Shown here: positions 1 to 64,000 of the stretch, piece after piece
How positions within the stretch are numbered: position 1 is the first letter of the stretch
Layout: each line of letters opens with the position of its first letter
NCBI RefSeq assembly: GCF_001579945.1
Contig: NZ_CP011971.1
Span: 3,036,030 to 3,100,029 of the forward strand
From: Steroidobacter denitrificans
Lineage (GTDB): Bacteria; Pseudomonadota; Gammaproteobacteria; Steroidobacterales; Steroidobacteraceae
DNA: 64,000 bases
Direction of reading: 5' to 3'
The notes under the pieces: model-generated
Told to the model about the DNA's origin: nothing
The model's database searches: none
The model's input: the letters and a program-made list of their open reading frames with translations, nothing else
Program-made: the position numbers and the translations under genes

Positions 1-662
1 ACGCAGTCCACGCCATGGTCCCGAAACGTGTTCGCGTACAGCTCAAACTCGGGGTAAAGGAACTGCGCTCGCGGAGTGCTGTCCACGATGGCCAGGCGCG
101 ACGGCGTGCGCCCGGATTGCTGCCGAGCATCCTCCATCCAGGCCGTGACGGCCGCATCACGCGCTTGGGCCGCGTTGGTCCAGGTGGCCCATGCTGGCGG
201 CGCGCAAGACCGCACGGCATCGAGCAACAAGGCATTGAGGAGCAGACCGCCTGGATTGGTGTTGACCTCGATCAGCCGCGGGCCATCGACCGTCAGGTGA
301 AAGTCCAGACCCAGGACGCCCCCCGCCGAACCCGGATCATGGGTTGCAATGTCAGGGGCCCATTGCAGGACCCGTTGGCTATATCCCGGGTTTCCTGCGA
401 CGTCGAAGACCGCCGCCGCGACTCGTCCCATGGCCTCCAACGCGGGCCGATCAACGAACAAGGCATAGGGTGAAAATAAGTGCGCGTGTACGGCGGGATC
501 AGTCGTGAACTCCGGAAAGGCACCCCGGATCGACTCGTGCAGACGGAGGATGTCGACCACTTCGCATGCACACCGCTGGTTGAGCGGCGCGCTTTCCAGG
601 GTGGCACAGTCGATCTCGCAGCCTGTCTGTCCAACTATTATCGGAGTCCGCGGTTCAACCAC
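1..662 (-). CDS. ATP-grasp-like protein of the mer module, partial (runs off left edge)
   Basis: The reading frame is open on the minus strand from a GTG at 662 to the window edge (220 codons seen). The GTG overlaps the stop of the preceding GDCCVxC gene, suggesting translational coupling. The segment GLDFHLTVDGPRLIEVNTNPGG resembles the metal/ATP-binding end of ATP-grasp ligases, where the E-x-N pair binds magnesium. The family is inferred from that motif alone and the substrate is unknown. The N-terminal part is rich in cysteine (GCEIDC, CACE), which would suit a thiol or metal context. It is the last visible gene of the module led by merT and merP. It could be a glutathione-synthetase-like enzyme or an uncharacterised relative. 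Confidence 0.55.
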   Translation of the reverse strand, partial: MVEPRTPIIVGQTGCEIDCATLESAPLNQRCACEVVDILRLHESIRGAFPEFTTDPAVHAHLFSPYALFVDRPALEAMGRVAAAVFDVAGNPGYSQRVLQWAPDIATHDPGSAGGVLGLDFHLTVDGPRLIEVNTNPGGLLLNALLLDAVRSCAPPAWATWTNAAQARDAAVTAWMEDARQQSGRTPSRLAIVDSTPRAQFLYPEFELYANTFRDHGVDC

Positions 663-867
663 AACAGGGATTGTTCTGTTGGATCGGTGGACATGGCACT
701 GTTCCGAACGAGCAGAACACACAGCAGTCGCCTTGATGCGGACGCAAAACCGCTCCACAGCCCGTGCACTCATAGAAGAATTGACACGCTGTGATGGGCA
801 TTGTCTCGGTCGCCCGATGGCCGCACTCCGGGCAGGTCAAGACGCTTTCCAGCTTGACGTCACTCAC
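655..867 (-). CDS. GDCCVxC-domain small cysteine-rich protein, copy 1
   Basis: This 70-residue protein carries a CPEC knuckle, a YECTGCG knuckle and the signature GDCCVFCSFG, ending in NNPCCG. The signature matches the GDCCVxC-domain (seleno)proteins annotated as putative heavy-metal response proteins. Here all the positions are cysteine, not selenocysteine. It is predicted cytosolic, with no signal peptide. The chosen GTG at 867 overlaps the merP stop (860-862) and matches the ATG start of the second copy at 14370. A longer frame upstream only re-reads merP. Its role is not established. The ten or so cysteines and the mer position suggest metal binding or buffering. Confidence 0.75.
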   Translation of the reverse strand: MSDVKLESVLTCPECGHRATETMPITACQFFYECTGCGAVLRPHQGDCCVFCSFGTVPCPPIQQNNPCCG

Positions 868-1147
868 CGCCAGTCCGCACCTTGGCCGGGAAGCCTGCTT
901 CCGTGACTGCACGCGCGATTCCGGCTGCATCCGTCTGGCTCGATTCGAACGTCACCGTGACTGTTTCAGCCCGGGTGTCCACCTTCACATCGGCCACGCC
1001 CGGCACCTTCTCCAGCGCCTTCCTGATGGTGATGCCGCAGGCGGGACAGGTCATGTTCTCAGCATCGAGCATCACTACGGTTGCGGGCGTCGCAAGAGCG
1101 GCACCGACCGACAGAGCAGCCACCAGGGCCAGTATCCACTTGTGCAT
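860..1147 (-). CDS. merP: MerP-like periplasmic mercuric ion-binding protein, copy 1
   Basis: This 95-residue protein has a signal peptide (MHKWILALVAALSVGAALA) followed by one heavy-metal-associated domain with the metal site NMTCPACG near residues 32-39. In the mer system MerP binds Hg(II) in the periplasm and passes it to MerT. The ATG at 1147 was chosen because it gives a clean signal peptide and sits 8 nt after the merT stop. The ORF stays open further upstream only through the merT region. It ends overlapping the GDCCVxC gene. The second copy (14360-14647) is clearly homologous but diverged, including NMTCPTCS at the metal site. Confidence 0.85.
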   Translation of the reverse strand: MHKWILALVAALSVGAALATPATVVMLDAENMTCPACGITIRKALEKVPGVADVKVDTRAETVTVTFESSQTDAAGIARAVTEAGFPAKVRTGGE

Positions 1148-1155
1148 CGCGCCTC

Positions 1156-1512
1156 CTACAGAATCCAGACGATGTAATAGGGAAACAGCAGCAACAGGAC
1201 GATGAGGGCTGTCGCCAACCAGAGCCAACGTCGCCTGCGTCGCAGAGCGTCCGGGGCGATGCAACTGCCATCCACACCGCACCGTGCCGCCGGTCGATAC
1301 AGCATCCAAAACGCCACGGCCAAGGACAGTACGGCGGCGGCGCTGAACCAGGGCCTCAAGGGATCGAGAGCTGTCAGGGTGCCGATCCAGGCGCCACTGA
1401 TGCCCAGCAGGACCAGCACCAGCGGCACGACGCAGCAGACCGATGCGCCAATGGCGGCGATGCTCGCGCCAACGATGGCTGGAACAGACGATTTGGCCGG
1501 GGTTGTTTGCAT
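1156..1512 (-). CDS. merT: MerT mercuric ion transport protein, copy 1
   Basis: This 118-residue inner-membrane protein has three predicted membrane segments. The first carries the vicinal cysteine pair (ASVCCVVPL, near residues 25-27) that accepts Hg(II) from MerP. A second cysteine pair (CGVDGSC) lies in the loop before the last helix. The arrangement is canonical MerT. It is the first gene of the minus-strand module and lies just downstream of a MerR-type promoter. Its first 40 or so codons are almost identical to the second copy, while the rest has diverged, so the two copies are mosaic. Confidence 0.9.
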   Translation of the reverse strand: MQTTPAKSSVPAIVGASIAAIGASVCCVVPLVLVLLGISGAWIGTLTALDPLRPWFSAAAVLSLAVAFWMLYRPAARCGVDGSCIAPDALRRRRRWLWLATALIVLLLLFPYYIVWIL

Positions 1513-1519
1513 CAGAGCA

Positions 1520-1550
1520 TACTAGCCTCTGTACCTAGGTACGGAGTCAA
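1520..1550 (-). promoter_or_regulatory. MerR-controlled promoter of mer module 1
   Basis: On the minus strand a -35 TTGACT (1545-1550) and a -10 CTAGTA (1520-1525) are separated by 19 bp. The spacer contains the dyad CCGTACCTAGGTAC. The overlong 19-bp spacer with a central dyad is the hallmark of MerR-activated mer promoters such as those of Tn21 and Tn501. It fires toward merT. The divergent merR copy beside it is truncated, so control presumably comes from the intact MerR at 15056. Confidence 0.85.
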
Positions 1551-1553
1551 GCC

Positions 1554-1736
1554 GTGCGTCCGAACACGTTTACGATCAGCCAGCTGGCGGCGGCGGCCGA
1601 CGTGCATGTCGAAACCGTGCGCTACTACCAGCGCCGTAGGCTGCTGCGTCAACCCGAGCGACCGATAGGAGGCGTGCGTCGTTACGACGAAAACGATGTC
1701 AATCGGCTTCAGTTCATCCGTCGCGCTCAGATGATG
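1554..1736 (+). pseudogene. merR: merR, truncated copy
   Basis: The first 61 codons are identical to the intact merR at 15056-15481, including the whole winged helix-turn-helix start. At 1737 homology ends and the frame runs on for 14 foreign residues to a stop at 1776-1778. The dimerisation helix and all three mercury-binding cysteines are missing, so it cannot act as a Hg(II) sensor. The DNA-binding half lacks its dimer helix and is probably not functional. The break is one edge of the 13.5-kb direct-repeat structure. Confidence 0.88.
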
Positions 1737-1829
1737 CAGGTACCAACAAGATTGATCACTGAGAACAGCGCGAGGTGATCGCTCAACCGACCTTGATGAT
1801 CATCGCCAGCGAGCAAGCAGCCCGCAAGA

Positions 1830-2585
1830 TCAGGACGCTGCTGGAACATCTTCCAGAACTCCCGACTCTCTGGCCACTCGACGGGCTTCATCGGCACCCT
1901 TCCGCTCGCTGTAGCGATCGACCAAGTAATCACTCCGCCCGCGCACCAGGAGCGTGAACTTGACCAACTCCTCCATTACGTCCACCACCCGGTCGAAGAA
2001 CGGCGAAGCGCGCATGCGCCCCGCGTCGTCAAATTCCTGCCACGCCTTCGCGACCGACGACTGGTTGGGAATCGTCACCATCCGCATCCACCGTCCCAGC
2101 ACGCGCAGGGCGTTGACCACGTTGAACGACTGCGAGCCGCCGCACACCTGCATGACCGCCAGCGTTCGTCCCTGGGTGGGTCGCACGCTACCGTCCTCGA
2201 GCGGCAGCCAGTCAATCTGGTTCTTGAATACGCCGGTGATCGTGCCGTGGCGCTCGGGCGACACCCAGACCTGGCCTTCCGACCACTGCGACCATTCGCG
2301 CAGCTGCTGCACTTTCGGGTGATCGCTGCCGACGCTGTCCAGCATGGGCAGGCCATGCGGATCGAACACCCGGGTTTCGGCGCCGAGGTGTCGCAGGATG
2401 CGCTCGGCTTCCAGTGCCAGCTTGCGGCTGTAGGACTGCGGTCGCAGGGAGCCGTACAAGAGAAGGATGCGTGGCGCTGGTGCCGTCGCGTCGACGCCGA
2501 GCGCGTCATGGCGAGGACCGGGAAGCAGGTCGGCGGCCAGATGAGGGAGGTCGAGGAGCACGGGTGATTGCAGTTCGTTATTCAT
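1830..2585 (-). CDS. arsH: ArsH, NADPH-dependent FMN reductase / organoarsenical oxidase
   Basis: This 251-residue cytosolic flavoprotein of the NADPH-dependent FMN reductase family carries the flavin phosphate-binding loop [13 protein letters not shown] near residues 42-54 and the ArsH-type segments [18 protein letters not shown] and CGGSQSFN. ArsH enzymes oxidise trivalent organoarsenicals to less toxic pentavalent forms. Length and the N-terminal extension of about 35 residues before PRILLLYGS are normal for the family. It is divergent from arsR-arsC-acr3 with only about 14 bp between start codons, so each promoter must overlap the other gene's 5' end. Confidence 0.9.
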
Positions 2586-2612
2586 TCGACTATTCTAGAA
2601 TGATGGAAACGA
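2586..2612. promoter_or_regulatory. Candidate ArsR operator between arsH and arsR
   Basis: The short gap between the divergent starts is AT-rich in an otherwise GC-rich region. It contains the perfect palindrome ATTCTAGAAT (2592-2601), which overlaps the arsR start codon, and flanking ATTC/GAAT half-sites. ArsR repressors bind such imperfect dyads over their own promoters. Placement over the start codon means the arsR message would be nearly leaderless. Assignment is by position and symmetry only. Confidence 0.35.
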
Positions 2613-2935
2613 ATCAGGCAATCGCTGCGCTGACGGCGCTGGGCCACGCCACCCGGCTGGCGATCTTCCGGCTGCTGGTCGAGGCCGGCCCCAACGGCCG
2701 CATGGCCGGTGAAATTGCGGAAGCACTGGCCGTCCCTGGCGCAACCCTGTCATTCCACCTGAAGGAGCTCGTCCATGCCGGTCTGATCGGCAGCGAGAGC
2801 CGGGGGCGCAACGTCTGCTATCGCGCCAACTTCGAAGCCATGAACGAACTGGTCGCCTACCTGACCCACAACTGCTGCGTGGGCTCCGCGGATGAGAGCT
2901 GCCCCCCTGGTGCCGGGGCCGCCTGCGCCTGTTGA
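2600..2935 (+). CDS. arsR: ArsR-family arsenite-responsive repressor
   Basis: This 111-residue winged-helix protein has a recognition region reading GATLSFHLKELVHAGLIGSESRGRNVCY, typical of ArsR/SmtB repressors. The C-terminal tail is cysteine-rich (HNCCVGSADESC, ending ACAC), consistent with As(III) thiolate sensing outside the DNA-binding helix. Two adjacent ATGs (2600 and 2603) are possible starts and there is no clear ribosome-binding site. It leads arsR-arsC-acr3 and is expected to repress that operon and the divergent arsH. Confidence 0.88.
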   Translation: MMETNQAIAALTALGHATRLAIFRLLVEAGPNGRMAGEIAEALAVPGATLSFHLKELVHAGLIGSESRGRNVCYRANFEAMNELVAYLTHNCCVGSADESCPPGAGAACAC

Positions 2936-2969
2936 TCCTCTCCCACCTGTCACTCGAGGAACCGCCCCG

Positions 2970-3488
2970 ATGAAGCGTCGCGTCCTTTTCCTGTGCACCG
3001 GCAATTCCGCGCGCAGCGTGCTGGCCGAGGCCACGCTCCGCGCCTGGGCCGGCCACCGCTTCGAAGTCTTCAGCGCCGGCAGCCAGCCGGCCGGCACGGT
3101 CAACCCCTGGGCGCTTGCCCAACTGGCGGCCGAAGGCATTGCCACGGCAGGCCTGCGTAGCAAGTCCTGGGACGAGTTCACGACGCCGGACGCGGTACCG
3201 ATGGATCTGGTGGTGACCGTCTGCGATTCGGCCGCGGCCGAAACCTGCCCCGTCGTGCTCGGGGACTTTCTTCGCGTGCACTGGGGGCTCCCGGACCCGG
3301 CAACCGTTGAAGGCGATGACGAGGACAAGCGGAAGGCATTCCGCCAGGCCCACCGCATCGTCAAGGCGCGACTGCAGGCTCTGCTGGCGCTGCCGACCGA
3401 GGTCTGGGATGATCGTGAAGCGTTGAAGGCGGCCCTCGACCGCATCGGCTTCGTACAACCTGAAGACGAGGCGGTCGCCCATGGCTGA
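2970..3488 (+). CDS. arsC: ArsC arsenate reductase, low-molecular-weight phosphatase type
   Basis: This 172-residue protein begins with the phosphatase-like catalytic loop FLCTGNSARS (nucleophilic Cys near residue 9) and later has TVCDSAAAETCPV, which supplies the two resolving cysteines of the thioredoxin-linked arsenate reductases. It reduces As(V) to As(III), which the next gene exports. The ATG at 2970 follows a GAGGA site. The upstream extension of the frame only re-reads the arsR tail. It overlaps acr3 by 8 bp, indicating tight coupling. Confidence 0.9.
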   Translation: MKRRVLFLCTGNSARSVLAEATLRAWAGHRFEVFSAGSQPAGTVNPWALAQLAAEGIATAGLRSKSWDEFTTPDAVPMDLVVTVCDSAAAETCPVVLGDFLRVHWGLPDPATVEGDDEDKRKAFRQAHRIVKARLQALLALPTEVWDDREALKAALDRIGFVQPEDEAVAHG

Positions 3489-4536
3489 GGCAGCGCCCCG
3501 CATGGGGCTGTTCGAACGCTACCTGACCCTGTGGGTCGCGCTGTGCATCGTGGTCGGCACCAGCCTGGGACATTTCTTGCCAAATGCTTTCGCAGCCCTC
3601 GGCGGCATGGAAGTCGCGAAGGTCAACCTGCCGGTGGCCGCACTGATCTGGCTGATGATCATCCCGATGCTGCTGAAGGTCGACTTCGGCGCCATGCGGG
3701 AAGTGGGCAGGCACTGGCGCGGCATCGGCGTCACCCTGTTCGTCAACTGGGCGGTCAAGCCGTTCTCGATGGCCCTGCTGGGCTGGTTCTTCCTGCGGCA
3801 TGTCTTCGCCGACTGGCTCCCGGCGGACCAGATCGACTCCTACATGGCGGGGCTGATCCTGCTGGCCGCCGCACCCTGCACCGCCATGGTGTTCGTGTGG
3901 AGCAACCTGTGTCGCGGCGACGCGAACTTCACGCTCAGCCAGGTCGCGCTCAACGACGCCATCATGGTGGTGGCGTTCGCACCGCTGGTCGCCCTGCTGT
4001 TGGGACTGTCGTCGATCACCGTGCCCTGGGACACGCTGGCGCTGTCGGTGGGCCTCTACATCCTGTTGCCGGTGGCGGTGGCTATCGTCTTGCGTCGCTG
4101 GCTGCTTGTACGCGGCGGCGAGGCCAGGCTGGAACGGGTGCTCGCTCGTTTGGGACCTGTCTCGCTGGTTGCACTGCTGGCGACGCTGGTGCTGCTGTTC
4201 GGCTTCCAGGGAAGGCAGATCGTCGAGCAGCCCCTGATCATCGCGATCCTGGCGGTGCCGATCCTGATCCAGGTCTACTTCAACTCCGGGCTAGCCTACC
4301 TGCTCAACCGCAGGCTGGGTGTCGCCCATTGCGTGGCCGGACCGTCGGCGCTGATCGGGGCCAGCAATTTCTTCGAGCTGGCGGTCGCTACGGCGGTGGC
4401 CCTGTTTGGCGTGCACTCCGGCGCGGCGCTGGCTACCGTGGTCGGCGTGCTGATCGAGGTCCCCGTGATGCTATCAGTGGTCAGGATCGTCAACGGCACA
4501 CGCCCGTGGTACGAGCGGCAGGTCAAAGCGTCGTAG
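3481..4536 (+). CDS. acr3: ACR3-family arsenite efflux permease
   Basis: This 351-residue inner-membrane protein has about ten hydrophobic segments. It carries the family motif AAPCTAMVFVWSNL with the conserved cysteine near residue 138, and the paired segment GASNFFELAVA. ACR3 permeases export As(III) using the proton motive force. It overlaps arsC by 8 bp and closes the ars operon. A second, more distant permease of the same superfamily lies at 11939. Confidence 0.92.
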   Translation: MAEAAPRMGLFERYLTLWVALCIVVGTSLGHFLPNAFAALGGMEVAKVNLPVAALIWLMIIPMLLKVDFGAMREVGRHWRGIGVTLFVNWAVKPFSMALLGWFFLRHVFADWLPADQIDSYMAGLILLAAAPCTAMVFVWSNLCRGDANFTLSQVALNDAIMVVAFAPLVALLLGLSSITVPWDTLALSVGLYILLPVAVAIVLRRWLLVRGGEARLERVLARLGPVSLVALLATLVLLFGFQGRQIVEQPLIIAILAVPILIQVYFNSGLAYLLNRRLGVAHCVAGPSALIGASNFFELAVATAVALFGVHSGAALATVVGVLIEVPVMLSVVRIVNGTRPWYERQVKAS

Positions 4537-4672
4537 AGCATGGACTGGACTTCCGTGTCGTTGACCTGATCACGATCAATTGGTTTGAGAGTTCAGAACC
4601 CATCGGTTTCGTGATGCCGACCTCTCGGCGCCATCAGAGTACTTCATCATCAGGCCGACCGGTCTCTCTCCG

Positions 4673-5311
4673 GTGCCATTCGAGGGTCGACGCTTGCACA
4701 CCACCACCCCGCCGCAGATAACCCGACATATTCGCCAGCTGGTCCAGAGAGTGGTTCCTGGCGGCGTGGCGACCTACATGGTTGTCGAGCCCGAACCTGA
4801 TGCGCTTGAAAAAGAGTGCTTCCCTAACGTCGAGGCGAAGATCGCGCGGGACGGCGGACGCATGCTCTGCGGTTGGCAGCTATGGGAATGGCCGCATGTG
4901 ATGGTCGAAGCGGAGTTTCACGCGATCTGGCTGTCCCCTGACGGCCAGATGGTCGATGTCACGCCCAAGCTCCACCATGAAACCAAGGTCCTCTTCGTGT
5001 CTGACCCGCGACGCCGCTACACCGGCGCGACGGTCGACAACGTGCGCCTGCCGGTTCGCGATGACCAGTTGATCCGGCACTTCATCGGGGTGTCCGAAGC
5101 GATCACGCACGTGCTGAGTCGGGGCGTACCGACGGCCGACGGCCATGTCAGTGTCCCGGCGAACGAGATCGAACCGCTGCAGCAGGCGCAACAGTTCCTG
5201 GGACACGCGCTGCTGACCGGGCTGCGCGATCATCAGCCGTGTCTGTGCGGTGGTGGCCGCAAGTACAAGCGCTGCCATGGCCCCGAGCTGGAGCGCGCCT
5301 TCGCCCTGTAG
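4673..5311 (+). CDS. SEC-C metal-binding motif protein
   Basis: This 212-residue soluble protein ends in PCLCGGGRKYKRCHG, a C-x-C...C-H zinc-binding SEC-C motif like that at the end of SecA. The body (WQLWEWPHVMVEAEFHAIW and following) is a domain I do not recognise. It starts at GTG 4673 with no obvious ribosome-binding site, so the start is uncertain; the next methionine is about 35 codons downstream. It lies between the ars operon and the czc genes with no overlap to either. The 136 bp before it (4537-4672) show nothing recognisable. Confidence 0.6.
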   Translation: MPFEGRRLHTTTPPQITRHIRQLVQRVVPGGVATYMVVEPEPDALEKECFPNVEAKIARDGGRMLCGWQLWEWPHVMVEAEFHAIWLSPDGQMVDVTPKLHHETKVLFVSDPRRRYTGATVDNVRLPVRDDQLIRHFIGVSEAITHVLSRGVPTADGHVSVPANEIEPLQQAQQFLGHALLTGLRDHQPCLCGGGRKYKRCHGPELERAFAL

Positions 5312-5369
5312 CCCTCGCGGCATTCAGCGAAATTGTATACCCCCTCGCCCGCAGGTACCCTGCGTGGTC

Positions 5370-5762
5370 ATGGTCCGCTTGCCCCGCCACCGCTGGTTCC
5401 CGCTCCTGCGCGTTTTCGCGCTGGGGCTGGTTGCGCTGGGATTGGTGCTGCAACCGGTCATGACAGCCGCCGGCGAGATGCACGAGCTCGCACACGACCC
5501 GTCGGGCATGCACAGCCACGGCCCGCATGCCAACGATATGGGCGCGGAGCTCACCGCGACAGGTGCGCACGATCAGGATGGATCGGAGACCTTGCACGTG
5601 CTTCTGGATTTTGCACATTGCTGTGGCGCAGCTGCGGCCGCAATGCCTGTCCTGGAGTCCTTGTCTGCTCTTCCGGTAGCCGGTCGGCTGGTGATTGAGA
5701 AGGCGTCGCTCCCACCGGCCGTACGCCTAGCGAGTCCGTTCAAGCCTCCGATCTTCGGATGA
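5370..5762 (+). CDS. CzcI-like small exported protein preceding czcCBA
   Basis: This 130-residue protein has an N-terminal hydrophobic segment (VFALGLVALGLVLQPVMTAAG) likely to be a signal peptide. A histidine- and methionine-containing stretch follows (HELAHDPSGMHSHGPHAND). Small exported proteins of this kind, often called CzcI, precede czcCBA in many proteobacteria and may tune the efflux system. The ATG at 5370 is chosen because the signal peptide follows directly; the frame upstream re-reads the SEC-C gene. It is 56 bp ahead of czcC, probably in the same operon. Name given by position and composition. Confidence 0.55.
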   Translation: MVRLPRHRWFPLLRVFALGLVALGLVLQPVMTAAGEMHELAHDPSGMHSHGPHANDMGAELTATGAHDQDGSETLHVLLDFAHCCGAAAAAMPVLESLSALPVAGRLVIEKASLPPAVRLASPFKPPIFG

Positions 5763-5818
5763 CTGCGCCATCGGCCTGACGCCGACACCCGTCATTTCGA
5801 TTCACCGGAGCAACCCCC

Positions 5819-7095
5819 ATGCGTTTGCGATCAGCGGCATTGGCCGCGTTCGTCGTCGTGTGTGCCGTGGCATTTCCCACGCACGCCGCCGGCCCTCTTA
5901 CTCTGGACGACGCATTTTTTCGCGTTGCCAGCACTCACCCCAATCTGCGCCTGTTTGGCGCCCGCCATGAGGCCCTGGCAGCCGAGTTGGAGCGAGCCTC
6001 CTTGCGCCCGGCGCTGGTTGCTGGCGCCGAACTCGAGAACATGCTGGGTCCCGGCCCGGCCAGCGGTCTCGACAGCGCCGAGATCACGCTGAGCCTAGCT
6101 TCCGTGCTGGAGCGGGGCGGCAAGCTCGATGCCCGCCGCACGCTCGCGCAGAGCCGCATCGACGCGCTGGCCATTGCGCGCGAGGCGCAGCGGTTGGATC
6201 TTCTGGCCGAAGTGGCCCGCCGCTACCTCGCGGTCGTCGGTGCGCAACGGCAAGGCGAGCTCGCGCAGTTGGACGTCGACCAGCGCGAGCGCACCGTCGC
6301 TGCGGCACGCCGGCGTCACGAGGCCGGTGCTTCGCCCGAGGCGGTCGTACTCACCGCCCAAGCTGCTCTGGCACGGGCCGAACTGGACGGGGCTCGGGCT
6401 CGACAGCGTGAGACAGCCGCCCGCCAACATCTCGCGGCCCTTTGGGGCGAGCGCAATCCGGCATTCGAGATCGCTGGGGGCGATCCGCTGGCAGTGCCGC
6501 AGGTCGCGGACTTCGCGGTACTCGCCGACTGGCTGCAACGCACCCCCGAGCTCGCGCAGTTCGTCGACCAGCAACGCATTGGCGAGGCGCGGTTGCAGCT
6601 GGCGCGCAGCGAGGCGACACCCGACCTCGACTGGCAAGTCGGCGTCCGGCGGATGGCGGATGGCGATGACTTCGCCCTGGTTGGCAGTGTCTCGATCCCG
6701 CTGGGCACCACCAGCCGCGCGCAACCGGGCATCCGTGCCGCACGCGCCGAGTTGACGGCGTTGGAAATCGAACGAGAGGCTACGGGTCTGTGGCTCTACT
6801 CCACCCTTGCCGAGGCGCATGGCCGCTTCGGTGTGGCGCGCCTGGAAGCGCAGCGGCTGGGTGAGGACGTGCTCCCACGCCTGGCAAAGGCCGAAGCCGC
6901 GGCCGCCACCGCGTATCGCGCAGGGGCGGCCAGCTATCTGGAGTGGTCGAGCTTGCAGGCAGAGCGCGCCGCGGCCCGGCGGCAACAATTGGAGGCGGCG
7001 CTGGAAGCCCAGCGTGCCCTGATCGAGATCCAGCGGCTGACCGGTCAGGCCTTCGTCGTCGGCCCTGGCCCGCACGACAACCAAGGAGCAACGCC

Positions 7096-7099
<4 letters not shown>
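5819..7099 (+). CDS. czcC: CzcC-type outer membrane efflux factor (TolC family)
   Basis: This 426-residue protein has a signal peptide (LAAFVVVCAVAFPTHAAG) and the repeated long alpha-helical hairpins of TolC-family outer membrane factors, with two related halves. It forms the outer-membrane channel of the RND pump encoded by the next two genes. The stop overlaps the czcB start (ATGA). An AAGGAG ribosome-binding site for czcB (7083-7088) lies within its end. Confidence 0.85.
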
Positions 7100-11266
<4,167 letters not shown>

Positions 11267-11267
11267 C

Positions 11268-11860
11268 GTGAGCGAAGAGAAGATCGAAATACACGACGCC
11301 CACCAACGCCGGATCCTGTTGATCGTCCTTGCCTTGAACCTCGCGCTTGCCGCGGGTTCTGGGTCACGGGCCTCGCTGCCGGCTCAAGCGCCCTGATTGC
11401 GAATGGACTGGACAATGCGTCCGACAGCGCTGTCCACATCATCACCCTGCTCGCGCTCAGTCGTTCACCGGCCTGGAAACGATCGGCGGCCAAGGTGTCC
11501 GGCTGGCTGCTGATCCTGTTCGCCGCGGGAATCCTGGTTGACGTGGGCCGTCGATTTTTCGGCGACGTCGAGCCCATTGGCACAACGATGATGGTGATGG
11601 CCCTGGGAGCCGCCATAGTGAACGCGACCTGTGTGTGGCTACTCAAGAAGATCCGGCAGACCAACGTGAACGTGCGCGCCGCGACCACCTTCAGCACCAA
11701 CGACTTTGTCGCCAACGCGGGCGTGCTTGTGGGTGGCGGATTGGTGCTCTGGACCGGGCGGGCCTGGCCCGATCTAGTCGTCGGTCTTGCGGTGGCGGCG
11801 ATCGCCCTGAAGGGGGGCATCGAGATCCTGCGGGATGCGCGAGGTCAAGAGCATGGCTAG
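11268..11860 (+). pseudogene. CDF cation transporter (CzcD-like), frameshifted
   Basis: From GTG 11268 the frame encodes about 31 good residues (IHDAHQRRILLIVLALNLALAAG) and then runs into a stop at 11396. The expected continuation (FWVTGLAAGSSALIANGLDNASDSAVHI) is in the next frame, so one base is missing near 11355-11360. From there the frame is open to 11860. Restoring one base would give about 197 residues with CDF features: the D-x3-D site DNASD and FSTNDFVANAG. It could be a real inactivation or a sequencing error. A second short CDF gene, intact, lies at 13429. Confidence 0.82.
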
Positions 11861-11938
11861 CAGAGCCGGCTTGCAGTACTTTCTCCATCGGAGCCGCGCT
11901 TTGTGTCGGGGCATTCGGCAGGGCACAGCGGTCACCCC

Positions 11939-12904
11939 ATGAGTCGGTTGAACGATGTGCGTGACAGACTGGAACGGCACCAGATCCCGATCTATTTTCT
12001 GGCGATTGCGCTCGGCTTCGCCGTCGCGTTGACCGTACCCGGCACCGGCAGGCTGGAAGTCCTGATCAATCCCGCGCTGGCATTGATGCTGTTCGTCACC
12101 TTCCTGCAGGTGCCGTTGGTCAAGCTGCGAGCCGCGCTGGCGAACCGGCGCTTCCTGGGCGCATTGCTCGTTGCAAACTTCCTGGTCGTGCCGCTGCTGG
12201 TCGCGGCCATGTTGCCGCTTTTGCCAGCAGACCCGCTGGTCCGTATCGCCGTGCTCTTCGTACTGCTGTGCCCATGCATCGACTACGTGGTCACCTTTTC
12301 CCATCTGGGCAAGGCGGACTCCGCGCTGCTGCTGGCTGCGACGCCGGTTCTATTGCTCGTGCAGATGTTGCTGTTGCCGCTGTACTTCGGCGTGCTGATG
12401 GGCGAAACATCGGCCTCACTGGTCCAGGCAGGTCCGTTCCTGCACGCATTCGTCTGGCTGATCGCGGTCCCGCTACTGCTCGCGGCGGGCCTGCAGGCAG
12501 CCGCCTCGCGCTCGCCGAGAGTGGCCCGTTTGGCCGGCCTGGGTGGGGTGATGCCGGTACCCGCCACCGCGGGGGTGCTCTTCGTGGTGATCGCAGCGGT
12601 GACACCGCAGCTGGGACCAGCAAGCAATGCTGCGGTCTCGGTAGTGCCGTTCTACATTGCCTTCGCGATCATCGCGCCACAGCTCGGCCTTGCGGTGGCA
12701 CGGATTTTCAAGCTGGCTGTTCCGGCGAAACGGGCCGTGGCGTTCGCGTCGGGCACGCGCAACTCACTGGTGATATTGCCGTTGGCCCTGTCGATCCCCG
12801 GCGCGCTTCCCATCGTACCGGCGGTGATCGTGACCCAGACGCTGGTCGAGTTGATCGCAATGCTGGCCTACATACCGCTGATACGACGGGTGGCAACGCG
12901 TTGA
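11939..12904 (+). CDS. ACR3/BASS-superfamily arsenic-resistance-type permease
   Basis: This membrane protein of about 321 residues has some ten hydrophobic helices. The segments LLCPCIDYVVTFSHLGKAD and FASGTRNSLVILPLAL resemble the 'arsenic resistance protein' branch of the bile-acid/sodium symporter superfamily. Substrate is uncertain; arsenite or another oxyanion is most likely from the context. ATG 11939 is preferred. An in-frame GTG at 11903 would add twelve His-rich residues. It follows the broken CDF gene on the same strand. Confidence 0.7.
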   Translation: MSRLNDVRDRLERHQIPIYFLAIALGFAVALTVPGTGRLEVLINPALALMLFVTFLQVPLVKLRAALANRRFLGALLVANFLVVPLLVAAMLPLLPADPLVRIAVLFVLLCPCIDYVVTFSHLGKADSALLLAATPVLLLVQMLLLPLYFGVLMGETSASLVQAGPFLHAFVWLIAVPLLLAAGLQAAASRSPRVARLAGLGGVMPVPATAGVLFVVIAAVTPQLGPASNAAVSVVPFYIAFAIIAPQLGLAVARIFKLAVPAKRAVAFASGTRNSLVILPLALSIPGALPIVPAVIVTQTLVELIAMLAYIPLIRRVATR

Positions 12905-12928
12905 CTGCCATGCTGCCGCCCGCCCAGG

Positions 12929-13336
12929 TCACTTCTCGGTGCTTGTCAGTGGGCGCCGCAGCGTGTCCAGGATGACACATTGGCCGCGCTCGCCCCCACT
13001 GCAGCTGCCGATCACCCGTTCGAGCTCAGCGGCCATCCGCTGCAGGTCCCCGAGCCGGGCCTGAATGTCCACCAGGTGCACGCGGGCGAGCCGGTCGACA
13101 TCTTGGCATGACAATCCGTCGTCCTCGGCCAGGCCCAGCAGGCTGCGGATCTCCTCCAGGGAGAAGCCAAGGTCGCGGCCACGACTGATGAAGCGCAATC
13201 GATCCACGTCCGTTGACCGATAATCGCGGTACCCGCTCGCTGTGCGCGGCGGCGCAGGCAACAACCCGATGCGCTCGTAGTAGCGCACGGTTTCCGGATG
13301 GCACCCGCTGCGTGTCGCGACCTCTCCAATCTTCAT
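12929..13336 (-). CDS. MerR-family divalent metal sensor (PbrR/CadR/ZntR type)
   Basis: This 135-residue regulator has the MerR winged helix (IGEVATRSGCHPETVRYYERIG), a dimer helix and a C-terminal metal loop (CSGGERGQC). Cysteines occur near residues 14, in SCQDVD, and in the loop, the three-cysteine pattern known for the Pb(II) sensor PbrR and the Cd(II) sensor CadR. It is divergent from a CDF transporter with a 19-bp-spacer promoter between them, so it most likely activates that gene in response to Pb, Cd or Zn. ATG 13336 is chosen because the conserved N-terminus begins there. Confidence 0.85.
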   Translation of the reverse strand: MKIGEVATRSGCHPETVRYYERIGLLPAPPRTASGYRDYRSTDVDRLRFISRGRDLGFSLEEIRSLLGLAEDDGLSCQDVDRLARVHLVDIQARLGDLQRMAAELERVIGSCSGGERGQCVILDTLRRPLTSTEK

Positions 13337-13340
13337 GGGC

Positions 13341-13371
13341 TTGACCCTGTAGCGGCTACAGACTTTAGGAT
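13341..13371 (+). promoter_or_regulatory. MerR-family promoter for the CDF gene
   Basis: A -35 TTGACC (13341-13346) and a -10 TAGGAT (13366-13371) are separated by 19 bp that contain the dyad CTGTAGCGGCTACAG. This is the distorted-spacer promoter recognised by MerR-family activators. It starts 5 bp from the divergent regulator's ATG and points to the CDF gene at 13429, so the regulator is expected to control both. Confidence 0.88.
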
Positions 13372-13428
13372 CGCCGACCTGACAGCGGTCCGCAATTCCT
13401 GCGTCCGCTCCCATCTGGAGACTTGACC

Positions 13429-14052
13429 ATGGGTGACTCGTGCGGCTGCGGAAGCACAGTGGATATCCGGGCCTTGGAGGCCGGGCAGCGGCGCGTGCTG
13501 ATGATCGTGCTGGCGATCAACATCGCCACCTTCGTGATGATGATCACGGCGGCGATTTACAGCGGATCGTCCTCGTTGCTGTCAGGCAGCCTCGACAATC
13601 TTGGCGATGCGCTGACCTACTTGCTGAGCCTGGCGGTGATCGGCGCCAGCTTGCGCGCCAAGGCCAAAGTGGCGCTGATCAAGGGACTGCTGATTTTCGG
13701 CGCCGCGGTGGCGGTCGCCATCCAGATCGGCTGGCGCCTGGCCCATCCGGAGGTACCGATCTTCGAGGCCATCGGCATTGCTGCGGTGATCAACCTTGCG
13801 TTCAACGCACTGTGCCTGTGGTTGCTGACGCCGTACCGCTTCGGCGATGTGAACATGTCATCGGCGTGGGAGTGTTCGCGCAATGATCTGTACGAGGGTG
13901 TTGCGGTACTGCTGGCGGCCGCCGGCGTGTGGCTGTTCGATGCGGGCTGGCCCGATCTGGTCATCGCCGGTGGACTGTTGCTGATGTTTCTGCGGTCCGC
14001 CTGGCGGGTACTCCGTATGGCTTGGCGGAGCTACCGGGACGAGGCGAAATAG
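13429..14052 (+). CDS. CDF-family divalent cation efflux transporter
   Basis: This 207-residue inner-membrane protein has about six helices and lacks the long cytosolic C-terminal domain of classical CDF proteins, so it is a short form. The metal-site helices read GSLDNLGDALTY and ECSRNDLYEG, matching the paired D/N-x3-D pattern of CDF site A. The N-terminus has a CGCG motif. ATG 13429 follows CTGGAG. It is controlled by the PbrR/CadR-type sensor at 12929, so cadmium, lead or zinc is the likely substrate. Confidence 0.82.
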   Translation: MGDSCGCGSTVDIRALEAGQRRVLMIVLAINIATFVMMITAAIYSGSSSLLSGSLDNLGDALTYLLSLAVIGASLRAKAKVALIKGLLIFGAAVAVAIQIGWRLAHPEVPIFEAIGIAAVINLAFNALCLWLLTPYRFGDVNMSSAWECSRNDLYEGVAVLLAAAGVWLFDAGWPDLVIAGGLLLMFLRSAWRVLRMAWRSYRDEAK

Positions 14053-14088
14053 CAAGTTGCGGCCCGTTGCCCGGCCCAAGAGAAGAAA

Positions 14089-14110
14089 TGCCCCGTATGC
14101 CGGGGCGTTT
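14089..14110. terminator. Hairpin terminator between convergent CDF and mer module 2
   Basis: GCCCCG (14090-14095) pairs with CGGGGC (14101-14106) around a five-base loop. T-rich bases follow on both strands (GTTTG on plus, TTTCTTCT on minus). It lies between the ends of two convergent transcripts, so it probably serves both. Confidence 0.6.
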
Positions 14111-14154
14111 GTTCGCCGAGTTGGCTGATGATCGGCATCCAGTGGCCGCGACCG

Positions 14155-14370
14155 CTATCCGCAGCAGGGATTCTGTTGCTGGATCGGTGGACACGGCACG
14201 GTGCCGTACGAACAGAACACACAACAGTCGCCCGGCTTGGGCCGCAGTACCGTGCTGCAGCCTGGACACTCGTAGAAAAACTGACAGGCCGTGGTAGGCA
14301 TCATCTCGCTGGCCTGGTGCCTGCATTCTGGGCAGGTCAGCATGCTTTGCAGTTGCAGATCAGCCACCAT
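14155..14370 (-). CDS. GDCCVxC-domain small cysteine-rich protein, copy 2
   Basis: This 71-residue protein has the same layout as the 655-867 copy: CPEC, YECPGC, GDCCVFCSYG and a QQNPCCG end. ATG 14370 overlaps the end of merP. It is the last gene of mer module 2; no ATP-grasp gene follows, only the terminator at 14089. Function is not established; a cytosolic Hg or thiol-metal binding role is inferred. Confidence 0.78.
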   Translation of the reverse strand: MVADLQLQSMLTCPECRHQASEMMPTTACQFFYECPGCSTVLRPKPGDCCVFCSYGTVPCPPIQQQNPCCG

Positions 14371-14647
14371 TTGTCCGTGCCTTGGCCGGGAAGCCTGCTT
14401 CGGTGATGGCCCGTGCGATGTCCGAAGCACTTGTACGCTCGGAATCGAAGGTCACCGTTACCGTGGCTGCCTTGGTATCGACCGCAGTGTCAGCTACGCC
14501 GGGCACCTTCTCGAGCGCTTTCTCAATGGTGATGCTGCACGTAGGGCAGGTCATGTTCGCGGCCTGCAACACCACCGTCTCAGTGGGGGCGGCCCCCGCC
14601 GTTCCGGCCCATATGACGGCCATCAAGGCCAATGTCCACTTGCGCAT
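14360..14647 (-). CDS. merP: MerP-like periplasmic mercuric ion-binding protein, copy 2
   Basis: This 95-residue protein has a signal peptide (MRKWTLALMAVIWAGTAGAA) followed by a single heavy-metal-associated domain with NMTCPTCS at the metal site. It delivers Hg(II) to MerT in the periplasm. It starts 10 nt after merT and overlaps the next gene, so the three genes form one transcript. Compared with copy 1 it is clearly diverged, unlike the near-identical promoter block. Confidence 0.87.
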   Translation of the reverse strand: MRKWTLALMAVIWAGTAGAAPTETVVLQAANMTCPTCSITIEKALEKVPGVADTAVDTKAATVTVTFDSERTSASDIARAITEAGFPAKARTNGG

Positions 14648-14657
14648 CGATCGTCTC

Positions 14658-15014
14658 CTACAGAAGCCAAATCACGTAATACGGAAACAACAACAACAAG
14701 GCGATCACGACAGTGGCTAACCAAAGCCAGCGCCGCCGCCGGCTCAAGATGCCCGGATCCACGCATTGGCCTTCGGCGCGGCATCGAGAGGCTGGTCCGT
14801 ACAGGCCCCAGAAGGCTAACCCCAGCGACAGCAGGGCGGCAGCACTGAACCAAGGGCGCCATGGATCCAGCGCGGTCAGGTTGCCGATCCAGGCGCCACT
14901 GATGCCCAGCAGGACCAACGCCAGCGGCACGACGCAGCAGACCGATGCGCCAATGGCGGCGATGCTCGCGCCAACGATGGCTGGAACAGACGATTTGGCC
15001 GGGGTTGTTTGCAT
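14658..15014 (-). CDS. merT: MerT mercuric ion transport protein, copy 2
   Basis: This 118-residue protein has three membrane segments, the CC pair in the first (ASVCCVVPL), and a second cysteine pair (CRAEGQC) before the last helix. The first 40 or so residues match copy 1 except for one substitution, then the sequences diverge. It is the first gene of mer module 2, read from the MerR promoter at 15022-15052 and divergent from the intact merR. Confidence 0.9.
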   Translation of the reverse strand: MQTTPAKSSVPAIVGASIAAIGASVCCVVPLALVLLGISGAWIGNLTALDPWRPWFSAAALLSLGLAFWGLYGPASRCRAEGQCVDPGILSRRRRWLWLATVVIALLLLFPYYVIWLL

Positions 15015-15021
15015 CGGAGCA

Positions 15022-15052
15022 TACTAGCCTCTGTACCTAGGTACGGAGTCAA
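15022..15052 (-). promoter_or_regulatory. MerR-controlled promoter of mer module 2
   Basis: It is identical in sequence to the module-1 promoter: -35 TTGACT (15047-15052), 19-bp spacer with the GTACCTAGGTAC dyad, and -10 CTAGTA (15022-15027) on the minus strand. MerR bound to the dyad is expected to repress without Hg and activate with Hg, and to autoregulate the divergent merR. Confidence 0.86.
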
Positions 15053-15055
15053 GCC

Positions 15056-16571
<1,516 letters not shown>

Positions 16572-16688
16572 TCTGAAGGGCCGGCGTCGCCGCCAGGCCG
16601 TCGCGGAGTGGCGGTGACGGCGTTTCGATGGCCGGCAGTGGGTGGCGGCAGACGATGCCGGGGCATCATCGCCGGGAAGAATACGGGC

Positions 16689-16875
16689 ATGGCTTTCATC
16701 TCCAATGCCGAATCCGTGACCGTCCTGATCGTGGATGCCGACCGGCATCCACGACGGCATGGGTCGGAACCCGGCTCGGACATCGCCACCTATCTCGCAC
16801 GCCACAACACGGACGTCGTGTTCGACCGGATCGCCTCGGACGGCTCGCCTGTCGCAGAAGCGATCCTAGAAGAAG
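16689..16875 (+). pseudogene. Universal stress protein remnant
   Basis: The translated stretch SNAESVTVLIVDADRHPRRH ... DIATYLARHNTDVVFDRIASDGSPVAEAIL matches the start of the second UspA domain (sVTVL.V ... IA.yLArHg..v ... AIL). The upstream part of a USP is absent or scrambled, and the frame loses similarity after about 16875, before the conserved GAYGHSR end. Only a fragment of about 60 codons remains, squeezed between the aldo/keto reductase and the end of copB. Confidence 0.6.
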
Positions 16876-16923
16876 GTAGCGCTTGGCCCCACCCCTGCCA
16901 TCTTTCCAGCCCCGAGAGCTTCG

Positions 16924-17973
16924 TCAGAACCAGAAGCGCAGGCCGATCACCCACCGGTTGTCGGTTCTGGAATGACTGCTAAGCCCGCGCAGGTCCGACG
17001 TCTTGCCGAAACTCCATTCGCGCTCGAATCCCACGTAGGGCGCGAACTGCCGCGTGATCTCGTAACGCAAGCGGACGCCTCCCTCCACGGTACTCAGGCC
17101 CGCACCGATGACTTCCTCCGGATCGGTCTGCCCGAACCAATTGGCTTCGAGCCCCCAATTGGCGATCAACCGGTTGGTGAACAACATCTCATACTCGACC
17201 TCGACGATGGCCGCCGTCTCGCCGCCCTCTCCGACGTAGCCCGTTGCCGAGACCTCGAACTTGTAGGGCGCCAGACCCTGGACGCCGAACGCGGCCCAGT
17301 TGCGCGGCGTTCCGCCTCCACCGAAGTCACCAAAATCCCGGCGCACGCCGACCACGGCATCCCACCAGGGATGGATCGCGCGGCCGTACAAGGCTTCAAT
17401 CCGCCCGCGCTGCAGGCTTTCGTCCAGCGCGTGACCCTTGGTTCGCAACCAGAGGCGGTTGAGGTCGCTGCCGACCCAACCGATCCCCTCCCAGGCGATC
17501 TCCCTGCCTTCATCCGTGTTCGCCCCTTCCAACTGGTCCATGAGCCAGAACGAGTTCAGGCTGGTGCCGTGCTTGTGGTAATCCTTCAGCAACGGGAACG
17601 CCGCCGAGCGATCGGCATCGGTGAGAGGAGGGATGGGTTCGCGTGGCAGGGCGGGGTTCCCCATCTCGGAATGGTCCATCTCGGAATGGTCCATCTGGGA
17701 GTGGTCGACCTGCGGACGGTCCTGTTGTCCATGATCCATCTGCGCGTGGTCGTCACCACTGCCGGCGTGCTCGGAATGGGTCTCCTGCGAACGCTTCGAA
17801 TGATCCATGCCGGCATGGGGAGGCTGCGTCGTCGCATCTTCTTCCTGCCGGTCCGTCGTCGCACTTGACGTCGCAGGCTGGCCATGTCCGGCGTGCTGCG
17901 CGTAGGCGCCGACAGGGAGCGACAGGACGACGGCCAGCCCAGCCCACAGCATCGTTTTCGTTGGGCTCCTCAT
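16924..17973 (-). CDS. copB: CopB copper resistance outer membrane protein
   Basis: This 349-residue protein has a signal peptide (MLWAGLAVVLSLPVGAYAQ), a long His/Met-rich low-complexity region with MDHS repeats (near residues 60-115), and a C-terminal beta-barrel domain ending in WVIGLRFWF, a terminal aromatic typical of outer membrane proteins. It acts with CopA to sequester or export copper at the outer membrane. Its ATG overlaps the copA stop (ATGA). The start was chosen at the signal peptide; the upstream frame re-reads copA. Confidence 0.88.
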   Translation of the reverse strand: MRSPTKTMLWAGLAVVLSLPVGAYAQHAGHGQPATSSATTDRQEEDATTQPPHAGMDHSKRSQETHSEHAGSGDDHAQMDHGQQDRPQVDHSQMDHSEMDHSEMGNPALPREPIPPLTDADRSAAFPLLKDYHKHGTSLNSFWLMDQLEGANTDEGREIAWEGIGWVGSDLNRLWLRTKGHALDESLQRGRIEALYGRAIHPWWDAVVGVRRDFGDFGGGGTPRNWAAFGVQGLAPYKFEVSATGYVGEGGETAAIVEVEYEMLFTNRLIANWGLEANWFGQTDPEEVIGAGLSTVEGGVRLRYEITRQFAPYVGFEREWSFGKTSDLRGLSSHSRTDNRWVIGLRFWF

Positions 17974-19847
17974 TCTTCGACCCTCACTTCCCGGAACATG
18001 CCCGATTCCATGTGGAAGAAGAGATGGCAGTGGTAGGCCCAACGCCCGAGCGCATCGGCCCGGACTCGGTAGCTGCGCTTCGTGCCCGGAGGCATGTCCA
18101 CGGTGTGCTTGCGCAGATGGAAGTTGCCCTGTTCGTCTTCCAGGTCGCTCCACAGGCCGTGCAGGTGAATCGGATGCGCCATCATGGTGTCGTTCACCAG
18201 CACGATGCGCATGCGCTCGCCGTAGTTGAGGCGCAGCGGCTCGGCATCGGCGAACTTGATCCCGTCGAACGACCAGGCGAAACGCTCCATGTGCCCGGTC
18301 AGGTGCAGTTCGACCGTGCGGCCAGGCTCGCGCCCGTCGGGATCCGGGAACAGGCTCTTCAGGTCGGCATACGTCGCCACCTTGCGGCCGTTCCCGCGCA
18401 GGCCGATGCCCGGATCGGACAGTCGAGGCGCCGGCGTCATGGTCTGCATGTCGACCAGGGGGTTGCCGGTCTCGCTGGCCGGGTGCGCCTGCATCTGCAT
18501 GCCTCCGGCCGGCGCGCCCTGCATGGCCGTGGCCGAGGCGCCGTGGCCGGCATGTGGATCGACAGATGCTGCGGCACCATGGCCAGCGTGTGGATCCGAA
18601 GCCGGTGTGGCGCCATGCCCGGCATGCGGATCGGCGGCGGCCGGCGTCGCGCCGTGTCCCGAATGCGCGGCGTGGTCGCCGTGTCCCATGTCGGCCATGG
18701 TCAGCAGCGGACGCGGATCGACCGCCGGCACCGGTGCACGCAGCCCTTCACGCACCGCCAGCGTGCCGCTGACGTAGCCGGTACGGGCACTGTCCTGGGC
18801 AAAGAGGGTGAAGGCGTCCTGGCCGGTCGGTTCGACGATCACGTCGAAGGTCTCGGCGGTGGCGATGCGGATCTCGTCCACCGTCAGCGGATGGACGTAC
18901 TGGCCGTCGACCTCGACCACCGTCATCTTCAGGCCCGGGATGCGCACATCGAAGTAGCTCATCGCCGAGCCGTTGATGAAGCGCAGCCGGATCTTCTCGC
19001 CGCTGCGGAACAGGCCGGTCCAGTTGCCCAGCGAAGTGGTGCCGTTCATCAGGTAGGTGTAGGTGTGCGCGTTGACGTCCGACAGGTCGGTGGGCGTCAT
19101 CCGCATGCGGCCCCAGGCCGCGCGGTCGCTCAGGGTCGCACGCAGCCCGTCGTTGCTTACGTCGCGGAAGAAGTCCCCTACCGTCCGCTGGTAGTAGTTG
19201 TCGTACTCCGACAACTTCTTCAGGCGGGCGAACAGACGCGCAGGATCCATGTCGGTCCAGTCGGACAGGAACACCACGTAGTCGCGGTCGTAGGAGAACG
19301 GCTCGGGTGCGATGGGATCGATGATCAGCGGCCCGTACATGCCGCCCTGTTCCTGGAAGCCGGAGTGGCTGTGGTACCAGTAGGTGCCGCCCTGGCGAAC
19401 ATCGAACTCGTACAGGTAGCTCTCGCCGCGGCCGATGCCATCGAAGCTGAGACCGGGCACACCATCCATGTTCGCCGGCAGCAGGATGCCGTGCCAGTGG
19501 ATCGACGTGGAGTCACCGTGGATCGAGCCTGGGGGCAGGTCGTTGCGGACCCGCAGCTGCACCCGCGTGCCTTCGCGCCAGCGCAGGATCGGTGCGGGCA
19601 CCGAACCGTTGACGGTGATGGCGGGCCGCGTCTTGCCCGTGTAGTTGACCGCGGTCTCGCCCACGCTCAGGTCAAACTGCGTGCCGGCGAGAACTTCGAG
19701 CTGGCCCGGAGAGCGTAGTGCCCAGCTTTGCTTCGGCCACAGCCCCAGGCCCAGCACCGCACCCCCCGCCGCCAACCCTTGAACGAACTGCCTTCGGGAA
19801 AGCAGGCGTTGTTCTTCGACGTTCGCACCTGAAGGTCTGGATCGCAT
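17970..19847 (-). CDS. copA: CopA/PcoA-type periplasmic multicopper oxidase
   Basis: This 625-residue Tat-exported oxidase has the twin-arginine signal LLSRRQFVQGLAAGG. Copper-ligand motifs occur in order: IHWHGI, YWYHSHSG, HPIHLHG and WAYHCHLFFHMESGM, the last with the type-1 Met. A His/Met-rich insert (near residues 390-450) carries three tandem DPHAGHGA units. It oxidises Cu(I) to Cu(II) in the periplasm. ATG 19847 follows a TAGGAGA site. It is followed by copB and is expressed from a shared copper-box promoter about 225 bp upstream. Confidence 0.92.
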   Translation of the reverse strand: MRSRPSGANVEEQRLLSRRQFVQGLAAGGAVLGLGLWPKQSWALRSPGQLEVLAGTQFDLSVGETAVNYTGKTRPAITVNGSVPAPILRWREGTRVQLRVRNDLPPGSIHGDSTSIHWHGILLPANMDGVPGLSFDGIGRGESYLYEFDVRQGGTYWYHSHSGFQEQGGMYGPLIIDPIAPEPFSYDRDYVVFLSDWTDMDPARLFARLKKLSEYDNYYQRTVGDFFRDVSNDGLRATLSDRAAWGRMRMTPTDLSDVNAHTYTYLMNGTTSLGNWTGLFRSGEKIRLRFINGSAMSYFDVRIPGLKMTVVEVDGQYVHPLTVDEIRIATAETFDVIVEPTGQDAFTLFAQDSARTGYVSGTLAVREGLRAPVPAVDPRPLLTMADMGHGDHAAHSGHGATPAAADPHAGHGATPASDPHAGHGAAASVDPHAGHGASATAMQGAPAGGMQMQAHPASETGNPLVDMQTMTPAPRLSDPGIGLRGNGRKVATYADLKSLFPDPDGREPGRTVELHLTGHMERFAWSFDGIKFADAEPLRLNYGERMRIVLVNDTMMAHPIHLHGLWSDLEDEQGNFHLRKHTVDMPPGTKRSYRVRADALGRWAYHCHLFFHMESGMFREVRVEE

Positions 19848-20189
19848 GCATGATCTCCTATGATCGGTAGGGGCTGGCCGCAAGGGCGCCCGGTTCATCG
19901 CCACGATCCAGGCGATGGGAACCCGCGACGCCGGAGACGCCATCGTGGGGACGGATGCCGTTCAGCGTGCGCAAGACGAGCGCCGCGGCAGTGGCCGGAA
20001 TTCCCAATGGATAAGGGACTCAGGAATCATGCAACGGTCGGGATCGAGCACATGGCCATGAAACTCGCGTCATCACGGCCAGCTTAGGAGGAGGTCACTT
20101 TCGCCGGGATGACCCGTCCATTACATTCCCGTCATTGCAATGTCATTCCCGCTCGGCCAGCGGGTCGCAAGACCTATCGCGGGTCCGTT
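19848..20189. other. Intergenic leader of copAB (342 bp, no gene seen)
   Basis: No convincing ORF is present. It holds the copper-box promoter (20081-20140) and a leader of about 225 nt ahead of copA. The leader contains a potential 10-codon peptide (20059 down to 20027), which I do not call as a gene. The left edge of cueR transcription ends here as well. Confidence 0.6.
20081..20140 (-). promoter_or_regulatory. Copper-box promoter A (copAB)
   Basis: On the minus strand the box GTAATGGACGGGTCA (20124-20110) is followed after 23 bp by the -10-like TAAGCT (20086-20081). The 23 bp are 22 plus the C preceding the hexamer. The same box and identical spacing occur at three other promoters in this window. 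The box covers the -35 position, as expected for an activated promoter bound by an OmpR-family regulator such as CopR or CusR. Regulator identity is inferred. Confidence 0.75.
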
Positions 20190-20663
20190 CTACCTGCGCG
20201 GGGTCTTGCGCTTCCGGACCCCAGGCTCATCGACCGCGCCACGTCGGCGTTTGGGTTCTCCCGCCGCCGCTGCCGATGGCTGTTCCAGATCGGCCAGGAT
20301 CGGGCAATCGGGCCGATCGTCTCCCGAGCAGCCCATCACCAGTTGCTGGAGCGTGCCAGCCATCTCCTGCATGTCCGTGATCCGTTGCCGCAGATCTTCG
20401 ATATGGCCCAGGGCGATGCGCTTGACGTCCGCACTGCGCCGGCGGCGGTTCCGCCAGAGCTGCAGCAGGCCATCGATCTCGGCGACGGAAAACCCCAGAT
20501 CCCGCGCCCGCCGCACGAAGCGCAGTACGTGCACGTCGTTCTCTGTGTAGTTCCGGTAGCCTGCGTCCGTGCGGCTGGCCGCCGGGATCAAACCGGTCGC
20601 CTCGTAGTAGCGGATCATCTTGGCCGATACCCCTGAAGCGTTCGCTGCTTGACCGATGTTCAC
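20190..20663 (-). CDS. cueR: CueR-type copper-sensing MerR regulator
   Basis: This 157-residue regulator has the MerR winged helix ([23 protein letters not shown]) and the C-terminal copper loop CSGDDRPDC, the two-cysteine pattern of Cu(I)/Ag(I) sensors such as CueR. The basic tail (GEPKRRRG ... KRKTPRR) is longer than usual. Its start overlaps the ATPase gene's stop by 4 bp, so it is cotranscribed with its likely target. Two CueR-type promoters lie at 23261-23348. Confidence 0.88.
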
Positions 20664-23233
20664 GTCATCCTCCTTTCGACCGACCCGGTCGCACCGTGGC
20701 CGGCGGACGCGACGGCCTCTCCCGAAACATCGGGCCGGCCAGTCACCGCGGACGCCACGGGCGGATGGAACCGCCGCAGCCTGAGGGCGTTGCCGAGGAC
20801 GAAGACGCTCGACAACGCCATGGCGCCTGCCGCCAACACTGGCGAGAGCAGGACGCCGTAGGCCGGATAGAGCACGCCAGCGGCGACCGGGATCAGGGCG
20901 GCGTTGTAGCCGAACGCCCAGAACAGATTCTGCCGGATGTTGCGGATCGTCCCCTTCGACAGGGCGATGGCGTTGGGCACGCCCTTGAGGCTGCCCGACA
21001 TCAGCACCACGTCGGCCGCCTCGATCGCGATGTCGGTGCCCGTGCCGATGGCGATGCCCACGTCGGCCTCGGCCAGGGCCGGCGCATCATTGATGCCGTC
21101 ACCCACGAACACCAGATGGCCGTGAACGGCCCTGAGACGGCGCACCGTCTCGATCTTGCCTTTCGGAAGCACCTCGGCGACCACCTCGTCGATGCCGAGA
21201 CGGCGGGCGATGGCCTCGGCTGTGCGCCGATTGTCGCCGGTGATCATGGCGACCTTGAGGCCCAGCGCGTGCAGCGCGGCGATGGCCTCGGGCGTGGTGT
21301 CCTTGATCGGATCGGCAACGGCGATGACGGCCGCGAGCTTTCCGTCGATCGCGGCGTAGAGCGGCGACTTGCCCTCGTCGCCAAGCCGCTCCGCGATACC
21401 GGAAAAGGTGGCCACATCCAGGCCCAGCCGGTGCATGTAACGGTCGGCGCCGATCTGGATACTCACTCCGTCCACCATCGCCTCGACGCCGAACCCGGTC
21501 TCGGACCTGAAGCCAGCGACCGCCGGCAAGGTCAGGCCTTGGGCTTGGGCGGCTTCTACGATGGCATGGCCGACGGGGTGTTCCGACTTCGCCTCGACGG
21601 CCGCGATCCGCGCCAGTACCTGCGCGCGATCGAAGCCTTCGGCCAGTTCCAGATCGGTGAGCACCGGCCGGCCTTCGGTCAGCGTGCCGGTCTTGTCCAG
21701 TGCGATGACCTTCGCATCCTTGAGCCACTGCAAGGCTTCGCCCTTGCGGAACAACACGCCCATTTCGGCGCCGCGCCCGGTGCCGACCATGATCGACGTG
21801 GGCGTGGCCAGCCCCATGGCGCAGGGACAAGCGATGATCAGCACGGCGACGGCATTGACCAGCGCGAACGTCAGCGCCGGTGCCGGGCCGAAGGCGAGCC
21901 AGACGAGGAACGTCAGCAGCGCCACACCGATCACGACCGGGACGAACCACAACGTCACCTTGTCGACCAGTGCCTGGATCGGCAGCTTGGAGCCCTGCGC
22001 TTCCTCCACCATGCGGATGATCCGGGAGAGTACCGTGGCCTCGCCTACCGCGGTTGCACGGAAAGCCAGCGCGCCGTTCTGGTTGACCGTACCGCCGACC
22101 ACCGCGCTGCCGGCGGTCTTTGCCACCGGCACCGGCTCGCCGGTGATCATGGACTCATCGACGTAGCTGTCGCCATCGATCACCTCGCCGTCGACCGGAA
22201 CACGTTCGCCCGGTCGCACTTCGACAATATCCCCCGGCACGACGTTGCCGAAGGCGATCTCGGCCGTCTCCTCGTCACGGCGCACTCGCGCGGTCCGCGC
22301 CTGCAACCCAATCAGCCGCTGGATCGCCTGGGAGGCGCGCCCCCTGGCCCGCGCTTCCAGAAAGCGGCCGATGAGAATCAAAGTGACGATGACGGCCGCC
22401 GCCTCGTAGTAGACGTTGACCGCTTCCGCGGGCAACAGCGCAGGCATGAAGGTCGCAACCAGCGAGTAGGCGTAAGCCGCCAGGGTACCGACCGCGACCA
22501 GCGAGTTCATGTCCGGCGCCAGGCGGAACAGCGCGGGAAAGCCATGCTGGTAGAAGCGCCGGCCCGGCCCGAGGATCACCAGTGTCGTCAGCGCGAACTG
22601 GATGACCCAGTTCCACTGCATGCCGAGGGTGCGGTTGATCAGGTGATGCACGCCGGGAACGAGGTGCGCACCCATCTCCAGCACAACCACCGGCAAGGTC
22701 AGCGCGATGGACACGGCCACGGCGCGTTTCAGGGCCGCCTGCTCGGCGTCCTTGCGGACCGCGTCATCGGCCTCGCGCGAGGACGCCCGGTCGATCGGCC
22801 GCGCCGCGTATCCCGCGTCGTCGATGGCCTGGATCAGCAACCTGGCGTCCACACCCCCTTCCACGACTGCGCGCTCTGTCGCCAGGTTGACGCGTGCCGC
22901 CGTCACGCCGGGGACGGTACGCAGTGCGCGCTCCACACGTCCGACGCAGGACGCGCAGGTCATGCCCTCGATGGCGAGTTCGGTCTTGATGATCGGAACC
23001 GCATAGCCCGCCCTCTCGATGGCCCGGGCCAGTGTCCGGTGGTCGGCCGGTGCCACGGTCTGCACGTCGGCCCATCCGGATGCGGGATCGACGCTCGCAC
23101 CGTGAACGCCGGGGACGGCCCTCAGTGCCTGCTCGATCCGGCCGGCGCAGGAAGTGCCGCGCATTCCCGCGATGGGTAGGCGCACCGCCTCCAGTCGGAG
23201 GGAGGCGTCTTGTGAAGGGGAATCCATGTTCAT
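20660..23233 (-). CDS. copA: Cu(I)/Ag(I)-exporting P-type ATPase (P1B-1)
   Basis: This 857-residue inner-membrane pump has two N-terminal metal-binding domains. The first has lost its CxxC (GMRGTSC) and the second is intact (GMTCASC). Further motifs are the TGE loop (MITGEPVP), the transmembrane CPC motif ([15 protein letters not shown]), the phosphorylation site DKTGTLT, and [13 protein letters not shown] plus the later membrane Asn/Tyr and Met/Ser pattern indicates Cu(I) export from cytosol to periplasm. It leads an operon with cueR and is read from a CueR-type promoter at 23261-23291. Confidence 0.92.
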
Positions 23234-23260
23234 CTCGCCGTACGATGGGGTCGATGGCCG

Positions 23261-23291
23261 AGTCTGTGGCTTACCACGGTGGGAAGGTCAA
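23261..23291 (-). promoter_or_regulatory. CueR-type promoter for the Cu-ATPase
   Basis: On the minus strand TTGACC (23291-23286), a 19-bp spacer beginning with the half-site ACCTTCC, and a weak -10 CAGACT (23266-23261) match the CueR promoter design. It starts transcription about 20 bp upstream of the ATPase gene. Confidence 0.72.
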
Positions 23292-23317
23292 CGCTTGCGC
23301 GGCCGGCCTGTGAACCC

Positions 23318-23348
23318 TTGACCTTCCAACGATGGCAAGGTCCATGAT
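23318..23348 (+). promoter_or_regulatory. CueR-type promoter for the CopZ-like gene
   Basis: TTGACC (23318-23323), a 19-bp spacer carrying the dyad ACCTTCC...GCAAGGT, and -10 CATGAT (23343-23348) match the CueR consensus closely. It is divergent from the ATPase promoter and points to the chaperone gene at 23379. Both are expected to respond to the CueR encoded at 20190. Confidence 0.85.
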
Positions 23349-23378
23349 AGCCGTACGCAAACCAACAGGAGTTGTCCC

Positions 23379-23582
23379 ATGCAGACGTTCCACATCCAGA
23401 ACATGACTTGCGGCGGCTGCGTCCGAGGCGTCACGCGCGCCATCCAGTCCGTCGACCCGGCTGCGCGGGTTCACGCCGATGTTCCTGCCCGACGGGTGCA
23501 GGTCGTCTCCGACCAGCCCCGTGAGATCGTCGAGGCCACACTGACCAAGTCCGGCTACCAGGCGGTTTGGATCGCTCCGTGA
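23379..23582 (+). CDS. copZ: CopZ-like copper chaperone (single HMA domain)
   Basis: This 67-residue cytosolic protein is one heavy-metal-associated domain with the site NMTCGGC near residues 8-14. It should carry Cu(I) to the ATPase or to CueR. It is a stand-alone gene behind its own CueR-type promoter, with ribosome-binding sequence AGGAG ahead of ATG. The 114 bp after it show nothing recognisable. Confidence 0.85.
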   Translation: MQTFHIQNMTCGGCVRGVTRAIQSVDPAARVHADVPARRVQVVSDQPREIVEATLTKSGYQAVWIAP

Positions 23583-23696
23583 AGCACCGCCTGGCGGCCT
23601 CGTTCAGGCCTCGTTGATCGTCAGGGTCAAGCGACCAGGTTCTCGGCCAGTGCGGTCGTCGGACGAAGCCGTTCTTGAACTGACCGGCCCGACCAC

Positions 23697-24086
23697 TCAG
23701 TTGCAGGTACTCGGGTGGTCGGGCGGGGAGGGTCGATTGCGCCGCCACGACCATCCTCTCTCGATCTCGATTTGAAGTGCGACGCTCAAAAAGGTTCGGA
23801 TCAGCACGATCAGCGCAAGGATCGCGACGCCCTGCAGCGAGGGATCGATCGTAACGGTTCGGATGATGTCGGCGGCCACGAGAAATTCCAGGCCCAGTAC
23901 GATCGCGCCGCCGAGCTCCTGCCGCAGGGAGTGATATCGCGCCGTCAGTTCGAACCCCTTGTGGATGAAGGCGAATCGGCCGCAAGCCAACACGCTGCCC
24001 AGGGTGATGACCCCGACGCCGAACAACTCGAATCCCGCGACCGCGATCCCGATCGCCGCATGTGGCAAATCAGCGCTCATCGGCAT
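23697..24086 (-). CDS. DUF1622 membrane protein
   Basis: This 129-residue protein has three hydrophobic helices. FELFGVGVITLGSVLA, LGLEFLVAADIIRT and LIVLIRTFLSVALQIEIE are typical of the DUF1622 family of small inner-membrane proteins of unknown function. It begins 6 nt after the stop of the heptaheme cytochrome gene, so it is probably the last gene of that operon. Its role in the electron-transfer module is unknown. Confidence 0.8.
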   Translation of the reverse strand: MPMSADLPHAAIGIAVAGFELFGVGVITLGSVLACGRFAFIHKGFELTARYHSLRQELGGAIVLGLEFLVAADIIRTVTIDPSLQGVAILALIVLIRTFLSVALQIEIERGWSWRRNRPSPPDHPSTCN

Positions 24087-24092
24087 ATCCGG

Positions 24093-24896
24093 TCAATGGT
24101 GATCGTAGATCCCCACACCCCGGATGTCGTTCCATGAAGTGGTCTGGTGGCAGAGATAGCACTGCTCAGGTTCCGCATTCCTGACACCCGCTATCGGCTT
24201 GGACATCATTCCGAAGTGCTCCTTGTAGTGGCTGAGCGGCGCGAGGTGGCACTGGCCGCACTCGGTGGAACTCGGCGGTGGATGCCGGTACTCGGCAATC
24301 GACCATGTGGTCGTGCCGTGGCATGTCGCGCAGTCGTTTCCGAAGACCTGGACGTGCGGGTCGGTGGTCTTGTGGCAGCTCGCACAGTCCAGCAGCGTCT
24401 CCTTGTAAGTCATGCCGTTGGCAAGCGAGAGGTTGCCCGGCAGCGCCTCGGGCCGGTGTGCCTTGAGGTGCGCGAGCAGCACCGCCCCCTCATGACCCTC
24501 CGGGGCCCGATCGAGCCATCGCACGATGATGTCGGTCAAAGCCGCATGGTCCATACCACGCAGGCTGCGGCCGGCGTCGTGTTCCTTGTGGCAGGCCACG
24601 CAGTTGTTCGAGCCGGCGATGTCGGCATGGAATGCCGTCGGTTGTCGCTGGACCAGGACGGTCTCGTTTGCATGGCAGGCCACGCAAGTCGCGTCCTCCA
24701 CGCCCTTCACCGGCGTGTGGCACGCCGCACAGTCCTCTTTGAGAAACGCATGTGCGCTGGACAGGGGGCCCGGAGAGGCCATGTTCTGCCACGTCGCGGC
24801 GCGCTGCATTTGCGGAAGGTATGTCCACAGTGCGACTGCCGACACCGGCGCCAGGACCGCGAGCAGCGCGGCGAGGATCTTTCCCTTTCGACTCAT
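24093..24896 (-). CDS. Heptaheme c-type cytochrome, membrane-anchored periplasmic
   Basis: This 267-residue protein has an N-terminal signal or anchor helix (ILAALLAVLAPVSAVALW). Seven CxxCH heme-binding motifs follow: CAACH, CVACH, CVACH, CASCH, CATCH, CGQCH and CYLCH. The layout resembles cytochrome c3/c7-like multiheme electron carriers. Its ATG overlaps the stop of the upstream membrane-protein gene. As the periplasmic member of the operon it should take electrons from the membrane cytochrome b and pass them on; the acceptor is unknown. The frame upstream of the ATG re-reads the previous gene. Confidence 0.88.
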   Translation of the reverse strand: MSRKGKILAALLAVLAPVSAVALWTYLPQMQRAATWQNMASPGPLSSAHAFLKEDCAACHTPVKGVEDATCVACHANETVLVQRQPTAFHADIAGSNNCVACHKEHDAGRSLRGMDHAALTDIIVRWLDRAPEGHEGAVLLAHLKAHRPEALPGNLSLANGMTYKETLLDCASCHKTTDPHVQVFGNDCATCHGTTTWSIAEYRHPPPSSTECGQCHLAPLSHYKEHFGMMSKPIAGVRNAEPEQCYLCHQTTSWNDIRGVGIYDHH

Positions 24897-25582
24897 CTGA
24901 ACCAGCGCAACCCGAAGTAGATGCCAGCCCAGATATGCAACGCCAGCAGAAGATAGAAGATGATCGAGAACGCGATGTGTGCCGACAGCCAGGCGTTGAA
25001 CAGCCTGCGCACCCGCTCCTGGAACTGGATCGAGTACTGCAGATCGGCGGCGGCGGATGCCAGTGGCAGCAGTTCGGCGCTGGCCTTGGGCGTACCGGCA
25101 ACGCCCGCTGTTGGTCCTTGCGCGTAGGCCCAGTACTGCCCATCCAGAAGGCGCCACAGCCCGTCGATCTGCGCCTTCTTCTCGCGGATGTTCTCCGCGA
25201 CGTAGCGCAGATAATGCTGGCCGATGAACCCAGTGAGCACGCTCAGCAGCATCGATGCCGTCAGCGCGACGCCGAGCGCACTCTGGAACTTGTGCCCGCT
25301 ATGGAGGATGGCCAACAGCGCGCCTACCAAGCCGAAATAGACGTGCGCCTGCAGCAATGCGCCGAAGCCATGCTTCCTGGTGAATGCGCGGCGCAGCGTA
25401 GCGCTGCGCTTGATTACGGTGTAGGTGAGCGGGACGAGCATGAACGCCGCGCCTACGACGCCGAACACGCCACCCAGGAGGCTTCCGGCGAAGAAGGAAG
25501 AGCGGTGCACCAGGAAACCCAGCCACAGGACCACCAGCATCGAGAAGATGATCGTCGCGATGATGCGATCCTGGTTGCGCAT
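24893..25582 (-). CDS. Ferric-reductase-like transmembrane cytochrome b
   Basis: This 229-residue inner-membrane protein has about five helices. Two of them carry histidine pairs spaced exactly 14 residues (H-VYFGLVGALLAIL-H near residues 80-95 and H-IAFSIIFYLLLAL-H near 202-217), the bis-heme b ligand pattern of ferric reductases and NADPH oxidases. It begins 1 nt after the flavoprotein gene's stop and overlaps the cytochrome c gene. It is inferred to move electrons across the membrane from the flavoprotein to the multiheme cytochrome. I do not recognise a named family with this exact composition. Confidence 0.75.
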   Translation of the reverse strand: MRNQDRIIATIIFSMLVVLWLGFLVHRSSFFAGSLLGGVFGVVGAAFMLVPLTYTVIKRSATLRRAFTRKHGFGALLQAHVYFGLVGALLAILHSGHKFQSALGVALTASMLLSVLTGFIGQHYLRYVAENIREKKAQIDGLWRLLDGQYWAYAQGPTAGVAGTPKASAELLPLASAAADLQYSIQFQERVRRLFNAWLSAHIAFSIIFYLLLALHIWAGIYFGLRWFR

Positions 25583-27750
25583 CTACGCATCCACCGAGAT
25601 ATCGGCCGACGCTTTCGCCTGGCAGGCCAGGATCACGCCCGAGGAACGATCGAGTGGCGTCAGGCTGTCGTCCACGTCCATGGTGACCTCGCCCGACAGC
25701 AGCTTGATCTTGCAGAGGCCGCAGTAACCCTGCCGGCAGGCATATTCGATCGGAACGCCGACCTCTTCGGCGGCCTCGAGAACGGTCTGGCCGGCCGCCA
25801 GCGGCGCCTTTTTTCCGGACCGCTCGAAGCTGCAGGTGACGGCCGTCGCCGTGTCGCCCGCCGACACCTCCGGGCCGGGAGGCACTGTCCTGGAGGGGCT
25901 CAGGAACAGCTCGGAATGAACCGACGCCAGGTCGATGCCCAGCTTGCCCAGTTCGTTGCGGACCGCGTCCATCATCACCGGCGGACCGCACAAGTGGATG
26001 CGGCGCGAACGGATCTGCGGAATCTGCCCCAGCAGTTCGGCGGTGATGAACCCACGCGGGCCGGTCCATGCCGCCGATGACTCGTCGCTCAGCACGATGG
26101 ACACATGCAGGTTCGGATGCCGGCGGGCGAGTTGGTTCAGCTCGTCGCGGAAGATCACACTTTCCAGGTCCTTGCAGGCGTAGACCAGGTCGATCCGGCC
26201 GTTCCAGCTCTGGTCGGTCAGGTAGCGGATGGAACTCATCAGCGGCGTGATGCCGACGCCGCCGCCCAGGAACACGACACTGTCGGACTCGACGCCGCGG
26301 AAGGTGAAGCGGCCGTAGGGGCCGGACGCATCGAGGAGATCGCCTTCCTTCACCTGCTCGTGCAGGTAACCCGAGACGATGCCGCCGCTTTCGTGCTTGA
26401 CCGTCAGGTCGCACCAGCCGTGGCAGCATGGCGATGAAGCGATCGAATACGAGCGCTTGACCTGGTTCCCGCCTGAATGCACCGAAAGCGTGAGGAACTG
26501 GCCGGGCTCGAACTCGAACGGCAGCGCACCCACGCCCTCCACTGGCGCCAGCCGAAACGTCTTGACCTTGGGCGTCTCCTGGAAGACGCGTGCGACCCGC
26601 AGCTTGCCCACCCAGCCGCCCATGGTGGACACGGGTGCGCGTGCCTGCGGCTCGCCCTCGGCCGGCACGCCCGGAGACACGGGCGCCGCGGGGGCCGGCG
26701 CCACACCGGAACGAGGCGCAGCGGCGGGGGCCGGAGGCACCGGTGCCCCGGTGCGCAACGTGGCGAGGACCGCATTCGTGCGTCGGGTTCGCGCCACGTA
26801 CATCCAGGCGGCCAGCAGCGCAAAGGCCAGCAGCAACGCCATCGTGAAGTAGTGGAAGCCCGACAGGCCGAAGACGCCGTGCGCCGGGGCCGTGGTCAGG
26901 GGATCGGTCAGGTTCATCTCGCGCCGGAACCACGCCAGCGCGATCCCCCGCGGCGCCTGTCCTTCGGCCAGTGCGCGGTAGGCCGACAAGCCGCTGTCGA
27001 ATTCGCCCCAGGCCACGCGCATGCGGTCGGATGCTTCCTGCAGGCCGCCGTAGTCGTTGCGCTGGACCGCGTGCGACGCCTCCGACGACAGGGACGCCAA
27101 TAGCTGGACCCTTCGTGCATCCGGTGGTGGGCGAGCTGCTCAACGCTCGCGCGCCGCTCCGGCGGTAGATCCGGCAGCGCCATCAGCTGCGGATACAGCA
27201 GCTTGTTGAGGCGCCGATCCCGACCGCACTCGTCTCCGCGGCAGCCGCGCATCATGTCGTCCATCATGCCGCCCATGGAACCGGCCATCGATGCACCACT
27301 CGAAGCCGGCATGCTGGCAGTCGCGTCCGGGTGATGCGCGGCGTGATCGTCATCGCCCGCCGATGCGTCAGCCGGCGGTGTGGCGCTCATCGGCATGCCG
27401 TTCATCGGGCTGCTGCTTTGCGCCGGCATGCCATCGGCTGGCGCCGGCTGCGGTACCGCCATGCTTCCGGCCTTGTCCGGATGATGCGCGGCGTGATCGT
27501 CATCGCCCATCGGCGCGCCAGCCGGCGGCGTGGTGCCCATCGGCATACCAGCCATCGAGCCGCTGTCCCGGGCCGATGACGTGCCGGCAGCGTCCGGCTG
27601 CGCAGCCGTCGTGCCGCCGGTCTTGTCTGGCGGATGGGCTGCGTGTGGATCAGCAGCCGACTGAGCGCCGGCCGCTCCATGAGCCAGCAGCATCGCCAGC
27701 GTGGCCAGGGCGGCGACTCGCTTCCACCCCACGAAGCCTTCCGTCAGCAC
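25583..27750 (-). pseudogene. His/Met-rich membrane-anchored FAD/2Fe-2S oxidoreductase, frameshifted as read
   Basis: From ATG 27750 the frame gives a signal peptide, a His/Met-rich region with two GDDDHAAHH repeats, and a helical domain up to HRMHEGS. The rest (LLASLSSEASHAV onward) is in another frame, so one base is missing near 27098-27113. The second frame holds a membrane helix (FHYFTMALLLAFALLAAW), then FAD motif RSYSIASSP, NAD(P) motifs GGGVGITP and CGPPVM, and a C-terminal 2Fe-2S ferredoxin (CRQGYCGLC ... C). Restored length is about 722 residues. Topology would be periplasmic metal-binding N-terminus and cytosolic NAD(P)H reductase. The downstream part is fully intact, so a sequencing error or start at an internal TTG (27100) is possible. 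Confidence 0.75.
27331..27562 (-). repeat. Imperfect 150-bp-period repeat in the His/Met-rich region
   Basis: The block beginning at 27331 recurs at 27481, including the exact stretch GATGCGCGGCGTGATCGTCA. It encodes the two GDDDHAAHH-type histidine clusters and following Met-rich segments of the flavoprotein's N-terminus. It is a coding repeat, not an array of separate elements. Confidence 0.8.
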
Positions 27751-27764
27751 CGCGGCGGCCTCCG

Positions 27765-28292
27765 CTACATATGGCCCATCTTCTTCTTGGCCATGCCCCC
27801 GCCCATGCTCGAATCCATCTTCTGCATGGTGGCGTCGACCTTCTGCATCTGCATCTCGCAGTGCTCCATGTCCTCCTTCATCTGCTGCATGTGCTGCATC
27901 GTGGCGGGCATGTCCATGTCCTTATGCGCGGAGGCATCGCCAGCCTTCATCGCCATGGCCTGCTGATGCATCTGCATGCTGCCTTCCTGCATCTGTCGGC
28001 CCATGGCCTCCATGGCTTGCCCCCGTTCGCGCATCATGGCTGCCATCTCCTCCATGTGCGTGGCCATGGCATCGGGCGTTGCGGGCGCATTCTGAGAAGC
28101 AGGGGACTTCGGATCGGTAGGGTGCGCCGCTGGAGCGTGAGGTGCCGCCGGGGTGCTGGCGGGCTGCTGCCCCATGGCGCCTGGCATGGCATCCTTCTTG
28201 TGCATGTCATCATCAGCCAGTGCCGCGCCAGCGAGCGCGACACCCAGGATGCAGACCATGACAAGTGACGGCCGACGATAGTGCTGCTTCAT
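27765..28292 (-). CDS. Methionine-rich secreted protein
   Basis: This 175-residue protein has a signal peptide (MVCILGVALAGAALA) and then a proline/alanine/histidine linker. The helical C-terminal half is exceptionally rich in Met, Gln and Glu (MATHMEEMAAMMRERGQAMEAMG; MQHMQQMKEDMEHCEMQMQ), with one cysteine. Met-rich periplasmic proteins commonly bind Cu(I) or Ag(I). It is the first gene of the five-gene operon, 14 nt ahead of the flavoprotein gene, with GGAGG before its ATG, and is read from copper-box promoter D. No named family recognised. Confidence 0.8.
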   Translation of the reverse strand: MKQHYRRPSLVMVCILGVALAGAALADDDMHKKDAMPGAMGQQPASTPAAPHAPAAHPTDPKSPASQNAPATPDAMATHMEEMAAMMRERGQAMEAMGRQMQEGSMQMHQQAMAMKAGDASAHKDMDMPATMQHMQQMKEDMEHCEMQMQKVDATMQKMDSSMGGGMAKKKMGHM

Positions 28293-28392
28293 GACAACCT
28301 CCGATAAGTAGGCGGCGGTTCCCCTCGGGAACCGATGAGCGCAACGCGCTCACGAAGAAACCGACCCGCGTGCGTGGTCGGTTCGTTCGTCC

Positions 28393-28436
28393 ACCGTACG
28401 TGCGGCAAGCTGTCGATGGCATGACCCCGACATTAC
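28393..28436 (-). promoter_or_regulatory. Copper-box promoter D (electron-transfer operon)
   Basis: On the minus strand GTAATGTCGGGGTCA (28436-28422) is followed after 23 bp by the -10-like TACGGT (28398-28393). It matches the box and exact spacing of promoters A, B and C, with one deviation in the second half (GGGGTCA). Transcription would start near 28387, about 95 bp ahead of the Met-rich protein gene. Confidence 0.68.
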
Positions 28437-28555
28437 GATGCCGCAATCTCCTCGTAATACGACGCCGGCACTGGAGGAAGGTCCTACCGGAAGAAAGTGC
28501 CACTTCGGATGCCACTCTGTTCGCGTTCAAGAAGTGACAAGATGATTACGCAAAT

Positions 28556-28599
28556 GTAATGACTGGGTCATTCAGCTGAAAGCAGGCCCTTCCTAGGCT
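28556..28599 (+). promoter_or_regulatory. Copper-box promoter C (28640 gene)
   Basis: GTAATGACTGGGTCA (28556-28570) is followed after 23 bp by TAGGCT (28594-28599). Spacing is identical to promoters A, B and D. It would start transcription near 28606, about 35 bp before the ATG at 28640. Confidence 0.74.
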
Positions 28600-28639
28600 G
28601 ATATCGGGCGTTCCTCCCCTCAGCCACCAGGAGATTGTC

Positions 28640-29011
28640 ATGAAATCCATCAAAGCGTCGTGGGTCATTTTGTTGTGTGCGATGTTCGCAGTAGCCGTTC
28701 CGGTCTACGCGCAGCAGCCCACCGAAGAACCGATCGTGAAGCTGCTCAACGATATGGCGGACAAGCCGGAGAATCATCTGGCCATCGCCGCGTACTACCG
28801 CACGCTGGCCGGCGACGCGCTGGCTGAAGCCGAGAAGCACAAGGCGATGCGCAACACCTATCGGCACGACCACCAGAAGTTCAAGTCTGGAGCTGCCACG
28901 GGGCAGTCGATGGCACGGCACTGTGACCGGCTGACCAAGCTCCAGGAAGAGACCGCCGCAGAGTACGAGGCGCTTGCAAAGCTCCATGAAGCTGAGGCGG
29001 CAGCGAAATAA
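28640..29011 (+). CDS. Small secreted helical protein of unknown function
   Basis: This 123-residue protein has a signal peptide (SWVILLCAMFAVAVPVYAQ) and then an almost entirely alpha-helical, charged sequence (YYRTLAGDALAEAEKHKAMRNTYRHDHQKF) with several His, a single Cys (RHCDRL) and an Ala/Glu-rich end. I do not recognise a family. GGAG precedes the ATG. It is monocistronic: its own copper-box promoter lies upstream and a strong terminator follows at 29032, which suggests it is strongly and specifically induced. Confidence 0.8.
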   Translation: MKSIKASWVILLCAMFAVAVPVYAQQPTEEPIVKLLNDMADKPENHLAIAAYYRTLAGDALAEAEKHKAMRNTYRHDHQKFKSGAATGQSMARHCDRLTKLQEETAAEYEALAKLHEAEAAAK

Positions 29012-29031
29012 CAGCCAGACGGTTAGACGTC

Positions 29032-29072
29032 AAATACCCCGCTCCACCGATCGACGGGAGCGGGGTATTTTT
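29032..29072 (+). terminator. Strong rho-independent terminator after the 28640 gene
   Basis: A perfect 14-bp stem, AAATACCCCGCTCC (29032-29045) with GGAGCGGGGTATTT (29057-29070), an 11-base loop and a run of Ts at 29068-29072. It ends the 28640 transcript and lies between convergent genes, so it may also stop the DUF305 transcript. Confidence 0.92.
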
Positions 29073-29139
29073 GCTCCATAGACGCCAACCTTGGAAGGAG
29101 CATGGCTGGCGCCAAGGCGAAGATGAAGGCGAAGCAGCG

Positions 29140-29631
29140 TTAACGGGAACGCTCTGAGAGCAACTGCTTCATCTGAGCGATCTCCTGCGTTTGGGAGGCA
29201 ATGATGTCCTGGCATAGCTTGGCCAGTTCGGGATCCTTGAGGCGGTTCTCCTCACACATCAGGATCGCTCCCGCGTGATGCGGAATCATGGAGCGTATGA
29301 ACTGCCGGTCTGTGACGGCAGCCTGGCTGCGAATGCCCCACCAACAGAACAGCATGAATACCACCGCCGCGCCGGCAAGGATCAGGTTTCGCCGACGATC
29401 CGGGTACATTCCGGACATGAGCCACAACTCAATGAGCAGCATGGGAGAGGCCATCAGGCCTGCCATGTAGAACTGATTGATGTTGTTGTAGACATTGGCC
29501 CACTGATCGACCATGGAATACATCAAGGCGTACATGGCCAAGAAGGAGAGCGCCATCATCAACAGCAAACGGCCATAGTGGCCCTGATGTTGCGGCTGGG
29601 CGTTCTCGTGCTTTCCGTGCGAAGTGGACAT
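29140..29631 (-). CDS. DUF305 membrane protein
   Basis: This 163-residue protein has three or four hydrophobic helices followed by the DUF305 signature FIRSMIPHHAGAILMCEEN, whose HH and Met/Cys could bind metal. DUF305 proteins recur in copper and silver resistance regions; function is not established. ATG 29631 is chosen over the upstream frame because MSTSHGKHENAQPQHQGHYG starts cleanly there. It is divergent from the DUF411 gene. Confidence 0.82.
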   Translation of the reverse strand: MSTSHGKHENAQPQHQGHYGRLLLMMALSFLAMYALMYSMVDQWANVYNNINQFYMAGLMASPMLLIELWLMSGMYPDRRRNLILAGAAVVFMLFCWWGIRSQAAVTDRQFIRSMIPHHAGAILMCEENRLKDPELAKLCQDIIASQTQEIAQMKQLLSERSR

Positions 29632-29783
29632 CACGATCTCCGTGAGAACTCGGAGCGAGTCTATACCCGCCCCCTGATAACGGGAGGTGACCACCAGATC
29701 GAGCCCACTTCACGGCGCCAGCGACGCTCATCTGCACACGCTCAGACCGACCCAAAAAACGGCGTCATTTTCATGACGGGAAT

Positions 29784-29827
29784 GTAATGAACGGGTCACC
29801 TGTCTGACAGTGGCGGCTCTGCATGCT
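29784..29827 (+). promoter_or_regulatory. Copper-box promoter B (DUF411 gene)
   Basis: GTAATGAACGGGTCA (29784-29798) is followed after 23 bp by CATGCT (29822-29827). The flanking ATGACGGGAAT just upstream is shared with promoter A. It would start transcription near 29834, about 75 bp before the DUF411 ATG. Confidence 0.72.
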
Positions 29828-29908
29828 CCGAGCAGGACCATGGCGATGATTCCGCATATCCAAAGCATGTGGTCACCGAATCCGAGATCCGTAGCAAAGT
29901 CGTCGAAC

Positions 29909-30385
29909 ATGAAAAGTTCAAGCACAAAGCACCGTCACTTGTCAGCAGTCGTGGTTCTGCTGGCCATGGCTGTCACAGGTATGGCGGCAGCCTCCGAGCT
30001 GGTCGCCGACGTCTGGAAAGATCCCTACTGCGGCTGCTGCAAGGTGTGGGTGGATCACCTGAAGGAAGCGGGCATCACTGTGCGCGTCTTCAACACAGGA
30101 AACACCGGCGCACGCGCGCGCCTCGGCATCCCAGCAAAGCTGGGCTCCTGTCATACGGCCAAGATCAATGGCTACGTGATCGAGGGTCATGTGCCGGCAG
30201 CCGACATCCAGCGTCTGCTCAGGGAGAAGCCGAAGGCGGTTGGCCTGGCCGTGCCCGGCATGCCTTTGGGATCGCCGGGTATGGACGGACCGGTCTACGG
30301 CAACCGCGTGATGGCCTACGACGTGCTGCTGGTACAGGCCGATGGAAGCACCAGCGTGTACCAGTCGTACCCCGGATCGCAGTAA
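29909..30385 (+). CDS. DUF411 metal-binding periplasmic protein
   Basis: This 158-residue protein has a signal peptide (LSAVVVLLAMAVTGMAAAS) and then the DUF411 signature VWKDPYCGCCKVWVDHLKEAG with a CxCC metal site near residues 46-49. Conserved CHTA and PGMPLGSPGM segments follow. DUF411 proteins are found with copper and other metal resistance genes. The ATG at 29909 is chosen for the signal peptide. It precedes copC by 173 bp. Confidence 0.85.
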   Translation: MKSSSTKHRHLSAVVVLLAMAVTGMAAASELVADVWKDPYCGCCKVWVDHLKEAGITVRVFNTGNTGARARLGIPAKLGSCHTAKINGYVIEGHVPAADIQRLLREKPKAVGLAVPGMPLGSPGMDGPVYGNRVMAYDVLLVQADGSTSVYQSYPGSQ

Positions 30386-30558
30386 GCAGCCCGCGGAGGC
30401 ACGGCATAAGCGGCTCGGCTCTGCGAGCCAGTACAGCGGCAATTCGGCGTCGGTGCCGTCGGGCACCATGCTCGGCCGGTATCCGCTAAGCCTCCACAGT
30501 CGATGCGACGAGAAGTTTTCGCGTATTGATTCTAGGTAACCCATAACGGAGAACAACT

Positions 30559-30942
30559 ATGAGCAACATCAGCACTCGCGCCATTCGCTCTTTTACACTC
30601 GGCATCGGCCTCGCGGTCAGCCTCCTGTCGGCCTCGTTCGCCTATGCGCACGCCACATTGGTTCAGTCCACGCCGGCGGCCAATGCGGTCGTGGCGTCTC
30701 CTCAGCAGATCGACCTCATGTTCAACGAGACGCTCGTGCCGCGTGCTTCACGCCTGGAGCTGGCAATGATCCACGGCAACTCGACCATGCCGATCGAGCA
30801 TCTGGAGATCGAGGTCATCGGCAAGACGTTGCGCGCCAAGCTGCATCATCCGCTGGAAGCCGGTACTTATCGCGTACAGTACCGCGCCGTCGGGCCGGAT
30901 AATCACCCGATGACGGGGGACTTCAGCTTTACCGTCGGCTGA
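30559..30942 (+). CDS. copC: CopC periplasmic copper-binding protein
   Basis: This 127-residue protein has a signal peptide ending at FAYA and a mature chain beginning HATLVQSTPAANA, so the N-terminal His is the Cu(II) ligand. GPDNHPMTGDF supplies the Asp/His pair of the CopC brace site. There is no Met-rich Cu(I) site, so it is of the Cu(II)-only type. It delivers copper to the membrane protein CopD, 12 nt downstream. Confidence 0.9.
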   Translation: MSNISTRAIRSFTLGIGLAVSLLSASFAYAHATLVQSTPAANAVVASPQQIDLMFNETLVPRASRLELAMIHGNSTMPIEHLEIEVIGKTLRAKLHHPLEAGTYRVQYRAVGPDNHPMTGDFSFTVG

Positions 30943-30954
30943 GGCACCGCCGAC

Positions 30955-31899
30955 TTGTCGAGCGTGCCCGCCTATGCCTTGCGGTTCGTCCAGTACCTGG
31001 ACCTCATGCTGCTGTTCGGCCTTCCGCTGTTCTCGTGGTATGGCCTGCGCCGATCGGTGCCTGGCGGAGACCCGTGGTTGCCCCTGACTAGGCCCGCGCT
31101 CTCCGGGGCACTTCTGGTCAGCGCCGTGTTCGGTGTGGCGCTGACCGGTATCGACGTCGTCTTCAAGACGACGGAGATCATGGGGATGCCGGTCACCGAA
31201 CTCGACCGCGCATCGCTTGGCTGGTACCTGTTCGAGACCGCCGCTGGCCGAGCCGCACTGGCACGGACCGCAGTGCTGGTCGTGCTGATAGCCTTTCTTG
31301 GTTGGCAGTCGCGTCGCGAAGAGCGCTCCTTCTTCTCGCCTCTGGTGGCCGCGCTTGCCGGATGTGCGCTACTCACACTGGCGTGGAACGGTCACGCGGC
31401 TGCGGGAGAAGGCGCGTCCGGCGTGCTGCGACTGGCCGCGGGCATCGCCCACCTGCTTGCGGCTGGCGGCTGGATCGGCGCCATCGCGGCCTTCCTGATT
31501 ATCCTCTCGCGTCGCAGCGCATCCGCCAGGAGCGCCCCCCTGCAAGTGCTCCACCAGACGCTGCAGGACTTCTCAGGTCCCGGCACCGTCTTCGTCGGCA
31601 TCCTTGTGGTCACCGGCGTCCTGCACTACGGCGACCTCACGGGTTGGTCCGTGGTGCCCTTGTTCCACAGCGTTCATGGCAAGCTGCTGCTGGTCAAGCT
31701 GGCGTTGTTCGCCGCCATGTTGGGACTGGCCGCACTTCATCGCTGGCGCGTGGTACCCAGATTGGAAGGTGAAGTTCTCGCTGGCGGTGGTTCGCGCTCG
31801 CTGCAGACACTTCGCCTCACCGTAACCATCGAGGCAACACTCGCTGTTCTGATCATTGCCGCTGTGTCCATCCTCGGCACCCTCAATCCACATGGGTGA
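30955..31899 (+). CDS. copD: CopD inner-membrane copper import protein
   Basis: This 314-residue protein has eight or so membrane helices and the CopD-type segments WNGHAAAGEG and HSVHGKLLLVKLALFAAM. It receives copper from CopC for uptake to the cytosol. The start is TTG 30955 (or GTG 30964); no ATG is available near the conserved N-terminus. It follows copC closely. The 234 bp after it contain no gene I can support. Confidence 0.85.
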   Translation: MSSVPAYALRFVQYLDLMLLFGLPLFSWYGLRRSVPGGDPWLPLTRPALSGALLVSAVFGVALTGIDVVFKTTEIMGMPVTELDRASLGWYLFETAAGRAALARTAVLVVLIAFLGWQSRREERSFFSPLVAALAGCALLTLAWNGHAAAGEGASGVLRLAAGIAHLLAAGGWIGAIAAFLIILSRRSASARSAPLQVLHQTLQDFSGPGTVFVGILVVTGVLHYGDLTGWSVVPLFHSVHGKLLLVKLALFAAMLGLAALHRWRVVPRLEGEVLAGGGSRSLQTLRLTVTIEATLAVLIIAAVSILGTLNPHG

Positions 31900-32133
31900 C
31901 CCGATGCCGACCCTAAAGATTGGGCTTCCCCGATCTATGAAGATCCGCGCGTTCGAAAGCATCTCGGGAAGGTCCTCGCTTCGCATTGCCAAGAGTGCCA
32001 TCGAAGATCAAGCCAACTGGATTTCTAGCCCGGCCATTGGCGTTGGCTCATTGACCTAAGGGGAGCAGGCCCCATGGGTTGCAGTCCCATCTTCGTTGGC
32101 GTCGAAGCACATGAATCACAAGGAGAGTGATCT

Positions 32134-33024
32134 ATGGAGCTTCGACATCTGCGCTGCTTCATAGTCCTGGCTGAAGAACTGCATTTCACGCGCGCGGCCG
32201 ACCGTCTGCACATCGAACAGTCACCGCTTTCTCGCATCATCAAAGAACTGGAAGACGAGCTCGGCGTCCTGCTGTTCACCCGTGACCGGCGAGGAACCCA
32301 ACTAACCCAGGCGGGGGCCGTGTTCCTGCAGGACGTCCGCAGGGTATTCACGATGCTGGAGCAGGCATGCGAGAACGCCAAGGCTGTTTCGGCAGGCTTT
32401 CGAGGTAGTCTGCGTATTGCGGTCTCCGATGGTGCTGTGGACCCGCGACTGTCGGCGTTCCTGGCGCGTTGTCGCGAGGAGGAGCCAGAAATCGAGATAC
32501 GGCTCTCCGAAGTGCCACTGGTGGAGCAACTGCGCGGACTGCGATCCGGTGACTTCAAGATCGGATTCGCACACACGGCGGAAGTCGGAGACGGCATCGT
32601 CGCCGAACCGATCTGGCGCGACCCGCTCGTGGTTGCCGTTCCCGCGCGCCATCCCCTCTTGGTCCACAAGGAAGTTCCGCTCGATGAGTTGGTCAGTTAC
32701 CCGCTTATCCTATGCAACCAGCACATTTGCGAAGGCTACTGCAGGGCGTTGACCCAATTGCTCCGACCACTGAAGCGAGAGCCCAACGTCGTCGAGCGGG
32801 TGACTTCTCTGGAAATGATGCTCACCTTGGTCGGGGCCGGCTACGGCGTTGGCTTCACCACCGCGCCCAGAATCGGACTTTCCCGCCATCCCGACGTTGT
32901 GATGCGGCCGTTAGCGATGGATTCGGCGATGCTGACGACCTACCTACTCAGGCTGGACAGCGACGAGCCTACAGCTGCATTGGAACGGCTCATCGCCCGG
33001 CTGCCTGTCCAGCTGAACTACTGA
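32134..33024 (+). CDS. LysR-family transcriptional regulator (island)
   Basis: This 296-residue protein has the N-terminal LysR helix-turn-helix (LRCFIVLAEELHFTRAADRLHIEQSPLSR) and a complete effector-binding domain. GAGGAG-like ribosome-binding sequence precedes the ATG. The effector part (VGAGYGVGFTTAPRIGLSRHPDVVMRPLAM) is related to the stand-alone effector domain at 33442, so the two are paralogues in one control region near the integrase. Confidence 0.85.
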   Translation: MELRHLRCFIVLAEELHFTRAADRLHIEQSPLSRIIKELEDELGVLLFTRDRRGTQLTQAGAVFLQDVRRVFTMLEQACENAKAVSAGFRGSLRIAVSDGAVDPRLSAFLARCREEEPEIEIRLSEVPLVEQLRGLRSGDFKIGFAHTAEVGDGIVAEPIWRDPLVVAVPARHPLLVHKEVPLDELVSYPLILCNQHICEGYCRALTQLLRPLKREPNVVERVTSLEMMLTLVGAGYGVGFTTAPRIGLSRHPDVVMRPLAMDSAMLTTYLLRLDSDEPTAALERLIARLPVQLNY

Positions 33025-33043
33025 GGAGGACACTGGTACGGCG

Positions 33044-33349
33044 CTACGTTCTCAGCTTCGAAGCCGCGCGCAGATTGCTTTCCGTAGCCACCATCAGGTC
33101 AGCGGCGCTGATCTTCAACGCTATGGCGATCTTAAGGATCAGGGCAAGCGTCGGCATGTGCTCACCCCGCTCGATCTTGCCCATGTGGGAACGCTCGATC
33201 TCAGCCAAGGACGCAAGCTCCTCCTGCGCTATCCCTTGCTCCAGTCGAGCAGCGCGCACTGCCTTTCCGAACGCCGATGCTGGTTCAGGCTCATAAGTGG
33301 TCGTGCCAGCCGGTCGGCCTCGTTGGACAGTACGCTTCTGCATCAGCAA
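33044..33349 (-). CDS. XRE-family DNA-binding repressor
   Basis: This 101-residue protein contains a Cro/CI-type helix-turn-helix (GKAVRAARLEQGIAQEELASLAEIERSHMGKIERGEHMPTL) near residues 28-70. It has no ligand domain. It is divergent from the LysR effector-domain gene, with a shared AT-rich 92-bp gap holding a palindrome. Such small repressors often control excision or transfer in islands. Confidence 0.8.
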   Translation of the reverse strand: MLMQKRTVQRGRPAGTTTYEPEPASAFGKAVRAARLEQGIAQEELASLAEIERSHMGKIERGEHMPTLALILKIAIALKISAADLMVATESNLRAASKLRT

Positions 33350-33380
33350 AAGCGTCGAATATTGCTCTGACTTAAACCAC

Positions 33381-33392
33381 GTTAAATTTAAC
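33381..33392. promoter_or_regulatory. Palindrome between XRE and LysR-effector genes
   Basis: GTTAAATTTAAC is a perfect 12-bp palindrome in an AT-rich gap between divergent genes, about 32 bp from the XRE start. It is a natural candidate operator for the XRE repressor; this is inferred from position and symmetry only. Confidence 0.4.
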
Positions 33393-33441
33393 TCTTCCTA
33401 TGCTGCGAGCCTTGTTTCCCCGGCCATAACTGAGGACAGCC

Positions 33442-34038
33442 ATGCGCGGCTCACCCCCATCCTCGGTGCTCAAGCTCGGCATATCGTCCGGCGTCCCCTC
33501 GTCCCGGTTAGCGGCACTGCTCGCGCTACATCGCGCGAAAGAGCCCGAGACGCCTGTCTCGATGGAGGAAGTCACGTCGTCGCCGGACCTCATTGAGGGC
33601 GTGAAGAACGGCCGCTACGACATCGGGTTGGTGGCGACGACGACACCCGCCGACGACGCGCCGCTTTGGCGTGAAGAGTTGGCGGTCGCGGTGCCCGATC
33701 GCTCCCCCTTGCTCCGCTATGCCGCGATCCCCCTTGGGGCACTCCTATCCTATCCCTTGTTTCAGTATTGCCCCCTGGCCTGCGAAGTGCTGTTCGGTCA
33801 AGAGTGGCCCGTTCTTTACGGGGTCACGTCGTATGAATTGATGACCGTGATGGTGTCGGCCGGCTACGGGGTGGGCATCGCCCCCCGTTCACGCATCGAA
33901 CAGTCCCGGAGCTGGGGTGTTGTGATGCGACCGTTGGCGGACGGCTCCTACTGGATCGGAACGCACATGTTCCGATCCGAGCGGAACGACTCGCCCGCCA
34001 TCGAGCGTTTCGTCAAGCGAGCGCAGACGATCGCGTAG
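33442..34038 (+). CDS. Stand-alone LysR effector-binding domain (no HTH)
   Basis: This 198-residue protein aligns with the C-terminal two-thirds of LysR regulators (LPLGALLSYPLFQYC; SAGYGVGIAPRSRIEQSRSWGVVMRPLA) and begins directly in the effector domain. No helix-turn-helix is encoded upstream. It could partner the divergent XRE protein or modulate the LysR at 32134. Its end overlaps the convergent integrase gene by 26 bp. Either a degraded LysR or a deliberate split regulator. Confidence 0.7.
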   Translation: MRGSPPSSVLKLGISSGVPSSRLAALLALHRAKEPETPVSMEEVTSSPDLIEGVKNGRYDIGLVATTTPADDAPLWREELAVAVPDRSPLLRYAAIPLGALLSYPLFQYCPLACEVLFGQEWPVLYGVTSYELMTVMVSAGYGVGIAPRSRIEQSRSWGVVMRPLADGSYWIGTHMFRSERNDSPAIERFVKRAQTIA

Positions 34039-35893
34039 TGCCACCCTCCCGACGAGGGAGGGGGCCGTCGATCTGCTGGATGAGCAGTGCGCGACGCACT
34101 ACCTGTACGGCCATTTCCAACGTCTCCAGCGTCACCGCCTCGATCGGCGACTGGCCGCCGAATTCGTCGTAGGGCTGCGTTAGTGCGTGGTAGATCTCCC
34201 AGGGGTCCACGCCGCGAGCCGTCTGCTTGAGGATGGTCTGGACCAGGCGACGCTTGAGCGGGTCGAGCTGCCAGTCCGGCACACGCTGCCCCCGGTTGCC
34301 CAGGCTGATCGACAGCAAGTTGCCCGCCGTGACTTCGTAGGTGATCCAGCGCCGCGACTTGCCGGCGAGCTTGGCGTAGTCGGCGACGGACAGGTTGTGG
34401 GGCGACTCCAGGATGTCGAGCAGGATCATCCGCTCGCGCTGGACGTTCGAGATGGTCGGTTCCGTCTTGGGAGCGCGCACCGCAGACAGCCGTTGCATTT
34501 GGATGGCTCCCTGCGGCGGCGCGTCGTGCGGCTTGGACAGCACCAAGGTCTGCACCGTTGTGCTCGCAGGCGATCCTTGCGTGTTCGATCCGTCACCAGC
34601 CATCGGCAGGCCTTCCAAGTGGAGGGCCAGAGGATTGCTGGCCGCTTCCAACTGGCCCTGCTCCAACAGGTCCAGCCGATCGGCCCAGTCCTGCATCATG
34701 CACCGACGCTGCTCGACGTACTCGGCATGGTTGTAGGTGCGGCGGACCGGGTTCGGGTCGACGTGCGAGAGCTGCGCGTCGATCCACTTGTCGGGATAGC
34801 CCAACTCGTTGAGCGTGGTCGAAAGGGTGGCGCGGATACCGTGGCCCGTCAGCCGGCCGTCGTAACCCAGCCGCTTCACTGCCGTATTGAGCGTGTTTTC
34901 GCTGATGCGCTGCTTCAGGCTCTTGGCCCCCGGGAACACGTGCTTCTGTCCCTGCTTGAACCGCTCCAGCATGTGCCGGACGATTTCAACCGCCTGCAGG
35001 GACAGCGGCACGATGTACGGCGGGATGTCCTCCGTCCGCAGGTTTTCCTTCTGCATCTTCAGTTCGAGCTGCTTCACCACATCTGGCGGAATGATCCACA
35101 GGCCGTCATCGAGGTGGAACTGATCCGGCGTCGCAAGCCGCAGCTCGCCCGTGCGCACGCCCGTCAGAAACAACATGCGGACGCCGAGCTGGGTCTGCAG
35201 CCGGCCGGGGTACTTGCGCAGCAGTTGCAGGAACTCGGGTAGCTCCGACATGCGCAGGAACGGGTTGTGGCGCACGGGCGGCTGCGGCATGGCGACCACA
35301 TCCAGGTCGGAAGCCGGGTTGCGTTCCAGGCCGGGCACGACCACCAGCGCGTAGCGGAATAGCTGGTTGAGCCAGGTACGCACCTTCTCGGCCACCGAGG
35401 GCGCACCGCGTTTCTCGATCCGACCGACGATTTCCAGCAGGTCGGCGCGAGTGATGACGTGGATCGAGCGCTTGCCCAGCGTGGGGAGCACGTCGTTGCC
35501 GAAGATGCGCGGAAGCGTGGCGAGCGTGGTTTGCCGTCCCCTCTTGAGGCGACCCTGTTCCCGGAACTTCAGCCACTTTTCGTAGACCGCCTGGAAGGTG
35601 TTCTGCTCGGCCTGGGTCGCCAGTTGTCGGTCCCTCGTCCGCTGGCGCTGCGGGTTGATGTCCTTGGCGACGAGCGCCCGCGCCTCGTCGCGGCGGGTGC
35701 GTGCCTCGCGCAGGCTGATCTCGGGATACACCCCCAAGGACATCCGCTTCTGCCGGCCGAGCCAGGTATAGCGGAAGTGCCAGGTCTTCGTGCCCGCGGC
35801 CGAGACGGCCAGCGACAGGCCGTCGAAGTCGGGGAGGGTGTAGTCCGTCCCGGTGGCCTTGGCCTGCCGAACGGCGACATCAGAAAGTGCCAT
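34013..35893 (-). CDS. int: P4-type tyrosine integrase with C-terminal extension
   Basis: This 626-residue protein has the N-terminal arm-binding DUF4102-like domain (DVAVRQAKATGTDYTLPDFDGLSL). The catalytic residues follow in order: Arg in TGVRTGEL (near 250), H-x-x-R in TGHGIRATLS (near 345), His in LSHVDPN, and the nucleophile Tyr in RRTYNHAEY (near 385). The last 200 residues are an extra domain beyond the usual 400-450, with a helix-turn-helix-like stretch and DPWEIYHALTQPYDEFGGQSPIEAV. It starts 224 bp from the tRNA-Gly 3' end, its integration target. Confidence 0.9.
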   Translation of the reverse strand: MALSDVAVRQAKATGTDYTLPDFDGLSLAVSAAGTKTWHFRYTWLGRQKRMSLGVYPEISLREARTRRDEARALVAKDINPQRQRTRDRQLATQAEQNTFQAVYEKWLKFREQGRLKRGRQTTLATLPRIFGNDVLPTLGKRSIHVITRADLLEIVGRIEKRGAPSVAEKVRTWLNQLFRYALVVVPGLERNPASDLDVVAMPQPPVRHNPFLRMSELPEFLQLLRKYPGRLQTQLGVRMLFLTGVRTGELRLATPDQFHLDDGLWIIPPDVVKQLELKMQKENLRTEDIPPYIVPLSLQAVEIVRHMLERFKQGQKHVFPGAKSLKQRISENTLNTAVKRLGYDGRLTGHGIRATLSTTLNELGYPDKWIDAQLSHVDPNPVRRTYNHAEYVEQRRCMMQDWADRLDLLEQGQLEAASNPLALHLEGLPMAGDGSNTQGSPASTTVQTLVLSKPHDAPPQGAIQMQRLSAVRAPKTEPTISNVQRERMILLDILESPHNLSVADYAKLAGKSRRWITYEVTAGNLLSISLGNRGQRVPDWQLDPLKRRLVQTILKQTARGVDPWEIYHALTQPYDEFGGQSPIEAVTLETLEMAVQVVRRALLIQQIDGPLPRREGGTTRSSALA

Positions 35894-36116
35894 GTCTGCT
35901 CCTGAACTGAGTCAGGAGTCAGATCGTCATCCCATGGCCCGCTCGTCCCTACCAACAATCCGGACTCGAACCCAACCGCCTTGATGGACTACTGGATGGA
36001 CTAAATCAGTCCATCTGTCGGTGGATTCCGGTGGCCTTCACTGGACGCTCATCCGGCGAAAAAGCCTTTGCTGATAGTGGTTTATGGAACTCCTTGGAAC
36101 TCCATGGAACCTGAAC
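35894..36116. other. Attachment-site region between integrase and tRNA
   Basis: No gene. The gap carries short repeated motifs likely to be integrase arm-binding sites: TGGACTA and its inverted partner (around 35985-36015) and TGGAACTCC twice (around 36084-36103). The integrase promoter must also lie here. Confidence 0.5.
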
Positions 36117-36190
36117 TGGAGCGGGTGATGGGAATCGAACCCACGTTAGTAGCTTGGGAAGCTACAGTTCTACCATTGAACTACACCCGC
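36117..36190 (-). tRNA. tRNA-Gly(CCC)
   Basis: The minus-strand sequence folds as a complete tRNA: 7-bp acceptor stem GCGGGTG/CACCCGC, D arm GTTC...GAAC, anticodon stem GTAGC/GCTAC with loop TTCCCAA (anticodon CCC), T arm TGGGTTCGATTCCCA and an encoded CCA. It resembles E. coli glyU. Its 3' end faces the integrase and marks the island's right junction. Confidence 0.95.
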
Positions 36191-36322
36191 TGAACTCTGG
36201 AAATTCTGGCCTGCCCGTACCGCTTTCGCAAGCCTTTACGCACTCCCTGAATCCCCCGCCGAGCTGCGTCGGGCTTCCGCCTTCGTTCTTGCGGATCCGT
36301 CCCGAGCCCTGCTGGAGTATCC

Positions 36323-37267
36323 TTGCGGCCCCACGCCCCGGAAACGACCGATTTGAAATTCGATCTGCGCGATCTCGAACTGTTCGTGGCGGTGGCCGAC
36401 GCCGGCAGCATTGCCCGCGCCGCGGATCGATCCCATACCGTTCCCTCCGCCGTCAGCAAGCGCATCTCCGATCTGGAAGAGCGCTTCGGCAGCGTGCTGA
36501 TTCGGCGCGGCGCCAAAGGCGTCGAACTGACCGCCGCCGGTCACGCCCTCCTCGTGCGCGCCCGCGTCCTGCTGCACCAAGCCGCGCAACTCGACGACGA
36601 AATGCGTCGTCACGCCTCGGGGACGCGCGGCTACGTGCGCGTCTTCGCGAATATCAGCGCGATCGTGGAGTTTCTCCCCGGCGCCCTGGCCTCTTTCGCA
36701 CAAGGCCATGCCGATATCCACGTGCACCTCGAGGAACACGTCAGCGCCGCAGTCGCCGCCGCGGTCGCCGACAACACCGCCGATCTCGGTATCGTCAGCG
36801 AACTTCCTGCGATCGACGGCCTCGACACCATTCCGTTCCGCCGCGATGATCTCGCCCTGGCGCTGCGGCCCGATCATCCCCTGGCGCGGCGCACGGCGCT
36901 TCGCTTCGCCGACGTACTCGATCAACCCCTGGTGGGGCTGCACGCCGACAGCTCCCTGCACCGCCTGCTCACCCATGCTGCCGCCGATCTGGATACCACG
37001 CTCCACTGGCGCGTTCATGTCACCAGTTTCGATGCCGCCTGCGCCATGGTCGCCGCCGGGCTCGGCATAGCCGTCGTGCCCCGTGCCGCCGCCAGTCCCT
37101 ATATCCGCTCCCTGAGACTGGTTTCGGTGCCGCTCACCGATGCCTGGGCACAGCGTCAGCTGTTTTTATGCATCCGCGCCAACGCCGAACTTCATCCCGC
37201 GGCAAAGCGCCTGTACGATCATCTGCTTGCGCAGGGCCGCTCGCAGGATGAGCAAAAACAGCCATGA
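36323..37267 (+). CDS. LysR-family transcriptional regulator (core)
   Basis: This 314-residue protein has the LysR helix-turn-helix (LELFVAVADAGSIARAADRSHTVPSAVSKRISDLEERFG) and a full effector domain. No ATG lies at the N-terminus; TTG 36323 follows CTGGAG, and TTG 36353 is an alternative. It overlaps trmB (ATGA) at its end. Target genes are unknown. Confidence 0.85.
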   Translation: MRPHAPETTDLKFDLRDLELFVAVADAGSIARAADRSHTVPSAVSKRISDLEERFGSVLIRRGAKGVELTAAGHALLVRARVLLHQAAQLDDEMRRHASGTRGYVRVFANISAIVEFLPGALASFAQGHADIHVHLEEHVSAAVAAAVADNTADLGIVSELPAIDGLDTIPFRRDDLALALRPDHPLARRTALRFADVLDQPLVGLHADSSLHRLLTHAAADLDTTLHWRVHVTSFDAACAMVAAGLGIAVVPRAAASPYIRSLRLVSVPLTDAWAQRQLFLCIRANAELHPAAKRLYDHLLAQGRSQDEQKQP

Positions 37268-38004
37268 CCATGCGCAAGCAAGAATCCTCCCTCCCCGCTG
37301 GCACGCAAAGCCAGACAGCCGGTACCGATACTCCGCGGCGCACAGTGCGCAGCTATGTCCTGCGTGCCGGGCGGTCCACCGCCGCCCAGCAGCGGGCACT
37401 TGTCGAACTATGGCCACGCTACGGCGTGGAATTCACGCCGCAGGCGCTCGACCTGGATCAACTGTTCGCCCGACGTGCGCCGCGCATGATCGAGATCGGC
37501 TTCGGTGCCGGCGAAGCGCTGCTCGCCTTTGCCCGCGCACATCCCGGCATGGACTGCATCGGCATCGAAGTTCATCGGTCCGGCGTCGGACATCTGCTGC
37601 TTGGCGCTCATGAAGCGGAACTGACCAACTTGCGCATCATTTGCCACGATGCCGTCGAAGTTCTGCAACGGCAGATCCCGCCCGCATCGATCGCTCTGGT
37701 GCATATTTTTTTTCCCGACCCCTGGCACAAGAAACGTCATCACAAGCGCCGCCTCATCCAGCCGGCATTCATGGATGTACTCGCCACGGCGATCGCACCC
37801 GCAGGCACCCTGCGCCTGGCGACTGATTGGGAACACTATGCACAGCACATGCGCGAGGTCATCGACGCTCATCCCGAATTCAGGAATATCAGTCCCGGCA
37901 CCGGCTTCATGCCCCGCAACGAAGAACGCCCGCTCACACGTTTCGAACGGCGCGGACAGCGGCTAGGCCATGATGTATGGGATCTCGAGTATTTCCGGCG
38001 CTGA
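37264..38004 (+). CDS. trmB: tRNA (guanine-N7-)-methyltransferase TrmB
   Basis: This 246-residue S-adenosylmethionine-dependent enzyme has the SAM loop EIGFGAGEALL, then DWEHYA. The family motif FFPDPWHKKRHHKRRL lies near residues 150-165. It methylates G46 of tRNAs. The N-terminal 30 residues are a variable extension. The start overlaps the LysR stop. Confidence 0.92.
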   Translation: MTMRKQESSLPAGTQSQTAGTDTPRRTVRSYVLRAGRSTAAQQRALVELWPRYGVEFTPQALDLDQLFARRAPRMIEIGFGAGEALLAFARAHPGMDCIGIEVHRSGVGHLLLGAHEAELTNLRIICHDAVEVLQRQIPPASIALVHIFFPDPWHKKRHHKRRLIQPAFMDVLATAIAPAGTLRLATDWEHYAQHMREVIDAHPEFRNISPGTGFMPRNEERPLTRFERRGQRLGHDVWDLEYFRR

Positions 38005-38255
38005 TCGATGCCGATATAGCAAGCGGAACAGAGCGAGACTCATCAAATGTCACCCTACTGAAATGCAGTCATACCAAACCGGTACTCTCCCTGAGCTCCA
38101 GCACTTGGCTGCACGCCGACCTTCAACTGCGCACTGACTTTCGACGCCGTGGCCGTACGGAAAAAATCCCTATTGAATACGCAGTACCGCGCAGCTACAA
38201 ATGGCTGTGAAGATTCCGTGCACGGATCCTATCCGCTTCCAGTGGAGTATCTGCG

Positions 38256-38588
38256 ATGGCTTCAGCGAACCCGGTAGTGGGGAATTGGTATCGGCGCAGC
38301 GACGGCGTTTCGTGCGAAATCGTAGCGATCGATCGCGATGACGGCACGATCGAGGTACAGCACTTCGATGGTACGGTGGAAGAATTCGACTTGGAATCCT
38401 GGGACGAACAGGAATTCGAAGCGGGGTACCCTCCAGAGGATTGGATCGCCTCGGTGGACGTCGAGCCGGAAGATTTTGACAATGATCGGGAGGTCAGCGC
38501 AGCGAGTCAGTGGATCGACCCTTTGACGAGCCTGGACCGCTCCGAAGCCTCCGGCTATTCGGAGTGGCCGGCGCACGGCGATATGTAG
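38256..38588 (+). CDS. Small acidic conserved protein (possibly DUF6763)
   Basis: This 110-residue soluble acidic protein begins ANPVVGNWYRRSDGVSCEIVAIDRDDGTIEVQHFDGTVEEFDLESW, a pattern I associate with the small DUF6763 family of gammaproteobacteria; the name is tentative. Residues past 70 are low in conservation. It stands alone between trmB and the convergent ampG. The 251 bp before it show no feature. Confidence 0.6.
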   Translation: MASANPVVGNWYRRSDGVSCEIVAIDRDDGTIEVQHFDGTVEEFDLESWDEQEFEAGYPPEDWIASVDVEPEDFDNDREVSAASQWIDPLTSLDRSEASGYSEWPAHGDM

Positions 38589-38607
38589 CTTTTTGCTCTG
38601 TCGCCGC

Positions 38608-40014
38608 TCATGCGGTGGCTTCCATGCCGCGTCGCCATCCCAGGCCGCTCGGTGCCTTGTGCCACAGCCAGATGATCAGAAGCAGCGCAGGCAGACTCAG
38701 TAACGAGGTATAGATAAAAAACATCGGATACCCGAAGTGATCCACGAAGGCGCCGGACAAGCCCATCAGCATCTTGCCGGGCAGCGCATACAGTGATGAA
38801 AACAACGCATACTGGGTGGCGGTATAGGTGGCGCTGGTCAAGCTCGACAGATACGCCATGAAAGCTGTTCCCGCGATGGCCATGGCAAAATTGTCGCTGC
38901 TCACGATCAGCGCCAGTGCGGCAGGACTGGGTTGGTCGATGAATGCCAGTACCATGAAAGCCAGGTTCGTCACCACGGTCAGCACCAGGCCCAGTGTCAG
39001 CGAACGCAGTGCGCCGAGCCTCGCCACCAGTACCCCTGCCGCCAGCACCCCGATGATGGTCGCGAAGGAACTGAAAAATTTCGCTACCGCGGCAATCTGC
39101 TTCAAGCTGTAGCCCAGATCCAGATAGAATGGATTGGCCATTACGCCCATGGTGAAATCCGTCAACCGGTAGGTGCACACCAGCGCTAGTATCAACACCG
39201 CCAACGATTTACCGAAACGCGTGACGAAATCGACGAAGGGGCAGACCACCGCCGCGATGAACCAGGCGCCTGCGCTGCGTAACCCGTCCGGCCAGTGCGC
39301 CTTGTCGGTTACAAAATCGATGACCCGTTGTTCCTGTTCGAGAACGGCGCCCCGCGCGGACTGCGGCGGCTCGTCCACGATGAAGGTGGTCACAATACCG
39401 ATCAGCGCAAAACCCGCCATGCTGAGATAGGCAGTGCCCCAGCCCGCATCGGCCGCGATCCACAGCGCCAGGGCACTGCCGACGATGATCGCCACGCGAT
39501 AGCCGAGCTGGTAGCCGGCCGCCAGGGCGCCCTGCTGGGCAACAGGCGCCGACTCGATGCGCCAGGCATCCAGGGCGATGTCCTGGGTGGCCGAAGAGAA
39601 CGCCAGCAGCAAGGCGGCCGCTATGATGGCGCCCAGTCCGCCACCCACCGGATCGCTCACCGCCAGCTGCGCCAGCGCCACGACAATGCCGATCTGTCCC
39701 AGCAGCATCCAGCTGCGCCGTCTGCCGAGCCAGCGCGTCAGGCCGGCGATGGCCACCCGGTCGACGATCGGCGCCCAGAAGAATTTCAGACTGTAGATGA
39801 GACCCACCCAGGACAGCATCCCGATCGTCGTGCGCTCGATGCCTACGTCGCGCAGCCATGCCGAGAGTGTCGAAAACACCAGCATGAACGGCAAGCCGGC
39901 GGAAAACCCCAGGAACAGCATCGCCAGCACCTTGGGCTCGCGATAGACCTGTATCGCCTTCCACCATCCGGTCGACGGCGAATCCGCCTCAGCAGCGCCC
40001 GCGGAAGCCTTCAA
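38608..40014 (-). CDS. ampG: AmpG-family muropeptide permease (MFS)
   Basis: This 468-residue inner-membrane protein has about 14 helices. The start reads [34 protein letters not shown] and the early loop [12 protein letters not shown], both typical of AmpG, which imports anhydromuropeptides for cell-wall recycling. Length is within the family range. It is divergent from pyrE. Confidence 0.88.
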
Positions 40015-40196
40015 GAATTGCAGTCCGTGATAGGCGGAGCATGGACCGAGCGGTCTACCACGCTATGGCGATCCGGCAAGCCGGCCTCAGCAGCGACGAG
40101 GATAAGAACAGGCATCGACACATTATAGAAGGGATCGGACAAGAGAGGCTGTCCTGCACTACCATTGCCGCCATCCTGATCATCCTCTCATCGCCT

Positions 40197-40823
40197 ATGT
40201 CCTCATTCATCGATCTGTGCCTGCAACTTGGCGTCTTGCGTTTCGGCGAGTTCAGGCTCAAATCCGGGCGTGTCAGTCCTTATTTTTTCAATGCCGGCTT
40301 GTTCAATACCGGCCATGCACTGGCGGAACTCGGCCGCGCCTACGCACGGGCGATCCAGAATTCCGGCCTGGCCTTCGATCTGTTGTTCGGGCCGGCGTAC
40401 AAAGGCATTCCGCTGGTATCGAGCACCGCGATCGCGCTCGCCGATCACTACGGCCGCGATCTGCCTTGGTCGTTCAACCGCAAGGAAACCAAGGATCATG
40501 GGGAGGGCGGCAGCATCGTCGGTACGGCCCTGCAGGGCCGCATCCTGATCATCGACGACGTGATCACTGCCGGCACGGCGATCCGGGAATCGGTGGAAAT
40601 CATCCGCGCCGCCGGCGCGGATCCGGTCGGCGTCGTGCTGGCGTTCGATCGTCAGGAACGCGGGCAGGGCCGCCGCTCCGCGGTCCAGGAAGTCGAGCAG
40701 GATCTGGGCATGCCCGTCACCAGCATCATCAAGCTCGCGGACCTGATATCCTGGATGGAAACGGCGGGGGATGCGGCTGCGCTGGCGGCACTGCGGCGCT
40801 ACCGTAAGGATCATGGGGTGTGA
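40197..40823 (+). CDS. pyrE: Orotate phosphoribosyltransferase PyrE
   Basis: This 208-residue enzyme has the PRPP-binding motif [14 protein letters not shown] near residues 118-131 and catalytic Lys region [13 protein letters not shown]. It makes OMP from orotate and PRPP in pyrimidine synthesis. ATG 40197 is chosen since the conserved N-terminus [16 protein letters not shown] follows at once. It overlaps the next gene's upstream GTG. Confidence 0.93.
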
Positions 40824-40837
40824 TCGAAGTCTTACCG

Positions 40838-41491
40838 ATGCATTGGATTCGCACATTCACGATTTTCGCCATCGTGCTGCCCGGCGCGGCGCTCCACGCG
40901 GCGCAAGGTGCCGGCGGCTCGTCCCGTGGGGCTTACTATCGTTGCAAGGATGCCAGCGGACAGACACATTACGGCGACAGCATGCCGCAGCGCTGTCGCG
41001 GGCTCGATACGGAAGTGCTCAACGAGAACGGCATCATTATCCGCGTGATCGAAGGGGAGCAGACACGCCTCGCCCGGCAGACTCGCGAAATGGCTGAAGC
41101 CAAGGCTCGCAAGGAACGTGAAGCAAGCTTGCAGCGCGATCGCAACTTGCTCGAAACCTACCTTGGCGTGGAGGACATCGAGCGCCTGCGTGATCAGCGC
41201 CTCGAGCTGCTGACCGGACAATACCGCGTCACCGAACAAAACATCGCCAACCTGCGTGAACGCCAAAAACGCCTCGAAGGCCAGATCGCACGCTTTCGAC
41301 CCTACAGCGGCAACGACAAGGCGCCGCCGCTACCGGACCACCTTGCCGAGGAAATGGTGAATACGGTCAAAAGCCTGGATGTCTACTTGCAATCCCTGGA
41401 CAGGAACCGCCAGGAACAAGATGAGGTCAGAGCTGCTTTCGCAGCGGACATCAAACGCTTCAAGGAGCTGAAAGGGTTGCCGCAAAAGTAG
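40838..41491 (+). CDS. DUF4124-containing exported protein
   Basis: This 217-residue protein has a signal peptide (MHWIRTFTIFAIVLPGAALHA), the DUF4124 beta segment YYRCKDASGQTHYGDSMPQRC, and then a long coiled-coil-forming helical region. Function is unknown. The GTG at 40820, overlapping the pyrE stop, is an alternative start; ATG 40838 gives a better signal peptide. Confidence 0.75.
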   Translation: MHWIRTFTIFAIVLPGAALHAAQGAGGSSRGAYYRCKDASGQTHYGDSMPQRCRGLDTEVLNENGIIIRVIEGEQTRLARQTREMAEAKARKEREASLQRDRNLLETYLGVEDIERLRDQRLELLTGQYRVTEQNIANLRERQKRLEGQIARFRPYSGNDKAPPLPDHLAEEMVNTVKSLDVYLQSLDRNRQEQDEVRAAFAADIKRFKELKGLPQK

Positions 41492-41624
41492 GGCTGCCGC
41501 AATCAAAGACCACGCCCGCCGGAGAGTGTCGAGAGACACCCTCGAATCAAGACGGAGCCTGCGGCGAATTCCGTGCGCATCGCCACCGGATCCACGACAA
41601 TGGGCCTCGAATTCCGGCGGATCC

Positions 41625-42194
41625 TCAGCGACGTCCGGAACTGCCGAACCCCCCGCTGCCGCGCTGTGTCGCAGCAAACTCCTCGACGACTTCAAACTCG
41701 ACCTGCACCACGGGTACGACGACAAGTTGTGCGATCCGCTCGCCCGGCTCCACGATGAAGCTTGTCTGGCCGCGATTCCAGCAAGATACGAATACCTGGC
41801 CTTGATAGTCCGAATCGATCAGCCCGACCAGATTGCCCAGTACGATGCCGTGTTTGTGCCCCAGTCCCGAACGCGGCAGAACGATTGCCGCATAACCTGG
41901 ATCGTCGAGATGAATCGCGATTCCGGAAGGGATCAACTGAGTATCGCCAGGCCTGAGTTCCAGCGGTGCTTCCAGGCAGGCGCGCAAGTCCATGCCCGCG
42001 GAACCCGCTGTAGCGCGCTGCGGCAGGGGAAAATCGCGGCCGATGCGCGGATCGAGTATCCGGACCTGCAACCGGCGGCGCCTGTCTATGGTGCCCTTGG
42101 TGGTGCCCTTGGCCGACGCCTCGCCCGCCGATATATCGGCGAGTGTCACTGCGCCAGGCATGGCGGCCGAGGAAGCGGTGCCGTCAGCTGCCAT
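41625..42194 (-). CDS. dut: Deoxyuridine triphosphatase Dut
   Basis: This 189-residue enzyme has all five dUTPase motifs: [46 protein letters not shown] and [10 protein letters not shown]. It hydrolyses dUTP to dUMP. An N-terminal extension of about 40 residues precedes the normal start of the fold (LQVRILDPR); no ATG lies nearer. It overlaps the coaBC end by 11 bp, the common coaBC-dut arrangement. Confidence 0.92.
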
Positions 42195-43461
42195 GGGGAG
42201 TCGACTCTGTTTTATCTGGATCGCCGCCCAGGGAGGCTGCGCCCGCCCGAGCATGGAAACGCTCGGCGATCACCTCGACCAACTGACGTGCCAGCGCAGC
42301 CTTGCTGTTGAACGCCAGTTCGCGCTTGCCGTCGCGCCAGTACACAGTCAGCGCATTATCGTCCCGGTCGAAGGCCAGTCCCTCACCGACGCGGTTGGCG
42401 GCGATCATATCCAGGTTTTTGCCTGCAAGTTTGGCCAGGGCATTGCGCTCGACATGCTCGGTTTCCGCGGCGAATCCGACCAGGAAGGGACGGGAGGGCA
42501 GGCGCGAAACGGTACCCAGCACGTCCGGTGCACGCATCAAGGCCAGCGTCATGGTGTCGGAGGTTTTCTTGATTTTCTGTGGAGCAATTTCGATCATCCG
42601 ATAATCGGATACGGCGGCGGCGGCAATGAGGATATCGGCGTTGCCCACCGCACCGGAACCTGCCAGGGCGGTCTGAACCGCCGCAAGCATTTGCTCTGCG
42701 CTTTCCACCTCCAGCCGCTCCACGCCCAAGGGTACGGGAATCTGCACCGGTCCGCTGATCAGCATGACGTCGGCACCGGCTTCCCGGGCAGCGGCCGCCA
42801 CCGCATATCCCATTTTTCCGGAACTGCGGTTGCTGATGAAGCGCACCGGATCGATCTTTTCCCGGGTCGGCCCGGCTGTTACCACCACCCTCAATCCCCG
42901 CAACACCCCCGATTCACGTCGCGGTACGAACACTTCCTCGGCGATCAGTGCCGGCTCGAGCATGCGTCCAGCCCCCACTTCGCCGCAAGCCTGCACGCCG
43001 CTGGCCGGCCCCAGAATACGGATACCGCGCTGTTTCAACAGTTGGACATTGGCCTGCGTGGCAGGATTCGCCCACATCTGGCGATTCATGGCCGGCGCCA
43101 AAATGATCGGTGCCGTCGTGGCCAGACAAAGCGTGGTCAACAGATCTGCGGCGAAACCGTGCGCCAGTCGCGCCATGAACTCCGCCGTAGCCGGCGCGAC
43201 CAGGATCTCATCGGCCCAGCGTGCCAGTTCGATATGCCCCATGGCGGCCTCGCCGGCTTCGTCCCAGAGATCGGTGCGCACCGGGCGCCCCGACACCGCC
43301 TGAAAGGTCAGCGGCCCCACGAACTCCCGCGCGCCCCGCGTCATCACCACCTGGATTTCTTCCGCGCCTCGCTCGAACAGGCGACGCACAAGGTCCGGGC
43401 TCTTGTAGGCGGCGATTCCGCCAGTCACACCAAGCAGGATTTTTCGCGGCTGGGCACTCAT
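42184..43461 (-). CDS. coaBC: CoaBC phosphopantothenoylcysteine decarboxylase/synthetase
   Basis: This 425-residue bifunctional enzyme has the N-terminal flavin decarboxylase ([18 protein letters not shown]; catalytic His in [25 protein letters not shown]; Cys flap in [13 protein letters not shown]) and the C-terminal synthetase ([32 protein letters not shown]). It performs two steps of coenzyme A synthesis. Its start codon lies inside a long inverted repeat (43452-43493). Confidence 0.93.
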
Positions 43462-43493
43462 GAGATGCGATTATGAGCATCTCATGAGTGCCC
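43452..43493. repeat. 17-bp perfect inverted repeat over the coaBC start
   Basis: GGGCACTCATGAGATGC (43452-43468) is the exact reverse complement of 43477-43493, with an 8-base loop. In the coaBC message the start codon lies in the 3' arm, so the hairpin would bury it. The stem is unusually long and perfect for an intergenic region. No T-run follows, so it is not a terminator. Confidence 0.88.
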
Positions 43494-43732
43494 GGTAAAC
43501 AGTGGTTGCAAATACCGCCATCCCGGACCGGCATCCTCCCCCACCCTATCGCCTCCTCCTGCGCGCTGCCGAGGTTAAAACGGCATCGGCCTGATCATGC
43601 CGCTTGAACCATCCAGCGATTCGGCGAAGTTCCGCAATCCGGTGCAAATCTACGCAAACACGCACTTATTCAGCAGGATTGGCGCTCCCAACTCATCCAT
43701 AATGCACTTCAGCCAGGCTCAAGGAGAGCCCT

Positions 43733-44407
43733 ATGTCGATTCGACAATGGCCACACGGCGATCGCCCCCGGGAAAAGCTCCTGAACCTGGGTCCGGCAAG
43801 ACTGAGCGAAGCGGAACTGTTGGCAATCCTGCTGCGCACGGGGATCCGGGGCCGCAGTGTCCTCGATATCGCCCGCGGCCTGCTGATGGAATTCGGCTCG
43901 CTGCGCGGGCTGCTGACCGCCCGCCAGGAGCAGCTATGTGCATTGCCTGGGCTGGGAGTCATCGGTTACGTCACCCTGCAGGCCGCCCTGGAACTCGCTC
44001 GACGCCACTATCAGGAGCTCATGCAGACCGGATCCGCCCTCGAGAACCCGCAGATGACCCGGGAATTCGTCCGCGTGCGCCTGCGCGACCTGCCCCACGA
44101 AGTATTCTGCTGCCTGTATCTGGACAACCGCTGTCGCGTCATCGGCTTCGAAGAGCTGTTTCGAGGCACGATCGACGGCGCCAGCGTCCATCCCAGAGAG
44201 GTCGTCAAACACGCTCTGAGCCGCAACGCGGCCAGTGTCATTCTGGCGCACAACCATCCTTCCGGTCAGGCGCTGCCCAGCCGCGCCGACGAACTCATCA
44301 CCCGCCGCCTCAAGGAAGCCCTGGCGCTGGTCGATATCAAGGTATTGGACCACCTGGTCGTCGGCGACGGCGTCTGCGAATCCTTCGCCGAGCGAGGGCT
44401 GATCTGA
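43733..44407 (+). CDS. radC: RadC/YicR-family JAB domain protein
   Basis: This 224-residue protein has an N-terminal helix-hairpin-helix (LSEAELLAILLRTGI; LCALPGLGVIGYVTLQAA) and the C-terminal metalloprotease-like JAB fold (HNHPSGQALPS; Glu in FEELFRGTIDGASVHPREV). Its role in DNA repair is uncertain. AAGGAGAG precedes the ATG. It lies upstream of rpmB, a conserved order. Confidence 0.9.
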   Translation: MSIRQWPHGDRPREKLLNLGPARLSEAELLAILLRTGIRGRSVLDIARGLLMEFGSLRGLLTARQEQLCALPGLGVIGYVTLQAALELARRHYQELMQTGSALENPQMTREFVRVRLRDLPHEVFCCLYLDNRCRVIGFEELFRGTIDGASVHPREVVKHALSRNAASVILAHNHPSGQALPSRADELITRRLKEALALVDIKVLDHLVVGDGVCESFAERGLI

Positions 44408-44418
44408 GCTGATCCGAG

Positions 44419-44447
44419 TTGCTCCCAGGCGGCCACGCTGGTATAAA
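44419..44447 (+). promoter_or_regulatory. Sigma-70 promoter of rpmB-rpmG
   Basis: TTGCTC (44419-44424), a 17-bp spacer and TATAAA (44442-44447) form a good housekeeping promoter about 75 bp ahead of rpmB. Confidence 0.7.
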
Positions 44448-44523
44448 GCGCGATTCATTATAGGTTCGTTCCGGCCTGGGCTGCGTCGTCCGCGCGCCCC
44501 CCGGACTCCCGAAGGAATTCGTC

Positions 44524-44760
44524 ATGTCCAAAGTCTGTCAGATCACCGGCAAACGGCCGATGACCGGCAACACCGTGTCGCACGCCAACAATCATCGACG
44601 CCGCCGTTTCCTGCCCAATCTGCATGTGCAGCGCTTCTGGGTGGAGAGCGAACGCCGTTTCGTGAGCCTGCGGGTATCCGCAAACGGCCTGCGCACGATC
44701 GAGAAAAACGGTATCGATGCGGTCCTGGCGAAGCTGCGCGCCAACGGCACCAAGGTCTGA
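44524..44760 (+). CDS. rpmB: 50S ribosomal protein L28
   Basis: This 78-residue basic protein begins [22 protein letters not shown] and ends [18 protein letters not shown], as in bacterial L28. GAAGGA precedes the ATG. It is cotranscribed with rpmG, 37 nt downstream. Confidence 0.95.
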
Positions 44761-44797
44761 GTGACCGAGCTGACCGACTCTCGAGGAGCATCAAGCC

Positions 44798-44953
44798 ATG
44801 CGTGAAAAGATCAAGCTCGTCTCCACCGCCGGTACCGGCCATTTCTATACGACCACCAAGAACAAGCGCCTCCATCCCGACAAGATGGAAGTCCGCAAGT
44901 TCGATCCCAAGGTCCGCAAGCACGTGGCCTACAAGGAAGCGAAGATCAAATAA
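44798..44953 (+). CDS. rpmG: 50S ribosomal protein L33
   Basis: This 51-residue protein starts [20 protein letters not shown] and ends [10 protein letters not shown], the standard L33 sequence. It lacks the paired CxxC zinc ribbon, so it is the zinc-independent form. GAGGAG lies 9 bp upstream of the ATG. Followed by mutM. Confidence 0.95.
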
Positions 44954-45026
44954 CACCTCCCCGGAGAGAGGATAATGGCGGCAGGAATGCAGATTCCCGC
45001 GGCCAGGCGGCCATTATCGAATCCCC

Positions 45027-45842
45027 ATGCCCGAACTTCCCGAGGTCGAAACCGCCCGGCGCGGAATCGCACCGTCCGTTTTGGGACGCCGTCTGGAGCG
45101 GATACTGGTACGCGAACCTCGCCTGCGCTGGCCGGTATCGGCCGCGTTGCCGCAGCTGGCCGCCGGCCAGCAGATATGCGATCTGCGGCGCCGCGCAAAG
45201 TATCTGATCTTCGACCTGGAGCGCGGCAGCCTACTCCTGCATCTGGGCATGTCGGGAACTCTACGGCTGCTGCCCCACGACATTGCACCGGTGGCGCATG
45301 ATCATGTCGACATCGTCCTCGATTCTGGCCTGTGCTTGCGCTTCAACGATCCGCGCCGCTTCGGCAGCCTGCTATGGACCGCTGAAGATCCCCTCACCCA
45401 TACCCTGTTGCGGCAATTGGCGCCGGAACCCTTGGACGAAGTCTTCGACGGGGCTTACCTGACGCGGGTCGCAAAAGGCCGGCGCGTAGCCATCAAGCAA
45501 TTGTTGATGAATAGCCGACTGGTCGTGGGCGTAGGGAACATCTATGCCAGCGAAGCTTTGTTTCGTGCCGGCATCCGGCCGCTTCGCGCTGCCGGCCGGA
45601 TTACACATGCGCAATTCGACGCGCTGGCCGCGGCCATCAAGGAGGTGCTGCACGAGGCCATCCGCGCCGGTGGCACGACACTGCGCGATTTCTTCGATCC
45701 CGAGGGGCTCCCGGGTTATTTCAAACAGGCGCTGTATGTCTACGGACGCGGCGGAGAACCTTGCCGCATCTGTAAAAAACCGATCAGACAGATCGTTCAG
45801 AGCGGACGCTCCACCTATTTCTGTCCCGGCTGCCAGCACTGA
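45027..45842 (+). CDS. mutM: Formamidopyrimidine-DNA glycosylase Fpg/MutM
   Basis: This 271-residue repair enzyme has the catalytic N-terminus PELPEVET (nucleophile Pro2), Lys in RRRAKYLIF, the helix-two-turn-helix region MNSRLVVGVGNIYASEALFRAGI and a C-terminal zinc finger CRICKKPI...CPGC. It removes 8-oxoguanine from DNA. Normal length; it follows rpmG as in many proteobacteria. Confidence 0.95.
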   Translation: MPELPEVETARRGIAPSVLGRRLERILVREPRLRWPVSAALPQLAAGQQICDLRRRAKYLIFDLERGSLLLHLGMSGTLRLLPHDIAPVAHDHVDIVLDSGLCLRFNDPRRFGSLLWTAEDPLTHTLLRQLAPEPLDEVFDGAYLTRVAKGRRVAIKQLLMNSRLVVGVGNIYASEALFRAGIRPLRAAGRITHAQFDALAAAIKEVLHEAIRAGGTTLRDFFDPEGLPGYFKQALYVYGRGGEPCRICKKPIRQIVQSGRSTYFCPGCQH

Positions 45843-45878
45843 ACCTTCCCGCGGCAGCGAGGTGACGTCGCCGGCGCC

Positions 45879-47669
45879 TCAATAGACCACGCCGACTCCG
45901 ACACCCCGGGGATCGGACACCGCCCGGACGGCTCCACTGGCATAGTCCCAGGTAACGATCTGCATGTTGCCCGGCTGGCGCGATTCGCGAATCGTATGGC
46001 CGTAGCGCTGCAAGACTTTCCTCTCCTCCTCGCTCAACGCACCCGGCTCGAACGACAGAACGTCGGGCTGGTACTGATGATGATAACGGCCCCTCTTGAC
46101 GAACTCTTGCGCCGGTACGCCGTCCAGCCAGTCCAGGGTGGCAAGCAGCACCATGCCCATGATGAAACTACCCCCCGGCGTCCCCAGGATCATCAAGCCG
46201 TCGGACTTCTCGACAAACGTCGGTGTCATGCTCGACAGCGGCCGCTTCCCCGGCTCGATCGCGTTCGCTGCCGATCCCAGCAAGCGAAAGCCGTTGGGGA
46301 CACCGGGCTTGGCGACGAAGTCATCCATTTCATTGTTCAACATGACGCCCGTTCCCGGCACCATCAATCCCGAACCGAAAAAGAAATTGATCGACATCGT
46401 GCCCGCGACCCGGTTGCCCTCGGCATCCAGGATCGAGAAATGCGTCGTCTGGCGGCCCAGCCCGGCCGCGTTGATGCTCGGTAAAGCGTCACTCGGCGTC
46501 GCCCGGTCCATGCGAATGGAAGCGCGCTGCCCGGCAGCATAAAAGGGATGAATGAGTTGCCGGGTGGGCACCGGTACGAAATCCGGGTCTGCCAGGTATT
46601 CGGCACGATCCCGGTGGACTCGCCGCATCGCCTCGACGATCAAATGCTTGCGTGTGGCGCCGTCGAGTTTTCCCAAGTCATAGCCCGACAGAATGTTCAG
46701 CGCGTCGATCAACCCCACACCACCCGAGGACGGCGGCGGCGCGGAGACGATGCGTGCGCCGTGATAATCGCCATACAGAGGCTGGCGCTCCTTCACCTGA
46801 TACTCGGCCAGGTCGGCCAGCGTCCAGAGACCACCGAGCGCCTGCACCCCCTCGACCAGACGCCGCGCCACCTCGCCCCGGTAGAAGCCATCCGCCCCGC
46901 GCTCGGCGAGTGTGCGCAAGGTACGCTCCAGGTCCGGCTGACGAATGACCGCGCCCTCCGCCGGTACTTCGCCGTCCGACAGGAATACGGCCGCTGCCGC
47001 ACCCGCTTCGAAAATCGTCCGCTTCGCCTCGATACCGCCGCGCAAGCGGGCATTCAACGCGAAGCCCTTATGCGCCAACCGGATCGCCGGCTGCAGACTG
47101 GCCGCGAGACCAAGCCGGCCGTAGCATTCGGCCAGATATGCAAAGCCGGCCGGCTCGCCCGGGATGCCGGCGGCCAATGCAGTGGTGGTGGATCGCCCGC
47201 TCGCCACCTCGCCTCGTTCATCCAGAAACATGTCGCGCGTGGCGGCGCCAGGTGCCACCTCACGGGCATCGATCAGAATCTGCATCCCGTCGGCGGCGCG
47301 GTGCAACAGCCAGAATGCCCCGCCGCCCAGCCCGGAACTGCTGGGCTCCACGACCGCCAGCGCGGCGCTGACGGCCACCGCCGCGTCGAAGGCATTGCCG
47401 CCCTCACGCAGAATCTCCAGTCCCGCCTGCGTGGCCAATTCATGCGCACTGGCGATCGCCGCCTTGCCCGGTATTCGCGCAGGAATTCCCGGCCGACCGG
47501 CCGGGCCCGCCTCATCACGGAGGATCGGCGTCGCTGCGGCCGCTGCCGTGACCGGCATCTGCCTCGCCTGATCCGCGGCGGAACTTGGACCACACTGGGC
47601 CGCCTGTACCGAAGTCGGTACCAGTATCGACAGAACGATCAACGACAGGATTCGGCAAACCTGCGACAT
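45879..47669 (-). CDS. ggt: Gamma-glutamyltransferase
   Basis: This periplasmic enzyme of about 596 residues has a signal peptide (ILSLIVLSILVPTSVQA), the N-terminal segment SAHELATQAGLEILREGGNAFDAAVA and the autoprocessing site GRQTTHFSILDAEGN, where Thr becomes the catalytic N-terminus of the small subunit. PLSSMTPTFV and GTPGGS complete it. It hydrolyses glutathione and other gamma-glutamyl compounds. The start 47669 has GGAG upstream; an in-frame ATG at 47699 would add ten residues and nearly touch coaD. Confidence 0.92.
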   Translation of the reverse strand: MSQVCRILSLIVLSILVPTSVQAAQCGPSSAADQARQMPVTAAAAATPILRDEAGPAGRPGIPARIPGKAAIASAHELATQAGLEILREGGNAFDAAVAVSAALAVVEPSSSGLGGGAFWLLHRAADGMQILIDAREVAPGAATRDMFLDERGEVASGRSTTTALAAGIPGEPAGFAYLAECYGRLGLAASLQPAIRLAHKGFALNARLRGGIEAKRTIFEAGAAAAVFLSDGEVPAEGAVIRQPDLERTLRTLAERGADGFYRGEVARRLVEGVQALGGLWTLADLAEYQVKERQPLYGDYHGARIVSAPPPSSGGVGLIDALNILSGYDLGKLDGATRKHLIVEAMRRVHRDRAEYLADPDFVPVPTRQLIHPFYAAGQRASIRMDRATPSDALPSINAAGLGRQTTHFSILDAEGNRVAGTMSINFFFGSGLMVPGTGVMLNNEMDDFVAKPGVPNGFRLLGSAANAIEPGKRPLSSMTPTFVEKSDGLMILGTPGGSFIMGMVLLATLDWLDGVPAQEFVKRGRYHHQYQPDVLSFEPGALSEEERKVLQRYGHTIRESRQPGNMQIVTWDYASGAVRAVSDPRGVGVGVVY

Positions 47670-47701
47670 CTGCTCCGCTTGGCGATTCGCGCGCCGCATT
47701 T

Positions 47702-48196
47702 CTAGCGCTCGACGCGGCGCGCCGCCCAGGCGCGCCGCAGGGCGGCCTCCACGCTCGGATGCACAAATTGGGCGACATCTCCGCCTAAACTGGCGATTTC
47801 CCGCACCAACGTCGAGGAAATGAAATTGAACTGCGGCGCCGGCGTCAAAAAGACATAGTCCACCTGGTTGGTAAGATGCCGGCTCATGGTCGCGAGCTGA
47901 AATTCGAATTCGAAATCGGACACGGCCCGCAGCCCCCGCACGACCACACCGAGGTTGTGCTGACGAGCAAAGTCGACCGTCAATCCCGTATATCCAGTGA
48001 TCTGCACGTTCGGCAGGTCGGCCAGCACTTCGCTCACCAGTTGCACGCGTTCATCCAGGGAAAACAAGGGCGCCTTGCCCGGATTCGCAGCTATCGCGAC
48101 GACTACCCGATCGAAAATCCCGCTTGCACGCCGCACCAAGTCGTAATGGCCGTTGGTGATGGGATCGAAGGTGCCTGGGTACATGGCGCCGGTCAT
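47702..48196 (-). CDS. coaD: Phosphopantetheine adenylyltransferase CoaD
   Basis: This 164-residue enzyme has the nucleotidyltransferase motif [10 protein letters not shown] near residues 8-17 and ISSTLVREI near 128-136. It makes dephospho-CoA. The ATG overlaps the rsmD stop (ATGA), the common rsmD-coaD pair. The ORF upstream of the ATG is a shadow of rsmD. Confidence 0.94.
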
Positions 48197-48903
48197 GACG
48201 TAACCTCGCGAGAGTTGGAAATCCGGCCCGTTCGCGGCAGGCCCGTTCGCAGTAAATGATAGCTGACTTGACCGGCGCGCCGGCTGCGATACATCTGCCA
48301 GGAAGGCGGTGGCAGCAAGGGCGTACCCTCCGCACATTCGATGTAGATCCAGGCCTGCGGTGCCAGCCAGCCCTGCATCAGCAGGCCGCACACCTCCGGC
48401 AAGGCTGCCGATTCGAATGGCGGGTCCAGGAACACGATATCGAAGGGCCGCGGTGCACGCCGCAGAAAACGACCGGCATTTTCCACATGGACCGAAGCCT
48501 GTGTGCACTCCAGTCCTTGCAAGGTATCGCGTAGATATCGCCCGATGCGCACCTCGCGATCGACGAAACACACGTGCGCCGCACCTCGCGATAGCGCCTC
48601 GAAACCCAGGGCGCCGCTGCCGGCGAACAGATCCAGACAGGACGCACCCACAATATGAGGCTGCAGCCAGTTGAACAAGGTTTCGCGCACCCGGTCGGGC
48701 GATGGACGGATGACCTGGATCGCCGGGAAGTCCAGGCGCCGGCCGCGCCAGCGGCCGCCGATGATGCGTAATTGATACGCCTCCTTGACGGCCTGCCGCT
48801 GCGCGCCGGGAACGCGACGCGTGGTTTTTTTTTCATCCACCGTACTGCCGGCCTTGCGGCTACCGGCTCTTTCGGCGCCTCTCTTGAGAGTCGGATGTAC
48901 CAT
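48193..48903 (-). CDS. rsmD: 16S rRNA (guanine966-N2)-methyltransferase RsmD
   Basis: This 236-residue enzyme has the RsmD start [15 protein letters not shown], the SAM-binding loop [18 protein letters not shown] and the catalytic [10 protein letters not shown]. The first 45 residues are a basic variable extension. ATG 48903 was chosen; an in-frame ATG 14 codons earlier is possible. Confidence 0.92.
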
Positions 48904-49095
48904 GCCATGATCATAAAGGAGGATGGTGCGGAATGATCGTGGCATGCTGCTAGAATCGCCCTCGCCCGCAGATCCTCCCTACGCTCGCAAGCGCCTCCGC
49001 CGTCCTCGTGAGACCGCGCGCGGCAGGTATGAGCGAACGAACGCCGCGCTTCGTCGCGATGCGCATCTGCAACCTATGCTGCCGGATGAATTCGG

Positions 49096-50094
49096 ATGCT
49101 CGGCTTCTTCAAAAAATCCAAATCTGACTCCACTCCCTCGAAGTCCCCTCCCCACCCGCAAACGGCGGTGAGCAGACCGGGCTTGTTCAAGCGTCTACGC
49201 GAAAAACTCAATCGCGGCGATTCCTGGCTGACCTACGATCTAGCGAACCTGCTGCCCGGCGGACGCATCGATGAAACCGTGCTCGAGGAGCTGGAAATGC
49301 GGCTGATCACGGCCGATGTGGGTGTGGAAACGACCGAAAAGATCCTTGCAGACCTGCGCGGCAAAGTGGCGCGCCAGGAACTCGGCGATCTCGATGCGCT
49401 CATCGCCGCCCTGCGCACCAGCCTGCTGGACATACTCCAGCCTCGCGCCCGGCCGCTGAAAATCGACGCCGACCTCGCACCATTTGCGATTCTGGTCGTG
49501 GGCGTCAACGGCGCCGGCAAAACCACTACGATCGGCAAACTCGCCCATCATTTCAAGGCGCAAGGCATGAAGGTCATACTGGCCGCGGGTGACACCTTTC
49601 GCGCCGCCGCGGTGGAACAGTTGCAGGCCTGGGGTCGGCGCAACGATGTGACGGTGATCGCGCAAAGCACCGGTGCCGATCCGGCGGCAGTCGCCTTCGA
49701 TGCCATGCAGGCCGCCCAGGCCCGCGGTTTCGACGTATTGCTGGCCGACACGGCCGGCCGTCTGCATACCCAGTCCAACCTGATGGACGAATTGCGCAAG
49801 GTGAAGCGTGTAATGGGCCGCATCGATGCCGGCGCTCCCCATGAAATCCTGCTGGTACTCGACGCCAGCCAGGGACAGAACGCTCTGCAGCAGGCACGCC
49901 TGTTCAATGCAGCCCTGGGCGTCACCGGCATCGTGCTCACCAAACTCGACGGCACCGCAAAAGGCGGCATCGTCTTCGCGATCGCCAGCGAGTTGGACAT
50001 TCCGATCCGCTATATCGGTATCGGCGAGGCCGCCGAGGATTTCGCGGAATTCGATGCGCCGGCCTTCGTCGATGCGGTACTCAAGAAGGACTGA
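49096..50094 (+). CDS. ftsY: Signal recognition particle receptor FtsY
   Basis: This 332-residue GTPase has the helical N domain (LITADVGVETTEKIL), Walker A GVNGAGKTTTIGKLA, DTAGRLHTQSNLMDEL and TKLDGTAKGG. It docks ribosome-SRP complexes to the membrane. The acidic A domain found in E. coli is nearly absent, so this is a short form. It is followed 3 nt later by ftsE. Confidence 0.94.
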   Translation: MLGFFKKSKSDSTPSKSPPHPQTAVSRPGLFKRLREKLNRGDSWLTYDLANLLPGGRIDETVLEELEMRLITADVGVETTEKILADLRGKVARQELGDLDALIAALRTSLLDILQPRARPLKIDADLAPFAILVVGVNGAGKTTTIGKLAHHFKAQGMKVILAAGDTFRAAAVEQLQAWGRRNDVTVIAQSTGADPAAVAFDAMQAAQARGFDVLLADTAGRLHTQSNLMDELRKVKRVMGRIDAGAPHEILLVLDASQGQNALQQARLFNAALGVTGIVLTKLDGTAKGGIVFAIASELDIPIRYIGIGEAAEDFAEFDAPAFVDAVLKKD

Positions 50095-50097
50095 GGA

Positions 50098-50934
50098 ATG
50101 ATCCGCCTCGACCACGTCTTCAAACGCTATCCGAACGGTCGAGAGGCGCTCAGCGATCTGTCGCTGGACATCGCCGCCGGGGAAATCGCCTTCCTCACCG
50201 GCCATTCCGGCGCCGGCAAGTCCAGCCTGCTGAAGCTGATCGCGCTCATCGAACGCCCCAGCCGGGGCCGGCTGATCGTCAACGGACAGAATGTCGCCGG
50301 CGTATCGCGCTCCAGAATCCCGGCCTTCCGGCGTCGCATCGGCATGGTATTTCAGGACCACAAGCTGCTGCACGATCGCACCATCTATGACAATGTCGCC
50401 CTGCCGCTGATCGTCGCCGGCATCGGCGGCAAGGAAATCGGCCGGCGGGTGCGCGCGGCTCTGGATCAGGTCGGCCTGTTGGGACGCGAACACAGCGTGC
50501 CGCTGGAACTGTCCACCGGCGAGCAGCAACGTGTCGGCATTGCCCGCGCGGTCGTCAGTAAACCCCCGTTGTTGATTGCCGATGAGCCGACCGGAAACCT
50601 GGATCCGGACCTGTCGCTGGAGGTCATGAATATTTTTCGCCGCTTCAATGAGGTAGGCGTCACGGTGCTGATCGCCAGTCATGACCTGTTGCTACTGGAG
50701 CATTTTCCGGTGCGGCGTATCCGCCTGGAAGCCGGACGGCTCGCCGGCGACTCGCCCGCCCACGTGATCGCGAGCGAGCCTCCCCCGAATCCGATGTCCG
50801 AGCAGGCCGCCCTGCGCAACGATGCCCTGAGGACCGATACCCACCCGCCGGCCGCAATCGCACGCGACAGCGGGCCGGCGAACCTGCTCGATCCACGTAA
50901 GTTGATCGAACAAAACGAAGGAACGGCGCCATGA
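50098..50934 (+). CDS. ftsE: Cell division ATP-binding protein FtsE (extended)
   Basis: This 278-residue ABC ATPase has Walker A GHSGAGKSSLLK, the signature LSTGEQQRV and Walker B LLIADEPTGNLD. With FtsX it activates peptidoglycan hydrolases at the septum. Family members are usually about 220 residues; here a proline- and alanine-rich tail of about 55 residues follows residue 222. It overlaps ftsX by 4 bp. Confidence 0.93.
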   Translation: MIRLDHVFKRYPNGREALSDLSLDIAAGEIAFLTGHSGAGKSSLLKLIALIERPSRGRLIVNGQNVAGVSRSRIPAFRRRIGMVFQDHKLLHDRTIYDNVALPLIVAGIGGKEIGRRVRAALDQVGLLGREHSVPLELSTGEQQRVGIARAVVSKPPLLIADEPTGNLDPDLSLEVMNIFRRFNEVGVTVLIASHDLLLLEHFPVRRIRLEAGRLAGDSPAHVIASEPPPNPMSEQAALRNDALRTDTHPPAAIARDSGPANLLDPRKLIEQNEGTAP

Positions 50935-51845
50935 CCGCCTGGATGACGCGCCATCTGCAAACGCTGGTCGGTTCGCTTGGACGCCTGATGCAGCACAAGC
51001 TCGCCACGCTGCTCACGGTCCTGGTGATAGGCGTCGCCCTCGCATTGCCCGCCGGCCTGCACCTGCTGATTACCAATGCCCAAGGCGCAGCCGGCAACTG
51101 GAACCGGACGCTCGACCTATCGGTCTTCCTCAAGCGTCCCACCTCGGCCGACGACGCGCGCGCCATCATCGAGCGTATCCGCCAGCGCCGGGATGTCGAA
51201 GGTGCCGAACTCATTCTCGCTGACGAAGCACTGAAAACATTCCGTCGCGAATCGGGATTTGGCGCCGCGATCGACGCGCTGAACGACAACCCCCTGCCGC
51301 ATACGCTTGTCGTACGCCCCGCCCCTGAGCATGCGAACGCTGCCGGTCTCGAAATTCTGGCTGCCGACATCCGTGCGCTGCCCTCCGTTGATATCGTGCA
51401 ACTCGATACGGACTGGGTGAACCGGCTGGATGCCATTCTCGCGGCCCTGCGCGCCGGTGCATTGATCGCCGCCGGTGTGCTGGCACTGGGCGTCCTGGTG
51501 ATCGTGGGCAATACGATCCGCCTCGACATCCAGAACCGTCGCGACGAAATCGAGGTCACCAAGCTGGTGGGCGGCAGCGATGGCTTCGTTCGCCGGCCCT
51601 TCCTGTACGGCGGCATGTGGTATGGGCTGGCCGGAGGACTGACGGCGCTGCTCATCACCCAGATCGCCCTTGCGTTGCTGCAGGCGCCTATCGCCAGAAT
51701 CGCGGGCTTGTACGGCAGCGATTTCAGATTGAGCAACCTGACCCTGGAATCCGCCCTGATCCTGTTGCTCACAGGTGCGGGGCTGGGTTGGCTGGGCTCC
51801 TATATCGCCGCCAGCCATCACCTGCGCCGTATCGAGCCCTCCTGA
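50931..51845 (+). CDS. ftsX: Cell division protein FtsX
   Basis: This 304-residue inner-membrane protein has a cytosolic N-terminus, a first helix (LATLLTVLVIGVALALPAGL), a periplasmic domain of about 120 residues and three C-terminal helices of the FtsX fold (NTIRLDIQNRRDEIEVTKLVGGSDGFVRRPFLYGG). Partner of FtsE. Confidence 0.93.
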   Translation: MTAWMTRHLQTLVGSLGRLMQHKLATLLTVLVIGVALALPAGLHLLITNAQGAAGNWNRTLDLSVFLKRPTSADDARAIIERIRQRRDVEGAELILADEALKTFRRESGFGAAIDALNDNPLPHTLVVRPAPEHANAAGLEILAADIRALPSVDIVQLDTDWVNRLDAILAALRAGALIAAGVLALGVLVIVGNTIRLDIQNRRDEIEVTKLVGGSDGFVRRPFLYGGMWYGLAGGLTALLITQIALALLQAPIARIAGLYGSDFRLSNLTLESALILLLTGAGLGWLGSYIAASHHLRRIEPS

Positions 51846-51996
51846 GCCGTCGAATCCTCCTGAAGGGCGCCAAACGGGGGAACCCTGAGCCCGGCCCAAG
51901 CGTTGCAATCCCTCGCGGATCGGGCCAGGTCACCCGGCATTGAATGGCCAGTTTCCTGGCATCAGGACTGCCGGACAAAGGGAACCTTTCCCTCGT

Positions 51997-52023
51997 TTAG
52001 CACTCTGAGTGTATGACTGCTAA
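51997..52023 (+). promoter_or_regulatory. CIRCE element upstream of rpoH
   Basis: TTAGCACTC (51997-52005), nine bases, then GACTGCTAA (52015-52023) match the CIRCE operator TTAGCACTC-N9-GAGTGCTAA with one mismatch. CIRCE is the binding site of the heat-shock repressor HrcA. It lies 35 bp before the rpoH ATG. The match is seen directly; HrcA control is inferred. Confidence 0.82.
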
Positions 52024-52058
52024 ACTTGCTATCAATTCTTCGGAGGGGGATCCTGCCA

Positions 52059-52964
52059 ATGACTGATGTTGCGACTCCGATGGCCTTGACCACCACGGCA
52101 CGCACCACGACCGAGCTTGCCTTCGCCGGTCCGGTCGGCAGTCTGGATGCCTATGTGGATCGCGTGGCGCGCATCCCGGTACTCACGCGCGACGAGGAAA
52201 CGGCTCTTGCACAGCGCCTGCGCCAGGACGGAGATCTGGATGCGGCACGCCAACTGGTGCTGTCGCATCTGCGCTTCGTCGTGCATATCGCACGCGGCTA
52301 TGGCGGCTACGGTCTGCCGATCGGTGATCTGATCCAGGAAGGCAATGTCGGGCTCATGAAGGCGGTGAAGCGCTTCGACCCGGGTGTCGGCGTGCGCCTG
52401 GTCTCATTCGCCGTACACTGGATTCGAGCGGAAATCCACGAATACGTGCTGCGCAACTGGCGTCTGGTCAAGATCGCGACCACCAAGTCGCAGCGCAAGC
52501 TGTTTTTCAACCTGCGCCGCTTCAAGAAGAATCTGGGTTGGCTGACCGATAGCGAAACGCGGGCGATCGCCAGCGATCTCGGCGTGAGTGCCGCGGAAGT
52601 CACGGACATGGAACAGCGCCTGAGTTCCCGCGACCTGTCTTTCGATCCGACGCCGGATATGGACGACGAGGACGGCGGCAGTTATTCGCCCTCAGCCTAT
52701 TTGCAGCACCCCGAGGCCGATCCCTCGATCGCCATCGAGCGGGAACAATGGGACGAGGACACCTCCGAGCGTCTGGCACAGGCGCTGGAAACGCTGGATG
52801 AGCGCAGTCGCCATATCCTGCATAGCCGCTGGATGACGGAACAGAAAGCCACTTTGCACGAACTCGCCGAGAAGTACGGTGTCTCCGCCGAGCGTATTCG
52901 CCAGATCGAGGCCAACGCGATTCGCAAGCTGCGCGGTCTGATCGCGGAGCCGGCTGCGGCCTGA
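52059..52964 (+). CDS. rpoH: Heat-shock sigma factor RpoH (sigma-32)
   Basis: This 301-residue sigma factor has region 2 (LRFVVHIARGYGGYGLPIGDLIQEGNVGLMKAVKRFDP), the RpoH-specific box QRKLFFNLRRFKK near residues 145-157 and the region 4 helix-turn-helix (LHELAEKYGVSAERIRQIEANAIRKLR). GGAGG precedes ATG 52059. It follows ftsYEX as in E. coli, but carries a CIRCE element in its promoter region. Confidence 0.94.
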   Translation: MTDVATPMALTTTARTTTELAFAGPVGSLDAYVDRVARIPVLTRDEETALAQRLRQDGDLDAARQLVLSHLRFVVHIARGYGGYGLPIGDLIQEGNVGLMKAVKRFDPGVGVRLVSFAVHWIRAEIHEYVLRNWRLVKIATTKSQRKLFFNLRRFKKNLGWLTDSETRAIASDLGVSAAEVTDMEQRLSSRDLSFDPTPDMDDEDGGSYSPSAYLQHPEADPSIAIEREQWDEDTSERLAQALETLDERSRHILHSRWMTEQKATLHELAEKYGVSAERIRQIEANAIRKLRGLIAEPAAA

Positions 52965-52990
52965 TCCGCTGCCCTGAGCTGCTCCGCGAT

Positions 52991-53019
52991 AAAAGCCGGC
53001 ACCTGGGTCCAGGTGCCGG
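52991..53019 (-). terminator. Terminator of the OmpA-type lipoprotein gene
   Basis: GCCGGCACCTGG (52994-53005) pairs with CCAGGTGCCGGC (53008-53019). On the minus strand it is followed by TTTTA, so it ends the gene at 53070. It may also slow rpoH transcripts from the other side. Confidence 0.75.
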
Positions 53020-53069
53020 CCGGATCGGATCCCGCTCGTCATGCAGTGGCTGGTACCTGCCGGGCCGGC

Positions 53070-53732
53070 CTATGTCACCGGGACGATCGTCAACTCAACT
53101 CGTCGATTCGCCGCACGACCCTGCTCGGTATCATTCGAGGCAATCGGATAGTTCTTGCCGGCGCCGACGGTGAGCAGCCGCTGGGTACTCACCCCTCGGC
53201 TCGACAAATAGGCCGCTACCGATTGCGCACGGCGCTCCGACAAGGTCTGATTGTACTGGTCCGAACCCGTGCTATCGGTATGCCCGGCGATCTCCACCAC
53301 GGTCTTGCCGTATTCCTTGAGGACCATGGAAACGCCGTCCAATACGCTGTAGAACTGCGAATTAACATCGGCACTGTTCAGCGCGAAGGTGACGTTGCCC
53401 GGCATGTTGAGCGTAATGTTGTCTCCCATGCGCGTCACGCTCACGCCGGTGCCTTCCAGTTGCTGGCGCAGCTTTGCTTCCTGCACATCCATGTAATAGC
53501 CGACGCCGCCGCCCGCGATGGCGCCTACGCCCGCGCCGATGAGTGCATTCTCCAGTTTGTCACCCTTGGTCAAAAGCCCGACCACGGCACCGGCGGCTGC
53601 ACCGATGCCCGCGCCCTTCACCGCCTTGCTGGTTTGTTGTTCGCGCGTGTAGGGGTTCACGGTTGTACAGGCGCCGAGCACGCAGGTCGCCACGACAGCA
53701 ATACTCATCGGTCTCAAGAATCTATTTACCAT
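53070..53732 (-). CDS. OmpA-family glycine-zipper lipoprotein
   Basis: This 220-residue lipoprotein has the lipobox VLGAC (Cys near 21), then a glycine-zipper region (GAGIGAAAGAVVGLL; GAGVGAIAGGGVGYYMD), and the C-terminal OmpA peptidoglycan-binding domain (VEIAGHTDSTGSDQYNQTLSERRAQSVAAYL; NRRVEL). It resembles E. coli YiaD and would link outer membrane and cell wall. Its own terminator follows. Confidence 0.88.
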   Translation of the reverse strand: MVNRFLRPMSIAVVATCVLGACTTVNPYTREQQTSKAVKGAGIGAAAGAVVGLLTKGDKLENALIGAGVGAIAGGGVGYYMDVQEAKLRQQLEGTGVSVTRMGDNITLNMPGNVTFALNSADVNSQFYSVLDGVSMVLKEYGKTVVEIAGHTDSTGSDQYNQTLSERRAQSVAAYLSSRGVSTQRLLTVGAGKNYPIASNDTEQGRAANRRVELTIVPVT

Positions 53733-54224
53733 AAAATCTCCTTATCTTCATGAAAAACATCTGCATTCTGCTGATCCGTCACCATCCAGGATCGGCCGGC
53801 CGCTCATATGCGTTCGTCGCGGCGCCAGGCGGCGGCGAATCCAGGCCGCTACCCGTGCGCCAGCCCGCCGGATGCGCATCATCGGGCATCAGCCTCGCGA
53901 GACCGTGCTGAACGGATCCTGAATTCAGAACGGAAGCCGCAGTTTGCGATAAACGAAACTCAACAGCCATTGCGGCCCGATCCTCAGGAACCGGTTGCCG
54001 GTGAAGAATCTTGTTTCATCTGCCATTCCACCCGGCCATTCCGCCTGGCCGTTTCACCCGGTGTTTCCCCCGGCCAGACCTGTCAGCAGTCGATTTCCCC
54101 TACTGCCTCGATGCAAGCTTGCGGTTAATCTTGCATGACTTTGCCAAGAGTCGAAAACTCGATAGGCACACTGTGTCAGGCAATGACACAGCCCGGCAAA
54201 ACCCGGTACCGGAGTCATTCTGGA
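53733..54224. other. Intergenic region before gcdH (492 bp)
   Basis: No gene is supported. It contains the lipoprotein promoter on the minus side and, near the gcdH end, a perfect 21-bp operator-like dyad (54171-54191). Repeated GGCCATTCCGCC-like pieces around 54040-54070 are short and probably chance. Confidence 0.6.
54171..54191. promoter_or_regulatory. Operator-like dyad upstream of gcdH
   Basis: CTGTGTCA-GGCAA-TGACACAG is a perfect inverted repeat with 8-bp arms and a five-base centre, 33 bp before the gcdH ATG. The size suits a TetR- or GntR-type repressor site. No regulator gene lies next to it. Confidence 0.6.
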
Positions 54225-55400
54225 ATGAAGCACCGCACCGCCGCTGAACTCGACCCCGTCGATCTGTACGCCGTACGCAGCATGCTCAGTGAAAGCGAGC
54301 GTCTGATGCAGAATTCCGTCGCCGCATTCGTCGATCATCAGGTCATCCCCATCATTGCCGAGTGCTTCGAACACGAACACTTCCCTCGGGAGCTGATCGG
54401 CACCATGGCCGAACTCGGCCTGCTGGGCTGCTCCCTGCGAGGTTACGGGTGCGCCGGTCTCAATGGCGTCTCCTACGGCCTGATCTGCCAGGAACTGGAA
54501 CGCGGCGATTCCGGACTGCGCAGCTTCGTGTCGGTGCAGTCCAGTCTGTGCATGTATCCGATCCATGCCTTCGGCAGCGAAGCGCAAAGAAAGCGCTGGC
54601 TGCCACCCATGGCCAGGGGCGAAGTCATCGGATGTTTCGGCCTGACGGAGCCGCATGGCGGCTCCGATCCGGCAAACATGAAGACGTACGCCCGCAGACA
54701 GGGACAGGACTGGATTCTCAATGGCTCCAAAATGTGGATCACCAACGGCGCCATTGCTGACGTGGCTATCGTGTGGGCTCGTACCGATGGTGGTATTCGC
54801 GGCTTCCTGGTCGAGAAGGACTTCAAGGGATTCAGGACCAGCCTGGTCAAGCACAAAATGAGTCTGCGCACATCGGTCACATCCGGTCTGTTCTTCGATA
54901 ACGTGATCGTGCCGGAAGAAAACGTCCTGGGGGTGGTCGGTCTGAAAGGCCCGCTGTCCTGCCTCACCCAGGCGCGCTTCGGCATCTGCTGGGGCGTGAT
55001 CGGTGCCGCGCAGGCCTGTCTTGCCCAGGTCATCGATTACTCGAAGACACGCAGCCTGTTCGGCAAACCGCTGGCAGCCACTCAGTCCGTCCAGATCCGG
55101 CTGGCGGAGATGTCGCGCAAGATCACCACGTCACAATTACTGGCACTGCAACTCGGCCGCCTGTACGACTCGGACCGGATGGAGCCCACGCAGGTATCGA
55201 TGGCCAAGTGGCATAACACCCGCGCCGCCATAGAAGTTGCTCGTGACGCGCGCGATCTGCTGGGCGGTGCCGGTGTCAGCATCGAGTATGTACCGATCCG
55301 TCACGCGCTCAATCTCGAAAGCGTGATCACCTATGAAGGTACGGAAACCATTCATCAACTGACGGTTGGACGAGCGCTCACAGGTCTGAGTGCCTTCTGA
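54225..55400 (+). CDS. gcdH: Glutaryl-CoA dehydrogenase
   Basis: This 391-residue flavoenzyme of the acyl-CoA dehydrogenase family follows glutaryl-CoA dehydrogenases closely: GLLGCSLRGYGCAGLNGVSYGLI, FGLTEPHGGSDPANM, SKMWITNGAIADVAIVWA, FSLR-like MSLRTSVTSG, and the catalytic Glu in VITYEGTETIHQL. It oxidises and decarboxylates glutaryl-CoA to crotonyl-CoA in lysine and tryptophan breakdown. ATG 54225 gives the usual length; upstream in-frame starts would extend across the operator dyad. Confidence 0.88.
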   Translation: MKHRTAAELDPVDLYAVRSMLSESERLMQNSVAAFVDHQVIPIIAECFEHEHFPRELIGTMAELGLLGCSLRGYGCAGLNGVSYGLICQELERGDSGLRSFVSVQSSLCMYPIHAFGSEAQRKRWLPPMARGEVIGCFGLTEPHGGSDPANMKTYARRQGQDWILNGSKMWITNGAIADVAIVWARTDGGIRGFLVEKDFKGFRTSLVKHKMSLRTSVTSGLFFDNVIVPEENVLGVVGLKGPLSCLTQARFGICWGVIGAAQACLAQVIDYSKTRSLFGKPLAATQSVQIRLAEMSRKITTSQLLALQLGRLYDSDRMEPTQVSMAKWHNTRAAIEVARDARDLLGGAGVSIEYVPIRHALNLESVITYEGTETIHQLTVGRALTGLSAF

Positions 55401-55780
55401 GCGGGCCAGGGCCGAGCACTGCCGGGAATCCCCGACGGCAATATCCACCCCGACCGGCCTCCTTCGACAATGACACCCTGTCCGGCCGTACCTTAGAATG
55501 GCCGGATGTTGCGACAACAAAACAGTGGCAATAACACGACAAAGTGATATAAGCTTTGTTTTCGCCGTGACACACTCGCAACATGTGTGCCACTTACGGA
55601 ATTACACGACAGTTGCTCAGTCAGGCCGGCTTGGCCATGAAGCAAGCAGGCTCAGCAGAGCGGCTCGAAGCAAAAAGCGGGGATGGCAGCAAGGGAGCAG
55701 GGGAACATAATAAAGCATCATGGACGATGCCGCCGCGGCCCGGCAGGGGCAGGAAGGCGTCAGGTATTTGGAAAGGAAAC
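55401..55780. other. Intergenic region (380 bp) after gcdH
   Basis: No ORF is convincing here. It includes a short inverted repeat ACAAAG-N9-CTTTGT (55539-55559) around GATATAAG, which could be a promoter or operator on the plus strand reading into the terminator at 55781. A small RNA of about 240 nt is possible but unproven. Confidence 0.4.
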
Positions 55781-55810
55781 AAAAAAGCCCTGCAAATGCA
55801 GGGCTTTTTT
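55781..55810. terminator. Bidirectional rho-independent terminator
   Basis: AAAAAAGCCCTGC (55781-55793), loop AAAT and GCAGGGCTTTTTT (55798-55810) make a perfect 13-bp stem flanked by T-runs on both strands. On minus it ends the ydbL-type gene at 55845; on plus it would end any transcript from 55550. Confidence 0.92.
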
Positions 55811-55844
55811 ATGTACGTTCCCTTTATATTTCTTTTATTTACGT

Positions 55845-56492
55845 TTATTTACGTTGCCACGTTCCTGCGGCATCCTGGTAATACCAGCCCGCGGACGACT
55901 TGCCGATCCAGCGCTGTGCAAACGTGGCACGGATATCGGCTTCCCATTCCGGATGGCCGTTCGCGACGGCGATTTCGCGATACAGGTTATTGCGGTCGGC
56001 GTTCTCGTCGACGATCAGCTTGCGTACCGTATTTCGCTCCGGCAACGCGACCAGATTCTGGTCGCGCACTTCGATGAGTCCGTCGCGAGTCAGTCCCACG
56101 GCGCCTGCTTCATAATACTTTTTCAACAATGTATGACGCGACTCCATTGACTGAGTCAACTGGCGCACGGCCGGCGTGGCGATGTTCAGGTCCGGCCCTG
56201 ACTGTGCCTGCGCCGGAGCCACCAGCAGATCGAGCAGCGTTCCGGCCGCAGCCAACAATACGCGTTGACTCGCACCCGTACGTTGGTGCTCGTCCCCATC
56301 CAGCGATGTCTGCTCCGGCTCCGGTACAGCGTCCCGCTTCGGTGCGGCCGCATCCTTGCCCCACACATCCTCGATGATCTTGTCTGCCGCCTTCTCTGCG
56401 GCTGCGGCGGGAAAATACACATTGATCGTGACGCATGCCGACAAGGCAAGGCAGCAGGCGGCCAGCTTCAACGGGGCAAAACGCAGCATCAT
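55845..56492 (-). CDS. ydbL: DUF1318 lipoprotein (YdbL family)
   Basis: This 215-residue protein has a lipobox LSACVTINVYFPAAAAEKAADKIIEDVWG, which is the DUF1318 signature start, and a C-terminal conserved region (GLTRDGLIEVRDQNLVALPERNTVRKLIVDENADRNNLYREIA). In E. coli YdbL acts with YdbH and YnbE in lipid transport to the outer membrane. It is 130 bp downstream of ydbH. Longer than E. coli YdbL, with a central low-complexity insertion. Confidence 0.85.
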   Translation of the reverse strand: MMLRFAPLKLAACCLALSACVTINVYFPAAAAEKAADKIIEDVWGKDAAAPKRDAVPEPEQTSLDGDEHQRTGASQRVLLAAAGTLLDLLVAPAQAQSGPDLNIATPAVRQLTQSMESRHTLLKKYYEAGAVGLTRDGLIEVRDQNLVALPERNTVRKLIVDENADRNNLYREIAVANGHPEWEADIRATFAQRWIGKSSAGWYYQDAAGTWQRK

Positions 56493-56622
56493 GAACTCCC
56501 AGGTATCCTGCCGCGCGGCAGGCAGCGCAAGTCTGGCATTTTTACAGCCAAACTTCAGCGGGCGACCCGAATCGCCGGTCAGGCGCGGCTGAACCCCGGC
56601 CTGCCCGACTCCGGGCGAACGC

Positions 56623-58914
56623 CTATCGCACCACCGGCCCTTCCGCTTGCGTCACGGCCATGAGCTGCTGCACCAACCGCGGCCAGTCGACTCGGCGGGA
56701 ACTGCCGATCACATCGATACGCGGCAAACCTTTGCCTTTCACCAGGTAGTAGGTCCCGTCCGCGCGATCTTCCACTCCCCCCATCGTACACACGTCGTTC
56801 TGCAGCCGGCAGGACACGCCCAGCCGGTCATAGTTGAAATCGTCAAAAAAACGCATCACGCCGCTCGACAAGGCTGCTGTCACGCCGGCGCCACCGCCGC
56901 CGATGCGGCCGATGTTCTGCACCGCATGCTGGCTGATGCGGTGCCGGGAGCGATCATGCTCCGGCGTATACAGGCGCGCATCGAACGCTACCGGCATCCA
57001 GTTGAACAACTGCAGCCCATCGATCCCACCCGACAACCTGCCGCTGATACGGCCAAAGGAAAAGGCGCGGGTCAGCGATTCCAGATCCAAACCGTCCAGC
57101 GCAATGTTCGAGTAGAAACGGGGCCACTGGCCGAACGGCTCTTCCAGCCGCAGATCCGCCACGGTGACCATCCCATCGAACACCTGGGCGCGCAAGATCG
57201 TACCCAAGGTCAATACGCCATCGCGCATGCGCAGTTTCGACACCTTGCCGCTCAAGCGTCCGCCGAATTCTGGCCAGCCAAACGCCCGGCCCAGCGCCGC
57301 GATGCTCATCGGCTCGATCTGCGCATCGATCAGGAACGCCATGCCGGTGGAGCCGGTATGGCGCATACGGAAACTCTGCAGGTCGATCGCACCATCCAGC
57401 ACCGGTATCCGCGCCGGCCGCAAAAGATGAAACTGCCGATCGCCGGCCGTGAACGCCAGAGCTCCGCCACCTACCTCCAGGCCGAACACGGCACCGCTGC
57501 GCCATTGCAGATGCGATGCCTGCTGCCGTGCGGCCGGCGGCGCCGCGCCGCCGGCTTTCACTTCGCGCCTGGTCTCGGCAAGCGGCGGCCTCGTCATGCT
57601 CCAGTTCACCTGTCCGGTCAGTCCGGCCAGCCCGAACCCCAGCCGGTTGCCGACGTCCAGTTCATCCAGGGTCAGGGCGATCTTGCGCGGCACACCATCC
57701 TCGACCTCAAGATGCCCCTCGACGCGTCCCGACGTCTGCATCGACTTGAAGTTCGTATCCAGCAACAAAGGCTGCAGGTAGCTTTCGTAAGCCTCGGGAA
57801 AGCGCAGTCCAGCCAGATCCAGACGCATCGATCGCAGCGGCGGCCCTGCCCCGAATGCGATGCGCGCCTCTCCAGCGGCCTGAGCCACGCCCGCATGGGT
57901 CCAGCTGAAGTTGTCGAGCCTCAATGACCGTCCGGACGCAAAGCTTCCCGTGGCCTGCACGGACAACGCATGGACGCCGAAATCCAGGAAGAACGGCTGT
58001 GCATATACCTGTCCCGAGCCGGACTCGGCCTGTGCGGCGAAATGGATCGTATTCGCCGCCCGGTCATCGCCCTGCAACCGGCTGCGCAGACGTATCGCCA
58101 ACTGATCACTGGCGATGCTGCCGCGATCGTTGTGCGCACTCAGCATCGATACATCGGCATCGATAGTTGCCGTATGCAGGCGGGTACCGGAACCACGGGC
58201 CTCGACCGATAAGCTGACCTCACCTTCCGCCGACCAACCGGCCACCGGCAGCGCCAGCGCCCCGGCAATCTGCATCAGCGTCGCCGGCGGCACGTTCGAC
58301 ATCTTCAATCCGCCTTGCCAGGCCCGTGCGCGCAACGTGCCCTGCAACTCCGCCGTGCCTTGCGCCAGCCGAAGGCCATCCAGGGAAATATCGAGCGTTG
58401 CATCGGCACGTCCATAGCGAATACGCGCCCGCAGAATCTGCGGACCGATGACCGGCCAGTCTGCTGCGACCCGTGCCTGCCTGCAGCCGAACGCCTCATC
58501 CGACAGATCGAGGCGCGGACATTCGATCCGCACTCCGCGCAGCGTCTCTTGCAGGGAAGCAAGTTTCAACTGGGCGATGGTGAGTATCGCGGAGGGCGCC
58601 TCCGCCCCGCCCGCCCCACTCACTCCGCTCACCCCGATCCGCACATCCCGGGCCTGCCAATCCTTGCCCTGTGCATGCTTCAGACTGAACACGATATCCC
58701 TCGGCACGCCGGGGCCGGGCGCAGATGCGGGAATCTTTGCCGTCGCGACAGCCGAAGCACCAATCCATAGCGTGCAGACCAGGGCCGTCCAGGTCACCAC
58801 CTTCCAGGCCGGCGCCCTCCAGACCGGAACGATGGACCGCACCACGGACCATCGGGCCATGCCGGTGGGCCGAATCGGGTACAGTCTTTCGGATGGATCC
58901 TTCCTGGTCCTCAT
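56623..58914 (-). CDS. ydbH: YdbH-family AsmA-like intermembrane lipid transport protein
   Basis: This protein of about 763 residues has an N-terminal membrane anchor (VVTWTALVCTLWIGASAVA), a long beta-strand-rich repeating body (GRLSGKVSKLRMRDGVLTLG; GRISGRLSGGIDGLQL) and the C-terminal YdbH signature GTYYLVKGKGLPRIDVIGSSRRVDWPRLV. It is predicted to form a hydrophobic groove spanning the periplasm for phospholipids, with TamB and YhdP relatives. The start is uncertain between 58914 and 58860. Confidence 0.85.
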   Translation of the reverse strand: MRTRKDPSERLYPIRPTGMARWSVVRSIVPVWRAPAWKVVTWTALVCTLWIGASAVATAKIPASAPGPGVPRDIVFSLKHAQGKDWQARDVRIGVSGVSGAGGAEAPSAILTIAQLKLASLQETLRGVRIECPRLDLSDEAFGCRQARVAADWPVIGPQILRARIRYGRADATLDISLDGLRLAQGTAELQGTLRARAWQGGLKMSNVPPATLMQIAGALALPVAGWSAEGEVSLSVEARGSGTRLHTATIDADVSMLSAHNDRGSIASDQLAIRLRSRLQGDDRAANTIHFAAQAESGSGQVYAQPFFLDFGVHALSVQATGSFASGRSLRLDNFSWTHAGVAQAAGEARIAFGAGPPLRSMRLDLAGLRFPEAYESYLQPLLLDTNFKSMQTSGRVEGHLEVEDGVPRKIALTLDELDVGNRLGFGLAGLTGQVNWSMTRPPLAETRREVKAGGAAPPAARQQASHLQWRSGAVFGLEVGGGALAFTAGDRQFHLLRPARIPVLDGAIDLQSFRMRHTGSTGMAFLIDAQIEPMSIAALGRAFGWPEFGGRLSGKVSKLRMRDGVLTLGTILRAQVFDGMVTVADLRLEEPFGQWPRFYSNIALDGLDLESLTRAFSFGRISGRLSGGIDGLQLFNWMPVAFDARLYTPEHDRSRHRISQHAVQNIGRIGGGGAGVTAALSSGVMRFFDDFNYDRLGVSCRLQNDVCTMGGVEDRADGTYYLVKGKGLPRIDVIGSSRRVDWPRLVQQLMAVTQAEGPVVR

Positions 58915-59176
58915 CGACCTGCCTGAACGATTTCGCCAGCGCCTGCTGCTCGCATGACGGCACTGGATCATTAATGACTCAGCCCATGTAGCCGGTTCAC
59001 CCGATGCCGCGACGGCAGCCTGGCGAAGTCCGCGCCGGGACGCGGACATGAAGGCAGGCCGCTCAGCATGAGGCCTGGCCGGCTGTACAGATCAGAAGGA
59101 CTGGCCAGAAAGGCGCCGAGGCAGCTATGTTAGGCACACCCATGGTGTTTCTGCCAGCCAATGCCTGTCACTCATT

Positions 59177-60688
59177 ATGAAGCGTGCTCTGATCGTCGAT
59201 GATTCACGCTCGGCCAGGATCATCCTGAGCCGCATGCTCGAAAGTTACGACCTGGAGGTGGATGCCTGCGAATCGGCCGAGCAGGCGCTGGAACACCTGC
59301 GGCACAGTAGAGCCGATGTCGTCTTCATGGACCATCTGATGCCCGGGATGGATGGATTCCAGGCCGTGCAGGCGATCAAGAACAACCCCGAAACCGCCAC
59401 GATCCCGGTGATCATGTACACCTCGCAGGAAGGTGAATTGTATTTGTCCCAGGCACGCGCGCTCGGCGCCGTCGGCGTATTGCCGAAAACGATCAACCAG
59501 TCGGATGTATCGCGCGTGCTCTATCAATTGCACCTGCTGCCCGACCGGCGTCAAGAGGCGCCGGGCGTAACGCCCGCCCATGCATCGACATCGGCCGCGG
59601 CAACCCACTCCGTGGATGCAGCTCCCCTGACCGAACGGCCTGCACAGACCGACACGCGCCCCGAAAAAGCCGTCGACACCCGGACCGCCTATATGCCGGC
59701 AGGCGCGCACGACGTCGTCCATCTCGACGCCCATCCCGCTCCCGGCGAAATGGAAGTGGCCATACGTACCGCCGTGACGCCGCTACTGAAGGAGCACGGC
59801 GTGGAAATGCGCCGGCTGCTGCTGGCCAGTCTGGAGGTCTTCGCCCGGCGTATCGATAAGAACGCCAGGCAAGCTGCGCTTCACGCGGCGCCCGTCCAAG
59901 GGAATTCCGCTCCCCGTTCCGTCGAGGGCGATTCCGGCCGGCTCGACCAGGTGCCTGCCGAAGGTGGCGAAACGATCTCGGCGCCTGCGCCGAGATCGGT
60001 CCGGCGACGCTGGCCGCTGGCGGCGGCGATCGCGGCATTGGCTCTGTTGCCCACCGCGGTGCTTACCCTGATGCAGCTACGCGCCCAGGATCACATCCAC
60101 GAGTTGGCGCGCTCCAATGCTCATCTGACGAACCTCCTGGCGGAACAGCATGCCGGTCTGCGCGAATTACAACAGACCCTGGACAATCCCCCGCTGGATA
60201 TCGCAGCCGCTCTCCTGGAAGCGCCTCGTAAAGTGGCAACGGCCAATGTGCCCTATGGAGAAGCGCCCTTGGCGGGTGCGCGACTGGAACGATTGCGCGA
60301 AATGATCGCAGCGCTGCAATCCGCCGGCTTCGAGGGCAGGCTGCGTATCGCCACATTCACGGGTGAATTCTGCCTGACCGGCAACAGTATGGAAGGCTAT
60401 TCGCTGGCCGCCGACGATACGCCTCTGCAACGCTGCGATCTCGTCGGCAATCCATTCGAAGACGCCCTGACGGCCGCTCAGCGCCAGTCTCTCGCGTTCG
60501 CGAACCTGATCGCATCCACGCAGCAGGAAACCACCGCACTTACATTCGACATCCACTATGAAGGCCGCAAACCCAGCGTTCCCTATCCCGACAGCGGCAA
60601 GTCGGCTCAGCTGTCGGCGGGAGAATGGAACAGGATCGCCGCACAAAATAATCGCGTCGAGTTCATCGCGCTGCCGGCGGGCTCCTGA
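59177..60688 (+). CDS. Membrane-anchored receiver-domain protein
   Basis: This 503-residue protein starts with a complete receiver domain (ALIVDDSRSARIIL; phospho-Asp in VVFMDHLMPGMDG; Thr in IMYTSQ; Lys in GVLPKTI). A long disordered linker, one membrane helix (WPLAAAIAALALLPTAVLTLM, near residue 280), a coiled coil and a C-terminal globular domain (IATFTGEFCLTGNSMEGYSL; GEWNRIAAQNNRVEF) follow. The last domain would be periplasmic and I do not recognise it. No cognate kinase lies nearby. A receiver joined to a membrane helix in place of a DNA-binding output is unusual. Confidence 0.75.
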   Translation: MKRALIVDDSRSARIILSRMLESYDLEVDACESAEQALEHLRHSRADVVFMDHLMPGMDGFQAVQAIKNNPETATIPVIMYTSQEGELYLSQARALGAVGVLPKTINQSDVSRVLYQLHLLPDRRQEAPGVTPAHASTSAAATHSVDAAPLTERPAQTDTRPEKAVDTRTAYMPAGAHDVVHLDAHPAPGEMEVAIRTAVTPLLKEHGVEMRRLLLASLEVFARRIDKNARQAALHAAPVQGNSAPRSVEGDSGRLDQVPAEGGETISAPAPRSVRRRWPLAAAIAALALLPTAVLTLMQLRAQDHIHELARSNAHLTNLLAEQHAGLRELQQTLDNPPLDIAAALLEAPRKVATANVPYGEAPLAGARLERLREMIAALQSAGFEGRLRIATFTGEFCLTGNSMEGYSLAADDTPLQRCDLVGNPFEDALTAAQRQSLAFANLIASTQQETTALTFDIHYEGRKPSVPYPDSGKSAQLSAGEWNRIAAQNNRVEFIALPAGS

Positions 60689-60841
60689 ACATCCGTTGTC
60701 TATCCCCGCCGGAAACGGGCCCTGAGGTCTGCCACTGAGACCTGACGCCTGACACCCGAACGCTATGATGGTGTCCGGGGATCTCCATGACCGGCACCGC
60801 GGATCCGCCACTGCCGGAGCGAGCGCCGGATTGCGCCATCG

Positions 60842-61252
60842 TTATCCGGTTTCGCCGTCCTGGAATCTTTTTTCCTCGAAATGGACCACCGGGGCGGCGC
60901 TGGTCACCGCCACATCGCCGTCCAGCACCGCACCTTGGGCGATCGCGATGATGGCAGCGTTCACCGAGCCGCGAATGCGCGCGGTATGACGAATCTCGAG
61001 CTTGTTCTCGACCCTGACGCTGCCCTCCACCTCACCTGCAATCACCGCATTCGCCGCACATACCAGGCCCTCCCAACGGCCGCCTGCCGACAGGGTGAGC
61101 GCCCCCCGCACGACGCCTTCGCCTTGCACCCTGCCGGCAACGATCAGGTCTGCGCCGCATTCGAGATTGCCGATCAAAGTCGTGCCCGCTCCCACGAAGG
61201 TCGGATTGCCGGATCCACGATCGGCGAAGCGACGGTGCGGTGTATCGGACAT
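60842..61252 (-). CDS. Bactofilin (polymer-forming cytoskeletal protein)
   Basis: This 136-residue protein has the bactofilin beta-helix repeat (TFVGAGTTLIGNLECGADLIVAGRVQGEGVVRG ... GEVEGSVRVENKLEIRHTARIRGSV) and ends with a short charged tail. It forms nucleotide-free filaments involved in cell shape. ATG 61252 was chosen because it begins a typical variable N-terminus; the upstream frame is unlikely coding. Confidence 0.88.
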   Translation of the reverse strand: MSDTPHRRFADRGSGNPTFVGAGTTLIGNLECGADLIVAGRVQGEGVVRGALTLSAGGRWEGLVCAANAVIAGEVEGSVRVENKLEIRHTARIRGSVNAAIIAIAQGAVLDGDVAVTSAAPVVHFEEKRFQDGETG

Positions 61253-61467
61253 GGAATGCTCCTTGTGCGGGCTGGCCTCGCGGATGGGCATCCACAAGAG
61301 TGCAGTTGGTAAACGATGCATGAGCGGCTCGTGCAGCGCCAGCATGTCTGCCCGTAGCGACAGACTGCAGCGCCTGCCGCAGCCAGATCAATACCGCACT
61401 CCTTGCACGCCGGCGGCTTTCATTGTCGCTATGATGAGCCGCCTCACCGATCAGGACCGATTCTTCC

Positions 61468-62823
61468 ATGCGAATGCTGCATCGACTCCTGCTGCTCGCC
61501 CCGCTCCTGCTGCTCGCGGCGAACAGCACAGCCGATACGCCCGGCCAGGTTCCGGGCGCCGGCCTGGTCGAATTCGCCGTACTCGCCAACGGCATGCGGA
61601 TCATTGTCTGGCCCGATCACGACATCCCGAATGTCGCTCTGTACAACTGGGTACGCGTCGGCAGCCGCAATGAAGTGCCCGGTATCACCGGCCTCGCGCA
61701 TTTCTTCGAACATATGATGTTCAATGGCACCCATACCCATGCACCCGGTGAATTCGACCGGATGCTGGAAGCCAACGGGGCGCGCAACAACGCCTATACC
61801 AGCGGCGACGTCACCGTGTACCAGGATTGGTTTCCCCGCGCAGCGCTCGAACCGATCTTCGCCCTGGAAGCGGACCGGCTGCGCAATCTCGCGTTCGATC
61901 CCGAAGTCATCGAAAGCGAACGTGGCGTCGTGTATTCCGAACGCCGCCTGCGCGTGGAGGACAGCCATTTCGGTAAACTCCAGGAACAGGTCCAGGCCAC
62001 CGCCTTCCTGGCGCATCCCTACGGCATACCCACGATCGGCTGGCCCTCGGACATCGAATCCTGGACGCTTCGGGATCTGAAGACCTTCTTTGTCACGAAC
62101 TATGCGCCCAACAATTGCACGATGGTGCTGGTCGGCGACGTCGATCCCGACGACGTAATCGCGCTGGCCAGAAAATATTTCGAGCCCCTGCCCGAACAGA
62201 CGCCGCCGCCGCCGGTACGCACCATCGAACCCGTTCAGCGCGGGGAACGGCGCGTAAATGTCGAGGTCGATGCCCAGACCCCCTTGCTGCAATTCGCCTA
62301 TCACGCCCTGGCAGGCAGCGATGAACGCTGGCCCGCTCTCGATCTACTGGCACGCATTCTCACGGACGGCGACGCGTCTCGGCTGTATCGCTCACTGATC
62401 GAAGAACAGAAACTGGCCATTTCGGTCGCCAGCCACATCGAGGACGGATTCGATCCGGGTCTGGCCTGGTTCTTCCTGTCCCTGCCCGCCGGCGGCGACC
62501 TGCAGAAAGCCGAGGCGGCTTTCACGAACGAAATCGAGCGGCTGATCAAGCAGGGCGTCGACACCCGGGAACTCGCCCGCGCCCGCAGCCAGGCCCTGGC
62601 GGATTTCTGGCGCGGTCTGGCCACGATCGACGGCAAGGCTCAGGCGCTCGGCACCTATGCCGTGCTGCGCGGCGGTCATGAAAAACTGTTCGACACGCCT
62701 CGCCTCTATGAACAGGTCACATCCGAGGATATACGGACACTGGCCGCCGAGTTCCTGCGCCCGACGAATCGCACGGTCGGCGTGCTGAAGGCCGGCGCTC
62801 CGCAGGAGGGTCGAGCGCCGTGA
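61468..62823 (+). CDS. M16 family zinc metallopeptidase, catalytic subunit
   Basis: This 451-residue periplasmic protein has a signal peptide (LLLLAPLLLLAANSTA) and the inverted zinc motif HFFEH (near residues 78-82) with the downstream Glu in VIESERGVVYSERR. It is the active half of a pitrilysin-type pair. Its stop overlaps a GTG just before the next gene. Confidence 0.9.
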   Translation: MRMLHRLLLLAPLLLLAANSTADTPGQVPGAGLVEFAVLANGMRIIVWPDHDIPNVALYNWVRVGSRNEVPGITGLAHFFEHMMFNGTHTHAPGEFDRMLEANGARNNAYTSGDVTVYQDWFPRAALEPIFALEADRLRNLAFDPEVIESERGVVYSERRLRVEDSHFGKLQEQVQATAFLAHPYGIPTIGWPSDIESWTLRDLKTFFVTNYAPNNCTMVLVGDVDPDDVIALARKYFEPLPEQTPPPPVRTIEPVQRGERRVNVEVDAQTPLLQFAYHALAGSDERWPALDLLARILTDGDASRLYRSLIEEQKLAISVASHIEDGFDPGLAWFFLSLPAGGDLQKAEAAFTNEIERLIKQGVDTRELARARSQALADFWRGLATIDGKAQALGTYAVLRGGHEKLFDTPRLYEQVTSEDIRTLAAEFLRPTNRTVGVLKAGAPQEGRAP

Positions 62824-62834
62824 GACAGGGGATC

Positions 62835-64000
62835 ATGAAAAGGTTCGAAAGCGCCTCCATCCACATGATCCTGGGCATGGTCTTCGTCCTGGCGTGTCTG
62901 CTTGCCGGCCGGGCGGCGCTCGCCGGCGGCGGCGTGAAGACACCCGATTTTACGCGCCTGCGGCTCGCCAACGGCGTCGTCATCCTGCTGATGGAGCAGC
63001 ATGACGTTCCATTGATCGCCTTCGAGGCGGTCCTGCGCGGCGGTGCACTGGGCGATCCTCCCGATACGCCCGGCGTTGCCGCTGTACTGGCCTCCCTGCT
63101 GGAGAAAGGCGCCGGCGCGCGCGACGCCGGCGCATTCGCTCGTGCGATCGCCGACGTCGGCGGCATCATCGAGACCTCGGCCAGCGCCGAAAGCATTTCG
63201 ATCGGCGGCTCCTTTCTGGCGCGCGATCAGGCGCTGATGGTGGAACTGCTGACAGACATGCTGCAGCGGCCGCACCTGGCGTCGGCGCAGTTCGAGGCAG
63301 TACGCGCCCGCCGGATCGAATTCATCCGCGCGGCCAAGGATTCCAGCCTATCGGCGCTGACCTCGATCTACGGCATGGCACGATTGTTCGGCGAACATCC
63401 CTACGGCCGGCCGGTGAGCGGCAGCGAAGCCAGCCTCGCGCGTATTTCTCGCGCCGATCTCAGCCGCTACTATCAGGATCAGCTTGGTGCCGATCGGCTC
63501 ATCATCGCCATCGCGGGAGACTTCCACGCCGCGCAAATGCAATCCCTGGTGTCGCGGGCCTTCGAACCATGGCGTCGGGCCGGTAAGGCATTGCCGGAGG
63601 TGCCGCCGCCTCCCGGACCGGTGCGCGGACGCAGCGTGCTGCTGATCGACGCGCCTGATTCGGCGCAGTCCTATTTCTGGGCCGGCAGCCTGGGAGTCGC
63701 ACGCAGCGATCCGCGCCGTGCCGCGCTGGACGTCGCCAATACCCTGTTCGGCGGCCGCTTTACCTCCATGCTCAACAGCGAGCTGCGCGTGCGTACGGGC
63801 CTGAGCTATGGCGCGGCTTCGCGATTCGAACGTCTGACGCACGCCGGCAGCTGGGCCCTGACTTCCTTCACGCGCACCGAGACCACGATCGCCGCCATCG
63901 ACCTGGCGCTGCAAACGCTCGATACGCTGCATGAGGATGCGCCGCATCACGGCGCCCTCGACACAGCCGCGATCGATTCCGGTAAGCGCTATATCCAAGG
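62835..64000 (+). CDS. M16 family peptidase-like partner, partial (right edge)
   Basis: The frame is open from ATG 62835 to the window end (388 codons seen). A hydrophobic N-terminus (MILGMVFVLACLLAGRAAL) precedes an M16 domain in which the zinc motif is replaced (VAAVLASLLEKGAGARDAG), so it is the non-catalytic subunit. Further conserved segments are HPYGRPVSGS and GGRFTSMLNSELRVRTGLSYG. It starts 11 nt after the active subunit. Confidence 0.88.
   Translation, partial: MKRFESASIHMILGMVFVLACLLAGRAALAGGGVKTPDFTRLRLANGVVILLMEQHDVPLIAFEAVLRGGALGDPPDTPGVAAVLASLLEKGAGARDAGAFARAIADVGGIIETSASAESISIGGSFLARDQALMVELLTDMLQRPHLASAQFEAVRARRIEFIRAAKDSSLSALTSIYGMARLFGEHPYGRPVSGSEASLARISRADLSRYYQDQLGADRLIIAIAGDFHAAQMQSLVSRAFEPWRRAGKALPEVPPPPGPVRGRSVLLIDAPDSAQSYFWAGSLGVARSDPRRAALDVANTLFGGRFTSMLNSELRVRTGLSYGAASRFERLTHAGSWALTSFTRTETTIAAIDLALQTLDTLHEDAPHHGALDTAAIDSGKRYIQ

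Follow-up and report, generated by a model that had tools for sequence, protein, structure and literature searches.

A reductase, a five-helix membrane cytochrome b and a seven-heme cytochrome c form a conserved gene triad, mostly in copper islands: a candidate NAD(P)H-driven transmembrane electron conduit

A 64,000-nucleotide stretch of the Steroidobacter denitrificans chromosome (hereafter the window) carries three adjoining genes, for a reductase, a membrane cytochrome b and a multiheme cytochrome c, which recur in the same order and on one strand in 80/80 of the best loci retained from 224 relatives. Because relatives were searched for with the membrane protein alone (best 80 of 224 kept), the recurrence of its two neighbours in all 80 loci is far beyond chance. 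The triad is read here, with moderate confidence, as an NAD(P)H-driven transmembrane conduit for copper handling that most likely reduces Cu(II) on the periplasmic head of the reductase. An earlier note on this DNA had proposed a five-gene system and had made its test the conserved co-occurrence of all five genes, along with the heme nature of the membrane protein. As to co-occurrence, the triad withstood that test; the two remaining genes did not, since the Met-rich gene was detected by tblastn in 13/80 loci (those whose cytochrome b is 85–100% identical to that of the window) and a DUF1622 gene directly follows the cytochrome c gene in 16/80. A single five-gene system is therefore rejected as too wide, and the sequences fit a unit of three core genes plus accessories.

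In the window the operon lies on the reverse strand and is tightly spaced, as described earlier. It begins with a Met-rich secreted protein of 175 aa (27765..28292), which has a signal-like start and no Pfam family over the cut-off, and to which a stretch at another site in this genome is 87% identical. After a gap of 14 nt follow the two frames of the reductase (26914..27750 and 25583..27100), and immediately after the reductase stop comes the ATG of the cytochrome b gene (24893..25582; 229 aa), identified as a five-helix membrane protein by its open reading frame, alignment, structural model and hhalign. This gene overlaps by 4 nt that for the cytochrome c (24093..24896; 267 aa), a membrane-anchored periplasmic protein recognized by Pfam and by seven CxxCH motifs, and a gap of 6 nt separates the latter from the gene for an accessory DUF1622 membrane protein (23697..24086; PF07784, E 3e-23). 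The earlier description of the operon is thus partly confirmed, with one correction needed, that of the split reductase; its interpretation is partly supported.

The correction concerns the reductase gene, which is interrupted at about 27.1 kb by a frame change of a single base that had been overlooked. The upstream frame encodes a signal-like start, the head and the beginning of a helical hairpin; near 27.1 kb the reductase sequence departs from this frame, and the downstream frame encodes the remainder of the hairpin, a single TM helix and the FAD, NAD(P) and 2Fe-2S domains (Pfam FAD_binding_6, NAD_binding_1 and Fer2). The reductase with a His/Met-rich head proposed earlier is therefore present in its domains and head, but is split here rather than encoded in one open frame. 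In 13/14 relatives compared the reductase is a single open reading frame of 672–743 aa (that of L050 is truncated by a contig end), and the closest relative, L052, aligns over 4618 bases at 99.87% identity, the differences being one gap opening and 5 mismatches. As the reductase of close relatives is encoded in a single frame, a separate head gene is ruled out as the native state in the window; a search of the genome itself found the two halves adjacent and no second copy. The frame break may be a mutation or a sequencing error, which are indistinguishable here, and it may render the window's copy of the reductase inactive. Visual inspection of the sequence around 27.1 kb showed no slippery site of the kind expected for a programmed frameshift. 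Elsewhere in the family, four loci (L073, L085, L087 and L107) do carry the head and TM part and the reductase in separate overlapping frames, which part in the linker that follows the TM helix. The reductase of L043, missed by tblastn, is annotated as an FAD-binding oxidoreductase and its head is read separately.

Alignments were made of chosen subsets (A4, 38 sequences; A5, 36; A6, 28; A7, 22), and the genome loci behind the conservation figures are the best 80 of 224 relatives and hence sample less divergent contexts. Among 28 aligned reductases the four Fer2 Cys residues are invariant, and a profile search of the PDB matched many flavin and ferredoxin reductases. All 28 aligned relatives also carry the motifs HxxHHP and MxxMMxxM in the head. 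The strict pair of motifs, the pattern to which the control count applies, occurs in 62/92 loci (and is missing in 30/92) versus 0/1823 control open reading frames; a relaxed pair occurs in 86/92 loci. The six loci without the relaxed pair comprise five at contig ends and L088, which has an insertion and shows the His motif further upstream.

The membrane protein of the window contains two HX13H pairs, H80/H94 and H202/H216, each 14 residues apart, and His 26, 80, 94, 97, 202 and 216 are invariant in 38/38 aligned sequences. In the predicted model (mean pLDDT 82.6) H80/H94 lie on a helix of residues 73–94 and H202/H216 on a helix of residues 161–226, placing the pairs on helices 3 and 5 as in the two-heme cytochrome b superfamily. 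When taken alone, the window protein matched no Pfam family over the cut-off; when 38 relatives were compared at E up to 1, remote links appeared to DUF4405 (19/38; best 9.7e-6) and to Ferric_reduct (6/38; best 1.2e-3). Fold searches with both predicted models (Foldseek for the cytochrome b) gave no match to a solved structure at E 0.001 or better, and PDB profile searches gave no significant match for either cytochrome. Alignment by hhalign to 17 PCC3-type inner-membrane proteins (taken as such by length, HX13H pairs and, in the 6 of 17 looked at, a many-heme cytochrome downstream) yielded a probability of 99.1 and E 1e-18, so that by sequence profile the cytochrome b is a remote relative of those proteins. 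The two His pairs of the earlier description are borne out, the hemes themselves being predicted.

The seven-heme periplasmic cytochrome c, also described earlier, is upheld in the window gene and in the family. Exactly seven CxxCH motifs are found in 77/80 genome loci and 11/12 plasmid loci, the exceptions being L053 (3), L073 (6), L105 (6) and one plasmid locus (4). In 36/36 aligned cytochromes the seven motifs are accompanied by exactly seven further invariant His residues; the hemes, seven in all, are thus probably bis-His. Because seven additional ligands would leave no heme site free, the protein would serve as a wire and not as a catalyst.

The triad is spread over about ten phyla (as named in the records) among the best 80 of 224 relatives. 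In 75/80 loci no more than 80 nt lie between the reductase stop and the cytochrome b match, and in 2/80 (L064 and L088) about 2 kb separate the two genes. Plasmid matches to the cytochrome b were found in 52 records and to the cytochrome c in 53; in the plasmid records listed the former is mostly called "hypothetical protein", and its neighbours are annotated as cytochrome c3 family or 2Fe-2S protein.

The link to copper suggested earlier for the window recurs in the family far more often than in controls. Downstream of the operon, also on the reverse strand, lie a heavy-metal P-type ATPase (20660..23233; its plasmid matches are annotated as heavy metal translocating P-type ATPase), a CueR-like MerR-family regulator (20190..20663; Pfam), a multicopper oxidase (17970..19943; Pfam, with plasmid matches annotated as copper resistance system multicopper oxidase) and a CopB copper resistance protein (16924..18153; PF05275, E 1e-74), and on the forward strand an RND efflux set of OEP, CusB/HlyD-type adaptor and AcrB-type pump (5819..11266; Pfam). 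Counts of such neighbours were taken over the 53/80 loci that extend 9 kb in either direction (full loci, repeats from Legionella and Stutzerimonas included) and over 26 hand-placed control stretches, each 19 kb or longer and together drawn from 16 of 40 genomes. A multicopper oxidase, metal P-type ATPase or CopB is present in 51/53 full loci versus 1/26 controls, the genetic linkage expected of a copper resistance determinant. The oxidase by itself is present in 47/53 versus 0/26, with its match 2–10 kb (median 6.8 kb) from the start of the cytochrome b. In a thinned set of 31 loci, 29 have any of these markers and 26 have the oxidase; L099 and L115 are full loci with none of the three. CopB occurs in 25/53 full loci. 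Of 40 genomes searched, 25 have CopB, and a count made by eye from coordinates places it inside the locus retrieved in 20 of these, compared with 0.2 expected. The RND pump (15/53 versus 3/26) is not clearly enriched. Clustering of all open reading frames in 45 hand-chosen loci of the 92, with Pfam run on ten cluster representatives, places the oxidase in 30/45, its family being assigned from one representative.

Regulatory boxes were sought with CopR-type and CueR-type consensus sequences. A CopR-like box, TTACA-N5-GTAAT, lies at 28545..28559 on the reverse strand, between the operon and the divergent gene at 28640, and near-matches precede the multicopper oxidase gene (at 20120) and the gene at 29810 (at 29773); with palindromes counted twice, 7 matches at no more than one mismatch were found versus 1.3 expected. 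Among 13 relatives scanned the box precedes the operon in L061 only. The Stutzerimonas copies have CopR-like boxes elsewhere in the island. A CueR-type box without mismatch (23321..23341, forward strand) lies upstream of the P-type ATPase; control of the conduit operon by CueR was rejected, no box within 3 mismatches being found upstream of it.

In the mechanism proposed, the membrane-anchored reductase would take electrons from cytosolic NAD(P)H to FAD and on to the 2Fe-2S center, as its domain families suggest. The electrons would then pass to the five-helix cytochrome b, with two b-hemes presumably stacked across the membrane on the invariant HX13H pairs, and from there to the probably bis-His hemes of the periplasmic cytochrome c. 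The likeliest acceptor would be Cu(II) bound to the reductase's own periplasmic head, where HxxHHP would suit Cu(II) and MxxMMxxM would suit Cu(I). In this way the cell could govern whether copper in its periplasm is oxidized or reduced, close to the multicopper oxidase and Cu(I) exporters, with Met-rich, DUF1622 and heavy-metal hairpin proteins as putative accessories. Several observations weigh against this mechanism. Reduction of Cu(II) would produce the more toxic Cu(I) within a resistance island, which is a paradox; co-location is no proof of function, two full loci have none of the three copper markers and several islands also contain hydrogenase, glycogen, alcohol dehydrogenase or glutamate dehydrogenase genes; the strict head pair is absent from nearly a third of loci, and the regulatory boxes at the operon amount to no CueR box and a CopR-like box in one relative of 13; and no solved fold was matched at E 0.001 or better, the window's cytochrome b alone has no Pfam family over the cut-off and the window's reductase is frame-broken.

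The conduit might instead feed the neighbouring multicopper oxidase, directly or by a Cu(I)/Cu(II) shuttle, burning NAD(P)H in the periplasm with O2 as an electron sink under copper stress, once copper has damaged Fe-S respiratory enzymes; we regard this as rather unlikely and keep it as a secondary reading. Apart from the triad genes themselves no neighbour is as common as the oxidase, by both the full-locus and the clustered counts, and a bis-His wire would require an external catalyst; but the oxidase stands outside the operon, is absent in 6/53 full loci, and its use as acceptor would give the head motifs no direct role. Somewhat less probable is a closed copper redox cycle of the triad, its His/Met head and the neighbouring oxidase, in which head-bound Cu(II) would be reduced to Cu(I) by NAD(P)H electrons and returned to Cu(II) by the oxidase and O2. 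Equally doubtful is a general periplasmic electron dump or supply of reductant in stress islands, of which copper islands would merely be the commonest home: other island neighbours include a CBM48 protein, glucoamylase and alcohol and glutamate dehydrogenases, and hydrogenase genes lie near the triad in L037 and in L115, the latter with L099 being without the three markers. The near-universal copper markers of the full loci and the His/Met motifs of the head speak against this.

A role in copper stress as a reductive repair system for Met or thiols oxidized in the periplasm is unlikely. It would share with MsrPQ the logic of a flavin reductase feeding a ferric-reductase-type cytochrome b and thence the periplasm, and both the accessory protein and the head are Met-rich; but no Msr or thioredoxin-like domain was found in the six reading frames scanned, and the Met-rich gene is confined to the minority of loci given above. 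Excerpts of PMC9302797 concern periplasmic oxidized-protein repair in E. coli during copper stress. Least probable is a role like that suggested for PCC3, in extracellular electron transfer or in the respiration or oxidation of metals. The homology of the cytochrome b to PCC3-type inner-membrane proteins favours it, as does CopB near the triad in almost half of the full loci, CopB being by its known family an outer-membrane protein. Against it stand the NAD(P)H reductase as partner and the seven hemes of the cytochrome, versus 21 and, in the complete ones, 37–39 in the PCC3-type loci checked; within the five-gene operon, moreover, the inner-membrane homolog has beside it neither a porin nor a giant outer cytochrome. 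CopB belongs to a family other than that of the PCC3 porin.

Parts of this arrangement are familiar. In the ferric reductase domain superfamily (NOX, yeast FRE, MsrQ) an FAD/NAD(P) reductase donates to a cytochrome b that binds two hemes through His pairs spaced by 14 residues; the triad differs in splitting these functions between two genes, in adding a 2Fe-2S domain and a seven-heme cytochrome c, and in a cytochrome b only remotely similar by Pfam. MsrPQ combines a cytosolic flavin reductase, a membrane cytochrome b and a periplasmic reductant, whereas the operon has a multiheme cytochrome in place of a molybdopterin MsrP. The cop/pco/cus/cue systems comprise an oxidase, an outer-membrane protein, carriers and pumps and are not known to include a transmembrane electron conduit; they share the island with the triad, and perhaps regulators. 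CcoG, a membrane protein with two 4Fe-4S clusters, reduces Cu(II) in bacteria, as is proposed for the triad, but the only iron-sulfur domain that Pfam finds in the operon is a 2Fe-2S Fer2, and neither the Pfam nor the NCBIfam lists show a match resembling CcoG. Excerpts of PMC7558416 describe this cupric reductase as having two iron-sulfur clusters and its electron donor as unknown. As far as excerpts of He et al., 2017 (PMC5566968) go, two b-hemes were argued for PCC3-type inner-membrane proteins, and PCC3 and PCC4 share with the triad a five-helix protein with HX13H on helices 3 and 5 and an adjoining periplasmic multiheme cytochrome c; they are linked there with the quinone pool and with iron rather than with NAD(P)H or copper, and differ from the triad with its NAD(P)H-FAD-2Fe-2S reductase, His/Met head and copper setting. 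The same excerpts mention shorter membrane proteins beside multiheme cytochromes, in clusters that usually lack a porin and usually contain a further redox protein, and these clusters may include the triad. No description of the triad was found in the literature searched (mostly open-access, with few subscription papers and preprints). The words 'cytochrome', '2Fe-2S' and 'ferredoxin' do not occur in the main text of PMC8478169 and PMC4781885 on Alteromonas copper plasmids, as far as that text extends, and 'cytochrome' occurs once, in the introduction, in the available text of PMC10667631 on Pseudoxanthomonas under copper.

If the preferred reading, reduction of head-bound Cu(II), is true, a dedicated conduit from NAD(P)H to the periplasm would be a redox arm added to copper resistance; a conduit with a copper-type head lies less than 10 kb from a multicopper oxidase in most full loci, and what determines the periplasmic Cu(I)/Cu(II) ratio could be put to a direct test. 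The same reading would also supply a context for a family of cytochromes b that the plasmid records listed mostly call hypothetical protein. Should the doubtful closed cycle prove true, it would constitute a copper-driven, non-pumping periplasmic oxidase that tunes the redox state of copper and rescues the supply of NAD+ when respiration is poisoned by copper, and that mobile islands have spread through about ten phyla.

The operon comprises five tightly packed genes on the minus strand (28292 to 23697), and open reading frames and Pfam matches give their order as a Met-rich secreted protein, a flavin/2Fe-2S reductase, a five-helix membrane protein, a cytochrome with seven CxxCH motifs and a DUF1622 protein. 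These are the parts that the earlier note had named, and they hold up; its treatment of the reductase as a single gene does not, as the window carries this protein in two frames, a point left unsaid there. The gene content of the window places the operon within a copper island. Downstream lie a P-type ATPase (20660-23233), to which a perfect match to the CueR box (23321-23341) belongs, together with a MerR-type regulator, a multicopper oxidase and CopB; an RND efflux set occupies 5.8-11.3 kb of the window. Elsewhere on the same contig, about 28 kb ahead of the window start (C1:3007340-3008109), a stretch is 87% identical to the Met-rich gene region.

The head of the window reductase (signal-like start, His/Met-rich repeats and the start of the hairpin) is read in the frame 26914-27750, and the remainder in the frame 25583-27100. 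The reductase is a single ORF of 672-743 aa in 13 of 14 relatives compared (the fourteenth, L050, is cut by a contig end), and a search of the window's own genome with an intact relative located the two halves next to each other and no further copy, so the window copy is either broken or misread. The closest relative, L052 from a Pseudoxanthomonas MAG, aligns with the window over 4618 bases with five mismatches and one gap opening. A 150-base repeat present in 2.1 copies at 27325-27645 encodes His/Met-rich segments of the head, and the head stretch containing it is of variable length among relatives. At four other loci (L073, L085, L087 and L107) the reductase and the head-TM part are read in two different frames that overlap, the switch falling in the linker behind the TM helix.

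Relatives were collected by scanning an 84,980-species collection with the membrane protein, as an alignment of 12 sequences; the scan confirmed 224, and the 80 best of these were studied as loci. Many of these 80 are MAGs, and by record title they span Pseudomonadota, Planctomycetota, Bacteroidota, Nitrospirota, Acidobacteriota, Verrucomicrobiota, Hydrogenedentota, Elusimicrobiota and Chloroflexota, with one 'Cyanobacteria' bin. Among these best 80 of 224, reductase, cytochrome b and cytochrome c follow one another in that order on the same strand at every locus (80/80), with at most 80 nt from the reductase stop to the cytochrome b match in 75; unlike this triad, the Met-rich gene occurs at only 13 of the 80 and DUF1622 directly after cytochrome c at 16. 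Since plasmid records are matched by both cytochrome b (52) and cytochrome c (53), and several Stutzerimonas genomes encode a membrane protein identical to that of the window (100%, rounded), the cassette looks mobile. Besides the window's own genome, a strong protein match was found in G091 alone among 296 genomes of the window's order; a DNA search of 21 close relatives returned pieces 68-77% identical on two contigs of a genome of the same genus (G340).

The 28 aligned reductases share, from the N-terminus, a signal-like start, the motifs HxxHHP and MxxMMxxM (both present in 28/28), a predicted helical-hairpin region and a single TM helix in which one His and one Met are invariant, followed by a positively charged inner flank and the FAD, NAD(P) and Fer2 domains, the last with four invariant Cys. 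The hairpin is a prediction, from a model with mean pLDDT 75.7 in which the first 33 residues are low. In the wider set of 92 genome and plasmid loci the motif pair is present in strict form at 62 and in relaxed form at 86, and of the six remaining loci five lie at contig ends and one has an insertion; the strict pair occurs in none of 1823 control ORFs. His sites are suited to Cu(II) and Met sites to Cu(I). A separate heavy-metal hairpin protein, two examples of which belong to PF13801, was matched by tblastn at 27 of the 80 loci.

In cytochrome b, His 26, 80, 94, 97, 202 and 216 are invariant in all 38 aligned sequences and include two pairs of spacing 14, placed on membrane helices 3 and 5 as we read them from the predicted model (pLDDT 82.6). 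Foldseek found no solved fold for this model at E 0.001 or better; with E allowed up to 1, half of the members hit DUF4405, and Ferric_reduct or cytochrome b561 models are hit by some. The cytochrome b profile matched 17 proteins of about 300 aa, collected as weak matches from the window's order, with probability 99.1. Proteins of this type carry two HX13H motifs at 27 of 28 loci, and a many-heme cytochrome lies downstream at each of six loci inspected, with 21 CxxCH in the four fully opened. These proteins and their loci appear to fit PCC3, the porin-cytochrome conduit type of He et al. 2017 (PMC5566968), a class set here by membrane protein and cytochrome; in its discussion of PCC3 that paper proposes two b-hemes for the membrane protein, by analogy with ferric reductases. 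Four Planctomycete or Hydrogenedentote loci (L070, L084, L092 and L114) have a C-terminal DUF547 domain on cytochrome b, and on a Legionella anisa plasmid (L039) the protein (11179-11796) is short as annotated, without the second His pair.

Cytochrome c has exactly seven CxxCH motifs at 77 of the best 80 of 224 loci, and exactly seven further His outside these motifs are invariant in 36/36 sequences. On the simplest reading of this match in number, each further His would be the distal ligand of one heme and the protein a wire with no free site. In Stutzerimonas stutzeri KOS6 (L053) the reading frame holds only three CxxCH, and on a Methylophaga plasmid (L042) the triad is followed, 3 kb downstream, by the start of a cytochrome c maturation operon (15879-23105).

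The copper setting was counted at the 53 loci flanked by 9 kb or more on each side: a multicopper oxidase is present at 47, a metal P-type ATPase at 21, CopB at 25 and any of the three at 51, compared with 0, 1, 0 and 1 in 26 control stretches of triad-bearing genomes. A thinned set of 31 loci gives 26, 16, 17 and 29. When all ORFs of 45 loci were clustered, antisense ORFs left out, the multicopper oxidase was the top neighbour after the triad (30/45); next came the P-type ATPase, at 18 loci, and then the heavy-metal hairpin protein, at 16. CopB is present in 25 of 40 genomes searched, and for 20 of these 25 the fetched locus itself contains a copy, against 0.2 expected. A CopR-like palindrome (28545-28559) lies upstream of the window operon, with near-copies upstream of the multicopper oxidase (20120) and of the 29810 gene (29773); these three similar palindromes, all upstream of copper-island genes, suggest one two-component regulon. 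Among 13 relatives only L061 has such a palindrome at the operon. NiFe hydrogenase or hyp genes occur near the triad on two Alteromonadaceae plasmids (L037 and L046) and at L115, and glycogen, glucoamylase, phosphoketolase, alcohol or glutamate dehydrogenase genes accompany it in six islands (L041, L043, L093, L095, L120 and L122).

The combination of flavin reductase, ferric-reductase-type cytochrome b and multiheme cytochrome is already known in pieces. In their treatment of such clusters, He et al. 2017 (PMC5566968) describe shorter HX13H inner-membrane proteins that neighbour multiheme cytochromes and in most cases have a further redox protein beside them, and the triad may be among these; the literature searched yielded no account of the triad, of the reductase head or of the link to copper.

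With the parts, their order and conservation, the conserved His and Cys residues and the copper setting established at the level of sequence, the families suggest that electrons would pass from NAD(P)H through FAD, 2Fe-2S and the b-hemes to the c-hemes. Where they go next admits several readings. The close tie of the triad loci to a multicopper oxidase makes a conduit coupled to that oxidase the main rival, and repair of oxidised Met or a general electron dump is possible. We favour Cu(II) on the reductase head as the acceptor, because the head belongs to the reductase and both its motifs are among the most constant features of the protein outside the redox domains; the triad would then carry electrons from NAD(P)H to copper held on the periplasmic part of its own reductase.
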